Below, piece by piece: positions 1-48,853 of a DNA stretch of 48,853 nt. Positions within the stretch are counted from its first letter, which is position 1, and each line of letters starts with the position of its first letter. Source of the stretch: Actinomycetes bacterium (GTDB lineage: Bacteria; Actinomycetota; Acidimicrobiia; Acidimicrobiales; Poriferisodalaceae); the NCBI GenBank assembly GCA_024228575.1, contig JAAETH010000289.1:1-48853 (forward strand), given 5' to 3'. A program made the position numbers and the translations under genes. The notes beneath the pieces are model-generated. The model ran no database searches, had not been told where the DNA came from, and was given only the letters and a program-made list of their open reading frames with translations.

Positions 1-539
1 CGGTGGTTGCGATACGAGAGCGATGCCCTCGCTTCGCATTCGGCGAAGATGTCCTCGTGAACTGCGGAAGGCAACGCGAACGTCGTGTTGGTGCCCGAGC
101 CGGGAAAGAGCAGTGTCTCCTCCGTTGCCGAGTCCTGAACCGAGACCACAACATCGAGCGGTTCGTAGTCGACGAACACCTGCTCGGCCGCGTCGACGCC
201 CCCTTCACGAGTCTCGGAGACGATGACGGCGATCGGCTCGCCGACGAAACGAACCCGGTCGGTGGCCAACCAGGTGCGCAACATGGTCTGGTTGAGCATC
301 GGGTTGTCTGGTGTCTGTGGTTGCAGGTCCAGATCGGCGGCGGTCAAGACAGCCACGACACCTGGGAACCCCTTTGCTTGGGATGTGTCCACCTCGGTCA
401 GCCGGGCGTGGGCCATGATCGAACGCACGAAGGTGACATGCAGCGCGTCGACAGGAGCGATGTCGCCGACGAAGCGGCCCTCGCCGGTCAGCAGATCTGG
501 GTCTTCCTTGCGAACGACACGTGTGCCGATCATGCTCAT
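1..539 (-). CDS. Molybdenum hydroxylase large subunit (CoxL/XdhB-like), 5' part only
   Basis: This is the N-terminal 179 or so residues of a xanthine dehydrogenase/CO dehydrogenase-type molybdopterin-binding subunit; the gene runs off the left edge. The start reads MSMIGTRVVRKEDPDLLTGE, followed by GRFVGDI and a typical a/b hammerhead domain (HVTFVRSIMAHARL, then RFVGEPIAVIV). Family members bind the molybdenum cofactor and hydroxylate aromatic heterocycles, aldehydes or CO; the substrate cannot be told from this part, because the active-site loop lies outside the window. ATG 539 is used, and ATG 533 is also possible. It lies 50 bases downstream of a sulfatase on the same strand and may be cotranscribed with it. 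The open frame has no stop to base 1. Confidence 0.85.
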   Translation of the reverse strand, partial: MSMIGTRVVRKEDPDLLTGEGRFVGDIAPVDALHVTFVRSIMAHARLTEVDTSQAKGFPGVVAVLTAADLDLQPQTPDNPMLNQTMLRTWLATDRVRFVGEPIAVIVSETREGGVDAAEQVFVDYEPLDVVVSVQDSATEETLLFPGSGTNTTFALPSAVHEDIFAECEARASLSYRNH

Positions 540-589
540 TCTGTGCCCCCAGGGCTAGCCGAACCAGCCCGGATCCTAGCTGGATGATC

Positions 590-2152
590 TCAACCGATCG
601 GGGTTCCCCTGGCGTCGTCTGCTGACTCGAGCAACGCTGTCGCCAGCTCGTCGACCATGCGGGCGCGCAACGCAGGGTCGGCGGTTCCGAGGTGATTCAT
701 CTCGTCGTGGTCGGCGCTCAGGTCGAACAGCTGGTCCTCGCCGGTCGAGTGGCGGCTGTACTTGATGCCATCGGCGTTGATGATGGTCCGGCTCTTGGCA
801 GGCGCGAGCCGCCCGATGGCGTTAGCGCGAGGTAGGTCGTCCTCGATCAGCACATGGTCGCGCGAAGCCGCGCCCGGGTCTTCGATGCTGGGCCGCAGCG
901 TCGTTCCCTGAATGCCGTCGTAACCGGTGACGCCGGCCAGATCGAGCAGGGTCGGTCCGAGATCGATGCTGCTGGCAAGCGACGAGGTCCGGCCTGGCGA
1001 CTGGCGTGGGTCGGCGATGACCATCGGAACCTGGAGTGTTCCCCGGTAGTGCATGAGTCCCTTCAACATCAGCCCGTGATCGCCCATCATGTCGCCATGA
1101 TCGGAGGTGAAGACCACGATCGTGTTGTCTAGCTGACCGAGCCGATCGATCGCCGCCATGATCTGGCCAACACCTTCGTCGATCATCTCGACCATGCCGT
1201 AGGTCGCCGCTATCGATGCCCTGACCATGTCGTGGTCGCCACCAACCCCACACGGGTGCACCCACATGCGTTGTTTCGAAGGGTGGACCTGGGAGACAAC
1301 CTTGATGTAGTCGATCGCGTCCTCGAGCGGGTCGTCGATGGACGCGGGCAGCTCGATGTCGTCTGGCGAGTGCCGATCGAACCAATCGCCGGGTGGGCAT
1401 ATCGGATGGTGGGGATCGGGGAACGATGCCCATGCGAGCCAGGGCGATTTCCGGGCGGTTGCATCCTCGATGAACGAGATCGTGCGATCGGTGACAAACG
1501 TCGTCGAGTGAAACTCGGGATCGTAGGGAGGCCGGTAGATCTGCCACCAGCTCGGGTGGCGGTCCGATCCAGGCGACTCGTCTGTCAAGGGTGTCAGAAG
1601 GTCCTCGATGCGGCCACCCCTGTTCAGGGCCCAATGCAGATGGTGGCCTGTGACCCTGGCGCCGTGGTCGATCGCCAGCTCGACGTGGTCGAAACCATAG
1701 AAGCTGTCCGGGAACTCGGGAGGGCCGTTGTGATACGACTCAAAATCCTCGTACCTGTCCCAACCATCGGGGTATGGGTTCGAAACGGCAGCTTCGGTGT
1801 CGACGCTCACCATCGAGTTGCGGCTCATGCCATGTTGCAGATGTGACTTGCCGATCAGGCCCGTGCGGTACCCACTCGACCGGAAACGGCGAACGAACGT
1901 GTTGGCGCCCCAATCGAGGGATCGATCGTTGAACACGACGCCGTGAGCCGTCGGCATGCGGCCGGTCATGATCGACGACCGATTGGGCATACACACCGGA
2001 TTGGCAACCCATGCGTTCTCGAACACCGTGCCCCGCTCGGCGATGGCATCGATGTTCGGTGTTCTCACGACACCATTGCCCGCGAACCCAACATGGTCGG
2101 CCCGCTGCTGATCGGTGATGACGAACAAGACGTTTGGCTGGGTGGTCGACAT
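590..2152 (-). CDS. Type I sulfatase, cysteine type
   Basis: A 520-residue sulfatase of the alkaline phosphatase superfamily, which hydrolyses sulfate esters. It opens with NVLFVITDQQR, whose Asp14 is a metal ligand. The active-site signature is CMPNRSSIMTGR, with Cys54 as the residue to be converted to formylglycine. Later comes TSDHGDMMGDHG, the second metal site. The Cys (not Ser) nucleophile suits maturation by the anaerobic-type enzyme encoded at 6596-7933. No signal peptide is visible, so it may act in the cytoplasm. I chose ATG 2152, which begins right before the conserved strand; GTG 2182 would add ten residues of unlikely composition. It diverges from the serine hydrolase at 2278. 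The natural substrate is unknown. Confidence 0.9.
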   Translation of the reverse strand: MSTTQPNVLFVITDQQRADHVGFAGNGVVRTPNIDAIAERGTVFENAWVANPVCMPNRSSIMTGRMPTAHGVVFNDRSLDWGANTFVRRFRSSGYRTGLIGKSHLQHGMSRNSMVSVDTEAAVSNPYPDGWDRYEDFESYHNGPPEFPDSFYGFDHVELAIDHGARVTGHHLHWALNRGGRIEDLLTPLTDESPGSDRHPSWWQIYRPPYDPEFHSTTFVTDRTISFIEDATARKSPWLAWASFPDPHHPICPPGDWFDRHSPDDIELPASIDDPLEDAIDYIKVVSQVHPSKQRMWVHPCGVGGDHDMVRASIAATYGMVEMIDEGVGQIMAAIDRLGQLDNTIVVFTSDHGDMMGDHGLMLKGLMHYRGTLQVPMVIADPRQSPGRTSSLASSIDLGPTLLDLAGVTGYDGIQGTTLRPSIEDPGAASRDHVLIEDDLPRANAIGRLAPAKSRTIINADGIKYSRHSTGEDQLFDLSADHDEMNHLGTADPALRARMVDELATALLESADDARGTPIG

Positions 2153-2277
2153 GTTGAAAGAACACCACAATCGACTCCCCACGACCGAACCCGGCTTCTG
2201 GCAAAGGCTTCTTGCTTGTGTTCGAACCTCTCCACATCTCGACTCTCCGGTGCCGACGCGACCAGTACCCTCGATCG

Positions 2278-3660
2278 ATGCGTCAAGTCCTGCTGTCGAT
2301 CATCGTCGCCGGCCTTCTCTCCGCTTCCTGCTCGTCTCCAGACGCGGCACCAGAAACCGGGCCGACCATCGACGGTGAGGCCGCCACTTCCCCTGTGCGT
2401 AGCCAACTCGGCTGGTTCCTCTCGGCGTTCAATGCCGACGGCCCACCAACGATCGGCGAGGTCGAGGCCAACATCTCAGACGTCTTCCTTCAGCAGGTGC
2501 CGCCGGAGCTGTTCATCACATCGACAATCGACTTCCTCTCCACCTACGAACTCCCGTTTCGAGTCGTCGAAGCTGCCGAACCCGGGGTGGAGGGCCTAGA
2601 ACTCGAAGCCCTGCTCGAGTCCGTCGATGGACAGCAACTCATACTGTCGATGACGGTCACCTCCGACGAGCCTCACATGATCGAAACCCTGCTGATCCAA
2701 CCCGGCGAGACGCCCGAGTTCCCAGCCGACGCTACGATCGAATCGATCGACGAGAGCCTCTCGGGCCTGGCGGCCAATTCGTCTCTCGGTCTCTACGACG
2801 TCACCGAGGGCCGGTGTGATCCAGTACACGAGATCCGCCCCGAGGATCCCATCGTGTTGGGATCGGCATTCAAGTTGTGGGTGTTGGCCGAGCTCGCGTA
2901 TCGGGTGTCGACCGGCGACGCTTCGTGGGACGAGACGTTCGCCGTCAGAGACGAGCTGAAGTCCAGCCCGGATGGCCAGATCTACCCAATGGAAGCCGGA
3001 ACCGAGGTGTCCCTTCAAGAGTACGCAGAGCTGATGATCTCGATCTCTGACAACAGCGCCACCGACCACCTGATCGCACGACTCCAGAGAAGCGACGTGG
3101 AGGCCGCCATCCGCCGCATCGGTGTCTCCGATCCCAGTGCGAACACTCCACTGATGTCGACGGCAGCGTTGTTCCAGCTCAAGTATCTGGCCTCCGACCC
3201 AAACGCCGCCGAGTACCGAACACTGGACGAGGCGAACAAGCGCAGGATCCTCGACCAGATCGATGACACGATCCTGCCTTCGGAGCTCGATTCCGAGAAC
3301 GCCGAAGGAGTCGCCGTCGACCAGCCGCGCAATCTCGACCTCGAGTGGTTCGCCACACCACACGACATGTGCCTCACGATGGTCCACTTGGACGAGTTCG
3401 CCGTCACACCCGGGCTCGAGCCCGTCGCCGGCATCCTCGAGATGAACCCGGGTGCAGGAATCCCCTTCAGACGCGATCACTGGCCAACCATCCGATTCAA
3501 GGGAGGGTCAGAGGCAGGTGTCCTGGCCGGGGTTTGGTGGTTCGAGAACCCGCTCGGGCGACGGTACGTGCTCGCAGGCGGCCTCAACGATCCCAACTCG
3601 ACCATCGACGAGCCGACCGCGATATTCACCCTGGCGTCCACCATCACCCTGGTCGAGTAG
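2278..3660 (+). CDS. Serine hydrolase of the class A beta-lactamase fold, probable lipoprotein
   Basis: 460 residues. The N-terminus MRQVLLSIIVAGLLSASC is a short lipoprotein-like signal with Cys18 as the likely lipidation site, though Ser at -3 departs from the usual Leu. A roughly 130-residue domain precedes the hydrolase domain. The hydrolase carries the class A triad motifs: SAFK (Ser196 and Lys199), SDN (Ser257) and KGGSEAG in place of KTG. Such proteins are penicillin-recognising or esterase-like enzymes; true beta-lactamase activity is not implied. ATG 2278 fits the signal peptide better than the upstream in-frame start at 2212. It is divergent from the sulfatase at 590-2152, with about 125 bases between the starts. 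Confidence 0.85.
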   Translation: MRQVLLSIIVAGLLSASCSSPDAAPETGPTIDGEAATSPVRSQLGWFLSAFNADGPPTIGEVEANISDVFLQQVPPELFITSTIDFLSTYELPFRVVEAAEPGVEGLELEALLESVDGQQLILSMTVTSDEPHMIETLLIQPGETPEFPADATIESIDESLSGLAANSSLGLYDVTEGRCDPVHEIRPEDPIVLGSAFKLWVLAELAYRVSTGDASWDETFAVRDELKSSPDGQIYPMEAGTEVSLQEYAELMISISDNSATDHLIARLQRSDVEAAIRRIGVSDPSANTPLMSTAALFQLKYLASDPNAAEYRTLDEANKRRILDQIDDTILPSELDSENAEGVAVDQPRNLDLEWFATPHDMCLTMVHLDEFAVTPGLEPVAGILEMNPGAGIPFRRDHWPTIRFKGGSEAGVLAGVWWFENPLGRRYVLAGGLNDPNSTIDEPTAIFTLASTITLVE

Positions 3661-3715
3661 GGCTTCTACAACCTCGTACCAGGCGCGAGATCGCCGGATC
3701 GGGCAGACTCGAACG

Positions 3716-5431
3716 GTGGTGAACAACGATCGAACCAGGTTCTGGAGGAACAATAGGGTGGAGATGCGTGCGGCGGGGTTCGACCCCGATCACACCGGCG
3801 CCCTCGAGATGGTGGTCACCGTGGCCAGCCCTTTCACGAACGCCCACCGCTGCAACAATCGGGTCGAGCGCATCACCGACGAGGTGATCGACTCGCTTGC
3901 GCTAGCGGGCGCCCAGGGCCTGATCGTCGGGACCCCCGCCGTGTCGGACGCTCTCACCCAGGGCACACCGAACGCCGGCTACAGCCTGGTGTCCCGCGAC
4001 CTCATCGCCGACTGCATCGAGGTCGGCCACAGGGCGCACCACGGCAACGCCATGATCGTCATCTCGGGCTGCGACAAGGTCGGAGCAGCGGCCATGATGC
4101 CCCTTGCGCGCACCAACGACTTTGGGCTTGTCGTCTACCCGGGTACCAGCTCGCCTGGTTCGGTCGATGTCGAACCATGGGCGGCGAAGGGGAACAACCT
4201 GACCATCCTCGACTACGCCGAGGCGCGGGCGGCAAACGAGGCCGGCCACATCAGCGCCGATCAACTCGGCCAGGTAGAGCGCTGCATCATGCCGGGCAGC
4301 GGCACCTGTGGTGCGATGTTCACCGCCAACACCATGAGCGTCATCACCGAGGCGATGGGCATGATGTTGCCCCTCGGGTCCTCTCACCCCGCCGATCACG
4401 AAGCCAGCGGCGATATCCACGAGGACGTCCAATCACAGATCGACGCTTCTGTGCGTGCTCTCGGCGGCCTGGTCGAGAGTGGTATCCGGCCCCGCGACAT
4501 CATGACCATGGAGGCCTTCGAGAACGCGATCACCACCGCCTACGCCATGGGTGGATCCACCAACCTCTACCTGCACCTGCTGGCCATAGCCCGTGAGGCC
4601 GACGTTCCGCTCACGATCGACCACATCCAGGCAGTCGGTGAACGTGTACCACTGATCGGCAACCTGCAACCACACGGCCCGTACGCGATGGTCACCCTTC
4701 ATCAGATCGGTGGTGTCCCGGTAGTCATGAAGGAACTGCTCCGACACGGGCTGCTGCACGGTGACACCCTCACCGTGACCGGCCGCACCCTGGCCGAGAA
4801 CCTCGAATCGGTGCCAACCCTCGACGAGCTCGACCAACAAGACGTCGTACTTCCAGTGGCAGCCCCGCTGGCACCGGCGAACAACCACATCAGCGTGCTG
4901 AAGGGCAACCTGGCGCCCGAGAGTTGTGTTCTGAAGCTCGGCGGCAAGACCCTCGAGAACGGTGAGTTTCGCGGGGTGGCCCGCGTATTCGAAAGCGAAG
5001 CAGAGGCCATGGCAGCCATCCGAATGGGCCAGATCGTGGCCGGAGAGGTGATCGTCGTGCGCAACGTGGGCCCTGTCGGTGGGCCGGGGATGCCAGAGAT
5101 GGTGGCGCTCACCATCCAGCTGCAGGGGCGAGGCCTCGGCGCCGACGTCGCCCTCATCACCGACGGGCGGTTCTCCGGTGTCTCGCACGGCATCCTCATC
5201 GGCCACATCTCACCTGAGGCGGCCATCGGTGGCCCGCTGGCCGCTGTGTGTGATGGCGACACAATCGTGATCGACCCCGGTGGACGGACCTTGAACGTCG
5301 AGTTGAGCGTTGACGAGATCGTCAATCGTATGGCGAGCTGGGAAACGCCCCGAACTAACGTCCGGCCCGGCAGCGTCAGGGACAAATACGTCCGTCTGGT
5401 CTCCTCGGCCCACCTCGGCTGCGTGCAGTAG
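3716..5431 (+). CDS. IlvD/Edd-family dehydratase, dihydroxy-acid dehydratase-like
   Basis: About 571 residues, the usual length of dihydroxy-acid dehydratase. Enzymes of this family remove water from 2,3-dihydroxy acids using an Fe-S cluster. All three cluster cysteines are present: Cys46 (AHRCNNR), Cys119 (ISGCDK) and Cys198 ([15 protein letters not shown]). The C-terminal half has the family signatures [15 protein letters not shown] and [12 protein letters not shown]. The motif CNNR and other differences leave open a sugar-acid dehydratase instead of the branched-chain amino acid enzyme; no other ilv gene lies nearby. The start is uncertain: GTG 3716 or 3719 keeps the conserved RTRFW segment, while ATG 3764 has a better purine-rich leader but would lose it. 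It is convergent with the cyclase gene downstream. Confidence 0.82.
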
Positions 5432-5434
5432 AAC

Positions 5435-5461
5435 CCTGAGGGTTCGGATCGATCCCTCGGG
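5435..5461. terminator. Hairpin between convergent genes
   Basis: CCTGAGGG and CCCTCGGG form an 8-bp stem with one G-U pair around an 11-base loop, four bases after the dehydratase stop and 36 bases before the cyclase stop on the other strand. There is no T-run, so it is a candidate rather than a clear intrinsic terminator. Confidence 0.4.
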
Positions 5462-5497
5462 CTGCGACGACGAAGGGCTGATCCCGTCGATCGCCGA

Positions 5498-6580
5498 CTA
5501 TGGGCAGTGGGACAGGGACCAGACGCGGATGGGTTCGTCGAAGCCCTTGAGCTGGCGGCGGCCGGCGGGTTCGGCAACGTATCTATCGCCGATACCTTCG
5601 GCAACACCTGCGTCGCAAAGAACTTCACCTGGCACTGCGTGGTCGCCGAGGCGCGAGGCCAGGTTCACCACGGGTCCGTAATGGTCTCCCCCCCGGGTCA
5701 ACATATCGCCGAACGCCAACCCGCCGCGAGGCTGAACCCGTTCATCGGAGAACCCATCGATCAGTCCCAGTACAGCGGCGCAACCCGACTCGACCGTCGG
5801 AGCGGTGAACATCACCTCGTCGCCGATGTGTTTGACAACCCGACCACCGAAGTCGGTGACGATATCGAACGCTCGAGCCTCGAACTCGCGCACGACCGAA
5901 GCCAGTTCCTCGATCGACATCTTGCGAGAGATAGCGGTGAAACCAACCAGATCGATGAACCCGACCGCCGAGCGATAGAGGAGCCGGTTCGAGTCTGTTG
6001 CTTGAGCGAGGCGCTGCCGTTCTGTCGACTCGGCAAAGTGGTGCCGCAGCAGGCCTGAGATGCCGTCTGCCATCTGCTCGACGACCTGCACACCCGTGTG
6101 AAGCGATCTGATCGACTCGATCGCGCTGAAGCCGTCATCCCAGATCGGGACCTCGACGACCTGGGAGTACGAGGCGATTGAACCCTCACTGATCCTGGCG
6201 ATCGAGGCGCCGACCAGACGAAACAGGTCGTCCCGTTCGTCGATGGGCATGAACCCGGCACCGACCAGATGGAAGAGCTTGCACAACGCCACATCCCTGT
6301 GGCCGAACCTGATCTCGTCGACGTCGTCGAACGGCACACCACACAACCTGTAGAGCCTGTGCACCTCCGAGAGGTCCATTCCGGTTTCCGAGGAGAGCCC
6401 CACCGCCGACAGGGTCGCCCTGCGGCCGAACAACATGGAGGGCGGGTAGTCCTGGAGCGGGTTCTCGAGGATGCTGGCGATGTGTTCGGGTGACGCACCT
6501 AGCTCGCCCAGAAGTCGGACGACCTCGAGCTTCTCGTCTTCGCTGAAGTACTCCTGGCTCACGGCAGCGATCGTAGCCAC
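5498..6580 (-). CDS. Class III adenylate/guanylate cyclase
   Basis: 360 residues. Residues 1-190 are a helical N-terminal region resembling the regulatory domains found in actinobacterial cyclases. Residues 200-358 are the class III catalytic domain. Both metal-binding aspartates are visible: Asp210 in [12 protein letters not shown] and Asp254 in KHIGDEVMF. Lys250 sits at the purine-recognition position, and Asn306 and Arg310 in NLASR are the transition-state pair. It is therefore probably an active cAMP-forming enzyme. No membrane segment is present. GTG 6580 is 15 bases after the radical SAM maturase stop, so the two are probably cotranscribed. What signal it senses is unknown. Confidence 0.87.
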
Positions 6581-6595
6581 CCCGTGAATCAGATG

Positions 6596-7933
6596 TCATG
6601 CGTGGCAGCGTTTGAACTTCTGACCACTCCCGCACGGGCATGGGTCGTTGCGTCCCACTCCGACAAATCGCGCCCGGTCGCGCTCGGCCAGGATGTCCAT
6701 CACTTCGGGCGCAATACCTCCGCGGCGCAAGATGTCGGCCATGAGACGGATCGGCTCGTCGATATGGGAGAAGAACGCCTTGTATCCCTCACACAGGTAG
6801 TTCAGACCCGGCTCGCCATCGGGAGACGAGATGAACCGGTTTCGAGGGCACTCGCCATGGCAGGCGAAACGAACCTCGCAGTCGAGGCAGTACTGCGGCA
6901 ACATGTCTCGTTTGCCATTGCCGAACTTGTGCTGCTGGGGGGTGGCGAGCAGCTCGAGCATGTGGGTCTCGTTGATGTTGCCCAGCTTGTGCTCGGGTTC
7001 GACGAAGTGATCACACGAGTAGAGATCGCCGTTGTGTTCGAGGACCGGAGCCGCACCACAGGTCTCGGCGAAGATACACATCGCCGACCCCATGCCGAGC
7101 CACGAGACGAGAGCAGCATCGAAGTACTGGACAAATACATCGCCGACGTCGTTTCGCACCCACTCGTCGAACACGGCACAAAGGAAGCGCCCCCACTGGG
7201 CGGCACCGACGCTTCGCTCGGTTGTCATCGACCCCTTGTTGACATAGAGCGGACGCCCCTTGCGGCCACCCGCCCAGCCCTTGTTCGCAATCTCGAGGGT
7301 CACCTCGCTGGCCCGTTCGACGATCGGGATGAACTGTAGGAAGTCCGCACCCAGCTCGTCACGGAAATAGCGGTAGACCTCGACGGGATGATCCTGATTG
7401 GCAGCGTTGACGGTGCACAAGATGTTGACGTCCACCTCGTGGCGCTTCAAGAGCTCGTAGGCAGCCAACACCCGACCCGATGTGCCACGGTTCTGCTTGT
7501 CGACGCGGTAGGCATCGTGCATGGCCGGCGGCCCGTCGACCGAGAGGCCCACGAGAAACCCGTTCTCGGCGAGGAACTGGCACCAATCGTCGTCGAGCAG
7601 GGTGCCGTTGGTCTGCATGCTGAACTCGATGGTCTTGCCCTGCGGTAGATACTGTCGGGCGAGTTCGACCGATCGTCGGATGAAGTCGACGCCCATCAAC
7701 GTCGGTTCGCCACCTTGCCAAGCGATGGTGATCTCATCGATCTGTTGCGACTCGATGGTCTGGCGGACGTAGGCCTCGAGTGTTTCGTCGTCCATGCGGA
7801 AACGGTCACCCGGGTACAGCAGCTCCTTCGACAAGAAGAAGCAGTACGTGCAGTTGAGATTACAGATGGCCCCAGACGGCTTTGCCAGCAGGTGGATGGC
7901 GGGTGGGGCACTGTGAACCGGTTCGGTGGTCAC
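6596..7933 (-). CDS. Anaerobic-type sulfatase-maturating radical SAM enzyme with SEC-C tail
   Basis: About 445 residues. CNLNCTYC (Cys24, Cys28, Cys31) is the CX3CX2C site for the SAM-binding 4Fe-4S cluster, and WQGGEPTLMG follows as in anSME/AslB proteins. The second half is a cysteine-rich SPASM domain (CIFAETCGAAP, LYSCDHFVEPEHKLGN, CLDCEVRFACHGECPRNR) that holds auxiliary clusters. Family members oxidise the active-site Cys or Ser of sulfatases to formylglycine. The protein ends in GRNDPCPCGSGQKFKRCHA, a SEC-C zinc motif. Two Cys-type sulfatases in the window are plausible clients. GTG 7933 has an AGG-containing leader; TTG 7945, which would overlap the previous gene, is the alternative. 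It follows the acetyltransferase gene by one base. Confidence 0.9.
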   Translation of the reverse strand: MTTEPVHSAPPAIHLLAKPSGAICNLNCTYCFFLSKELLYPGDRFRMDDETLEAYVRQTIESQQIDEITIAWQGGEPTLMGVDFIRRSVELARQYLPQGKTIEFSMQTNGTLLDDDWCQFLAENGFLVGLSVDGPPAMHDAYRVDKQNRGTSGRVLAAYELLKRHEVDVNILCTVNAANQDHPVEVYRYFRDELGADFLQFIPIVERASEVTLEIANKGWAGGRKGRPLYVNKGSMTTERSVGAAQWGRFLCAVFDEWVRNDVGDVFVQYFDAALVSWLGMGSAMCIFAETCGAAPVLEHNGDLYSCDHFVEPEHKLGNINETHMLELLATPQQHKFGNGKRDMLPQYCLDCEVRFACHGECPRNRFISSPDGEPGLNYLCEGYKAFFSHIDEPIRLMADILRRGGIAPEVMDILAERDRARFVGVGRNDPCPCGSGQKFKRCHA

Positions 7934-7934
7934 G

Positions 7935-8441
7935 TCAACCTGCAAACTCGGCCAGGGAGCGGTTCATCAGGTAGTAGTCGACGTATTCGCCGGTCGGGCG
8001 CCTGAAACCTTCGGGCACCGTGCCCACGATCTCAAATCCAAGCGAGCTCCACAGCCGCACGGCGGCCTCGTTCGTCGACACGACGATGTTGAACTGCATG
8101 GCCCGGTAGCCGAGTTCGGCTGCAATGTTCAGGGCGGCCTCGCCCATGGTGCGCCCCACCCCGTGGCCCCTCGCTGTCGAGCCCACCGCAAAACTCGCGT
8201 TGGCGACGTGTGAACCCGGTCCCGGCTGGTTCGGACGGATCGCGAAGGTGCCGCAGACCTGGCCGGTGAGTTCGGCCACATACCCACGACCCTCGACGAT
8301 TGGAGAAAAGTACTGCCAGAGGGCTTCGTCGTCGATGTCGGCGTCGAATGTGTAGGTGTCGGCAGAGTCGACCAGCTGGCGAGCAATAGCCACCACGGCT
8401 CCCCGGTCGCTGTCGCGCACTGCTCGGATCGTCACGCCCAC
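7935..8441 (-). CDS. GNAT-family N-acetyltransferase
   Basis: 168 residues of the GNAT fold, which transfers an acetyl group from acetyl-CoA to an amine. The acetyl-CoA loop is seen as ARGHGVGRTMGEAAL (about residues 94-108), preceded by VANASFAVGSTARG, and the C-terminal EAAVRLWSSLGFEIVGTVPEGFRRP is typical. The substrate is unknown. The start is GTG 8441 (MGVTIRAVR), with GTG 8435 equally possible. Its stop is next to the maturase start, so the two genes are translationally close. Whether it modifies an amine or acts as a phosphinothricin-type acetyltransferase cannot be decided from sequence alone. Confidence 0.85.
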   Translation of the reverse strand: MGVTIRAVRDSDRGAVVAIARQLVDSADTYTFDADIDDEALWQYFSPIVEGRGYVAELTGQVCGTFAIRPNQPGPGSHVANASFAVGSTARGHGVGRTMGEAALNIAAELGYRAMQFNIVVSTNEAAVRLWSSLGFEIVGTVPEGFRRPTGEYVDYYLMNRSLAEFAG

Positions 8442-8458
8442 GACGGTTCACGCTATCT

Positions 8459-8573
8459 GACCTCAACCCTTGTCGAGCAACACACGCAGGGTGTTCGTCC
8501 TCGGGTCAATCGCGGGCCGTTTGGCACTAGACGAGCCCGCCGCTGACCGCGATGCTCTGGTTGGGTTGAGGTC
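8459..8573. repeat. 11-bp inverted repeat in a divergent intergenic region
   Basis: GACCTCAACCC at 8459-8469 and its exact reverse complement GGGTTGAGGTC at 8563-8573 bracket most of the gap between the acetyltransferase and DUF302 genes. The arms are 93 bases apart, so they could be paired regulator sites, a long stem or chance. Confidence 0.35.
8527..8571 (-). pseudogene. Possible stranded 3' tail of a short-chain dehydrogenase
   Basis: On the minus strand this stretch reads GPQPNQSIAVSGGLV followed by a stop. It resembles the very end of SDR oxidoreductases (TGQxIxVxGGL). No SDR coding continues upstream, where the DUF302 start lies on the opposite strand. Only about 15 residues support this, so chance is a real alternative. 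Confidence 0.2.
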
Positions 8574-8601
8574 CGATCCTCGGCCCATCGGAGGTAGCGA
8601 G

Positions 8602-8994
8602 ATGATCTTCGAAGAGGCGCTCACCCTCACCGAACCGTTCGACGATGTTGTCGACAGGGTTGTTTCGGCTTTTGCCGATCAGGGCTTCGGCGTGATCACC
8701 GAGATCGACATGAAAGCCACGCTGAAGGACAAGATCGACGAGGACATCGATCACCTCATGATCCTCGGCATGTGCAGTCCCGGTTTGGCGAACGAGGCAC
8801 TGAAGGTGGTGCCCCACATCGGGGTGCTGCTGCCGTGCAACGTCGTCGTGCGCGAGACCGATGCCGGCGTAATGGTCGAGGTGATGGACCCCGGTCTGAT
8901 GGCGACGCTGACCGGTGATCCGAGGATCGAACAGTTGGCCGACCACGCTCGTGAGCTCGTGAACACAGCACTCGCCTCGGTGAGTGCTCTGTAG
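8602..8994 (+). CDS. DUF302 domain protein
   Basis: 130 residues forming a single DUF302 domain: LTEPFDDVVDRVVSAFADQG, then GFGVITEIDMKATLKDK and the CSPGLANEALKVVPHIGVLLPCNVVV core with its two conserved cysteines. The family is of unknown biochemical role. The start is fixed by a strong ribosome site, GGAGGT at 8590-8595, six bases before ATG 8602. The last codons (TALASVSAL and stop) lie inside the first copy of the tandem array at 8966-9065, so the array repeats this gene's 3' end including its stop codon. The gene is convergent with the PadR gene. Confidence 0.85.
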   Translation: MIFEEALTLTEPFDDVVDRVVSAFADQGFGVITEIDMKATLKDKIDEDIDHLMILGMCSPGLANEALKVVPHIGVLLPCNVVVRETDAGVMVEVMDPGLMATLTGDPRIEQLADHARELVNTALASVSAL

Positions 8995-9065
8995 GCCCAG
9001 CACTCGCCTCGGTGAGTGCTCTGTAGGCCCAGCACTCGCCTCGGTGAGTGCTCTGTAGGCCCAGC
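8966..9065. repeat. Tandem array, 32-bp unit, 3.1 copies, each with a hairpin
   Basis: Three identical 32-base copies begin at 8967, 8999 and 9031, followed by a partial copy to 9065. Each holds the inverted repeat GCACTC...GAGTGC, which extends to an 8-bp stem with one G-T pair around a 4-base loop, then CTGTAGGCC. The first copy lies in the last codons and stop of the DUF302 gene; the array ends one base before the reverse-complement stop codon of the PadR gene. It therefore fills the whole convergent gap. It may act as a repeated bidirectional terminator. Confidence 0.9.
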
Positions 9066-9650
9066 TCAGTCGGCGAGGATCTTGTACAGGTCGGATCTGG
9101 CCTTGTTGAGAACCTCGAGGGCGGCCGAACGTTGCTCGTCGGTCCCGAAGCGAGCTATCTGACGCACCTGGCCGCCGAGTTCGGCTACCGCGCCGCGGAA
9201 CTCGCCGCCCGGCCCCTGCTCGCCGACCTCGTCCCAGGGGGCAGGGGCGGCGGGATCACGTCGGTCGAGCCACGCCCGACCTTCGTCTGTGAGTGCGTAC
9301 TTGCGCTTGCCGTCACCGGACTCGGTTCCAACGACGAGCCCCTTCTCCTGGAGACGGGACAGGGTCGGGTAGACCGTGCCGGGGCTGGGCCGCCACCGTC
9401 CGCGGGTGCGTGACTCGAGTTCGGCTATCAGCTCGTAGCCGTGCATCTCCTGCTCGCCGAGCAGGACAAGAGCGCTGTCGGCCATCGCTCCCCTGCGCAT
9501 ACGGCGCCGTCCTCCGTGACGACGCCGGCCTTCTGGTCCCATGCGGCCTCCCTCTCTACTCATTCTTGTGCGTTCTCCTCGACCTCTGCGCCAATCTGAT
9601 CGACGCGATCTGTGTTCTTGATCTGGGTATTGCTGGTGTTGTGGTTTCAA
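9066..9650 (-). CDS. PadR-family transcriptional regulator
   Basis: 194 residues. Residues 1-55 are a very basic, Arg- and Gly-rich leader. Residues 56-130 are the PadR winged helix (ALVLLGEQEMHGYELIAEL, PSPGTVYPTLSRLQEKGLV, GKRKYALTDEGRAWL). The remaining C-terminal helix would make the dimer contact. TTG 9650 is chosen because a perfect AAAGGAG (9657-9663) sits six bases before it; ATG 9563 would lack such a site. It is divergent from the PPDK-like gene at 9814, and a strong promoter with an internal palindrome lies just upstream, suggesting autoregulation and possibly control of the neighbour. The effector is unknown. Confidence 0.88.
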   Translation of the reverse strand: MKPQHQQYPDQEHRSRRSDWRRGRGERTRMSREGGRMGPEGRRRHGGRRRMRRGAMADSALVLLGEQEMHGYELIAELESRTRGRWRPSPGTVYPTLSRLQEKGLVVGTESGDGKRKYALTDEGRAWLDRRDPAAPAPWDEVGEQGPGGEFRGAVAELGGQVRQIARFGTDEQRSAALEVLNKARSDLYKILAD

Positions 9651-9672
9651 CTTCAGCTCCTTTCAGTACGTA

Positions 9673-9700
9673 ACTATAACGATATATCGCTACGTGTCAA
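9673..9700 (-). promoter_or_regulatory. padR promoter with palindromic operator in the spacer
   Basis: Read on the minus strand: TTGACA (9700-9695), a 16-base spacer, then TATAGT (9678-9673). The spacer holds the perfect palindrome CGATATATCG (9680-9689), extendable to 16 bases with one mismatch pair (9677-9692). A second inverted repeat, CGTGTC-AA-GACACG (9693-9706), overlaps the -35 box. A repressor bound here would block polymerase. The segment is also clearly richer in A and T than its surroundings. Confidence 0.65.
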
Positions 9701-9813
9701 GACACGAAGACAGGATTTGAGTGACCTCCGAGGCGCCAGACGAATCGAGCAGCTATCCCTGATGGTCTCCACACGAACTAGGCTCGTCGGGTCGCTGACC
9801 GAGGGGGAAACCA

Positions 9814-12126
9814 ATGGCCAACGAGCTGTCGAATCGGATCGCGCACCACGTCACGGTTGCAGCACACGAGCGAGACTCCTTGGCGATCGCCTCAGCCCTG
9901 AACTCGATCGAGCCCGACGATCTCGCGATCTTCTTGCACGAACAGCTGACGGTCGAAGACAATGCCCAACGCCTCGGCGAAGGGCTGCCCGCCTCGCCCG
10001 GCGGCGCCAGCGGACGCATCGTCCTGACAGCGGCCGAGGCCCTCGAAGCCGGCGACGCGGGCCAGTCGGTCATCCTCGTGCGCTCCGAAACAACACCCGA
10101 CGATGTCCTCGGCATGCAGGCATCGAAGGGCATCCTCACCTGCCGTGGCGGGCTCGTCAGCCACGCAGCCGTGGTCGCCAGAGGCTGGGGCATCCCGGCG
10201 GTGGTCGGGGCCGTCGAGGTACACATCGAGGGCACGTCGGTGACAATAGGCTCGGCGACCCTGCAGGTCGGCGACGAGATCACCATCGATGGGTCGACCG
10301 GAGCCATCTACCGTGGCTCGATGTCATCGTTTGGCGCCGAGGCTCCCCCAGAGCTCGATGTCTTGTTGGGCTGGGCCGACGACGTCGCCCGCGGCCACGT
10401 ACAGGTGAGGGTCAACGCCGACACCGGGTCCGACGCCGGTCACGGACGCGACCTGGGCGCCCAGGGCATCGGGTTGTGCCGAACCGAGCACATGTTCCTG
10501 TCCTCCGATCGGCTGCCGATCATGCGTCGATTCATCCTCTCGCACGACCCCCGAACCGAAGGAGCCGCACTTCGCGAACTCGAACGAGCTCAGATCGCCG
10601 ACTTCGAGCAGATCCTGGAGGTGATGGACGACCTGCCGGTCACCGTGCGCCTCCTCGATCCTCCACTTCACGAATTCCTGCCCAACCTGCTCGACCTGAC
10701 CGCCGCCGAAGCGCGCGACGAACTCGACGCAGATGGACTTGCCGAGCTGGCTGCGGTACGCCGCCTGCACGAGGTGAACCCGATGCTGGGCACACGCGGG
10801 GTGCGCCTGGGTATGGTTCGTCCAGGTGTCTACGAGATGCAGGTGCGGGCGCTGTGCATCGCTGCCGCAAACCTGTTCGAACAGGGCAGGAATCCCCACG
10901 TCGAGATCATGATCCCACTGGTTGTCGACGCTGAGGAACTTCGCGTCGCCCGCTCGTGGGTCGACGGCGTTCTGAACAAGATCGGTCATCCCGAGTTGGC
11001 AGCGGGTGTCATCACTGTCGGCGCCATGATCGAAACACCGCGCGCCGCCATCACCGCCGGAGCGCTCGCCGAACATGCCGATTTCTTCTCATTCGGCACG
11101 AACGATCTGACCCAGATGACGTTCGCGTTCAGCCGCGACGACGTCGAATCGAAGTTGCTCCCCACCTATCAGGCCCAGGGCATCCTCGAAGCCAATCCCT
11201 TCGCCGTCCTCGATCAGGCCGGCGTCGGCGAGATCCTGCGTCATGCATGTGGTGAGGCTCGTAACCACCGGCCCGACATCAAGCTCGGCATCTGTGGTGA
11301 ACATGCGGGCCACCCCGAATCAGCCGATTTCCTCATACGGTTGGGCGTCGATTCGGTCAGCTGTTCACCCTTCAGGGTTCCTATTGCCCGCATCGCCGTG
11401 GCCCAGGCCCTTCTGGCATGTGGCCGGGTTCACATCGACGACGTCGAATTCCACTTCGGCGACAAGACCTCCCGGGACCACACACTCGGGGCTGGCGCCG
11501 ATGCCGCTCGAGACGTGGACTCGATGCCTCCAGTCGAAGTCGACCTGGCCCTGGTCCTCCACGTGTTGAGGATCCGGGGTTTCATCACCCCCGACGGTCT
11601 CGAGGCCAGCCTCGGCACAGTGCCAAGGGTCATTCTCGATCAGCTGATCGATGCCGGGCACGTCAACTACATGGAACCGCGGAACATGTACATGCTCATG
11701 CCACCCGGCCGCGAACGTCACGGCGAACTGCTTCCTGGTCTGGCCACAAACGCAGGCCGGCTGGCCGAGCCCTACGAGCAGTTCCTGACCCTGAACGACA
11801 GTTTCAAGAAGTTGTGCAACGACTGGCAGATGAGGGGTGATCAGCCCAACGACCACACCGATGCCACCTACGACAAGGGTTGCACAGAACGCCTCGCAAC
11901 TCTCGACGACAACTCCGTGGTGATCATCAGCGAGATGGCCACCGCCGTCACACGTCTCGCCCGCTACACACACCGCCTGAACGTGGCACGCAGGGCCGTC
12001 GAGGCCGGCGAGGCCAAACAGTTCACCGGTGTCATGTGCGAGTCGTATCACGACATCTGGATGGAACTTCACGAGGATCTCATCGTGTTGCAGGGAATCG
12101 ACCGCACCGCAGAAGGCAGTTTCTAG
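9814..12126 (+). CDS. PPDK-like PEP-utilising protein lacking the ATP-grasp half, with a C-terminal extension
   Basis: 770 residues. Residues 55-165 match the swivelling phosphohistidine domain of pyruvate phosphate dikinase (GLPASPGGASG, then TCRGGLVSHAAVVARG with His117). Residues 195-535 match its PEP/pyruvate barrel, with Arg223 (GLCRTEHMF), Arg279 (VRLLDPPLHEF), Glu407 (AMIETPRA), Asn430-Asp431 (FGTNDLTQMTFAFSRDD) and Cys494 (GICGEHAGHP) all present. The roughly 340-residue nucleotide-binding domain that normally comes first is absent. Residues 536-770 are an extension I do not recognise; 575-640 look like a winged helix and the rest is helical. It could phosphorylate His117 from PEP, but needs a partner to use ATP. 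A GAGGGGG ribosome site supports ATG 9814. Divergent from padR. Confidence 0.85.
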   Translation: MANELSNRIAHHVTVAAHERDSLAIASALNSIEPDDLAIFLHEQLTVEDNAQRLGEGLPASPGGASGRIVLTAAEALEAGDAGQSVILVRSETTPDDVLGMQASKGILTCRGGLVSHAAVVARGWGIPAVVGAVEVHIEGTSVTIGSATLQVGDEITIDGSTGAIYRGSMSSFGAEAPPELDVLLGWADDVARGHVQVRVNADTGSDAGHGRDLGAQGIGLCRTEHMFLSSDRLPIMRRFILSHDPRTEGAALRELERAQIADFEQILEVMDDLPVTVRLLDPPLHEFLPNLLDLTAAEARDELDADGLAELAAVRRLHEVNPMLGTRGVRLGMVRPGVYEMQVRALCIAAANLFEQGRNPHVEIMIPLVVDAEELRVARSWVDGVLNKIGHPELAAGVITVGAMIETPRAAITAGALAEHADFFSFGTNDLTQMTFAFSRDDVESKLLPTYQAQGILEANPFAVLDQAGVGEILRHACGEARNHRPDIKLGICGEHAGHPESADFLIRLGVDSVSCSPFRVPIARIAVAQALLACGRVHIDDVEFHFGDKTSRDHTLGAGADAARDVDSMPPVEVDLALVLHVLRIRGFITPDGLEASLGTVPRVILDQLIDAGHVNYMEPRNMYMLMPPGRERHGELLPGLATNAGRLAEPYEQFLTLNDSFKKLCNDWQMRGDQPNDHTDATYDKGCTERLATLDDNSVVIISEMATAVTRLARYTHRLNVARRAVEAGEAKQFTGVMCESYHDIWMELHEDLIVLQGIDRTAEGSF

Positions 12127-12283
12127 CCTCCTCGTCTCCTGCTCTCGAGGCGCCGCGGACCTTCCGAGGGAACCGACGGGTTCCGGACGCTGTCGGTTGA
12201 CGACTACCACGATCCAGCTTCGGGGCCGGAATTGACGCGGGCCGACCGTGACCCGGACGCTGTCGCGCGCCTACCATCGAGCC

Positions 12284-13828
12284 ATGATCAACAACGTCGG
12301 CCAATTCGTTTCAAAGCGCGCCCTGCTGAACCCGAACACCGAAGCGGTCGTCGATATCTCGACGGGCTCACGCCAGACCTACCCTGAGCTGAATCTGCGC
12401 TGCAACCGGGTGTCCAACGCCCTACTCGACAGCGGTATGGAGAAGGGCGACCGCGTCGCAACCTTGTTGATGAACGGCTCCGAGTTTGTCGAGACGTTCT
12501 TCGGCACCGGCAAGGTAGGGGGCGTCATCGTCGCCTTGAACTGGCGCCTCGTCGCTGACGAACTGTCGTTCATCCTGACCGACTCCGGCGCCGAGACGCT
12601 GGTGTTCGGTACTGCGTTCAACGAGGTCGCGACGGAGCTCCACGAGAGGGGCGCCGACGGCACCGCCGTGACCCGGTGGGTTCACGTCGGCGATGCGGCA
12701 GATCGGCCCGAATTCGCGACGGGCTACGAGGACGTGCTCGCCGGCGCGTCGGAGGCCGAACCCGACACCGATGTTGGCGGCGACGATCTGCTGTTCATCA
12801 TGTACACCTCGGGAACCACCGGTCTTCCCAAGGGCGTCATGCACTCGCACGAAACAACTGTGTGGGCGGTCATGACCGTCCTTGCGACCGCCGACATCCA
12901 GTACGACGATCGATATCTGATCTGCCTGCCGCTGTTCCACGTCGGAGCGCTGAACCCACTGCTCGACACGATCGGTCGAGGCGGAACCTGCGTCATCATG
13001 AGCGAGTTCGACCCACACCGCATCTGGGAGATCTTCGCCGAAGAGAAGATCACGGTCACGCTCGCCGTCCCGGCAATGCTCCAGTTCATGTTGCTCACCT
13101 ACGACGCCGAGCGCCACGACACGTCACTTCTGCGTTGGGTGATGAGCGGCGCTTCCCCCGTACCGGAGACCCTCATCAGGACCTACGAGGAGATGGACAT
13201 CGAGATCCACCAGGTCTACGGGCTGACCGAAACAGGCGGTCCCTCCTGTCTCATCTCACCAGACGATGCCATCGCCCGCGCCGGCTCGACGGGCAAGGAG
13301 TTCTTCTTCACCCAGGTCCGCATCGTCAACCAGGAAGGCGAGGACTGCTCACCGAACGAACCGGGCGAGGTCCTCGTCGCCGGTCCCCACGTAATGCTCG
13401 GCTACTGGAACCGCCCGGAGGCAACCGCCGAAACAATCGTCGACGGGTGGCTCAAGACCGGCGACATCGCCATCTTCGACGATGACGGGTTCGTGTACAT
13501 CCAGGATCGGGTGAAGGACATGATCATCTCGGGTGGCGAGAACGTCTACCCCGCCGAGATCGAGAACGTCATCCTGGGACTGGAGGGCGTGAACGAGGTT
13601 GCCGTCATCGGGATTCCCTCCGACAAGTGGGGCGAATCACCACTGGCCGTGGTTGTCCGGGCCGACGAGTCGGTCACCGCCGCGAGCGTGCTCGAACACT
13701 GTGGTGGAAAGCTCGCCAAGTTCAAACAACCCAAGGCGGTCGAGTTCACCGATGTCATTCCCCGCAACCCGACGGGCAAGATCTTGAAGCGCATCTTGCG
13801 CGAACAGTTCGAAGACGCCGCCGATTAG
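12284..13828 (+). CDS. AMP-forming acyl-CoA ligase (ANL superfamily)
   Basis: 514 residues. Such enzymes activate a carboxylic acid to an acyl-AMP and then an acyl-CoA. Motifs in order: the phosphate-binding loop MYTSGTTGLPKGVMHS (about residues 170-185), YGLTETGG, the hinge region DGFVYIQDRVKDMIISGGENVYPAEIE (split here only by its length in the protein) and the C-terminal catalytic lysine in PTGKILKR. The overall pattern is that of medium- or long-chain fatty acid ligases; the acid is unknown. ATG 12284 lies right before the conserved start; an upstream in-frame start at 12248 is less likely. The PPK2 gene begins 39 bases later and may be cotranscribed. Confidence 0.88.
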   Translation: MINNVGQFVSKRALLNPNTEAVVDISTGSRQTYPELNLRCNRVSNALLDSGMEKGDRVATLLMNGSEFVETFFGTGKVGGVIVALNWRLVADELSFILTDSGAETLVFGTAFNEVATELHERGADGTAVTRWVHVGDAADRPEFATGYEDVLAGASEAEPDTDVGGDDLLFIMYTSGTTGLPKGVMHSHETTVWAVMTVLATADIQYDDRYLICLPLFHVGALNPLLDTIGRGGTCVIMSEFDPHRIWEIFAEEKITVTLAVPAMLQFMLLTYDAERHDTSLLRWVMSGASPVPETLIRTYEEMDIEIHQVYGLTETGGPSCLISPDDAIARAGSTGKEFFFTQVRIVNQEGEDCSPNEPGEVLVAGPHVMLGYWNRPEATAETIVDGWLKTGDIAIFDDDGFVYIQDRVKDMIISGGENVYPAEIENVILGLEGVNEVAVIGIPSDKWGESPLAVVVRADESVTAASVLEHCGGKLAKFKQPKAVEFTDVIPRNPTGKILKRILREQFEDAAD

Positions 13829-13867
13829 ACCGAAGAACATGCAGCCGACAGGATCGACGAGGTAGCC

Positions 13868-14734
13868 ATGACGACACAAAGAAGTCAGCCCGCTGTCAAC
13901 AAGCCGTCCGACGCTCTGTTGTACGAAACCCCAGCCGGGGCCGAGTACTACACGAGCAAGGGCAAGCTCAGGAAGGAGTATTACGAGGCGAAGCTGAACG
14001 AGCTCCAGGAGGAGTTCGTCAAGCTCCAGTATTGGGTCGCCGAACACGGGCTTCGCGTCCTCATCATCTTCGAGGGACGAGGTTCAGCGGGCAAGGGTGG
14101 TGTCATCAAGCGCATCAGCGAACGCACGAGCCCACGTATCGTGCGAACCGAAGCCCTGCCGAAACCGACCGAACGCGAACAGACCCAGTGGTACTTCCAG
14201 CGCTATGTTCCACTATTGCCCTCTGGCGGCGAGATCGTGTTGTTCGACCGCAGCTGGTACAACCGCTCGAACGTCGAGTGGGTCATGGACTTCTGCACTC
14301 CCGAGCAGCACCAGGAGTTCCTGCGCACCTGTCCCGAATTCGAGACCATGCTCGTACGTTCGGGCATCATGTTGCTGAAATACTGGTTCTCGATCAGCTA
14401 CGAAGAGCAGGAACGTCGTTTCGCGGCTCGCAACGAAGAGCCGGTCAAGCGGTGGAAGTTGTCCGACATGGACCTCGAAGAGCACCGCCTCTACACGCGC
14501 TACTCGATGGCGAAGGACACAACCTTCCAGTACACCGACATCAAGCAGGCACCCTGGTACGTCGTCCCAAGCGATGACAAGAAGCGGGCGAGGCTGAATT
14601 GCATCAGCCATATCCTCTCGCACATCCCCTACGAGGATGTCGTTCCCGATCCGATCGAGATCCCTGCCCGCCAAGAGGTGCCGTACATTCGCCCACCGAT
14701 GCGCGAGCAGACCTTCGTCCCCCAGCTCTACTAG
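13868..14734 (+). CDS. Polyphosphate kinase 2, class I-like, variant Walker A
   Basis: 288 residues of the PPK2 family, which moves phosphate between polyphosphate and nucleotides. Walker A is FEGRGSAGKGG (about 68-78) and Walker B is VLFDRSWYNR (about 124-133). The RYV, WKLS and KKRARLNCI segments of the family follow. The Walker A lacks the Asp found in the paralogue next door (EGRDAAGKGG), where Gly stands here; that Asp is thought to be catalytic in characterised members. Function is therefore uncertain in direction and rate. ATG 13868 has GAGG upstream. It ends 14 bases from the stop of the oppositely oriented paralogue. Confidence 0.88.
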   Translation: MTTQRSQPAVNKPSDALLYETPAGAEYYTSKGKLRKEYYEAKLNELQEEFVKLQYWVAEHGLRVLIIFEGRGSAGKGGVIKRISERTSPRIVRTEALPKPTEREQTQWYFQRYVPLLPSGGEIVLFDRSWYNRSNVEWVMDFCTPEQHQEFLRTCPEFETMLVRSGIMLLKYWFSISYEEQERRFAARNEEPVKRWKLSDMDLEEHRLYTRYSMAKDTTFQYTDIKQAPWYVVPSDDKKRARLNCISHILSHIPYEDVVPDPIEIPARQEVPYIRPPMREQTFVPQLY

Positions 14735-14748
14735 CGGCGGCGGGCCTT

Positions 14749-15618
14749 TCAGTGCTTGAACTTGCCGCGCCGAATGCGGTCGGCTTCCATCATCTCCAGC
14801 TCGTGTGAACCCGAGATGACCACGTCGGGATCCGGCACAAAATCGATCTCTGGATCACGGTCGGCATAGTCGACCGAGTTGAGGATCACACGCATGGCGT
14901 TGAGCCTCGCGAGGTGTTTGTTCCTCGAGCGAATGATCGTCCAGGGTGTGACGCTCGTGTGGGTCCGATCGAGCATCTCGTACTTGCGCTCGGTGAACTC
15001 GCCCCAAAGGTCCTGTGCCTGAACGTCGACCTCGCTCAGCTTCCACTGGCGCAATGGATCGTGACGACGCCTGTCGAACCGACGCTCCTGCTCCTTCTTG
15101 GTGACCGAGAAGTAGAGCTTGACGAGGATTGTCCCCTGCCTGACGAGGTCCTTCTCGAACCCGACAACTCCACGCAGGAAGTCCCTGTGTTCCTTCTCGG
15201 TACAGAACCCGAAGATGGGCTCGACCATCGCCCTGTTGTACCAACTGCGGTCGAACAGGACCATCTCGCCACCGCGAGGGAACTGCTCGACGTAGCGCTG
15301 CAGGAACCACGAGGTGCGCTGCTCGGCGGTCGGCTTGCCGAGAGCCACCACCCGGTAGTGCTTCTCGTTCATATAGCGGGTCACGCGGCGGATGGTGCCG
15401 CCCTTGCCTGCGGCGTCGCGCCCCTCGAACAAGACGATGACTCGAAGATCGCTGGCCTCGAGGTGTCGCTGGAGTTTCAGGAGTTCGCCCTGGAACGGCT
15501 CGAGTTCCTTCTCCTTGGCGTATCGTTTCTCGAGGCGCCGACTCTTGGCCTTCTGCTCCTCCAACCTTCGTTTGAGGTCGCGGACCTTGTCCTGCATGCC
15601 CAGTTCACCGGCTTTCAC
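14749..15618 (-). CDS. Polyphosphate kinase 2, canonical motifs
   Basis: 289 residues, the second PPK2 in the window. An N-terminal charged coiled-coil-like stretch (residues 8-40: VRDLKRRLEEQKAKSRRLEK) precedes the kinase core. Walker A is FEGRDAAGKGGTIRR with the Asp intact, and Walker B is VLFDRSWYNRAMVEPIFGFC. Phosphate transfer between polyphosphate and ADP/GDP is the expected reaction. GTG 15618 is chosen because GGGGGG stands six bases before it; ATG 15597 and TTG 15657 are alternatives. It is tail-to-tail with the other PPK2 and divergent from the alcohol dehydrogenase at 15853, with a 234-base gap in which I see no clear signal. Confidence 0.9.
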   Translation of the reverse strand: MKAGELGMQDKVRDLKRRLEEQKAKSRRLEKRYAKEKELEPFQGELLKLQRHLEASDLRVIVLFEGRDAAGKGGTIRRVTRYMNEKHYRVVALGKPTAEQRTSWFLQRYVEQFPRGGEMVLFDRSWYNRAMVEPIFGFCTEKEHRDFLRGVVGFEKDLVRQGTILVKLYFSVTKKEQERRFDRRRHDPLRQWKLSEVDVQAQDLWGEFTERKYEMLDRTHTSVTPWTIIRSRNKHLARLNAMRVILNSVDYADRDPEIDFVPDPDVVISGSHELEMMEADRIRRGKFKH

Positions 15619-15852
15619 TAGTTGCCCCCCGATCGACCACTCCCGCTGAGGCCCCAACTGGTTTGTCGCCCCAAGGTGACCGTTCCAGATCGAGATGTTT
15701 CATTTCATGCCCCGCATCGGCCGCTCCACCCGAGACTTCAAGCGAAACGCGACACACTGAGTGGCAGCAAGGGACCTACGTCACAATCCCATCACATTTG
15801 TGTAGTCGATCGCTTTGCCCATCGAGGCTTCGGCGCAATAGGTTCGACGTCG

Positions 15853-16944
15853 ATGATGCCAACCGGGCTTGTCCTCACGTCTCCTCGAACCTTCGAGCGC
15901 CGCCACTTCGCCATGCCCTCCATCGGTCCCGATGAGGGCCTCCTGCGGGTCGAAGCCTGCGGCCTGTGCGGCACCGATCACGAGCAGTACTCGGGCGACA
16001 TCGCCAGCTCATACGCCTTCATCCCCGGACACGAGGTGGTCGGAATCGTCGAGGAGATCGGTGAAGGTGCGGCCGCCCGATGGGGCGTCAGCCAAGGCCA
16101 GAGGGTGGCGGTCGAGGTCTTCCAGTCGTGTAGGGAGTGCAGAAACTGTCGTGCGGGCGTCTACCGTCGGTGCTCGACCAACGGGCTGGCGACCATGGTC
16201 GGGTTCGCCGACGCCGACAACGGTCCGGGACTGGGCGGCGGGTACGCAACCCATCTCTACCTGGGTCCTGACTCCATGCTGCTCGACATCGCGGACTCCC
16301 TCGACCCTGTCACCGCAACCCTGTTCAACCCTGTTGGTGCCGGAATCCGCTGGGCGGTTGAATTGCCCCAGACCAAACCCGGCGACGTGGTCGCCATCCT
16401 CGGACCAGGGGTTCGTGGTCTCAGCGCAGCGGCAGCGGCCAAGGAGGCAGGAGCCGGATTTGTGATGGTGACCGGCCTCGGCGAGCGCGATGCCGAACGT
16501 CTTGCCCTCGCGCCCGCCTTTGGGGCCGATCTGACCGTCGACGTTTCTCGGGACGACCCGGTCAGAGTTCTGCGGTCTGTGGTCGGAGGCAAGGCCGACG
16601 TGGTCGTCGATGTGACCGCCAAGGCACCGGCGGCTCTGAGTCAGGCGATAGGGCTTGCACGTGTTGGTGGCACGGTCGTGTTGGCCGGGGTCCGGGGCTC
16701 CACCGAAACACCGGGATTCGACCCCGACCACATCGTCTACAAGGAGCTGCAGATTCTCGGTGCCCTTGGCGTCGACATCGGTGCCTACCGCCAGGCGATC
16801 GACCTGCTGGCATCGGGCCGCTACCCATTCGCCGAGCTGCCCCGCCGCGTGGCAGGCTTCGATGACATCGAATCGCTGCTACAGATCATGGCCGGCGACC
16901 GACGCGGCATTCCACCCATACACGGGGTGTTCGCTCCCCGATAG
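15853..16944 (+). CDS. Zinc-dependent medium-chain alcohol dehydrogenase
   Basis: 363 residues. ACGLCGTDHEQ and PGHEVVGIV supply catalytic zinc ligands. CRECRNCRAGVYRRC supplies the four cysteines of the structural zinc lobe. The nucleotide-binding fold follows with AILGPGVRGLSAAAAAKEAG, in which GPGVRG replaces the more usual GxGxxG. It probably oxidises an alcohol or reduces an aldehyde with NAD(P). Two adjacent ATG codons (15853, 15856) can start it. The thioesterase begins 28 bases after its stop and the crotonase after that, so an operon for oxidising an alcohol to an acyl-CoA level intermediate is plausible. Confidence 0.88.
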   Translation: MMPTGLVLTSPRTFERRHFAMPSIGPDEGLLRVEACGLCGTDHEQYSGDIASSYAFIPGHEVVGIVEEIGEGAAARWGVSQGQRVAVEVFQSCRECRNCRAGVYRRCSTNGLATMVGFADADNGPGLGGGYATHLYLGPDSMLLDIADSLDPVTATLFNPVGAGIRWAVELPQTKPGDVVAILGPGVRGLSAAAAAKEAGAGFVMVTGLGERDAERLALAPAFGADLTVDVSRDDPVRVLRSVVGGKADVVVDVTAKAPAALSQAIGLARVGGTVVLAGVRGSTETPGFDPDHIVYKELQILGALGVDIGAYRQAIDLLASGRYPFAELPRRVAGFDDIESLLQIMAGDRRGIPPIHGVFAPR

Positions 16945-16972
16945 AAAACACCCGGCCAGAGGAGGCCACGGC

Positions 16973-17410
16973 ATGAACCGACCGACGTTCGACAGCTTCG
17001 ACGAGGACTGGGCCAACCTGGTCGTCGGTCAGGTCTCGAGGAAGGGCATCGACAGCTACCTCGGCCTGAAGGTCACCGAGATCACGGCCGGTCGACTCGT
17101 GTGCGAGATGCCCGTCACCGACGAGCTGATCACCGCCATGGGGAGTATGCACGGAGGGTGCCTGTCGGCCATGTGTGATCACGTGCTCGGAGTGGTCATG
17201 TATCCCGTCATGGCACCCGGTTCGTGGGCTGCCACAACCGAGTTCAAAATCAACCTGTTGGCCCCGGTGAAGGGTGGCATCTGTATTGCCACCAGCGAGA
17301 TCATCTCGATGAGCAAACGCCTCGCGGTCGTGCGCATCGAGATCGAGAACGACGGAAGGCTCGTGGCCGCCGCCCAGGGAACCTGCACCATCGTCGCACC
17401 CAAGAAGTAG
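16973..17410 (+). CDS. PaaI-family hotdog thioesterase
   Basis: 145 residues with a single hotdog domain. The signature MGSMHGGCLSAMCDHVLG (about residues 50-70), with the HGG turn and an Asp in the following helix, is that of PaaI-type acyl-CoA thioesterases, which hydrolyse acyl- or arylacetyl-CoA esters. The C-terminal strands (ATTEFKINLLAPVKGG, IEIENDGRLVAAAQGTCTIV) complete the fold. A GAGGAGG ribosome site (16959-16965) fixes ATG 16973. It sits between the alcohol dehydrogenase and the crotonase with gaps of 28 and 36 bases. Confidence 0.88.
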   Translation: MNRPTFDSFDEDWANLVVGQVSRKGIDSYLGLKVTEITAGRLVCEMPVTDELITAMGSMHGGCLSAMCDHVLGVVMYPVMAPGSWAATTEFKINLLAPVKGGICIATSEIISMSKRLAVVRIEIENDGRLVAAAQGTCTIVAPKK

Positions 17411-17446
17411 GCACGAGTACCGACCCACGATCACCAGGAGACCACC

Positions 17447-18196
17447 TTGCCAGTACTGACGCGCACCGAGGGCCCAATCTGCATCATCACACTCGACCGC
17501 GAGGCCAAACGAAACGCAATCAATGCCGAGATGACCGAGTCGATCGATGCAGCGCTGAACGAGTTCGAGGACGACGACACCCTGCGCGTAGCCATCGTCA
17601 CCGGTGGACCCAACGTGTTTTGCGCCGGCACCGACATCGCCGAGGGTTCTGGCACGCCAACCAAACGTGGAGGGCTCTACGGCATCATCGAACGACATGC
17701 ATCCAAGCCGGTCATCGCCGCCGTTGAAGGCATGGCACTCGGCGGCGGATTTGAGATCGCCCTCTCGTGTGACCTGATAGTGGCAGCGTCGGACGCCCGC
17801 TTTGGTTTGCCCGAGGTCAGAAGGGGTCTGGTCGCCACCAGCTCCGGGATGTTTCGTGCGCCCCGGGCCCTCCCTTTGAACGTGGCCAGAGAACTGCTGC
17901 TGACCGGCGATCCCATCGACGCCGAACGCGCCGAAGGTCTTGGCCTGGTCAACCGACTCGCCGAGCCGGGCGGGGCTGTCGATGCCGCGATCGAACTGGC
18001 CGAGCGGATCATCCTGAACGCCCCGACCTCCATCGGTCAGACCCTCGGGGTGATCGACGCCATCTACACCGATGCCGACGGGAAGGGTTGGGATGCCACC
18101 CGCTCGGCGCTCAAGGTCATCGTCGCAAGCGAGGATCGACACGAAGGCGTGAAGGCCTTCTTCGAGAAGCGGGTGCCGATCTGGCCGGGCAGGTGA
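17447..18196 (+). CDS. Enoyl-CoA hydratase/isomerase (crotonase), both catalytic Glu present
   Basis: 249 residues. The oxyanion hole lies in FCAGTDIAEG and ALGGGFEIALSCD. Glu103 and Glu123 (FGLPEVRRG) occupy the two catalytic positions of enoyl-CoA hydratase, so it is likely a true hydratase adding water to trans-2-enoyl-CoA. The start must be TTG 17447: it has AGGAG eight bases upstream and there is no nearby ATG or GTG before the conserved strand. It is the third gene of the 15853-18196 cluster and convergent with the OsmC gene, whose stop is 19 bases away. Confidence 0.88.
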   Translation: MPVLTRTEGPICIITLDREAKRNAINAEMTESIDAALNEFEDDDTLRVAIVTGGPNVFCAGTDIAEGSGTPTKRGGLYGIIERHASKPVIAAVEGMALGGGFEIALSCDLIVAASDARFGLPEVRRGLVATSSGMFRAPRALPLNVARELLLTGDPIDAERAEGLGLVNRLAEPGGAVDAAIELAERIILNAPTSIGQTLGVIDAIYTDADGKGWDATRSALKVIVASEDRHEGVKAFFEKRVPIWPGR

Positions 18197-18215
18197 GCCG
18201 TGCGGCTCGACCAGC

Positions 18216-18629
18216 TCAGGTCTCGTGGAGCAGTTCGACCTCGAACGTGATCTCGGCTTTCAGGCTGCTGGCGACCGAACAGTACTTGTTCATGGCCAGG
18301 TCGACGAAGCGCAATGCGTGGTTCTCGCTGAGCCCGGGCGCATCGATGACGTGTCGGGCCCTGATGTTCGTGTAGTACGAGGGGGTGACCTCGGCCCGGT
18401 CACCCTCCAGCTCGATGTGGTAGCCGACAACCTCGAGGCGACGTTTGCGGATCATTTCGACCACGTCGAATGCAGCACATGCACCGAGTGCGTTCAACAA
18501 GAGCTCCATCGGGTTCATGCCCGTCTTGGAGGTCTGTTCGCCATCGATCATGACCTGCATGCCATCGGGGGTCTTCCCGACGAAACGTTTGCCAACGAGA
18601 TGGTGGACGGTTGTCGACTTGGTGCTCAC
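18216..18629 (-). CDS. OsmC/Ohr-family protein
   Basis: 137 residues. The two redox cysteines of the family are present: Cys51 in NALGACAAFDVVEM and Cys117 in AMNKYCSVASSL. Family members reduce organic hydroperoxides or act as osmotically induced thiol peroxidases; this one is nearer to the YhfA/OsmC-like group than to Ohr, by feel. GTG 18629 gives a normal-length protein; no strong ribosome site helps. It lies 113 bases downstream of the Baeyer-Villiger monooxygenase gene on the same strand. Confidence 0.85.
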   Translation of the reverse strand: MSTKSTTVHHLVGKRFVGKTPDGMQVMIDGEQTSKTGMNPMELLLNALGACAAFDVVEMIRKRRLEVVGYHIELEGDRAEVTPSYYTNIRARHVIDAPGLSENHALRFVDLAMNKYCSVASSLKAEITFEVELLHET

Positions 18630-18742
18630 GGGAACAATCCAACCTTCTTCGAGCGTCAGAACCAACACCGACCGGATCGGCGATCCACATGCCGATCGGG
18701 ATTGTCGCCGAGCACCAGCTTGTCGCGCGACTCTGCCCCCCT

Positions 18743-20359
18743 CTAGCGGCAGCTGATACCTCGGTATCCGTCCTCGGCAACCGAGGTCAAGATCTGGAGG
18801 TATCGCGGTGCGCCACCGTTGTAGACGACATGGCGGATACCTTCCTCGTGGCCTTCGACATTCGAGTTGTAGCCGGTAAACCAGCCACGAGCCTTGCGAA
18901 GCAACACCATCTGATACAGGCCGGCGATGTATTGAGTCCACTCGGCTTCGGCCTCGGCATCGGCCTCGAACCGGGTGATCTCGTTGGCCCTGACGTGCTC
19001 GACCAGACCGGTCGCCCAATCGACGCTGTTCTCGATGGCGCGAGGGAAGTTGCTGGTCGACGAGGCACTCTGAGGACCCGCGACCATGATCAGGTTTGGG
19101 AAACCGTGCACCATCGCACCCAGGTACGTCTTGGGTCCGTCGCTCCACCTCGTGCCCAACCCCTCACCATCGACACCCCGGATGTCGATCCGGTCGTAGG
19201 CCCCCGTGACCGCATCAAATCCGGTGGCGTAGACGATGAGGTCGAACTCGTAGTGCTGATCGGTCGTCTGGATGCCGCTGGGCGTGATGCGCTCTATCGG
19301 TGTCTCGCTGATATCGACGAGCCGCACGTTGTCGCGGTTGTAGGCCTCGAAGTAGTTGGTCTCCAGCGGCACCCGCTGGATGCCGAAGCCGTGATCGCGA
19401 GGGATCAGCTTCTCGGCCACAACCGGGTCGTGCACCCGCTGACGGATGCGATCGGCGATGTACTCGGAGAACTCGGCGTTGGCCTTCTCGTCGACGAAGA
19501 TCTCCACGAAGTTCTGCAACCAGATTCCGAACCCCGGTTCGTCGTAGAGCCGGTCCCACATCTCGAGACGCTCCTGGCGCGACACATTCCAGAACCCGCG
19601 TCGGTCCGGTTCGTGTTCGAAACCTCCGGGTGTACGGGCACACGTGGCGAAGATCTCGTCGTAGCGTGACCTGATCTCGGTCATCTCTTCAACGGAGATC
19701 GGTGAGTTGTTGAGTGGTGCACTCCAGTTGGGTCGACGCTGGAAGACGGTCAGCTCGGCCACCTTGTCCGCGATCTCGCCGATGACCTGGATGCCCGTGG
19801 CTCCCGTTCCGACGACGGCGACCTTCCTTCCCTCGAGAGGCACAGGATCCACCGGCCAAAAGAAGGTGTGATACGCCTCGCCCTCGAACGAGTCGACTCC
19901 CTCGATCCGAGGCATCGTCGGCGCCGACAACAACCCGACGGTCGTGATGATGAACCGCGACGTCACCACATCGCCGCCCTTCACCGAGATCTGCCAAAGA
20001 CGAGCGTCCTCGTCCCAGTGCATCGCTTCGACCAGGCAATCGAACCTCATGTGCCTGCGCAGGTCGAACTTGTCGGCGACGAAGTTCAGGTAGGCGAGGT
20101 TCTCGGGTTGGGATGAGTAGCGCTCCTTCCAGTGCCACTCGTCGAGCAGCGCTTGTGAAAACGAGTAGCCATAGGTGTAGCTCTCGGAATCGAACCGCGA
20201 ACCCGGATACCGGTTCCTGAACCAGGTTCCGCCAAGGTCGGATTCGCCCTCCAGCAACACCGCGTCGAAACCCACATCGGTCAGCCTCTTGATCTCGTAG
20301 ATGCCGCCGACGCCAGCGCCGATGACGACAACTTCAAAGTGTTCGACATCCGTCTTCAT
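18743..20359 (-). CDS. Baeyer-Villiger flavin monooxygenase
   Basis: 538 residues. The FAD-binding GAGVGG (14-19) and NADPH-binding GTGATG (184-189) flank the Baeyer-Villiger fingerprint FEGEAYHTFFWP (158-169), which fits FxGxxxHxxxW exactly. Such enzymes insert oxygen next to a ketone to give esters or lactones, for example from cyclic ketones or steroids. The C-terminal part (GPQSASSTSNFPRAIENSVDW) is typical of cyclohexanone and phenylacetone monooxygenase relatives. ATG 20359 gives the usual compact N-terminus. It is divergent from the ABM-fold gene at 20494. Confidence 0.92.
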   Translation of the reverse strand: MKTDVEHFEVVVIGAGVGGIYEIKRLTDVGFDAVLLEGESDLGGTWFRNRYPGSRFDSESYTYGYSFSQALLDEWHWKERYSSQPENLAYLNFVADKFDLRRHMRFDCLVEAMHWDEDARLWQISVKGGDVVTSRFIITTVGLLSAPTMPRIEGVDSFEGEAYHTFFWPVDPVPLEGRKVAVVGTGATGIQVIGEIADKVAELTVFQRRPNWSAPLNNSPISVEEMTEIRSRYDEIFATCARTPGGFEHEPDRRGFWNVSRQERLEMWDRLYDEPGFGIWLQNFVEIFVDEKANAEFSEYIADRIRQRVHDPVVAEKLIPRDHGFGIQRVPLETNYFEAYNRDNVRLVDISETPIERITPSGIQTTDQHYEFDLIVYATGFDAVTGAYDRIDIRGVDGEGLGTRWSDGPKTYLGAMVHGFPNLIMVAGPQSASSTSNFPRAIENSVDWATGLVEHVRANEITRFEADAEAEAEWTQYIAGLYQMVLLRKARGWFTGYNSNVEGHEEGIRHVVYNGGAPRYLQILTSVAEDGYRGISCR

Positions 20360-20493
20360 TCCAGCCACACCCCGATTGTGGATCACAGACCCACCGAGAC
20401 CCAACCCGGCGACAGGTTGTGTCAGGCGAGGATCTTGCGCGCAATGCTCGGATGATCGAGAACAACGGTCCGTCACCTGCCACCCTTGATCCC

Positions 20494-21327
20494 ATGGAGA
20501 CCGATGCACCTACCGTTGTGGTCACCCGTCGAGCAAGAAGGGGCTTCGATGCCGACGCCGGCCGCTGGCTCGACACCCTGACCGATGCCGCTGCCCGCTT
20601 CCCCGGGTTCGTCGGCGCCGACACACAACCGCCGGGCGAGGCCCATCCAGATACCTGGGTGACGACATATCGGTTCGACACACTCGAACATCTGTCGGCC
20701 TGGACCGATTCCTCAGAGCGACACAAGCTGGTGGATCGGGGCTCTCGATACATCGACGGTCCCGGTGTCGAGCAACGAATCGCCATACCCCGCCATCAGG
20801 TCGGTACCGCTACGGCGATCGTTTCCAAGACGCTGAAGCCAGGCGCCCTCGGCGACTATCGGCGCGGGCAGGCCGAGATCGGGGCCGCGATGAGTAGGTT
20901 CCCCGGATTCACCGGTTGGCAGGTCGCCGAGCCCGTCCCCGGCGTCCAGAACGAACACGTCACCACCTTCACCTTCGACACCCGCGAGAACCTGGACGCA
21001 TGGCTCAACTCCGACGAGCGTGAGGATGTGCTGGAGATGATCCAGTCGCTCGTCGTCGGCGACATGAAGCTCAGTGTTGTTGGCGGCTTCGCCGGATGGT
21101 TCGACGGTGGCGAGGCCGAGCCGCCTCGTTGGAAGCAGGCAGTGACGATCCTGATCGCCCTGTTCCCCACCGTTGTTGTCCTGTCGTATATCCAGGATGC
21201 GATCGCTCCGAACGCTCCACGAATCCCAGCGATATTTGTCTCAAACGTCGTCGGCATCATCGCCTTGACGTGGTTGCTGGTGCCACCGTTGACCCGCCTG
21301 CTCAAGCCGTGGCTCACGCCCAAATAG
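20494..21327 (+). CDS. Double ABM-fold protein with two C-terminal membrane helices
   Basis: 277 residues. Two similar antibiotic-biosynthesis-monooxygenase-like (ferredoxin-fold) halves cover about 5-100 and 105-200; each has a PGF motif (ARFPGFVGAD, SRFPGFTGWQ) and a WVTTYRFDT/HVTTFTFDT strand followed by LxAWxxSxER. Then come two hydrophobic helices (about 218-242 and 248-272). It may be a membrane-anchored ligand-binding or oxygenase protein; no substrate can be named. ATG 20494 is chosen at the start of the domain; an ATG at 20452 is possible. The GAPDH gene begins 21 bases after its stop. Confidence 0.8.
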   Translation: METDAPTVVVTRRARRGFDADAGRWLDTLTDAAARFPGFVGADTQPPGEAHPDTWVTTYRFDTLEHLSAWTDSSERHKLVDRGSRYIDGPGVEQRIAIPRHQVGTATAIVSKTLKPGALGDYRRGQAEIGAAMSRFPGFTGWQVAEPVPGVQNEHVTTFTFDTRENLDAWLNSDEREDVLEMIQSLVVGDMKLSVVGGFAGWFDGGEAEPPRWKQAVTILIALFPTVVVLSYIQDAIAPNAPRIPAIFVSNVVGIIALTWLLVPPLTRLLKPWLTPK

Positions 21328-21348
21328 CCCGGGCGCGAAGATGGGACC

Positions 21349-22380
21349 GTGACGACATCAACACCCACCCCCGTACACATCGGGATCAATGGCTTCGGAC
21401 GCATGGGACGGTTGGCAGTGCGCGCCCTGCGCTCGAAGCCCGGACTGCAGCTGACGCACGTCAACGATCCACATTCCGATGCTGCAACCTCGGCCCACCT
21501 GCTCGAGTTCGACACGGTCCACGGCCGCTTCGACGCAGCCATCGAAGTGGATGGGAACCGGTTCCGGCTAGACGATTCGTGGGTCTCCCACTCGTCTCAC
21601 GACGCGCCGGGTGTTGTCGCATGGAACGACTACGGCGTCGACATCGTGCTCGAGTGTTCTGGCAGATTCCGCACAACGGAATTGCTCGAGCCGTACTTCG
21701 ACCGCGACGTCCGCAAGGTGGTGGTGTCGGCACCTGTGAAGAGCGAGGGTGTCCTCAATGTCGTCATGGGCTGCAACGACCACCTGTACGACGAGGCGAT
21801 CCATCACATCGTGACCGCCGCTTCGTGCACCACGAACTGCCTCGCTCCGGTGGTCAAGGTCCTGCACGAGGGCATCGGGATCGAGCGAGGTGTCATCACC
21901 ACCATCCACGACGCCACCAACACACAGGTTGTCGTCGATGCACCCCACAAGGACCTGCGGCGAGCCCGCTCGGCCCTCAACTCGTTGATCCCGACCTCCA
22001 CCGGGTCGGCGACGGCCATCACGATGATCTACCCGGAGCTCGCAGGTCGCCTCGACGGGATGGCGGTACGGGTTCCCCTGCTGAACGCCTCGTTGACCGA
22101 CTCGGTGTTCACATTGTCGCGAGCTGTCACCGCCGACGAGGTCAACGGGCTGCTGCGCTCGGCTGCCGAAGGTGGCTTGAAGGGCATCCTCGGGTTCGAG
22201 GATCGCCCGCTGGTATCGGCCGACTTCACCAACGACACGCGCTCTGGCATCGTCGACGGCCCTTCGACGATGGTGGTCGACGACACGATGGTCAAGATCC
22301 TGACCTGGTACGACAACGAATACGGCTACGCGTTCCGCCTCGCCGACCTCGCAGCCAAGGTTGCGGGGCTTCTGACCTAG
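21349..22380 (+). CDS. Glyceraldehyde-3-phosphate dehydrogenase, possibly ArsJ-associated type
   Basis: 343 residues. [11 protein letters not shown] (NAD site), the NAD-preferring Asp40 (VND) and the catalytic Cys160 in ASCTTNC with His187 are all present. The segments [40 protein letters not shown] and [10 protein letters not shown] recall the arsenate-resistance GAPDH that pairs with ArsJ, rather than the main glycolytic enzyme; this is from memory and unverified. No arsJ or arsR is within the window. GTG 21349 is the start. The gene is followed by a large hairpin that ends both this and the convergent acyl-CoA dehydrogenase transcript. Confidence 0.85.
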
Positions 22381-22387
22381 CAGAGCG

Positions 22388-22437
22388 GATCTGGGTGCTC
22401 CGAACTCTCACGCGTGAGAGCTTGCGGCACCCAGATC
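22388..22437. terminator. Large two-part hairpin between convergent genes
   Basis: GATCTGGGTGC (22388-22398) pairs perfectly with GCACCCAGATC (22427-22437). Inside it lies the 16-base perfect palindrome CTCTCACGCGTGAGAG (22405-22420), so the structure is an 11-bp outer stem and an 8-bp inner one separated by mismatched bulges. It stands between the GAPDH stop (22380) and the dehydrogenase stop (22458), suiting a bidirectional terminator. There is no T-run. Confidence 0.7.
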
Positions 22438-22457
22438 GGAGGAAGGTTGCCGGTCGT

Positions 22458-23507
22458 TCAGATGAGGGCCGCCGATCCGCCGGTGATGGCCGGATACAGG
22501 CCGTCTGCACCCTGAGCGGCTACCGCCTCGCCAACCCATTTGGCCCATTCGGTCGTGCCGCCGTATTCGGTGCGCCAGCTCCACAGGCGACGGCTGTAGT
22601 GGTGCAGCGGGTACTCCTGTGTCATGCCCATGGCGCCGTGAGCCTGGTGGCACGCCTTCGTGGCCCTGGTTGCGGCCTGGTTGGTGTTCAGCTTCGCCGC
22701 GGCGATCTCGAAGCCGGCCTCACCACGAGACGCTGCGGCGCCAGCAGCTTCGGCAGCCATACGTGCAAGGGCTGCGTCCTGAGCTGCCCACACCAGGTGC
22801 TGCTGCACGGCCTGGAACCGTGCGACCGGTCGCCCGAACTGTTCTCGTTCGTTCGTGTAGCTGACCGTCAGCTGGCTCATCTTCTCGATCGCCCCACCCA
22901 TCAGGGCGACACGGCTGAGCGCTCCACGGAACCTCAGTGCCCTGGAGTCGACCCCGACCGGAGCATCCACGACGTCGGCGGGCGCACCGTCGAACGTGAG
23001 GGTGTCGCGAGGTTCGCCGGCCAACGACATCTTGGTCTCGACGACAGCAGCCTCGACCGGGATGGACGCGACGACACCACCACAAACGACAGCGAGCCGC
23101 TCGGCACCGCGCCCCCAGGGGACCATCTCGACGCTGCCGGTCACGGTTCCGTCGTCGGCGACCTTCAAGGTGTCGCGGGCGGTGCCGGGAGCCACCGTGA
23201 CAATTCCCTCCGGCAACTCGAGCCCGGCTGAGGCCAACAACCAGCCCCCCAAGATGCCGTTCTCGGCGGCCGGAATCGGAGCCGCGTGGTACCCGGCCAG
23301 CCGCAGCACCTCGAGGGCATCCTCGAGTGTTCCGCCAGAACCTCCTGCTTCCTCGGGCAACGAGATCCACGCGAAACCGGTCTCGGTGAAGGCCTCCCAG
23401 ATCTCTGGTGCTCCCCCGCCCTCTTCGGCAGCCTGCACCGCGTCGTGGGTGCAGAGCCGGCCGAACAAGCGATCGGCAGTTTCGGTGATGAGTGCGTCGA
23501 CGGTCAT
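22458..23507 (-). CDS. Acyl-CoA dehydrogenase, smaller subunit
   Basis: 349 residues of the acyl-CoA dehydrogenase fold: an N-terminal helical domain (WEAFTETGFAWISLPEEAGGSGG), a weakly conserved middle barrel, and a C-terminal domain with REQFGRPVARFQAVQQHLV and CHQAHGAMGMTQEYPLHHYSRR. It is shorter than ordinary family members. ATG 23507 overlaps the stop of the upstream gene by four bases (ATGA), so the two are translated together. Such adjacent pairs form heterotetramers in actinobacterial steroid side-chain degradation, with one subunit lacking part of the flavin site; the same is inferred here. The substrate is unknown. Confidence 0.85.
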   Translation of the reverse strand: MTVDALITETADRLFGRLCTHDAVQAAEEGGGAPEIWEAFTETGFAWISLPEEAGGSGGTLEDALEVLRLAGYHAAPIPAAENGILGGWLLASAGLELPEGIVTVAPGTARDTLKVADDGTVTGSVEMVPWGRGAERLAVVCGGVVASIPVEAAVVETKMSLAGEPRDTLTFDGAPADVVDAPVGVDSRALRFRGALSRVALMGGAIEKMSQLTVSYTNEREQFGRPVARFQAVQQHLVWAAQDAALARMAAEAAGAAASRGEAGFEIAAAKLNTNQAATRATKACHQAHGAMGMTQEYPLHHYSRRLWSWRTEYGGTTEWAKWVGEAVAAQGADGLYPAITGGSAALI

Positions 23508-24661
23508 ACCGGCAACCCCTGAAGTCCCTTGCTTGCGACCGACCGCAGTATCTCGATCGTGCCGCCACGAATCGTGTTGCCGGGCCCGGTCAACACACAC
23601 TGGGACAACAGCTGCTCGAAGAGTGATTCCGATTCGAGGGACAACTCGGTGTCGACCAGCTCGACCAGCTTCTCGATGGTCTCGAGTTCGAAACGTGTTG
23701 CCATCTCCTTGACGAGGGATGACTCGATCGAAGGTGCGTGACCCGAATCGATCAGCCGCGCCACCGAAAGCGACAGGTTGCGGATCCCCCACCACCTGGC
23801 AGCCAACTCGCCAAGCAGCTCGATCGTGCGCTCGCCCATCGCCGTTCCTTCGGCCTCGCGCAACAACTGCTCGACCGTCGAGAACACCGACAGCCACCGG
23901 TCGGGGCCACCACGCTCGTAGGCCATCTCGGTCGTGTTCTGGTTCCAGCCCATACCGGGCACACCGACCACGTTCTCGTCGGGCACGAACACATCGGTGA
24001 ACGACACCTCGTTGAAGTGATGTTCTCCGTTCAGGAAGGGAATGGGCCCCAGTTCGAGCCCGGGAGTGTCGTGGATGTCGATCAGGAATTGGCTGAGCCC
24101 TTCGCGCTTGTTGCCACCAGATTCGAGGGGCTGGGTACGCAGCAGGCAGATGAACCAATCGTTCTGGTGGGCGTTGCTGGTCCAGATCTTGGTGCCGTTG
24201 ACGATCCAGCCGCCCTGATCGCGTTCGGCTCTGGTCGTGACCGACGCCAGATCCGAGCCACTGTCGGGTTCACTCATGCCGATCGAGAACCCGAGTTCAC
24301 CCGCACAGATCTTGGGCAGGAACCTGGTCTTCTGCTCGTCGGACCCGAACTTGTTGATGATGTTGCCGGTCTGACGATCGGCAACCCAGTGATATGCGAC
24401 CGGCGCACCCCAACGCAACATCTCCTCGACCACAACAAAGCGGTCGACGGCAGTGCGGTCGTGACCACCCCACTCCTTCGGCAGCGACATGCCCACCCAT
24501 CCCCGATCGGCCATCTTTTTGGAGAACGCCCTGTCGCTCGCAGCAGACATGCCCAAGCCGGGCATGTATGACCCGGGCGGAAGCTCTGCTGCCAAGAAGT
24601 CGCGGACGTCGGACTGGAGAGCCAGCTCGTCATCGGTCAGTTCTGTCGGTGTGAAGCGCAT
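23504..24661 (-). CDS. Acyl-CoA dehydrogenase, larger subunit
   Basis: 385 residues. The N-terminal domain (GWVGMSLPKEWGGHDRTAVD), the flavin segment IGMSEPDSGSDLASVTTRA, and WIVNGTKIWTSNAHQND are all clear, and the C-terminus IRGGTIEILRSVASKGLQGLPV (residues near the end) has the GGTxE motif with the candidate catalytic Glu. It oxidises an acyl-CoA to the 2-enoyl-CoA. It is coupled by a four-base overlap to the smaller subunit downstream, and starts 47 bases after the beta-lactamase-like gene stop. The pair probably works as an alpha2beta2 complex; this is inferred from gene order, not shown. Confidence 0.9.
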   Translation of the reverse strand: MRFTPTELTDDELALQSDVRDFLAAELPPGSYMPGLGMSAASDRAFSKKMADRGWVGMSLPKEWGGHDRTAVDRFVVVEEMLRWGAPVAYHWVADRQTGNIINKFGSDEQKTRFLPKICAGELGFSIGMSEPDSGSDLASVTTRAERDQGGWIVNGTKIWTSNAHQNDWFICLLRTQPLESGGNKREGLSQFLIDIHDTPGLELGPIPFLNGEHHFNEVSFTDVFVPDENVVGVPGMGWNQNTTEMAYERGGPDRWLSVFSTVEQLLREAEGTAMGERTIELLGELAARWWGIRNLSLSVARLIDSGHAPSIESSLVKEMATRFELETIEKLVELVDTELSLESESLFEQLLSQCVLTGPGNTIRGGTIEILRSVASKGLQGLPV

Positions 24662-24708
24662 CGACGCAGAGCGTAATTCCGGTTCGGCTCCACATCCGAA
24701 ACGTCAGC

Positions 24709-25878
24709 TCACCGGTGGCCGCCCACCGAGTACGCAGAGCGCTCGACCTCGTAGAACAGATCGAGTGCCGGCCGGTCCGCGAAGGGCAGGATCTGGGACA
24801 TGAAGACACCGCCGATGCCGTGACTGCGATCGATCCAGAAGAAGCTGTTGGCCAGGCCGGCCCACATGAGAGTGCCTTCTGAGCGGCCCGTGGGGGCGGC
24901 GGTCTCGTTGACCTGGAAGGTCAGCCCCCACGACTTGGGTTCGCCGGGGAAGAACTCAGCCTCGTTCGACAGTCGATTCGACGAAGGGACGAGCCGCGTG
25001 ACCCTCAGATCGCCGATGTGGTTGCGGGCCATCGTTCCCACGGTCTCGGCCTCGAGCACCCGCATACCGTCGAGTTCGCCGTCGTTCAGGATCATTCGTA
25101 CGAACCTGGCGTAGTCGGCACCGGTCCCCAGCAGATCGCCACCCCCTGCCTCGAAGTCCCGCTGTTCAGGGGTGACCGTGTGTATGGGAATCAGCGAACC
25201 ATCGGCCTGGCGGGCGTGTACCGACGCCCGTCGCTCGTTCATGGACGGCGTCGGCGTGAAGCGGGTATCGGCCATGCCCAGCGGTCCGGTCACGTGTTCT
25301 TCGAAATACGCGCCCAGCGTCGCTCCGCTGATTCGTTCGATCATCCGACCCACCCAGTCGATGCCGATGCCGTACTGCCACCTCGTCCCCGGGTCGAACA
25401 TCAGCGGTGTGTCGAGCGCGGCCAAGCGCCGGGTGCCGAGCCGTGGAGTATCCGTTGCTGTGTACCAGCGGTCGAGGTTCCGGTCCCAGATGTCGTACCC
25501 ATAACCAGATGTGTGTGTCAGCAGCTGGCGGAGGGTCGGTTCGGTTGTGGCGCGGCGCAGTACCGGTTCGCCGTCAGGACCGAATCCGACGAGTACCGTC
25601 GCCGGTCCCATCTCGTCGCACACCGAGCTGGCTGTTGCGTCGAGATCGAGCGCGCCACGCTCGACCAGCTGCATCGCCGCCACACCCGTGATCGCCTTCG
25701 TCATCGAGTGGATGGAGCAGACGGTGTCGGGCGTCATCGCAGCGTCCGACCCGACCGTACGCACGCCGGCAGCACCCTCGTAGAGCGGGCCATCGCTACC
25801 GACCACATGGGCAGAAACACCCGGGACGGCACCCGAGTCGACCCCACGCTCGAGAACCCGATCGATCAGCTCGTCCAT
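24709..25878 (-). CDS. Class C beta-lactamase-like serine hydrolase/esterase
   Basis: 389 residues. SMTK (Ser58 and Lys61) is the catalytic SxxK motif; the tyrosine motif region reads RWQYGIGID, where Tyr-x-Asn is replaced by Tyr-Gly-Ile. LLTHTSGYGYDI and PLGMADTRF are family markers. Members of this group are usually esterases or amidases rather than true beta-lactamases. No signal peptide is visible, so it should act in the cytoplasm. ATG 25878 has GGAGGG about six bases upstream. The acyl-CoA dehydrogenase genes follow on the same strand, so it may release an acid that is then oxidised. Divergent from the propeller gene. Confidence 0.87.
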   Translation of the reverse strand: MDELIDRVLERGVDSGAVPGVSAHVVGSDGPLYEGAAGVRTVGSDAAMTPDTVCSIHSMTKAITGVAAMQLVERGALDLDATASSVCDEMGPATVLVGFGPDGEPVLRRATTEPTLRQLLTHTSGYGYDIWDRNLDRWYTATDTPRLGTRRLAALDTPLMFDPGTRWQYGIGIDWVGRMIERISGATLGAYFEEHVTGPLGMADTRFTPTPSMNERRASVHARQADGSLIPIHTVTPEQRDFEAGGGDLLGTGADYARFVRMILNDGELDGMRVLEAETVGTMARNHIGDLRVTRLVPSSNRLSNEAEFFPGEPKSWGLTFQVNETAAPTGRSEGTLMWAGLANSFFWIDRSHGIGGVFMSQILPFADRPALDLFYEVERSAYSVGGHR

Positions 25879-25980
25879 ACGGTGCCCTCCCAGACCCACA
25901 CACAGACTACGTAGTGCGCCATTTCGGCGGCGATCGACCTGGATGGCACTCTGTCCGCAACACGAAACGGGGAGCACCAG

Positions 25981-27312
25981 GTGACAGAACTCGATCGGGA
26001 CAACACACACCCGGGGTACTGGCCTTCGGCCTGGCCGGTCGAGTGTGGCGGGAATCGCCGCCAGAAGGCGTCACCAGACCGGCTCGACGCCGCAACCGGA
26101 ACGGCGAGTGTCACGAGCGTTCGAAACAATCGTTGGAACGTCATGGTCGTCGAACGAGATAGCGGCCAGTGGTACCTGGGCGGGACGATGGCCCACTTCT
26201 CTGGGCCCAGCCCATTCGGTTGGGTCCAGCGCATAGATCCGACCTCGCTCGAACCCCTGGTGTCATCGCCGGAGTTGCCGTGCGGAGACCATGTCTGGTG
26301 TGGAGCGATCCTGGCCCACGCCAACGGCTCCATCATGTCGGTCAACGGTTCGTACCTCCACCGCCTCGATCCCGACGACCTGTCCATCACCGTCGAACGT
26401 CGCCTACCCGCCGACCGCAGCCACAACGGGTTGCTCGCACTCTCCGATGGAACACTCGTCACCAAGGACCTCAGGCTCGAGGGCCAGGGCGGCACTACCA
26501 TCTCCAGGCTCGACCCCGAATCGCTCCAACCGATCGGCGAACCGCTGGTGCTTCCAGAAGGTTCGATGGGCCGTATCGCCGCAGACCTGACCACCGCCGG
26601 CGAAATCATCTACGTCCCCGGGACTGAACATCTGTGGCGCCTCGTGGTCGAGGGCGACCGGCTGGCAGTCGACGATTGGAGGCCCCGCTACAGGGCTGCG
26701 GGCTCGGACCGCGGGCTGGCGTGGGATGCCTGCATTTCCGACGATGTGTGTTGGATCATGGACTGCGGCGACATCGAATCGGTGCGAAGGATCCACACCA
26801 CCGAACCCAACGGACGTTTCGACGAACCGCCGGGGAACAGGCTGTCATGGCGGTTGCCGGCACCGTGGTCGGGTGCCCAGCGTCTGGTGCGGGTCTCACT
26901 CGACGACCCGAACGACGCGACCGAGATCGAGCCGTTCGGCGCACCGGGCGGGGGAATCATCGCTCCGCCAGCCCACGTTCCCGAACAGCAGATGGCGATC
27001 GCCTGGGACTCGGTCAACGGCGGGCTCGCCGGTATAGATACGAGCGGGACCACTCTCGAAGTCGCATGGCAGCTCGACGTGCGACCCTCGATGCAACCCG
27101 TGGTGTTCCCGGCTTCGGGAGAGCTGGCGATCAACGACTTCACCGACTCGGGAACCGACGATGTCGTGATCGTCGACATCACCTCCGGCGAGCTGCTCGA
27201 CAGGGTCGACACCGGGTCGCGCATCGGCAACGGCATGTTCCTGACCGCCGACGGCGACCGCGGACTGTTCTATTGCTCGACCCTGACGGTCGCCCACATC
27301 ACCTGGCACTAG
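25981..27312 (+). CDS. Unrecognised protein, propeller-like repeats
   Basis: 443 residues that I do not recognise. The sequence has repeated beta-rich blades with motifs such as GWVQRIDPTSLEPL, YLHRLDPDDLSITVERR and TISRLDPESLQPIGEPL, spaced about 45-50 residues apart, which suggests a beta-propeller. A cysteine-containing stretch (AWDACISDDVCWIMDCGD) is near the middle. No signal peptide or membrane helix is visible. GTG 25981 has GGGGAG upstream. The kynurenine formamidase-like gene starts 25 bases later and is probably cotranscribed, which gives a possible link to aromatic amide metabolism but no function. Confidence 0.75.
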   Translation: MTELDRDNTHPGYWPSAWPVECGGNRRQKASPDRLDAATGTASVTSVRNNRWNVMVVERDSGQWYLGGTMAHFSGPSPFGWVQRIDPTSLEPLVSSPELPCGDHVWCGAILAHANGSIMSVNGSYLHRLDPDDLSITVERRLPADRSHNGLLALSDGTLVTKDLRLEGQGGTTISRLDPESLQPIGEPLVLPEGSMGRIAADLTTAGEIIYVPGTEHLWRLVVEGDRLAVDDWRPRYRAAGSDRGLAWDACISDDVCWIMDCGDIESVRRIHTTEPNGRFDEPPGNRLSWRLPAPWSGAQRLVRVSLDDPNDATEIEPFGAPGGGIIAPPAHVPEQQMAIAWDSVNGGLAGIDTSGTTLEVAWQLDVRPSMQPVVFPASGELAINDFTDSGTDDVVIVDITSGELLDRVDTGSRIGNGMFLTADGDRGLFYCSTLTVAHITWH

Positions 27313-27337
27313 GCCCAGGCAGGATACGTTCGACGAC

Positions 27338-27973
27338 ATGACGTTCGGCCGTGGCGACCTGATCGACCTGTCTCCGCTGGCATCACCAGCGACCGCTGTA
27401 TGGCCTGGTGATACTCCGCTGACACGCGAGGTACTGGCCAGTCTTGCCGAGGGATCTTCCGTCGATCTGTCGACCCTACATTCGACCGTGCACCTCGGCA
27501 CCCACACCGACTCGTGGAGCCATGTGGTCGAGGGAAGCGAGACGATCGACCGGATGCCACTCGACGCATACGTCGGTCCGTGTCAGGTCGTCCACGTCGA
27601 GGTCGGTCGCAATGAGCTGGTGACCCCCGATCACCTCCCCGATTTGTTGGAGGCGCCGCGGCTGCTGGTCGCCACCGGCACGTTCCCCGACCCCGACGAG
27701 TTCAACACCGACTTCGCTGCCTTCGATCCGGACACGCCGCGGTGGTTGGCCGAACACGGCGGACGGCTGCTCGGCACCGACGCTCCCAGCGTCGACGTGT
27801 TCTCCTCGAGGGACCTGCCCACGCACCACACGTGTGTCGAACGACGGTTGGCGATCCTCGAAGGGCTCGTGTTGGCCGGCGTTCCCGATGGTGTCTATGA
27901 GCTGATCGCACTGCCACTGCGCCTGGCCGGATTCGACGCCAGCCCCGTCCGAGCGGTCCTTCGTGTGCCGTGA
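27338..27973 (+). CDS. kynB: Cyclase family protein, kynurenine formamidase-like
   Basis: 211 residues. The metal-binding signature HLGTHTDSWSH (His52, His56, Asp58, His62) fits HxGTHxDxPxH. VWPGDTPL near the N-terminus and GTDAPSVDVFSS in the middle are typical of KynB, which hydrolyses N-formylkynurenine in tryptophan breakdown. Trp60 and Ser61 stand where Ala-Pro is more common, so another amide or a related cyclase substrate is possible. No other kyn gene is in the window, so the symbol is tentative. It follows the propeller-like gene by 25 bases and converges on the DUF151 gene. Confidence 0.75.
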   Translation: MTFGRGDLIDLSPLASPATAVWPGDTPLTREVLASLAEGSSVDLSTLHSTVHLGTHTDSWSHVVEGSETIDRMPLDAYVGPCQVVHVEVGRNELVTPDHLPDLLEAPRLLVATGTFPDPDEFNTDFAAFDPDTPRWLAEHGGRLLGTDAPSVDVFSSRDLPTHHTCVERRLAILEGLVLAGVPDGVYELIALPLRLAGFDASPVRAVLRVP

Positions 27974-28069
27974 TCGCCTCAGCACGTAGACGCGGGTGAT
28001 CCGACCGGCATGGATCACATCGAGAGTGTCGCTGACATCGTCCGCATCGACGGCAACCCCTCGATCGAT

Positions 28070-28087
28070 CCCGCCCGTGGTGGCGGG
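28070..28087 (-). terminator. GC-rich hairpin after the DUF151 gene
   Basis: CCCGCC and GGCGGG form a 6-bp stem with a 6-base loop, four bases beyond the DUF151 stop in its direction of transcription. It lacks a T-run, so it is only a candidate. Confidence 0.35.
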
Positions 28088-28090
28088 CCC

Positions 28091-28618
28091 CTAACCCTCC
28101 TCGCCCTCGGCTGTCTCGGCGAAGTCCTGGGCGCTTGCAGTCTCGAGGAAATCCTGGAAGCTCGACACGATCTCGTCGATCTCCTCCTCGTCGAAGGGCC
28201 GCTCGGCTTCTCGTTCCACGGCCACCGCCGCCTCGTCGAGCACCTCGGTGTCGACGTAGATCGGCACCCCGACCCGGACGGCCAGCGCAATGCCGTCGCT
28301 CGGCCGAGCCGACAACACGATCACCTCGCCCTCCACCTCGATCTCGATATCTGCGAAGAACGTTCCGTCGCGAAGCTCCGTCACCTCGACACCCTTGAGC
28401 CCCGCACCGGTCACGTTCATGACCTCCACGAACAGATCGTGTGTGAGAGGACGCGGTGTATCAAGCCCTCCGAGCGCAATGGCTATCGAGCTGGCCTCGC
28501 TCTGCCCGATGAAGATCGGAAGCACTCTGGTGGGGTCGTCTGACTCGCCGACGAGCAACACTGTCGCTCCCGAACTCGGCACCACATGCAAACCCAACAC
28601 CTTGACGGGGACCCTCAT
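28091..28618 (-). CDS. Bifunctional nuclease family protein (DUF151)
   Basis: 175 residues. Residues 1-125 match the DUF151 family: VKVLGLHVVPSSGATVLLVG, RVLPIFIGQSEASSIAIAL, RPLTHDLFVEVMNVTGAGL and LSARPSDGIALAVRVGVPIYV. Plant and bacterial members have been reported as nucleases, but in most actinobacteria the role is unproven. The tail (130-175) is highly acidic (ERPFDEEEIDEIVSSFQDFL) and may bind a partner. ATG 28618 is the start. It is divergent from the class II aldolase with 127 bases between them. Confidence 0.88.
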   Translation of the reverse strand: MRVPVKVLGLHVVPSSGATVLLVGESDDPTRVLPIFIGQSEASSIAIALGGLDTPRPLTHDLFVEVMNVTGAGLKGVEVTELRDGTFFADIEIEVEGEVIVLSARPSDGIALAVRVGVPIYVDTEVLDEAAVAVEREAERPFDEEEIDEIVSSFQDFLETASAQDFAETAEGEEG

Positions 28619-28745
28619 CGCCGACCTCCATCACCTCGTGTCCTCATCGTCGGTCCCTGATCCCGCGGCCAACAGGGCACGAAGTCACGGTGTTGTCCGT
28701 AGCACCGGGGGGTGAGAGACTCAGGCCACAGCCGGAGGTGACCTC

Positions 28746-29489
28746 ATGACCATCGTCGACCAGGAACTCGTGCAGAAGACCCGCGTGGAACTCGCTGCTG
28801 TCTTCAGGATTGCGGCCAAATTGGGCTGGCACGAATCCGTGGCCAACCACTTCAGCGCCGCCGTCTCCGACGACGGTCACCAGTTCCTGATGAACCCTCG
28901 CTGGCGTCACTTCGAGCTGATCAGGGCCAGCGAACTGTTGTTGCTCGACGCCCACGACTCGACGGTGATGGACGGACCCAACCCACCCGATCCATCCGCC
29001 TGGTGCATCCACGGCACCATCCACGCCGAACTGCCATCGGCCCGCGTCTTGCTGCACGTCCACTCGGACTATGCGACGGCACTCGCAGGCCTTGCCGATC
29101 CCACCATCAGACCGATCGATCAGAACACGGCGCGCTACCACGACCGAGTCGCCTACGACCTGAACTTCGGCGGTATCGCCGACGAGGCCGAGGAGGCCAA
29201 GCGGCTCGCCGACGTGATGGCCGACAAGCCGGTACTGCTGATGGGGAACCATGGTGTCACGGTTGCAGCGTCGACCATCGCAGAAGCCTTCGAGGACCTC
29301 TACTACTTCGAGAGGGCGTGCAAGACGATGATCCTCGCGTACTCGACCAACCAGCCGCTGAACATCGTCAGCGATGACGTGGCGAACAAGGTCTCGACCG
29401 GCTGGGGCGCATTCAGCGGAATGGGACCCGCTCACCTGGACCAGCAGATGGAGTTGCTCGACCGCGACGATCCGACCTATCGCGACTGA
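28746..29489 (+). CDS. Class II aldolase/adducin family protein
   Basis: 247 residues. HVHSDYA (near residue 101) holds two metal histidines and GNHG contributes another, as in fuculose-phosphate aldolase relatives and the decarboxylases and hydratases of this fold. Many actinobacterial members of this length act on small carbonyl or hydroxy acids; the reaction here is open. The start is fixed by an unusually complete ribosome site, GGAGGTGA (28734-28741), before ATG 28746. The APH-type kinase gene begins four bases after its stop, which suggests a phosphorylated substrate handled by both, but this is inference. Confidence 0.87.
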   Translation: MTIVDQELVQKTRVELAAVFRIAAKLGWHESVANHFSAAVSDDGHQFLMNPRWRHFELIRASELLLLDAHDSTVMDGPNPPDPSAWCIHGTIHAELPSARVLLHVHSDYATALAGLADPTIRPIDQNTARYHDRVAYDLNFGGIADEAEEAKRLADVMADKPVLLMGNHGVTVAASTIAEAFEDLYYFERACKTMILAYSTNQPLNIVSDDVANKVSTGWGAFSGMGPAHLDQQMELLDRDDPTYRD

Positions 29490-29493
29490 CAAC

Positions 29494-30423
29494 GTGTCCA
29501 ACGAGGCCTGGAGCCTGCCACCACAAGAACCCCCACCCGATGCAACGCTCGCTTGGCTCGAACACACGATCGGCGGCACGGTTCGTTCGGTCGAAGCTCT
29601 ACAGGGAGGGCTCTCGTCCGCGGTACACCGGGTCGACCTCGACGGCTCGCCTCACGACACGGTTGTCGTGCGCCGCATGACACAAACAAGCTGGCTCGAG
29701 CGCGAACCCGAGGTGCCGCACCGGGAAACCTCCATACTTCGGGCACTGAGGAACATCGACATCGGCGTGGCGACACCCACCCTCGTCGCAGCCGATCCCG
29801 GCGCCGACGAAACCGACGTTCCGACCGTCGTCATGACCTACGTACCCGGTCGCCCCGAAATCGATCCCGATGACCCTGTCGATTGGGCCGAGAGACTCGC
29901 CGCCTGTCTGGCCCGGCTACACAACACGCCCGAACCTGCGGGCTTGACGGACTTCAGACGCTGGGACGATCCCAACCGCCCACCACCCGAATGGGTTGCC
30001 GACACCGACGCGTGGGACGAGGCAAGGGCCCGCGTTGACGGCCCCCTGCCAGAACACCCATGGCAATTCGTCCACCGCGACTTCCACCCGAACAACATCC
30101 ACTGGGAACGAGGAGAGATCGTCGGCGTGGTCGACTGGCTCGAGGCTGTCAGGGGGCCTAGAGCCGTCGACATCACACACTGTCGCTGGAACCTCGCGAT
30201 CCTGCACAGCGACGAGATCGCCGACCTGTTCCTCGACCACTACCGCCAGCTGACCGGCTATTGCGAGGACGTGGTCGTGTACGACCTGGCGACAGTACTG
30301 TCCGTTGGCCCCGGACCGATTCCCACGTTTGCGTGGAATGTGCTGGGCAGGTCCGATCTGACCCCCGATGTCGTCGCCGCGCGGTGCGAGAACTGGCTGG
30401 CTCACCTGCTCGCCTCGGGCTGA
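29494..30423 (+). CDS. Aminoglycoside phosphotransferase-family kinase
   Basis: 309 residues of the APH fold. The catalytic loop is FVHRDFHPNNIHW (about residues 188-200), with the metal-binding Asp in GVVDWLEAVRGP. Members phosphorylate hydroxyl groups of antibiotics, sugars, choline or other small molecules, and this one need not confer resistance. GTG 29494 is four bases after the aldolase stop; there is no better start nearby. The gene pair 28746-30423 looks like one transcript. The substrate is unknown. Confidence 0.85.
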   Translation: MSNEAWSLPPQEPPPDATLAWLEHTIGGTVRSVEALQGGLSSAVHRVDLDGSPHDTVVVRRMTQTSWLEREPEVPHRETSILRALRNIDIGVATPTLVAADPGADETDVPTVVMTYVPGRPEIDPDDPVDWAERLAACLARLHNTPEPAGLTDFRRWDDPNRPPPEWVADTDAWDEARARVDGPLPEHPWQFVHRDFHPNNIHWERGEIVGVVDWLEAVRGPRAVDITHCRWNLAILHSDEIADLFLDHYRQLTGYCEDVVVYDLATVLSVGPGPIPTFAWNVLGRSDLTPDVVAARCENWLAHLLASG

Positions 30424-30445
30424 CCCCGCCCACCGAACAACCCCG

Positions 30446-30580
30446 TCTCATCTCACGCAGAGCGGGGCGAGTGTCGACGGCCTGGCCGCGGGCGAAGGCG
30501 GCGTGCCCGGTGATTCGCCTCGAGCGACGGGTTGGAACCTGGTGTTCGGCAAACTCGTCGAGCACCTCACCACGGTCTAG
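30446..30580 (+). pseudogene. Possible stranded tail of an SRPBCC-type protein
   Basis: A plus-strand frame in the convergent gap 30424-30614 ends with ATGWNLVFGKLVEHLTTV and a stop, preceded by LTQSGASVDG. This resembles the C-terminal helix of SRPBCC/AHSA1 proteins (GWxxxLxKLxxxL). No domain precedes it, because the APH kinase ends at 30423. It may be a remnant of a lost gene or chance. Otherwise I see nothing in this gap. Confidence 0.2.
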
Positions 30581-30614
30581 CGTCGTCTGGCGATCGAGCC
30601 TGCTCTCGCTGCGA

Positions 30615-30917
30615 CTACTTCGACTTCCTGTACGACTTCAGGTTCGACACCACCGCATCCTCACTGGAGGCGCTCATGTACTTGTTGTCGCGGGCGGCGT
30701 TGACCAGATTGTCGATCTGGCTGGGGGCATCCCCACCTTCGGGCTGATGCGAGATGGACACGTTGTCGCCCCTCATTTCGGCGAGTCGACCCGCGAGGTC
30801 GCTCCTCTCCGAACTCTCGGCGCTCTCGACCGATCCAGTCGATTCAGTCGCTGCGGTGGAAGAGAGGGGCCCACCCCGACGAAGCAAGATCGATTTCAGC
30901 ATTCCGTTGATTCCCAT
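30615..30917 (-). CDS. Small hypothetical protein
   Basis: About 100 residues, unrecognised. It begins MGINGMLKSILLRRGG, continues with a Ser-, Thr- and Glu-rich low-complexity stretch (SSTAATESTGSVESAESSER), and ends in a conserved-looking charged part (IDNLVNAARDNKYMSASSED, then AVVSNLKSYRKSK). No membrane helix or cysteine-rich site. It lies 67 bases downstream of the gamma-glutamyltransferase gene. The start could be ATG 30917, ATG 30902 or GTG 30932; none has a strong ribosome site. It may be a real small protein, but coding evidence is moderate. Confidence 0.45.
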   Translation of the reverse strand: MGINGMLKSILLRRGGPLSSTAATESTGSVESAESSERSDLAGRLAEMRGDNVSISHQPEGGDAPSQIDNLVNAARDNKYMSASSEDAVVSNLKSYRKSK

Positions 30918-30984
30918 ATCGCACAAACGCACGTGCGGGTGGCCGGGTTCCCTGAGTCCCCCGAAATCGCACCGGGTGACCCGC

Positions 30985-32598
30985 TCAGACCACCATCACC
31001 ATTCCATCGGAACCGGGGTCGGCCGCACCTGCCAGGCCTTCGCTGGTGACGTCCACGGCGTGGACTCTTGCGAAGGCGTAGCTCTCTGGCCAACGTACGA
31101 CGTCGTAGCCGTTCGCCTCGAGTCGCGCGGTCACCGATCGCGGGATGCGGTTGCAGACGTCGATGGCATCGCTGGTCGAGGAGAACCGAGGGGCCACAAC
31201 AGCCTCTAGCACAGGCATCGAGAAGTCGATGTGGTTCAAGAGCATCTGGGTGACTCCCATGGCGATCTGTGTGCCGCCCGGAGCACCGACCACGAGGTCG
31301 AGCTCGCCGTCGGCGAACACCATGGTCGGACACAACGAGCTGAACCGTCGCTTGCCCGGTGCGAGTGAACCGGCCCTACCAGGACGCGGGTCGAACACAC
31401 CCATGCAGCCGTTGTACATGAAGCCCAGACCGTCGGTGATCACACCTGAGGGCATGCCCAACGAGTGGGTCATCGTCACGGCATTGCCCTCGGCGTCGAC
31501 CACACAGACGTGGGTGGTGTCGGGCGACTCTCCCGCCATCCGGGCCACGCTGGCCCGCCGTCCGCTCGCGATTCGGTCGGCCACCTCTGCTCCGTATTCG
31601 TCCGACACGAGGCGGTCGAGTGGAACATCGACGAACTCGGGGTCGCCGACGTGGGCGTCCTTGTCGGCGGTCGCCCACTTCATCGCCTCGCTGACGGTTG
31701 TGAGGTAGTCGACCGAGTTGTGACCCATCGCCGCCAGATCGAAGTGTTTCAAGATGTTCAACATCTCGACCACCATCACTCCCCCGCCCGGGGGCTGGTT
31801 GGTGGTGATGTCGAGGCCTCGGTAGGTGGTGTGCAGCGGCTCGGTCCAGACGGTCCGGTAGTTGGCGAGGTCGTCGGCCGACAACAAGCCGCCGTTCGCC
31901 AACATGTCCGCATCGATCCGGGCCGCAACGTCGCCGGTGTAGAAGACGTCGGAGCCGCCGTCGGCAATGTGACGCAACGTCGCGGCCATGTCGGGGTTGC
32001 GGAGGTTCTCTCCAATGCGCCTCAGCGTTGCGTCCTCGTGGAAGTAGATGCGTCGACCAGCGGGTGTGTGAGCGAGCCGTTCGACGTTGTCGACCCTTCC
32101 CATGGTCGCCCCCTCGAGCCACCAGTGATAGACGCTCGGACGAATGGCAAACCCCTCGTCGGCCCATCCGATCGCCGGCTCGACAACATCGCTCCATGCC
32201 AGGCGGCCATGACGGGTCTGCATCTCGTGCCAGGCCTTGAGAGATCCCGGTGTGGTGATCGCCTGGTACCCGACGTCGTTCGGGTTCCCATCGAGCACGA
32301 AACCGAAACCGTCCCTGGTCTCTCCCCGAACGAGGTGCTCCCACATGTCGGCCCTCGTCGCCGCCGGGGAGGTGCCGTGGAAGTCGACACACGCGTGGAC
32401 CGCATCGGCCGGGAGGTACAGCTGTGCGTTGCCGAAGCCAGCGATGCCACACATCTGGGGGTCGACGACACTCGCTACGAACGCGCAGGCGACCGCGGCG
32501 TCGACGGCGTTACCGCCGTTGCGCAAGGCCTCGACCCCGGCCTCCACGGCCTCGGGCTGAGCCGCGACCACCATCCCCGTCCCGAACCGTGTTCCCAT
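30985..32598 (-). CDS. Gamma-glutamyltransferase family protein
   Basis: 537 residues of the Ntn-hydrolase gamma-glutamyltranspeptidase family, made as one chain that cuts itself. The autocleavage and nucleophile site is SPDTTHVCVVD with Thr361 as the likely new N-terminus. Downstream PGKRRFSSLCPTMVF and NQPPGGG in the large-subunit part are family markers. Known members act on glutathione or gamma-glutamyl amides; relatives include cephalosporin acylases. No signal peptide is visible, so cytoplasmic action is likely, unlike the periplasmic enzyme of enteric bacteria. ATG 32598. Divergent from the LLM oxidoreductase. Confidence 0.9.
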   Translation of the reverse strand: MGTRFGTGMVVAAQPEAVEAGVEALRNGGNAVDAAVACAFVASVVDPQMCGIAGFGNAQLYLPADAVHACVDFHGTSPAATRADMWEHLVRGETRDGFGFVLDGNPNDVGYQAITTPGSLKAWHEMQTRHGRLAWSDVVEPAIGWADEGFAIRPSVYHWWLEGATMGRVDNVERLAHTPAGRRIYFHEDATLRRIGENLRNPDMAATLRHIADGGSDVFYTGDVAARIDADMLANGGLLSADDLANYRTVWTEPLHTTYRGLDITTNQPPGGGVMVVEMLNILKHFDLAAMGHNSVDYLTTVSEAMKWATADKDAHVGDPEFVDVPLDRLVSDEYGAEVADRIASGRRASVARMAGESPDTTHVCVVDAEGNAVTMTHSLGMPSGVITDGLGFMYNGCMGVFDPRPGRAGSLAPGKRRFSSLCPTMVFADGELDLVVGAPGGTQIAMGVTQMLLNHIDFSMPVLEAVVAPRFSSTSDAIDVCNRIPRSVTARLEANGYDVVRWPESYAFARVHAVDVTSEGLAGAADPGSDGMVMVV

Positions 32599-32689
32599 CT
32601 GGCCACATCACCACATCACAGCCGCCTCTGCCAACCGAACCCACCGCGAGATACGGCAAGCGCCGACACCACGGCCTACTGTCCAGGGC

Positions 32690-33718
32690 ATGGAAATCGA
32701 CGTGATGACCGGGGGCTCGACCTGGGCCGGATCGGCAGAACTGGCCAAGAACCTTCAAGACGAGGGTTTCGCTGGAATGCTCTACACAGAGACCAGTCAG
32801 GTGCCGTGGATGCAGATCGCCGCAGCGGCGATGGCCGCACCCGACTTGTACTTCACGACAGGCATCGCCGTCGCCTTCCCGAGAAGCCCGATGGTTTCGG
32901 CCGCTATCGCCTACGAACTGGCCGACAACACCGAAGGGCGTTTCCGCCTAGGCCTCGGCAGCCAGGTCAAGGCCCACGTGGTACGTCGCTACGGCAGCGA
33001 GTTCGACCGGCCGGCAGCGCGCATGCGCGACTACGTCGCCGCGGTCAAGGCGTGTTGGCGGGCGTTCAACAGGGAGGAACGACTGTCACACGAAGGCGAT
33101 TTCTACAATCTCAGTCTGCTGCCTCCCGCCTGGTCACCGCGCTCCCACGACCACCAGATGAAGGTCGACATCTCAGCTGTGGGTCCCGTCATGACGAGGG
33201 TCGCCGGCGAGGTTGCGGACGGGGTTCACGTGCATCCACTCCACTCGATGCATTACATCGAGAAACGGCTCCTGCCCGGTGTGGCCGAGGGAGCCTCGAA
33301 GGCTGGGCGCAGCGCCGAGGACATCGACCTGATCATCCCGGTGTTCGCGTGCCCCGGCGACACACCCGAGGAACGCGCCCCGTACGTCGAGACAACAAAA
33401 CAACAGATCGCGTTCTACGGCAGCACCCCCAACTACGCCTTCCAGTTCGACGACCTGGGGTTCGAGGGGACAACCGCACGAATCCGCGAGAAGATGAAAG
33501 CCGGCGAGCTCGACACCATGGGCGAGCTGATCACCGACGAGATGCTCGATCACTTTGCCCTCTCGGCGCCGTGGGACGAGATGGCCGATCGGCTGCTCGA
33601 GCGTTACGCCAGCAGGGCGACCCGAGTTGTCATGTACCTCGGCGAGCAACAGATTCGAAACGACCCCGACCAGCGCTCCAAGTGGGGCGAGATCGCACGA
33701 GCTGTACGCAACGGTTGA
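32690..33718 (+). CDS. LLM-class F420-type oxidoreductase
   Basis: 342 residues of the luciferase-like monooxygenase fold. TGIAVAFPRSPMVSAAIAYELADNTEGRF (residues 60-88 region) and LGLGSQVKAHVVRRYG are characteristic of the F420-dependent subgroup often found in mycobacteria and other actinobacteria (the TIGR03617 type, from memory). It would use reduced F420 or flavin on an unknown substrate. ATG 32690. Two more genes follow on the same strand (SDR after 49 bases, galactokinase seven bases later), suggesting a transcript that combines redox steps with a sugar kinase. Confidence 0.87.
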   Translation: MEIDVMTGGSTWAGSAELAKNLQDEGFAGMLYTETSQVPWMQIAAAAMAAPDLYFTTGIAVAFPRSPMVSAAIAYELADNTEGRFRLGLGSQVKAHVVRRYGSEFDRPAARMRDYVAAVKACWRAFNREERLSHEGDFYNLSLLPPAWSPRSHDHQMKVDISAVGPVMTRVAGEVADGVHVHPLHSMHYIEKRLLPGVAEGASKAGRSAEDIDLIIPVFACPGDTPEERAPYVETTKQQIAFYGSTPNYAFQFDDLGFEGTTARIREKMKAGELDTMGELITDEMLDHFALSAPWDEMADRLLERYASRATRVVMYLGEQQIRNDPDQRSKWGEIARAVRNG

Positions 33719-33767
33719 ACGCTGCGGAAACTGCACGTTTCCGGGGAACACAATAGGAGAGAGCCCA

Positions 33768-34526
33768 ATGACCAGCAGAGTTGCCCTTGTCACCGGCGGG
33801 GCCGGCGGAATCGGGCGAGAGGTCTGTGTGGCCCTGGCCGCCGACGATCGACGAGTCGCAGTCGCCGACATCAACACCGAAGGCGCAGAAGAGACCGCTG
33901 AGATGATCCGGGCCCAGGGCGGCGAGGCCCTTGTGGTCACGATGGACATCACCGACAGCGACTCGGTCATCCAGGGTTGTCTGATGGTCGCCGACGAGAT
34001 GGGTCCGGTCGAGATTCTCGTGAACGTCGCCGGCTGGGACAGGTTCGCCAAGTTCCTCGACACCGACGAGGAACTCTGGGATCTTCTCATCGAGATCAAC
34101 TACAAGGGTGTGCTGCGCACAACCCACGCCTGCCTGCCAGCGATGGTCGCAGGCGGTTGGGGTCGTATCGTCAACATCGCATCAGACGCCGGGCGGGTCG
34201 GCTCGTCACTCGAAGCGGTCTACAGCGGGGCCAAAGGTGCGGTCATCGCGTTCTCGAAGACGATCGCTCGAGAGGTTGCACGCAGCGGGGTGACCGTCAA
34301 CTCCGTGTGTCCCGGACCCACGGATACCGCCCTACTGGCCAGCGCAGCCGACAGCGCCGCGAACCCCGAACGTATGCTTGGAGCGCTCGAGGGAGCGGTC
34401 CCGATGAAACGTCTGGGCCAACCCTCTGACATCGCTCCCGCAGTGGTCTACTTCGCATCCGAAGGATCCGCGTTCACGACCGGTCAGACCGTCTCGGTCT
34501 CGGGTGGACTCACCATGGCCGGCTGA
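33768..34526 (+). CDS. Short-chain dehydrogenase/reductase
   Basis: 252 residues. TGGAGGIGREV is the glycine-rich nucleotide-binding loop, NVAGWD replaces NNAG, and the catalytic set is Ser in VNIASDAG with YSGAKGAVIAFSK (Tyr and Lys). The end FTTGQTVSVSGGLTMAG is standard. It reduces or oxidises a hydroxyacyl or sugar-like substrate with NAD(P). AGGAGAG upstream fixes ATG 33768. The galactokinase starts seven bases after its stop, so translation of the two may be linked. Confidence 0.9.
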   Translation: MTSRVALVTGGAGGIGREVCVALAADDRRVAVADINTEGAEETAEMIRAQGGEALVVTMDITDSDSVIQGCLMVADEMGPVEILVNVAGWDRFAKFLDTDEELWDLLIEINYKGVLRTTHACLPAMVAGGWGRIVNIASDAGRVGSSLEAVYSGAKGAVIAFSKTIAREVARSGVTVNSVCPGPTDTALLASAADSAANPERMLGALEGAVPMKRLGQPSDIAPAVVYFASEGSAFTTGQTVSVSGGLTMAG

Positions 34527-34533
34527 TCCGACC

Positions 34534-35712
34534 GTGAACCAAGGCCCCAGGTCCGCCGAGCGTGCAGTAGCAATATTTCGCAACACGTGGGGCGAACCCG
34601 ACTTCGTTTCCAGAGCCCCCGGGCGCGTCAACCTCATCGGCGAACACACCGACTACAACCAGGGCTTCGCGATGCCGATGGCTCTGCCATTCGACACTTC
34701 GGTAGCGGTCGCCCCAGCCCCACGAGGAACACCCACAGAGATCGTGTCCGAGAACTTCGGAGGTGCGGTTCTTGCGCCGTACGAGTCCGATCTCGAACCG
34801 GGCGACTGGGCGATCCACATTCGTGGTGTTCACAAGCTGCTGTCGGAGGCCGGGATCATCGTCGACCCGTGGCGGGCAGCGATAGCGACCGATGTCCCGG
34901 TCGGGGCAAGCCTCTCATCCTCTGCGGCACTCGAGGTCGCATGCACCCTGGCCATACTCCACATGGCCGCGACCCGGTGGTCTCCGGTAGCGGTCGCACA
35001 ACTCGGGCAGCGGGTCGAGAACGAGATCGTCGGCCTGCCCAGCGGCATCATGGACCAGCTCATCTCCACGGTTGGTGTTCGGGATCATGCGGTCCTCATC
35101 GACTGCCGGTCGCTCGAGCTTTCACCCCGGCCACTACCCGCTGGTGTTGTGGTGGCCGTCATGGACACCAACACCAGGCGCGAACTCGTCGACTCCGAGT
35201 ACGCCGATCGCCGCACTGCGTGCGAACGCGCCGCCGCCGCCCTCGGTGTCGAGTCTCTGCGGGACGCCACCCTCGACGATCTCGTCCGCCTCGGCTCCGA
35301 GTTCGACCTCGAACGCCGGCGAGCTCGCCACGTCATCGGTGAGAACCGGCGAACCGTCGAGGCGGCGAAAGCGATGACCGATGGAAACGCCGTACTCCTC
35401 GGTGAACTGATGACCCAGAGCCACAACAGCCTGCGCGACGACTTCGAGGTATCGAGCCCCGCTCTCGACCACATGGTCGACATCGCCCACAACAGTCCCG
35501 GATGCCTCGGCGCGCGGATGACAGGCGGAGGGTTCGCCGGTTGCGCGGTCGCACTCGTCGAATCCGAGAGAGCAGCCGAGTTCAGCGTTTCGGTCACCGA
35601 TCGCTACGGAGCTTCAGGCGAACGAACCGCAACCGTCTGGATCTGTGAAGCAGGCTCCGGCGGTTCGGTCCTGACTACTACCCAGGATCGAAGACCGACA
35701 CCAGATCGCTGA
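34534..35712 (+). CDS. galK: Galactokinase (GHMP kinase)
   Basis: 392 residues. GRVNLIGEHTDYNQG is the galactose-recognition signature near the N-terminus, GASLSSSAALEV is the ATP-binding loop, PSGIMDQLIS holds the catalytic Asp, and RMTGGGFAGC is the third GHMP motif. It should phosphorylate galactose or a close relative at O1. No other Leloir gene is nearby; it follows an SDR and an LLM oxidoreductase. GTG 34534 is chosen just after the SDR stop; GTG 34504 would overlap it. The last ~15 residues (TTTQDRRPTPDR) are not conserved and overlap an antisense tail-like frame. Confidence 0.88.
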   Translation: MNQGPRSAERAVAIFRNTWGEPDFVSRAPGRVNLIGEHTDYNQGFAMPMALPFDTSVAVAPAPRGTPTEIVSENFGGAVLAPYESDLEPGDWAIHIRGVHKLLSEAGIIVDPWRAAIATDVPVGASLSSSAALEVACTLAILHMAATRWSPVAVAQLGQRVENEIVGLPSGIMDQLISTVGVRDHAVLIDCRSLELSPRPLPAGVVVAVMDTNTRRELVDSEYADRRTACERAAAALGVESLRDATLDDLVRLGSEFDLERRRARHVIGENRRTVEAAKAMTDGNAVLLGELMTQSHNSLRDDFEVSSPALDHMVDIAHNSPGCLGARMTGGGFAGCAVALVESERAAEFSVSVTDRYGASGERTATVWICEAGSGGSVLTTTQDRRPTPDR

Positions 35713-35836
35713 ACCGCTCGCCCTGGATGGCGACGTGCAAACGCGCAGCACGTTCGGGTTCTCCTGCACAGAACACATACAGATCGTTGCCTTGGACCCG
35801 AAGGGTCGGGTAGAAGTACCGTTGTGGCTCGACCAA
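35678..35836 (-). pseudogene. Possible small gene or gene tail between galK and the decarboxylase
   Basis: On the minus strand a 52-residue frame reads VEPQRYFYPTLRVQGNDLYV, then FCAGEPERAARLHVAIQGER and FSDLVSVFDPG, with a TAG stop at 35678-35680. The amino acid make-up and third-base use look coding, but the frame overlaps both flanking genes and has only a TTG start (35836). It may be the 3' end of a lost gene. Confidence 0.25.
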
Positions 35837-37164
35837 TACTCTCGCGGCTGAAGACGAACGTTCTCGATCTCGACTGGCGCCGGATCACCCGCCTGGCCTC
35901 ATCGGATGCAGACGAGGGCGACATCGGCGAAATGTGTGTGGCTCTCACGTCGGCCCGCGGCCAGGCGTCAGGGGTCGCTCTGGCCGGCCTGATCCTCGAG
36001 CGGTATCGCCAGTTGACCGATCGGGAACGCACCGAGTTCTTCCAGGACCTGGCAGAGAACTTCGATCCCGATCCCGACGAGATCACCGACGCAGCCCAGC
36101 GTTTTGCAGCCGACAGTTCCGCAGAAGCCCTGAAACGGCTGAGCGAGGTGGTCGAGCCACCGCGGCAGGAGCTGCTTCGGCGACTGAACCGGACCGAGGG
36201 AGGCACCGCCGCGCTGGTGTCCATGAGATCCGACCTGTTGAGCCGCCTGCACGACAACCCCGACCTGTTGCGCATCGACAACGATTTCCGCCACCTTCTG
36301 TCTTCATGGTTCAACCGAGGGTTCCTCGTCCTCGAACCCATCACGTGGGCGACTGCGGCCGACATTCTCGAGAAGATCATCGACTACGAGGCCGTTCACG
36401 AGATCGCCGATTGGGCAGACCTGCGCCGTCGCGTGCAGCCGCCTGACCGCCGCTGTTATGCCTTCTTCCACCCGTCGCTCCCCCGCGAACCGTTGGTGTT
36501 TGTCGAGGTTGCTCTCACCGTCGGAACGCCCGACTCGATCAGTGGGCTACTCGACGACGAACGTCAACCGGTTGCAGCCGAGGACGCCGACACAGCGGTG
36601 TTCTACTCAATCTCGAACTGCCAGGTCGGGCTTCGCGGAGTCTCCTTCGGCAACTTCCTCATCAAGCAGGTCGCGGCCGAACTCGCTAACGACATGCCGA
36701 ATCTCTCCGACTTCTTGACCTTGTCACCGGCACCTGGATTCGCAGCGTGGGTCAGGAACAGAGAGAGGTCCGACATCGGTGGAGGTCTCGCCGCCGAGCT
36801 GACCGACCTCGTCGCCCAGGCCTACTGGACAGATGATCCCACGGCTCTTGCGCGCCACGGCGAGCTGACGAGAGAACTGGCCGCCGTCTACTTCGTCACG
36901 GCCAAGACCCCCCACGGAACACCCGTCGACCCGGTCGCCCGATTCCATCTCGGAAATGGGGCGTTCCTCAAGGCGATACACCCACAAGCCAACCTTTCGC
37001 CCGCGGGCATCGGACTTTCGCTCGGGCTGATGGTCAACTACCACTACGACCTGAGATACATCGAAGAGAATCACGAGGCCTACGTCACCGATCACACGGT
37101 GAAGGCGGCGGCGAACATCATCGAGCTGGCCGCTGCTTGCGCCAACGAGGGGGAACAGGGATGA
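35824..37164 (+). CDS. Malonyl-CoA decarboxylase
   Basis: 446 residues. A helical N-terminal domain (about 1-140) precedes the catalytic GNAT-like domain with CYAFFHPSLPREPLVFVEVAL, FYSISNCQVGLRGVSFGNFL, FVTAKTPHGTPVDPVARFHLGNGA and INW-like NYHYDL. Malonyl-CoA decarboxylase turns malonyl-CoA into acetyl-CoA and CO2. GTG 35824 starts the protein. Its TGA overlaps the ATG of the malonyl-CoA synthetase (ATGA), so both are made together. This is the MatA-MatB arrangement of rhizobial malonate operons; no malonate transporter is seen here. Confidence 0.9.
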   Translation: MARPILSRLKTNVLDLDWRRITRLASSDADEGDIGEMCVALTSARGQASGVALAGLILERYRQLTDRERTEFFQDLAENFDPDPDEITDAAQRFAADSSAEALKRLSEVVEPPRQELLRRLNRTEGGTAALVSMRSDLLSRLHDNPDLLRIDNDFRHLLSSWFNRGFLVLEPITWATAADILEKIIDYEAVHEIADWADLRRRVQPPDRRCYAFFHPSLPREPLVFVEVALTVGTPDSISGLLDDERQPVAAEDADTAVFYSISNCQVGLRGVSFGNFLIKQVAAELANDMPNLSDFLTLSPAPGFAAWVRNRERSDIGGGLAAELTDLVAQAYWTDDPTALARHGELTRELAAVYFVTAKTPHGTPVDPVARFHLGNGAFLKAIHPQANLSPAGIGLSLGLMVNYHYDLRYIEENHEAYVTDHTVKAAANIIELAAACANEGEQG

Positions 37165-38681
37165 GCAACCACCTCTACGACGCATTGTTGGCGCCCCATG
37201 CTGCAAGCGAGCGTCCGTGCCTCCACCTGATCGACGGGTCGACGCGAACCTACTCAGACATGATCGAGCTGGCCGCCTGTCTTGCCTCGGTGCTGGCCGC
37301 TCACGGCGCAGAGGTTGGCGATCGAGTTGTTGTGCAGGTCGACAAGTCGCCCGAAGCGCTTGCCCTGGTCTTCGCCTGTCTCCATGCCGGCCTGGTTCTG
37401 GTGCCCCTGAACACTGCCTACACCCCGGCCGAGGTCAGCTACTTCGTCGGCGATGCCATGCCTGCCGTGTTGGTCTCGGACCCATCTAGGTCGAACGCAC
37501 TTGTCGAGATCGCCAACGGTGTCGGGGCAGACCTGCTCACCCTGGGCGGTGATGGCAGCGGCTCGTTGATGACCGAGGCCGCCGCTGCGGGCGACGACCA
37601 CCCCGTCGCCGAACGAGAGGCCGGAGACCTCGCTGCAATCCTCTACACCTCTGGCACCACGGGTCGCTCCAAAGGGGCGATGCTGTCGCACGAGAACCTG
37701 CTCAGCAACACCCGTTCGTTGGCCGAGGTTTGGCGTTTCTCGGAGAGAGACGTTCTTCTTCACGCGCTGCCGATCTTCCACACCCACGGCCTGTTCGTAG
37801 CGGTCAACGTCACCCTCCTTTCCGGCGGATCGATGATCTTCCTGCCGGGGTTCGACGCTGACATGGTCATTCGCGAGCTCCCCCGCGCGACCGCGATCAT
37901 GGGGGTTCCGACCTTCTACACCCGGCTCCTGGCGCGGGCCGAATTCGACGAGGAGCTGGCCGGTCACATGCGCCTGTTCGTTTCGGGCAGCGCTCCCCTG
38001 CTGGCTGAAACACACCGCGAGTTCTTTGACCGCACCGGGCATCACATCCTCGAGCGGTACGGCATGACCGAGACATGCATGATCGCCTCGAACCCCTACA
38101 AAGGTGAACGACGGCCCGGCACGGTCGGCTTCGCTCTGCCGGGCGTCGAGCTGCGGATCGGCGAACCCGCTACGGGCAAACCCGTTGCAACCGGGGAGAT
38201 CGGCGTCGTCGAGTTGACCGGTCCCAACGTGTTCGGCGGCTACTGGCAGATGCCCGAGAAAACTGCAGAAGAGTTCCGCGACGATGGTTTCTTCATCACC
38301 GGAGACCTTGGCCAGATCGACGCCGATGGCTACCTGCACATCGTCGGCCGCGGCAAGGACCTCATCATCTCGGGTGGCTTCAACGTCTACCCGAAAGAGG
38401 TCGAGACCGCCATCGACGACATGGACGGGATCGTCGAATCGGCGGTCATCGGAGTGCCTCACCCCGACTTCGGTGAAGCGGTTGTCGCCGTCGTTGTGCC
38501 CGAGCCCGGTGCCGAGATCGGGGAGGCGTCGATAGTTGCCACACTGGGCGACAGCCTGGCCCGGTTCAAGCAGCCCAAACGTGTGCTGTTCACAGATGAA
38601 CTGCCGCGAAACACGATGGGCAAGGTGCAGAAGAACATCCTGCGAGACGAACACGCCGGCATCCTGGAGGCAAGGCAATGA
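37161..38681 (+). CDS. matB: Malonyl-CoA synthetase (MatB-type ANL ligase)
   Basis: 506 residues. ILYTSGTTGRSKGAMLSHENL is the P-loop, ERYGMTETCM the A5 motif, FFITGDLGQIDADGYLHIVG then RGKDLIISGGFNVYPKEVE the hinge, and NTMGKVQKNILR holds the catalytic Lys. The HALPIFHTHGLFVA and YKGERRPGTVGFALPGVELR segments match malonyl-CoA synthetases. It makes malonyl-CoA from malonate, ATP and CoA, feeding the decarboxylase encoded just upstream. A GGGG-rich leader precedes ATG 37161. Its TGA overlaps the start of a 21-codon mini-ORF that leads into the amidase gene. Confidence 0.88.
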   Translation: MSNHLYDALLAPHAASERPCLHLIDGSTRTYSDMIELAACLASVLAAHGAEVGDRVVVQVDKSPEALALVFACLHAGLVLVPLNTAYTPAEVSYFVGDAMPAVLVSDPSRSNALVEIANGVGADLLTLGGDGSGSLMTEAAAAGDDHPVAEREAGDLAAILYTSGTTGRSKGAMLSHENLLSNTRSLAEVWRFSERDVLLHALPIFHTHGLFVAVNVTLLSGGSMIFLPGFDADMVIRELPRATAIMGVPTFYTRLLARAEFDEELAGHMRLFVSGSAPLLAETHREFFDRTGHHILERYGMTETCMIASNPYKGERRPGTVGFALPGVELRIGEPATGKPVATGEIGVVELTGPNVFGGYWQMPEKTAEEFRDDGFFITGDLGQIDADGYLHIVGRGKDLIISGGFNVYPKEVETAIDDMDGIVESAVIGVPHPDFGEAVVAVVVPEPGAEIGEASIVATLGDSLARFKQPKRVLFTDELPRNTMGKVQKNILRDEHAGILEARQ

Positions 38682-38743
38682 GCGAGCAACGCGACCGGGG
38701 CCGCCCGGCCCGTTGCACCAGCAACAAGAGGGCAATGCAATGA
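38678..38743 (+). CDS. Possible 21-codon coupling ORF between matB and the amidase
   Basis: ATG 38678 overlaps the matB stop (ATGA) and its own TGA (38741-38743) overlaps the amidase ATG 38740 (ATGA again). GGAGG at 38666-38670 stands seven bases before it. The junctions share the 11-base string GCAATGAGCGA. It may relay ribosomes from matB to the amidase; a functional peptide is unlikely. Confidence 0.3.
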   Translation: MSEQRDRGRPARCTSNKRAMQ

Positions 38744-40155
38744 GCGAAGACCTGGTCCGCCGATCGGCCCGCGACGTCGTCGCCATGTTGTCGGCAGGCG
38801 ACATCACTCCGCACGACACACTCGACGCCGTCGAGGAGAGGATGGACGAGGTCGACGGCATGGTGAACGCCCTGCCGACACGTTGTTTCGACCGGGCCCG
38901 CCGACATGTCGACCAGATGGCCGACTCACCACCCGACCAGCGTGGCCCCCTGGCGGGGCTGCCCGCAGCGATCAAGGATCTGTCGCCGGTGGCCGGAGTG
39001 CGCAACACGTTCGGTTCGAGAATCCGAGAGAACTTCATCCCTGAGCAGTCCGACATCCTCGTCGAGAAGCTCGAGGACGATGGCGCCGTCGTGTATGCCA
39101 TGTCGAACACTCCCGAGTTCGGCATCGGGGGCAACACGTTCAACGATGTATTTGGCCCCACCCGCAACCCCAACGATCTACGACTCACCGCGGGTGGATC
39201 GTCTGGCGGATCGGCGGCCGCACTCGCCAGCGGCACCGCTTGGATCGCCACCGGATCCGACCTGGCCGGATCACTCCGCACCCCAGCCAACTTCTGTGGG
39301 GTGACCAGTCTGCGCCCATCACCGGGACTGATCGCATCGGGGCCTTCGGCTGCCCCATTCCTGCTTCATGCCCAAAGCGGCCCGATGGCTCGCGACATCG
39401 GCGACCTCGCCTTGTTCGCGGACTCGATGACCGGCATCAGTCAACAGGTGGGCGTCAGCAAGCCGCGACCCGAACGGCCATTTGCCGAGTGTGTACGGCG
39501 GGCCACCAAACCGCTCCGGGTCGCTTTCAGCCGCGACCTCGGGGTCACGTCGACACAGGACGTGGTTGCAGATCTCTGCCTCTCGGCGATGCAGACTCTC
39601 GAGACCGATGGCATCGAGGTCGTCGAGGACCACCCAGACCTCTCCGAGGCAGCCAAGGCTTTCAGCGTGACCAGGGGGCTCCTGTACGCGAACAACCTGG
39701 GGCCAGACCTCGAGCAGATCCGCGACATCCTGAAGCCCGAGCTCGTGTGGAACATCGAGCACGGACTGAATCTGACGGGCGACGATTTCAGGAGTGCCCT
39801 GGTCGCCCAGGGAAACGTGTTCAACTCGGCGGCCAGGTTCATGGCCGATCACGACCTGCTGGTTTCCCCAGCTTCTGCCGTGCTGCCCTTCCCCATCGAG
39901 GAGCGCTACTTCGGCTACAGCGACGGAGTTCCCTGGAGCGAGTACAACGACTGGCTGTTCATCGTTTCCGCCATCTCGGCCACGACACTTCCGGTCATCA
40001 CCCTCCCGGTCGGTCGTACCGAGTCCGGGCTTCCCGTCGGTGTGCAGCTGGTCGGCAAGCCGCACGGCGAAGACGCGCTCTTCTCCTACGCCGCCTACCT
40101 CGAACAGCTGCTCGGGTTCGACCAGGCGGTCGTCGACCCGTCGCCGATCTCGTAG
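38740..40155 (+). CDS. Amidase signature-family enzyme
   Basis: 471 residues. The Ser-cisSer-Lys triad is visible: Lys79 (PAAIKDLSPV), Ser154 or Ser155 in AGGSSGGSAAAL, and Ser178 in GSDLAGSLRTPANFCG. Such enzymes hydrolyse a carboxamide or a related amide. The location after malonyl-CoA decarboxylase and malonyl-CoA synthetase suggests malonamate or malonamide as the substrate, as for malonamidase of Bradyrhizobium; this is inference. ATG 38740 is preceded by AGAGGG and the mini-ORF above. It is convergent with the homocysteine methyltransferase gene, with ten bases between the stops. Confidence 0.87.
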   Translation: MSEDLVRRSARDVVAMLSAGDITPHDTLDAVEERMDEVDGMVNALPTRCFDRARRHVDQMADSPPDQRGPLAGLPAAIKDLSPVAGVRNTFGSRIRENFIPEQSDILVEKLEDDGAVVYAMSNTPEFGIGGNTFNDVFGPTRNPNDLRLTAGGSSGGSAAALASGTAWIATGSDLAGSLRTPANFCGVTSLRPSPGLIASGPSAAPFLLHAQSGPMARDIGDLALFADSMTGISQQVGVSKPRPERPFAECVRRATKPLRVAFSRDLGVTSTQDVVADLCLSAMQTLETDGIEVVEDHPDLSEAAKAFSVTRGLLYANNLGPDLEQIRDILKPELVWNIEHGLNLTGDDFRSALVAQGNVFNSAARFMADHDLLVSPASAVLPFPIEERYFGYSDGVPWSEYNDWLFIVSAISATTLPVITLPVGRTESGLPVGVQLVGKPHGEDALFSYAAYLEQLLGFDQAVVDPSPIS

Positions 40156-40165
40156 CGATAGGGAT

Positions 40166-41089
40166 TCAGTCCGTAGGTTCGGTCCCGGTCAGACGATCCC
40201 GGACCGCCTCGATCTGCTCGGGGTGAATGCCACAGCAGCCACCGACGATGGTGGCGCCGAGATCGATCCAACCCTGCACGGCATCGGCGTAGGCCGAACC
40301 CGTCAGGTCGTCGCGCCGGCCGAGGACAACGGAGTTCGCCGCATACTCGTCGGGACGCGGAGGGAAGGCGTTGGCGTAGGCGCCGAAGTCGATCTCGGTT
40401 CCGGTCGCGTCCAGCGTCGCCACCAGTTCGGCGAGGCCGATGTCGACGATCTCGGGAGGGGCGCAGTTGAGCAGGATGGCATCGGCACCCTGTCCCAGTG
40501 CGGCACGAACGGCACTCTCGATGCTTTCGCCGGACCACAGGACACCTCGTCCGTCGGCCAGATCGACGTCGAGCGAGAAGGCAAACCAGCGGGGCGTATC
40601 GTCGGCCACCCGGTCGAGTGCAGCCCCTATCGCCTCAGCCTCGGCACAACTGCCTATCGTCTCGCCTATCCAGAGATCGACGTACGGTGCCTGCGCCCGG
40701 ATCAACTCGTCGAACAACCCGGGCGCCGCGTCAGCATCGAAGAGCGCCGGCTCGTAGGAACCGAACAGTGGAGGGATCGAACCGGCCACCTTCACGGACC
40801 GGCCCGAGGTGTTGACCGCTTCACGAGCGAGTTTCCCCGCCAGGTCTGCCAGCTCGGCTCCCCGTTCCCGAAAACGTGCGGCCCCGAGATGGAATGGCAC
40901 CACCGCGTAGGCGTTCACCGTGATCAGCTCGGCTCCTGCCTCGATGAAGTTCAGGTGGGCGCGCACAACCGACGCAGGGTCCTCGATGAGGGCGAGAGCC
41001 GACCATTCGGGCTGGCGGAACGGCGCGCCGATGCGATCCAGTTCCTTTCCCATTCCGCCGTCGATCAGAACGATTGGTCCATCCAACAC
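40166..41089 (-). CDS. Homocysteine S-methyltransferase family protein
   Basis: 307 residues of the Pfam S-methyl_trans fold. IVLIDGGMGKELDRIG opens the barrel, LLNCAPPE gives the first zinc cysteine and TIVGGCCGIHPEQI the two others, so the zinc site is complete. It transfers a methyl group to homocysteine (or a selenium or related thiol) from a donor such as S-methylmethionine. GTG 41089 gives the usual start; TTG 41086 is next. Divergent from the acyl-CoA ligase at 41211, with no obvious SAM or other riboswitch in the 121-base gap. Confidence 0.87.
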   Translation of the reverse strand: MLDGPIVLIDGGMGKELDRIGAPFRQPEWSALALIEDPASVVRAHLNFIEAGAELITVNAYAVVPFHLGAARFRERGAELADLAGKLAREAVNTSGRSVKVAGSIPPLFGSYEPALFDADAAPGLFDELIRAQAPYVDLWIGETIGSCAEAEAIGAALDRVADDTPRWFAFSLDVDLADGRGVLWSGESIESAVRAALGQGADAILLNCAPPEIVDIGLAELVATLDATGTEIDFGAYANAFPPRPDEYAANSVVLGRRDDLTGSAYADAVQGWIDLGATIVGGCCGIHPEQIEAVRDRLTGTEPTD

Positions 41090-41210
41090 GAGCGAGAGCC
41101 TACCGGTCGAACTCCCCGGGTTCAGACGCCTCTCACCTCGGGGCAGACGCTCACCAGTTGTCGGGTATCGACCCAGGCATCTATGTTTCCTCACGAGCAA
41201 GGGAGCCCAC

Positions 41211-42788
41211 ATGTCTCAGACCTCGCGGCCTGCCGGCCACGGTCCTGTCCCGGCCTACGACTGGATCGCACACCACGCCAGCCACCGTCCCACCCGCGAG
41301 GCGGTTCGTGACCTGGGCAGCGGCCGGAGCTTCACCTATGCCGACCTGAACCGGCGCATCGACGCGATGGCGGCCTATCTCACGTCCCTGGGTATCGGTC
41401 GCGGCGACCGCGTCGGCGTGCTCGCCCACAACGGTGTCGAGTTCTTCGACATCCAGTTCGCGTGTGCCCGCACCGGTTCGATATGTGTATTGCTCAACTG
41501 GCGCCTGACGGTTCCAGAACTCGAGTACATCCTGAACGACAGCTCGCCGATGTTGCTCATCCACGACACCGAGTTCGCCGATGCGGCGGCCGAACTCCAG
41601 CGACGTTGCTCGATCGACGCCTTGTTGGCCATCGACGGAGGCACGCCCGACAGCCCCTACGAACAAGCGATGGCCGAGTTCGACGGCCAGGCAGCCGACC
41701 CGGTCGCCCTGACCCACGACGATGTCATCACCATCATGTACACCTCGGGCACCACGGGCCTGCCGAAGGGGGCGATGATCACCCACGGCATGAACTTCTG
41801 GAACTGTGTCAACCTCGGCATTCCTGCCGGACTCGGCCTCGACACGGTGCACCTGAACATCCTGCCGCTGTTCCATACGGGCGGGTTGAACTGCTACAGC
41901 AACCCAGTGCTACACGCGGGTGGCACCGTCGTGTTGTTGAAGACGTTCGAGCCGGGTGAAACCCTGCGCGTGCTGGGCGATCCGACACAGGGCATCACCC
42001 ACTTCTTCGCCGTGCCCGCTCCGTATCAATTCATGATGCAGCACCCCGACTTCGACGACACCGATCTCTCGCGACTGAAGATCGCCGGGGTGGGCGGGGC
42101 TCCCTGTGCCCTGACCATCATGGAGCGATGGACCGAGCGTGGGGTTCTGCTTGCGCAGGGCTTCGGCATGACCGAGACCAGTCCGGCATGTATCTTCCTC
42201 GACCCGGGCGATGCCTTGCGCAAGATCGGCTCGACCGGCAAGGCGCTGCTGCACACCGAATACCGCATCGTGGCCGAGGATGGCGCGGATTGTGCACCGG
42301 ACGAGGTCGGTGAGTTGTGGCTGGCTGGGCCCAACATCACCCCCGGATATTGGAACAGGCCAGACGCAACCCAAGATGCCTTCGAAGGCCGCTGGCTGAA
42401 GACGGGCGATGCGGCCAGGGTCGATGCCGAAGGTTTTGTGTACATCGTCGATCGGTGGAAGGACATGTACATCTCGGGTGGTGAAAATGTGTACCCCGCC
42501 GAGGTCGAGAACGTCCTCTATCAGATCCCTGGTGTGACCGAGGCTGCCGTCATCGGTGTTCCCCACGACCGATGGGGCGAAGTTGGTCTCGCCGTGTTGG
42601 CCGTCGAACCCGGAGCAACCGTCGACCGCAAGACGGTCATCGAGCACTGCGTCGAACGACTGGCAAAGTTCAAGGTTCCGAACGACATCACCATCGTCGA
42701 AGCACTACCCCGGAACGCAACGGGCAAGGTGCTCAAACGCGACCTGCGCGAAGAACTCATCGGCACCGAAGCCCCACGGATCTCCTGA
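41211..42788 (+). CDS. AMP-forming acyl-CoA ligase
   Basis: 525 residues. Motifs: TIMYTSGTTGLPKGAMITHG, QGFGMTETSP, WLKTGDAARVDAEGFVYIVD then RWKDMYISGGENVYPAEVEN, and NATGKVLKRDLRE with the catalytic Lys. It activates an unknown carboxylic acid to its CoA ester and resembles the ligase at 12284 in its motifs and middle region. GGGAG stands before ATG 41211. The esterase gene begins 17 bases after its stop, so an ester may be cut and its acid activated by this pair. Confidence 0.9.
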   Translation: MSQTSRPAGHGPVPAYDWIAHHASHRPTREAVRDLGSGRSFTYADLNRRIDAMAAYLTSLGIGRGDRVGVLAHNGVEFFDIQFACARTGSICVLLNWRLTVPELEYILNDSSPMLLIHDTEFADAAAELQRRCSIDALLAIDGGTPDSPYEQAMAEFDGQAADPVALTHDDVITIMYTSGTTGLPKGAMITHGMNFWNCVNLGIPAGLGLDTVHLNILPLFHTGGLNCYSNPVLHAGGTVVLLKTFEPGETLRVLGDPTQGITHFFAVPAPYQFMMQHPDFDDTDLSRLKIAGVGGAPCALTIMERWTERGVLLAQGFGMTETSPACIFLDPGDALRKIGSTGKALLHTEYRIVAEDGADCAPDEVGELWLAGPNITPGYWNRPDATQDAFEGRWLKTGDAARVDAEGFVYIVDRWKDMYISGGENVYPAEVENVLYQIPGVTEAAVIGVPHDRWGEVGLAVLAVEPGATVDRKTVIEHCVERLAKFKVPNDITIVEALPRNATGKVLKRDLREELIGTEAPRIS

Positions 42789-42805
42789 CCCGTCGGGAGC
42801 TTCTC

Positions 42806-43765
42806 ATGATCGACGATGGAGGTCTCAGCCCCGAGGCTCGGCGTTTCCTCGACTCTTGTGAACCCGACACCTCGCCCACCGAATTCGCCAACATGGGCGA
42901 GGTTCGGGCAACCGTTGCCTCGGGCTACCAGGCTGCAGCAGACCGAGCGGTCGAACGTCATCAGCTCACCATCGATACCTACGATGTAGCCGGTGTCGAG
43001 TGTGTCCGGTTCACCTCCCGATGCCCGACCGTCGCCGCTCGCCCGCACGCCGTTCTCATCTACCTGTTCGGCGGGGCGTTCATGGTGGGTGACCCGATCA
43101 GCGACCTGCCGATCATCGGGGCTCTAGCCCAGTGGACCGCGATGACGGTCGTCGCACCCCGCTATCGCCTCGCCCCAGAACACCCGGCTCCGGCAGCACT
43201 CGATGACACACTCGCCGTCTACGAAGCTCTCGCCGACCAGACGTCTGGGACCCTGGTGCTGGCAGGCGAATCGGCGGGCGGCAACCTGGCCCTCCTGACC
43301 GCTCAGAAAGCACGCGACGCCGCGCTCCGACGACCGTCTGCGATGGCGTTGTTGTCGCCTGCCGTCGATCTCAGACCCGGGCGAGATCTGTTCGAACCGA
43401 ACGTCGATCGTGATCCGACTCTCGACGCCTCACGGATGGACGAGGTCCTGATCGCCTATGTGGGCGACAGCGATCCTGCCGATCCTTCATTGTCACCGAT
43501 TCTTGGAGAGATGAAGGGGCTGGCGCCGACAATCATCACGACCGGCACGCGCGACCTGTTCCTGTCTCCCTGTGTTCGACTTGCGACGAAGATGAGGCGG
43601 GCGGGTGTCGAGGTCGACTGCAGGGTCTGGGACGGCATGTGGCACGTCTTCGAGTTCTACGACGACTACCCCGAACAGGACGAATCGCTCGCCGAGATCG
43701 CCGACCACATCAACGTGTACACGTCGTGGCCGCCTCAGCCACCCCTCAGCGTCAGCCAGGGGTAG
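42806..43765 (+). CDS. Alpha/beta hydrolase of the hormone-sensitive lipase family
   Basis: 319 residues. GESAGGN (nucleophile Ser156), the acid in TGTRDLFLSP and the His in DGMWHVFEF complete the triad. The HGG oxyanion motif that usually precedes is replaced by YLFGGAFMVG, so the first residue is Phe instead of His. It probably hydrolyses short acyl esters. CGGGAG precedes ATG 42806. The 3' end overlaps the sulfatase gene on the other strand by 31 bases. Confidence 0.87.
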   Translation: MIDDGGLSPEARRFLDSCEPDTSPTEFANMGEVRATVASGYQAAADRAVERHQLTIDTYDVAGVECVRFTSRCPTVAARPHAVLIYLFGGAFMVGDPISDLPIIGALAQWTAMTVVAPRYRLAPEHPAPAALDDTLAVYEALADQTSGTLVLAGESAGGNLALLTAQKARDAALRRPSAMALLSPAVDLRPGRDLFEPNVDRDPTLDASRMDEVLIAYVGDSDPADPSLSPILGEMKGLAPTIITTGTRDLFLSPCVRLATKMRRAGVEVDCRVWDGMWHVFEFYDDYPEQDESLAEIADHINVYTSWPPQPPLSVSQG

Positions 43766-45222
43766 GTCGGCAATTCGCGCATCGTTGCGATCTCAACATC
43801 TTCACAACCGGCCGGAACAGGCTGCGACGGGTGAGGGGCGTCGCCGAGCCTGGCCTGCTCTCGCCACATGGCCGCCTTCAACTCCTCGCGGATCTCGGCG
43901 TAGTCGGGGTCGTCGTAGACGTTCTTCAGTTCCTCGGGGTCGGACTCGAGGTCGTAGAGCTCCCATTCGGGCGGGTAGGTGAAGAACGACGTGACCGGCA
44001 GCCCGAACCCCTCGTTGTAGTAGTAGATGAGCTTGTGGCGGGCGGTTCGATAGCCGTAGTGGGCCGGTGCTTTGTGGAAGATGTCGTCGTGTTCCCAGTA
44101 GCGGTAGTACAGGCCTTCGGCCGGCTGTTCGACCGGGTTGCCCGAAAGTTCTGGCCAGAAGCTGCGGCCCTGCATCTGGGGGTCGTGCTCGACTCCGGCA
44201 GCGTCGAGAATGGTCTGGGCCATGTCGACGTTCGAGACGATGCCATCGAACACCGAGCCGGCCTCGACCCGATTGGGATAGCTGACGACGAAGGGCATAC
44301 GCAGCGATTCCTCGAACATCAGTCGCTTGTCGAACCAGCCGTGATCGCCAAGGAAGAACCCCTGGTCCGACGAGTAGATCAACATGGTGTCGTCGAAGTC
44401 GCCACGATCTCGCAACCAGTCGGTGATACGACCCACGTTCTCGTCGATCGAGTGAACACATGCCAGATAGTCCTGCATGTAGCGCTGGTACTTCCAGACC
44501 GCCGACTCGTCGTAGGTCAGGCCTTCAGGTGGAGATTGTTTGAGGTCCTGTTCGGACATGTGGTCGGCGACGCGCATGGCCGCCCGCCGCGCAGAAGTAC
44601 TTCGAGTTGAATAGTCGTCCCAGAACGTCGATGGCACCGGCACATCGTCGGCAAACAACTCGGCGTGTTCGGGTTTGGGCTCCCAGGGTCGGTGTGGGGC
44701 CTTGTGCCACACGAGGACACACCACGGGTCGTCGTCGTCGAGCGAATCGACCCATTCGATGGTCTTGTCCGTGATGATGTCGGTGGCATATCCCTCGACC
44801 TTGTGTATCCCGTCCTCGGTCAGGAACCTCGGGTTCCAGTAGTCGCCCTGTCCCGGAACCACATCCCAGTAGTCGAAACCCTGCGGATCGTGCCCCTCAC
44901 CGTGGCCCATGTGCCACTTGCCGATCATCGCCGTCTTGTAGCCCGCTTCGCGCAGTTGGGAGATGAAGGTCGGCTGGCTGGCGTCGAAGGGTGTGAACAG
45001 GCCGTAGACCCCGTTCACGTGGCTGTACGACCCGGTCAGGATCGCGGCCCGCGAAGGTGCGCAGAGCGAGTTGGTGACGAAACAATTGTCGAACCGGCCG
45101 CCGTTGCGCGCTATCTCGTCGATGTGTGGGGTTTCGTTGACCACCGACCCATAACAACCGATCGCGTGGGCCGCGTGGTCGTCTGTGAGCATGAAAACGA
45201 TATTCGGTCGACGCTCGGTCAA
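43735..45222 (-). CDS. Type I sulfatase, cysteine type (second)
   Basis: 495 residues. NIVFMLTDDHAAHAIGCYG holds Asp14-Asp15, and CAPSRAAILTG supplies Cys54 in the perfect CxPSR context for formylglycine conversion by the maturase at 6596-7933. YSSDQGFFLGDHGWFDKR is the second metal region. It resembles the iduronate-2-sulfatase or choline sulfatase-like branch in its YGYRTARHKLIYYY and ELYDLESDPEELKNVYDDP ending; the substrate is open. TTG 45222 has GAGGCGAG upstream and gives the expected N-terminus; no ATG or GTG is better placed. No signal peptide. Confidence 0.88.
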   Translation of the reverse strand: MTERRPNIVFMLTDDHAAHAIGCYGSVVNETPHIDEIARNGGRFDNCFVTNSLCAPSRAAILTGSYSHVNGVYGLFTPFDASQPTFISQLREAGYKTAMIGKWHMGHGEGHDPQGFDYWDVVPGQGDYWNPRFLTEDGIHKVEGYATDIITDKTIEWVDSLDDDDPWCVLVWHKAPHRPWEPKPEHAELFADDVPVPSTFWDDYSTRSTSARRAAMRVADHMSEQDLKQSPPEGLTYDESAVWKYQRYMQDYLACVHSIDENVGRITDWLRDRGDFDDTMLIYSSDQGFFLGDHGWFDKRLMFEESLRMPFVVSYPNRVEAGSVFDGIVSNVDMAQTILDAAGVEHDPQMQGRSFWPELSGNPVEQPAEGLYYRYWEHDDIFHKAPAHYGYRTARHKLIYYYNEGFGLPVTSFFTYPPEWELYDLESDPEELKNVYDDPDYAEIREELKAAMWREQARLGDAPHPSQPVPAGCEDVEIATMRELPTYPWLTLRGG

Positions 45223-45332
45223 TTTGACTCGCCTCGTTGGTACAGGGGAAGCGGCTCGGTGCCAACAACTTCTCGGTTTGGACCATGGTAGCCACGCAAG
45301 TTTGGCGCGTTGGCGTCGGACACAACATGGCT

Positions 45333-45346
45333 CGAGCGATCGCTCG
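45333..45346. repeat. 14-bp perfect palindrome
   Basis: CGAGCGATCGCTCG is fully self-complementary. It lies between the sulfatase start and the DUF222 gene's stop in a 200-base gap on the minus strand. It could be part of a terminator for the DUF222 transcript, an operator for the sulfatase, or chance. I see nothing else clear in this gap. Confidence 0.35.
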
Positions 45347-45422
45347 CCAGACACCACCTTGCCAGGGTCACAACCGACTCGTCGACGGTTCTGGAGCCAA
45401 GTCGTGAAACGGGTTCACGGGT

Positions 45423-46772
45423 TCACCGCCAGGGTGGGAGGTGATTGGTCCAGGTCTTGATGGTCTTGCCGGTGTGTTTCTGGACGAGTCTCCACTCGCC
45501 TGGTTTATCGCCGGGTACGAGGTTGGCGCCCATCTTGTGGATGTTGGTGTGATCGACCGGGCATTGCAGCGCCATCAGAGCAATGTCTGTCGGACCGTGT
45601 TGTTCTGTCCACTCGATGAGATGGTGTGCATCACATGCCCCCGGACTGCGATCACAGTCCTGGCTGGTGCAAGTGCCGTCACGGATCGCCATCGCGAACT
45701 TCTGAACCTCGGTCGCGTTGCGTGTGCTGCGGCCCAAGTCCATTTCGAGTCCATCTGCTGAAAGAACCCACGCGAAGATCTCGGCCCAACCGTCGACAAG
45801 TTTCTGCCACTGGCTGGCAGGAACCTGAGAACCGTTGAGCGTCCAAGCCACCGCGCCACGGTCCCCGACAGCGAGCTTGAGCATGTTCTCGACATCGATG
45901 ACCAGGTGAGCGCCCACCTCTGGCATGCCACCAAGCTTGCCCTTCTTCGGGGCCGGAGTGCTGCCGTTGAGGATCAGCCCAGCGAAGGCATCAGCTCGAC
46001 GCTGAGCACCGGTACGCCGATCGGGGTTCGTCTTGTCGTCGTGTTGCCACTCGGCCTTCTCGGCCTTCTCGAACCGGTCGAGAATCGCCTGACCCACCAA
46101 CGGATCCACCCTCAGATAGAACCACCAGCCCCCATCACCGTGTTCATCGACACCGTGGGAGAAACGACGGGCGTTCTGCTGACGCAACAACCACAGCTCG
46201 GGCGAAACCTCATTGGCCTCACGAATCGCCTCACGCACCGCAACACGCGTCGCGTCGGCTGAATCGGACAACATGGCTTCGGTGAGCAGTTCGTTGATCT
46301 TGTCCTCCGAGAGGCCAGAGCGCGTGAGAAGATCGGCCTGCTCGATATTGATCAGACCACGCTTGAGGGCGGCTCCGACCTTGGGAAAGTGGCGCATGCG
46401 AGCCGCCCGTTTTCGAGCCTCCTCGCGCTGGCGCCCAGAAGGTTTCGGAGCAGGCCGCTTCTTCTTGACCTTCTCCTCCTTCTCTTCGTTCTTCTTCCTG
46501 GCTTCCTCGTCGTCGGTGTCGTCGTCTGTGTCTTGATCGTCATCGGGCGGGTCAGGAGGTTTGGGGCGGGCTCGACGGCGCAACACCTCGACGGCATCCA
46601 CCACCTCGGCCTCGTATCCACCAAGCCGCGAAACCGCAGTCCTCACCTCATCGAGGATTGTTTCCACCGAACCCAAGTCGAGACCGATCAGATCATCGGA
46701 ACCCAACAACTTCACAGACACACGAATCGGCGATTCCACCTCCGCCTCAACTGTCGTAGCCGTTGACCACAT
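45423..46772 (-). CDS. DUF222 domain and HNH endonuclease-like protein
   Basis: 449 residues. Residues 30-290 are a DUF222-type helical region interrupted by a strongly charged, low-complexity linker (about 80-125: PPDDDQDTDDDTDDEEARKK then EEKEEKVKKKRPAPKPSGRQ). The C-terminal zinc/nuclease part reads CTSQDCDRSPGACDAHHLIEW and CPVDHTNIHK, an HNH-like arrangement. Such proteins are common and often multi-copy in actinobacteria, with mobile or genome-maintenance roles suspected but unproven. ATG 46772 is chosen because a strong promoter ends six bases before it; an upstream start (46805) would lie within the promoter. Confidence 0.85.
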   Translation of the reverse strand: MWSTATTVEAEVESPIRVSVKLLGSDDLIGLDLGSVETILDEVRTAVSRLGGYEAEVVDAVEVLRRRARPKPPDPPDDDQDTDDDTDDEEARKKNEEKEEKVKKKRPAPKPSGRQREEARKRAARMRHFPKVGAALKRGLINIEQADLLTRSGLSEDKINELLTEAMLSDSADATRVAVREAIREANEVSPELWLLRQQNARRFSHGVDEHGDGGWWFYLRVDPLVGQAILDRFEKAEKAEWQHDDKTNPDRRTGAQRRADAFAGLILNGSTPAPKKGKLGGMPEVGAHLVIDVENMLKLAVGDRGAVAWTLNGSQVPASQWQKLVDGWAEIFAWVLSADGLEMDLGRSTRNATEVQKFAMAIRDGTCTSQDCDRSPGACDAHHLIEWTEQHGPTDIALMALQCPVDHTNIHKMGANLVPGDKPGEWRLVQKHTGKTIKTWTNHLPPWR

Positions 46773-46778
46773 ACAAGC

Positions 46779-46807
46779 ATTGTATCGAACACCTGTTTCA
46801 ATCACAA
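46779..46807 (-). promoter_or_regulatory. Sigma-70-type promoter, probably leaderless
   Basis: Read on the minus strand, TTGTGA (46807-46802), a 17-base spacer, and TACAAT (46784-46779) precede ATG 46772 by only six bases. Transcription would begin at or next to the start codon, giving a leaderless message. The segment is unusually AT-rich for this window. It sits just after the upstream crotonase stop (46842). Confidence 0.6.
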
Positions 46808-46841
46808 ATGTATTTGGTACAAATAGACGGAAGTCTCAGAC

Positions 46842-47501
46842 TCAGTCCCCAACCCCGAAGAGGTCGTCCTGGACCGTGATGAACGTCTGCTTCATGGCGC
46901 CGGCGCCGGCAACTTCGGTGATCTCCGAAGCCCACGCAACCGCCACGCCGAGGACCGATCCGGGTTCTACGCGGCGGTGAAGAAGGCCGATATCGAGCGC
47001 CTCGGCCGAGTCGACGAGGCGACCGGTCAGGCACAACTCACGAGCGACGGGTTCTGACAGGACAGTCCGCACGAGGTCGTAGGCGACGGGGACTCCGAAC
47101 TTGACCTGCGGCTGGCCGAGCCTCGAGTCCGTTGATGCCACGCGCAGGTCACACATGAGAGCGAGGTCCATACCACCGGCCGCGGCGACCCCTTCTATGG
47201 CGGCGATGAGAGGCTTCGAGAACGTGTGAACGGCGTGGTGATATGCAGTGGAATGAGCGAAGATCTCCTCCCTGTCCGGGGCGGCCATCAGTTCGTCGAG
47301 GTCGAACCCAGCACAGAACGACTTGCCCGCTCCGGTCAGAACGACGACCTTCACATCGTCGTCGAGCGACAACTCGTCCAGACGGTCGATCAAGGCCTGC
47401 CGCAGCTCTGAGTTCAGCGCATTGCGTTTGTCGGGGCGGTTCAGGGTGAGCACCGCCACTCCATCACCCTCGACCTCGAGGGTCAATACGTCGGTAGTCA
47501 T
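46842..47501 (-). CDS. Crotonase-family protein with altered catalytic residues
   Basis: 219 residues, shorter than the usual 255-260. The oxyanion-hole segments FCAGFDLDE and VAAAGGMDLALMCD are present, but the two catalytic glutamates of enoyl-CoA hydratase are replaced by Asp112 (GGMDLAL) and Gln132 (LGQPQVKFG). It is therefore unlikely to be a normal hydratase; isomerase, thioesterase or another crotonase reaction is possible. The C-terminal helices are short. GGAGACC precedes ATG 47501, which overlaps the upstream hydrolase stop by one base (TGATG), so the two are coupled. Confidence 0.82.
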   Translation of the reverse strand: MTTDVLTLEVEGDGVAVLTLNRPDKRNALNSELRQALIDRLDELSLDDDVKVVVLTGAGKSFCAGFDLDELMAAPDREEIFAHSTAYHHAVHTFSKPLIAAIEGVAAAGGMDLALMCDLRVASTDSRLGQPQVKFGVPVAYDLVRTVLSEPVARELCLTGRLVDSAEALDIGLLHRRVEPGSVLGVAVAWASEITEVAGAGAMKQTFITVQDDLFGVGD

Positions 47502-48223
47502 CAGGTCTCCTGTCGTTCTCCGAATTGTTCCAGCCAGTCGATTGCCGCGGCCAGCTCGCCTTCGGCTCGGCGTCCGTGTGTCGGATTGTTGAAGAAGTGG
47601 TCGGCACCGTCGATGACCACCAGCCGCGAGGGGCAACGAGACGCTGCCCATGCATCGTCGAGATCCTCGCTTCCTCGCAAGGGCACGATCTCGTCTGCAC
47701 TGCCATGGAGGAAGATGGCGGGAACCGGTCGAGAACCCACCTGGACGCCGGGGTCGTACAGCGCCAGATCGGCATCGGGCGACAGCAACGAGCCGACCGT
47801 GGACTGTGACATCCGGGGAACAACCGAAAGAACGGCGATCCCACAGACCGCTGCCTCGACGTCTCGAAGAACCGGCACCAGAGCGAGGTAGCCGCCGGCC
47901 GAGTGGCCGGACGTGAACAGCCTCGATCCCCCACCCACCAGGTTGGCGGCGGCCCACTCGATTCCGTCGGCAGCATCGGCCAGGAGATCGTCCATCATCA
48001 CGCCGCGCCCCGCGAGCCGATAACCCAACGAAACAAAGGTGTGACCCAACTCGAGATGTGCCGGGGCGAAACGGTGACCCCAACTCGGGTCACCCATGGT
48101 GAATCCTCCGGGGTGAAAGAACGCAACCGTCGAACCGGATGGCTCGGGCGGCTCGAACACGTGGGCTTCGAGCGTCGCTCCGTCACGGTTGAGAAACGAC
48201 TCGAATCTCGGGCGGACGATCAC
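47501..48223 (-). CDS. Alpha/beta hydrolase
   Basis: 240 residues. FFHPGGFTMGD is the oxyanion loop (HPGG rather than HGGG), GHSAGGYLAL has nucleophile Ser108, and HGSADEIVPL and GADHFFNN supply the acid and His. It is an esterase or peptidase-like enzyme of the BD-FAE/kynurenine formamidase type by overall look; the substrate is unknown. GTG 48223 starts it. Its stop and the crotonase start share a base (TGATG). Upstream on the same strand is a decayed hydrolase relative. Confidence 0.85.
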   Translation of the reverse strand: MIVRPRFESFLNRDGATLEAHVFEPPEPSGSTVAFFHPGGFTMGDPSWGHRFAPAHLELGHTFVSLGYRLAGRGVMMDDLLADAADGIEWAAANLVGGGSRLFTSGHSAGGYLALVPVLRDVEAAVCGIAVLSVVPRMSQSTVGSLLSPDADLALYDPGVQVGSRPVPAIFLHGSADEIVPLRGSEDLDDAWAASRCPSRLVVIDGADHFFNNPTHGRRAEGELAAAIDWLEQFGERQET

Positions 48224-48230
48224 GGCACTC

Positions 48231-48425
48231 TCACTTCACTCGACGGAGGAAGTCGAGGAACTTCGCCGTGGTTCCGACCGGGCACGACGACGTGTCCGAT
48301 GTCGGGCAGGTGTTCGGCCAGGAGTACCCACCGCTCGCGAACAGACCGTGGGTGGTGACGATCGGCGGCCCATCACCAGCAACATCGATGAACAGGCTTG
48401 CTCGGGGCCTGGGCACGTACCGCAT
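48231..48425 (-). pseudogene. Decayed alpha/beta hydrolase with internal deletion
   Basis: A 64-codon frame begins MRYVPRPRASLFIDVAGDGP and continues to THGLFASGGYSW, a normal alpha/beta hydrolase start. After that the neighbouring frame reads LAEHLPDIGHVVVPGRNHGE, typical of the C-terminal His region, and then the first frame ends KFLDFLRRVK. The middle, with the nucleophile Ser, is missing. This looks like a gene reduced by a large deletion with a shifted frame. It lies eight bases upstream of the intact hydrolase gene. Confidence 0.55.
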
Positions 48426-48492
48426 TGCCGCACTGTAGTCAGAAGTGACGCGGCGACCGTTGTCCGACCATGGGCGACACGGCTGGGTCGGG

Positions 48493-48853
48493 TCAATGGG
48501 TGGAGACGGTGTCGATGATCTCGTCGATGGCTTCGAGGTCGACGGCGAACTCGCCGATCCACGACGACACGATCGTCCCCGGGGCGCCAGAGTTGATGTG
48601 GACGGCCTTCCAGTAGGTATCAGAGAACGAGACGGGAGCGACGTGCCAGGTTGAAGGCCAGCGAAATCCACCGTCAAGGGTCGAAGGTATGACCACGACC
48701 GTCGCTTCGAGTGTTTCGCGGTCGATGCGAACCAACGTCGAATCGGGGTATGCACCATCCCCGACGTGGCCGCCGTAGATGTGGTCGTCGGCGACAAACA
48801 CCCAGCTCGGAGGTGCTGACGGCATCGGGTAGGCCTTGACGATCTTCCCCTGA
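48493..48853 (-). CDS. Propeller-like protein, C-terminal part
   Basis: At least 119 residues; the start is beyond the window. The frame reads QGKIVKAYPMPSAPPSWVFV then ADDHIYGGHVGDGAYPDSTL, VRIDRETLEATVVVIPSTLD, and ends GEFAVDLEAIDEIIDTVSTH with a TGA at 48493. The VRIDRETLE strand-turn resembles the blade motif of the protein at 25981 (RLDPESLQ), so it is probably a beta-propeller. Function unknown. It is 67 bases upstream of the decayed hydrolase on the same strand. Confidence 0.6.
   Translation of the reverse strand, partial: QGKIVKAYPMPSAPPSWVFVADDHIYGGHVGDGAYPDSTLVRIDRETLEATVVVIPSTLDGGFRWPSTWHVAPVSFSDTYWKAVHINSGAPGTIVSSWIGEFAVDLEAIDEIIDTVSTH

Follow-up and report, generated by a model that had tools for sequence, protein, structure and literature searches.

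Truncated and divided relatives of pyruvate, phosphate dikinase (PPDK) have been described in several systems. VadK (Rv1127c), a histidine kinase of M. tuberculosis, is a truncated PPDK that has kept the ATP-grasp and swivel domains and lost the PEP barrel. Rv1126c is the operonic partner of VadK and raises its solubility upon coexpression, and in the published work it is mentioned in the methods only (PMC13400623). In HpeHI, the phenylphosphate synthase PpsAB, and CreHI, the dikinase domains are spread over separate proteins and a swivel His passes the phosphate; two-component dikinases such as HpeHI act in catabolism, where they phosphorylate small phenols (PMC12167813). We analyzed a 770-residue protein encoded in a stretch of 48,853 nucleotides (here called the window). 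Like VadK, it is a truncated PPDK that has retained the His swivel domain, has lost one substrate domain, and is linked to a partner family, here designated X. However, its domain set is the reverse of that of VadK (ATP-grasp and swivel, no barrel), as it keeps the opposite half and carries X fused to it. It also resembles the divided dikinases in its swivel His, but the HpeHI type uses ATP and an RPH-type substrate domain, with a separate ATP-grasp subunit and a substrate-binding and swivel subunit, whereas the barrel of the window protein is of the PEP type.

The gene (positions 9814 to 12126, plus strand) is a single ORF of 770 codons with an ATG start; an in-frame stop lies five codons 5' of the ATG, and the open frame spans 775 codons. 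Pfam searches with the 770-residue protein identified the swivel domain (PF00391, residues 85 to 163, 1.4e-21) and the PEP barrel (PF02896, residues 194 to 532, 9.4e-78) and gave no PPDK_N match and no match past residue ~535. The NCBIfam PPDK model TIGR01828 aligned residues 14 to 533 with its positions 347 to 864; the score, 613, is below the cut-off of 843 because the first half of PPDK is missing. Residues 1 to 536 are 44 to 46% identical to PPDK residues 341 to 874. An AlphaFold2 model was confident for residues 1 to 546 and superimposed onto PPDK 341 to 874 with a Z score of 44.9 (root mean square deviation, 2.1 Å over 515 residues) and onto Enzyme I with a Z score of 29.2.

A first-pass annotation made from the letters had placed the protein start just before the linker that follows the nucleotide domain of PPDK, and this was borne out, as the protein begins at PPDK residue ~341. 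Residues 1 to 50 (9814 to 9963; pLDDT, ~87) are the counterpart of the linker helices and stand in the place of the ATP-grasp half. The swivel domain (residues 51 to 171; 9964 to 10326; Z score of 18.7 with 2fm4) contains the invariant His117, whose codon is at 10162 to 10164, and the barrel (residues 181 to 536; 10354 to 11421) contains Arg223, Arg279, Glu407, Asn430, Asp431, and Cys494. The same annotation had named these seven residues correctly; they align with those of maize PPDK (1VBG) and are invariant in the 110 PPDK homologues compared (fragments apart) and in all seven fusion proteins described below. Of the three PPDK parts, the swivel with its catalytic His and the barrel with its complete Arg/Arg/Glu/Asn/Asp/Cys set are thus present, and the ATP-grasp domain is absent. 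The swivel His, the PEP barrel, the fold, and the expected PEP-to-His chemistry are shared with Enzyme I, but the HPr-binding domain (PF05524) is lacking and the sequence is far closer to that of PPDK.

The ATP-grasp domain of PPDK was defined by PF01326 and by Lys22, Arg92, Asp321, Glu323, Gln335, and Arg337 (C. symbiosum numbering). Its absence, also claimed by the first-pass annotation, was confirmed, with no PPDK_N in the protein and no remnant in the window. When the ATP-grasp halves of seven relatives were searched against the whole window in every frame, no credible match was obtained (best E value, 0.38); as a positive control, the five query halves with a recognizable grasp matched the full PPDK of the genome to which the window belongs at 1e-102 or lower. 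A frameshift or a split ATP-grasp upstream was ruled out, since no such segment was found in the window; the site expected for it is filled by a divergent gene for a PadR-family regulator (9066 to 9650, minus strand). The missing domain is not a frameshift or assembly artifact, because the architecture recurs in six other genomes, is under purifying selection, and forms one clade. Sequence comparison showed the predicted PEP and His machinery to be present and conserved and the ATP-grasp domain to be lost, and PPDK activity (ATP + Pi + pyruvate to AMP + PPi + PEP) is not expected of such a protein. The protein could still interconvert PEP and ATP if it paired in trans with an ATP-grasp domain encoded elsewhere or with a full-length PPDK, which we consider very unlikely. 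Contig C109 of this genome does encode a full PPDK. Of the seven fusion genomes, six contain a long ORF with a PPDK_N match; in five, including G000, a PPDK barrel match adjoins that to PPDK_N. Nevertheless, the search for a lone ATP-grasp PPDK gene proposed by the first-pass annotation found none in this genome; one fusion genome (G656, 96% complete) has no PPDK_N match anywhere, and neither do the whole genomes of thirteen relatives with half-only PPDKs. As the full PPDK is distinct, the fusion is an extra gene and not a replacement.

When 397 genomes of the order were searched, six further proteins were identified in which a half-PPDK is followed by the same C-terminal domain. Their identities to the window protein range from about 50 to 64%; in the search alignment, they are 64% (G891, G874, and G656), 57% (G915), and 52% (G729 and G839), and the G839 gene is truncated at a contig end. 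The seven fusions form a single clade on the PEP half (100/100) and group together less firmly in the X-domain tree (bootstrap, 90; SH-aLRT, 28; 92% of bootstrap trees). In both parts, dN is far below dS (for L263 and L264, 0.12 and 1.28 in the PEP half and 0.16 and 1.01 in X), and the linker between them is 10 to 41% identical among the fusions versus 56 to 82% for the PEP half. The PEP half and X are under purifying selection, and the linker is free to vary. A decaying remnant without function would fit the ongoing decay and loss of the ATP-grasp domain in the PPDK lineage, where degenerate residues are seen in G009 and G010, but this explanation is already largely refuted by the low dN, the retention of all catalytic residues, and the single clade formed by the seven copies, one of them incomplete at a contig end, and its probability is negligible.

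The genes flanking the seven fusions are mostly not in common. The gene for an AMP-binding acyl-CoA synthetase (12248 to 13828, plus strand) lies 121 bp 3' of the window fusion on the same strand and is a possible operon partner; it was rejected as a conserved partner, since it is not kept beside the other fusions, among which L266 alone has an acyl-CoA ligase, ~3 kb from the fusion. Two convergent PPK2 polyphosphate kinase genes (13868 to 14734, plus strand, and 14749 to 15657, minus strand), ~15 bp apart and both above the TIGR03707 cut-off, were also dismissed in this role, as no PPK2 homologue is found near the other six fusions. Elsewhere in the window are two sulfatase genes (590 to 2182 and 43735 to 45357, both minus strand) and a gene for an anaerobic sulfatase-maturating radical SAM enzyme with an extra SEC-C tail (6596 to 7945, minus strand; TIGR03942, 472 bits versus a cut-off of 349). 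In G915, a PEP carboxylase gene (L266, 12345 to 15086) is located ~1 kb from the fusion.

Loss of the ATP-grasp domain extends beyond the fusions. The PPDK orthologue of this class is located between glyS and dnaG (both identified by eye from the sequence), and in the family to which the window belongs it either has a degenerate ATP-grasp domain or is cut to 510 to 578 residues. In the degenerate orthologues, the ATP-site residues KRDEQR are replaced by DREDGR or LRENNG; in both forms, the PEP and His residues are unchanged. The G010 (L160 and L095) and G009 (L159 and L097) orthologues are full length, with a decayed ATP-grasp domain invisible to Pfam and an intact PEP side; they are intermediates toward the half-PPDKs. 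According to the tree, the half-only form arose at least two separate times. The half-only proteins of 510 to 560 residues share with the window protein the missing ATP-grasp domain and the intact PEP side, but they have no X domain, occupy the glyS-dnaG locus, and belong to a separate branch. Between glyS and the half-PPDK, nine genomes (L145 to L148, L150 to L152, L154, and L155) encode a protein of ~327 residues, which was considered as a split ATP-grasp half and rejected, as it has no homology to any PPDK N-terminal half and by eye resembles a BNR-type beta-propeller.

Past the barrel, the window protein has a variable linker of ~40 residues (537 to 577; 11422 to 11544; low pLDDT) and a conserved domain of ~195 residues (578 to 770; 11545 to 12123). 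The first-pass figure of about 235 extra residues was right as their total, but the C-terminus is not new, as had been supposed: it belongs to X, an uncharacterized family of ~200 residues that is normally a separate protein. Pfam and NCBIfam profile searches with residues 578 to 770 returned no named family. The X motifs WQ, N-H-D-Y-D, and SxHxxWxxxH are all found in the window protein (HMM match, 1.2e-65), and both histidines of the C-terminal SxHxxWxxxH motif (His746 and His753) are invariant in 24 aligned X sequences and in the fusions. X is found in 33 of 41 related genomes, in most of them as a separate protein of ~200 to 225 residues, and viral contigs searched for it gave none. Structure prediction for X produced an unusable model (pLDDT, 41), and X in the full-length model has a pLDDT of about 25 to 56.

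In the Acidimicrobiia, standalone X is located between an AurF-like gene and dapA-rnj-ftsK, with no half-PPDK nearby; two proteins of ~294 and ~553 residues beside it, considered as a split dikinase, are DapA and RNase J. Because such orphans occur, X must have a role apart from a nearby half-dikinase. In genomes outside the class, X is linked to dikinase subunits. On Rhodococcus, Mycobacterium, Streptomyces, and Diaphorobacter plasmids, its gene is next to or in the vicinity of genes for proteins of ~460 to 580 residues annotated as "pyruvate, phosphate dikinase," which consist of ATP-grasp and swivel domains without a PEP barrel. Among 17 further loci outside the class, such a half-PPDK adjoins X in nine and another swivel protein in four, and these half-PPDKs occur at both actinobacterial and proteobacterial loci. 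A PEP barrel adjoins X in none of the 17; the two are combined only in the fusions. Rhodococcus plasmids also carry natural fusions of X to other proteins: one partner is a swivel-domain protein (Rhodococcus opacus B4; L166, 6177 to 8558), and the other is an AMP-binding protein, a ligase (Rhodococcus LW-XY12; L167, 6417 to 8588).

The G189 locus has the order X, half-PPDK, DUF222, PrpR (with an ScfRs domain), and PrpD, and its DUF222 gene presumably matches Rv1128c. The methylcitrate genes at this locus match those reported next to vadK (PMC13400623). A search of 248 genomes of the genus with a published vadK primer, aimed at Rv1126c, gave no match. X is the probable Rv1126c family, an assignment that rests on locus synteny and protein size. 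The C-terminal extension belongs to a known, though uncharacterized, family of dikinase partners, and the half to which it is fused is not the expected one. In agreement with the first-pass suggestion that the C-terminus is a partner or regulatory part, X is the usual neighbor of the other PPDK half and the putative partner family of VadK; a transfer of phosphate to X would go beyond these associations.

A winged-helix-like start had also been proposed for the extension, and a weak match was obtained, with the N-terminal profile of X matching DtxR/MntR-like iron-dependent repressors at a best E value of 9e-4. The protein might then be a PEP- or pyruvate-sensing transcription regulator, in which phosphorylation of His117 or binding of PEP would alter a DNA-binding winged helix with which X begins. 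"MarR family transcriptional regulator" is the annotation of some X homologues, and PPDK-type enzymes, like winged-helix regulators, are generally known to form dimers. We nevertheless consider a regulator improbable: the conservation of X lies in its C-terminal helical part, with more than forty columns invariant among the seven fusions within residues 650 to 768 and about nine within residues 577 to 645, no adjoining operon is conserved, and X is associated with dikinase subunits outside the class.

We give slightly better than even chances to a PPDK-derived, PEP-dependent phosphotransferase in which His117 is charged by PEP and the phosphate passes either to X itself or to an acceptor that X holds. 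PEP would bind to the barrel and phosphorylate His117, with release of pyruvate; this charging is well supported by the conserved residues and by analogy to the established chemistry of PPDK and Enzyme I. As there is no ATP-grasp domain, the phosphate source could only be PEP. With no ATP-grasp domain to visit, the swivel domain would bring the phosphate to X, fused in the same chain. There, it may be accepted by X itself (candidates, His746 and His753) or by a small molecule or partner protein that X holds as the true acceptor. VadK would be the mirror image, in which ATP charges the same swivel domain beside a separate X protein. The sole part common to the partners of X, whether ATP half or PEP half, is the His swivel domain, so the simplest interpretation is that X binds to the swivel and either takes the phosphate or assists in its delivery. 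From these gene associations, we infer that X is the acceptor or an acceptor-binding module. Counter to this proposal stand the orphan X of the Acidimicrobiia, the mostly unshared neighbors of the fusions, the unusable model of X, and the published VadK work, in which Rv1126c is not reported as a phosphate acceptor (PMC13400623).

The first-pass annotation had proposed that phosphate passes from PEP to a partner much as in Enzyme I. This fits the complete swivel and barrel, the fold, the lack of an ATP-grasp domain, and the purifying selection, and such a transfer would be plausible, but HPr is not the acceptor. HPr (PF00381) and the Enzyme I N-terminal domain (PF05524) are absent from all 41 related genomes, with positive controls, which rules out HPr and means that the sugar phosphotransferase system (PTS) is not the target.

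Alternatively, X could serve purely for structure or docking, with the phosphate accepted by another protein or by a small molecule, for example, if an HpeH-like swivel protein relayed the phosphate to an organic substrate as in HpeHI. In G891 and G874, an HpeH-like gene lies a short distance from the fusion in divergent orientation, and similar proteins are encoded beside X and a half-PPDK on Rhodococcus, Mycobacterium, and Diaphorobacter plasmids. HpeHI is an example of a split dikinase (PMC12167813), and the effect of Rv1126c on VadK solubility is consistent with a structural role (PMC13400623). We regard this alternative as unlikely though credible, since such a gene is found at only two of the seven fusion loci and not near the window copy; the stretches of the same genome that were examined gave weak matches to the fusion and the full-PPDK contig only. 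Within the favored phosphotransfer scheme, a third partner besides the fusion, such as the HpeH-like protein of G891 and G874, may take part. A small-molecule substrate is possible, because HpeHI phosphorylates phenols and X gene clusters include aromatic, P450, and acyl-CoA genes.

A literature search, which leaves room for reports in subscription journals, found no described half-PPDK of this kind. Our analysis suggests that the gene product is a small PEP-powered phosphate-transfer enzyme independent of the sugar PTS, and a PPDK lineage that sheds its ATP-grasp domain and retains the PEP side would represent a PTS-independent type of PEP phosphotransferase. Tentatively, and with somewhat less than even confidence, we propose that a single chain of this enzyme combines the donor site, the His carrier, and the acceptor module and that, regardless of which half donates, half-dikinases have in the Rv1126c family the partner that receives the phosphate or holds the substrate. 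As the partner family is fused here to the opposite, PEP-using half, the His domain common to both halves is most likely the part with which it works. VadK is required for tuberculosis virulence, and the literature searched does not report the destination of its phosphate or the role of Rv1126c; the fusion offers a direct way to test what the VadK partner does.
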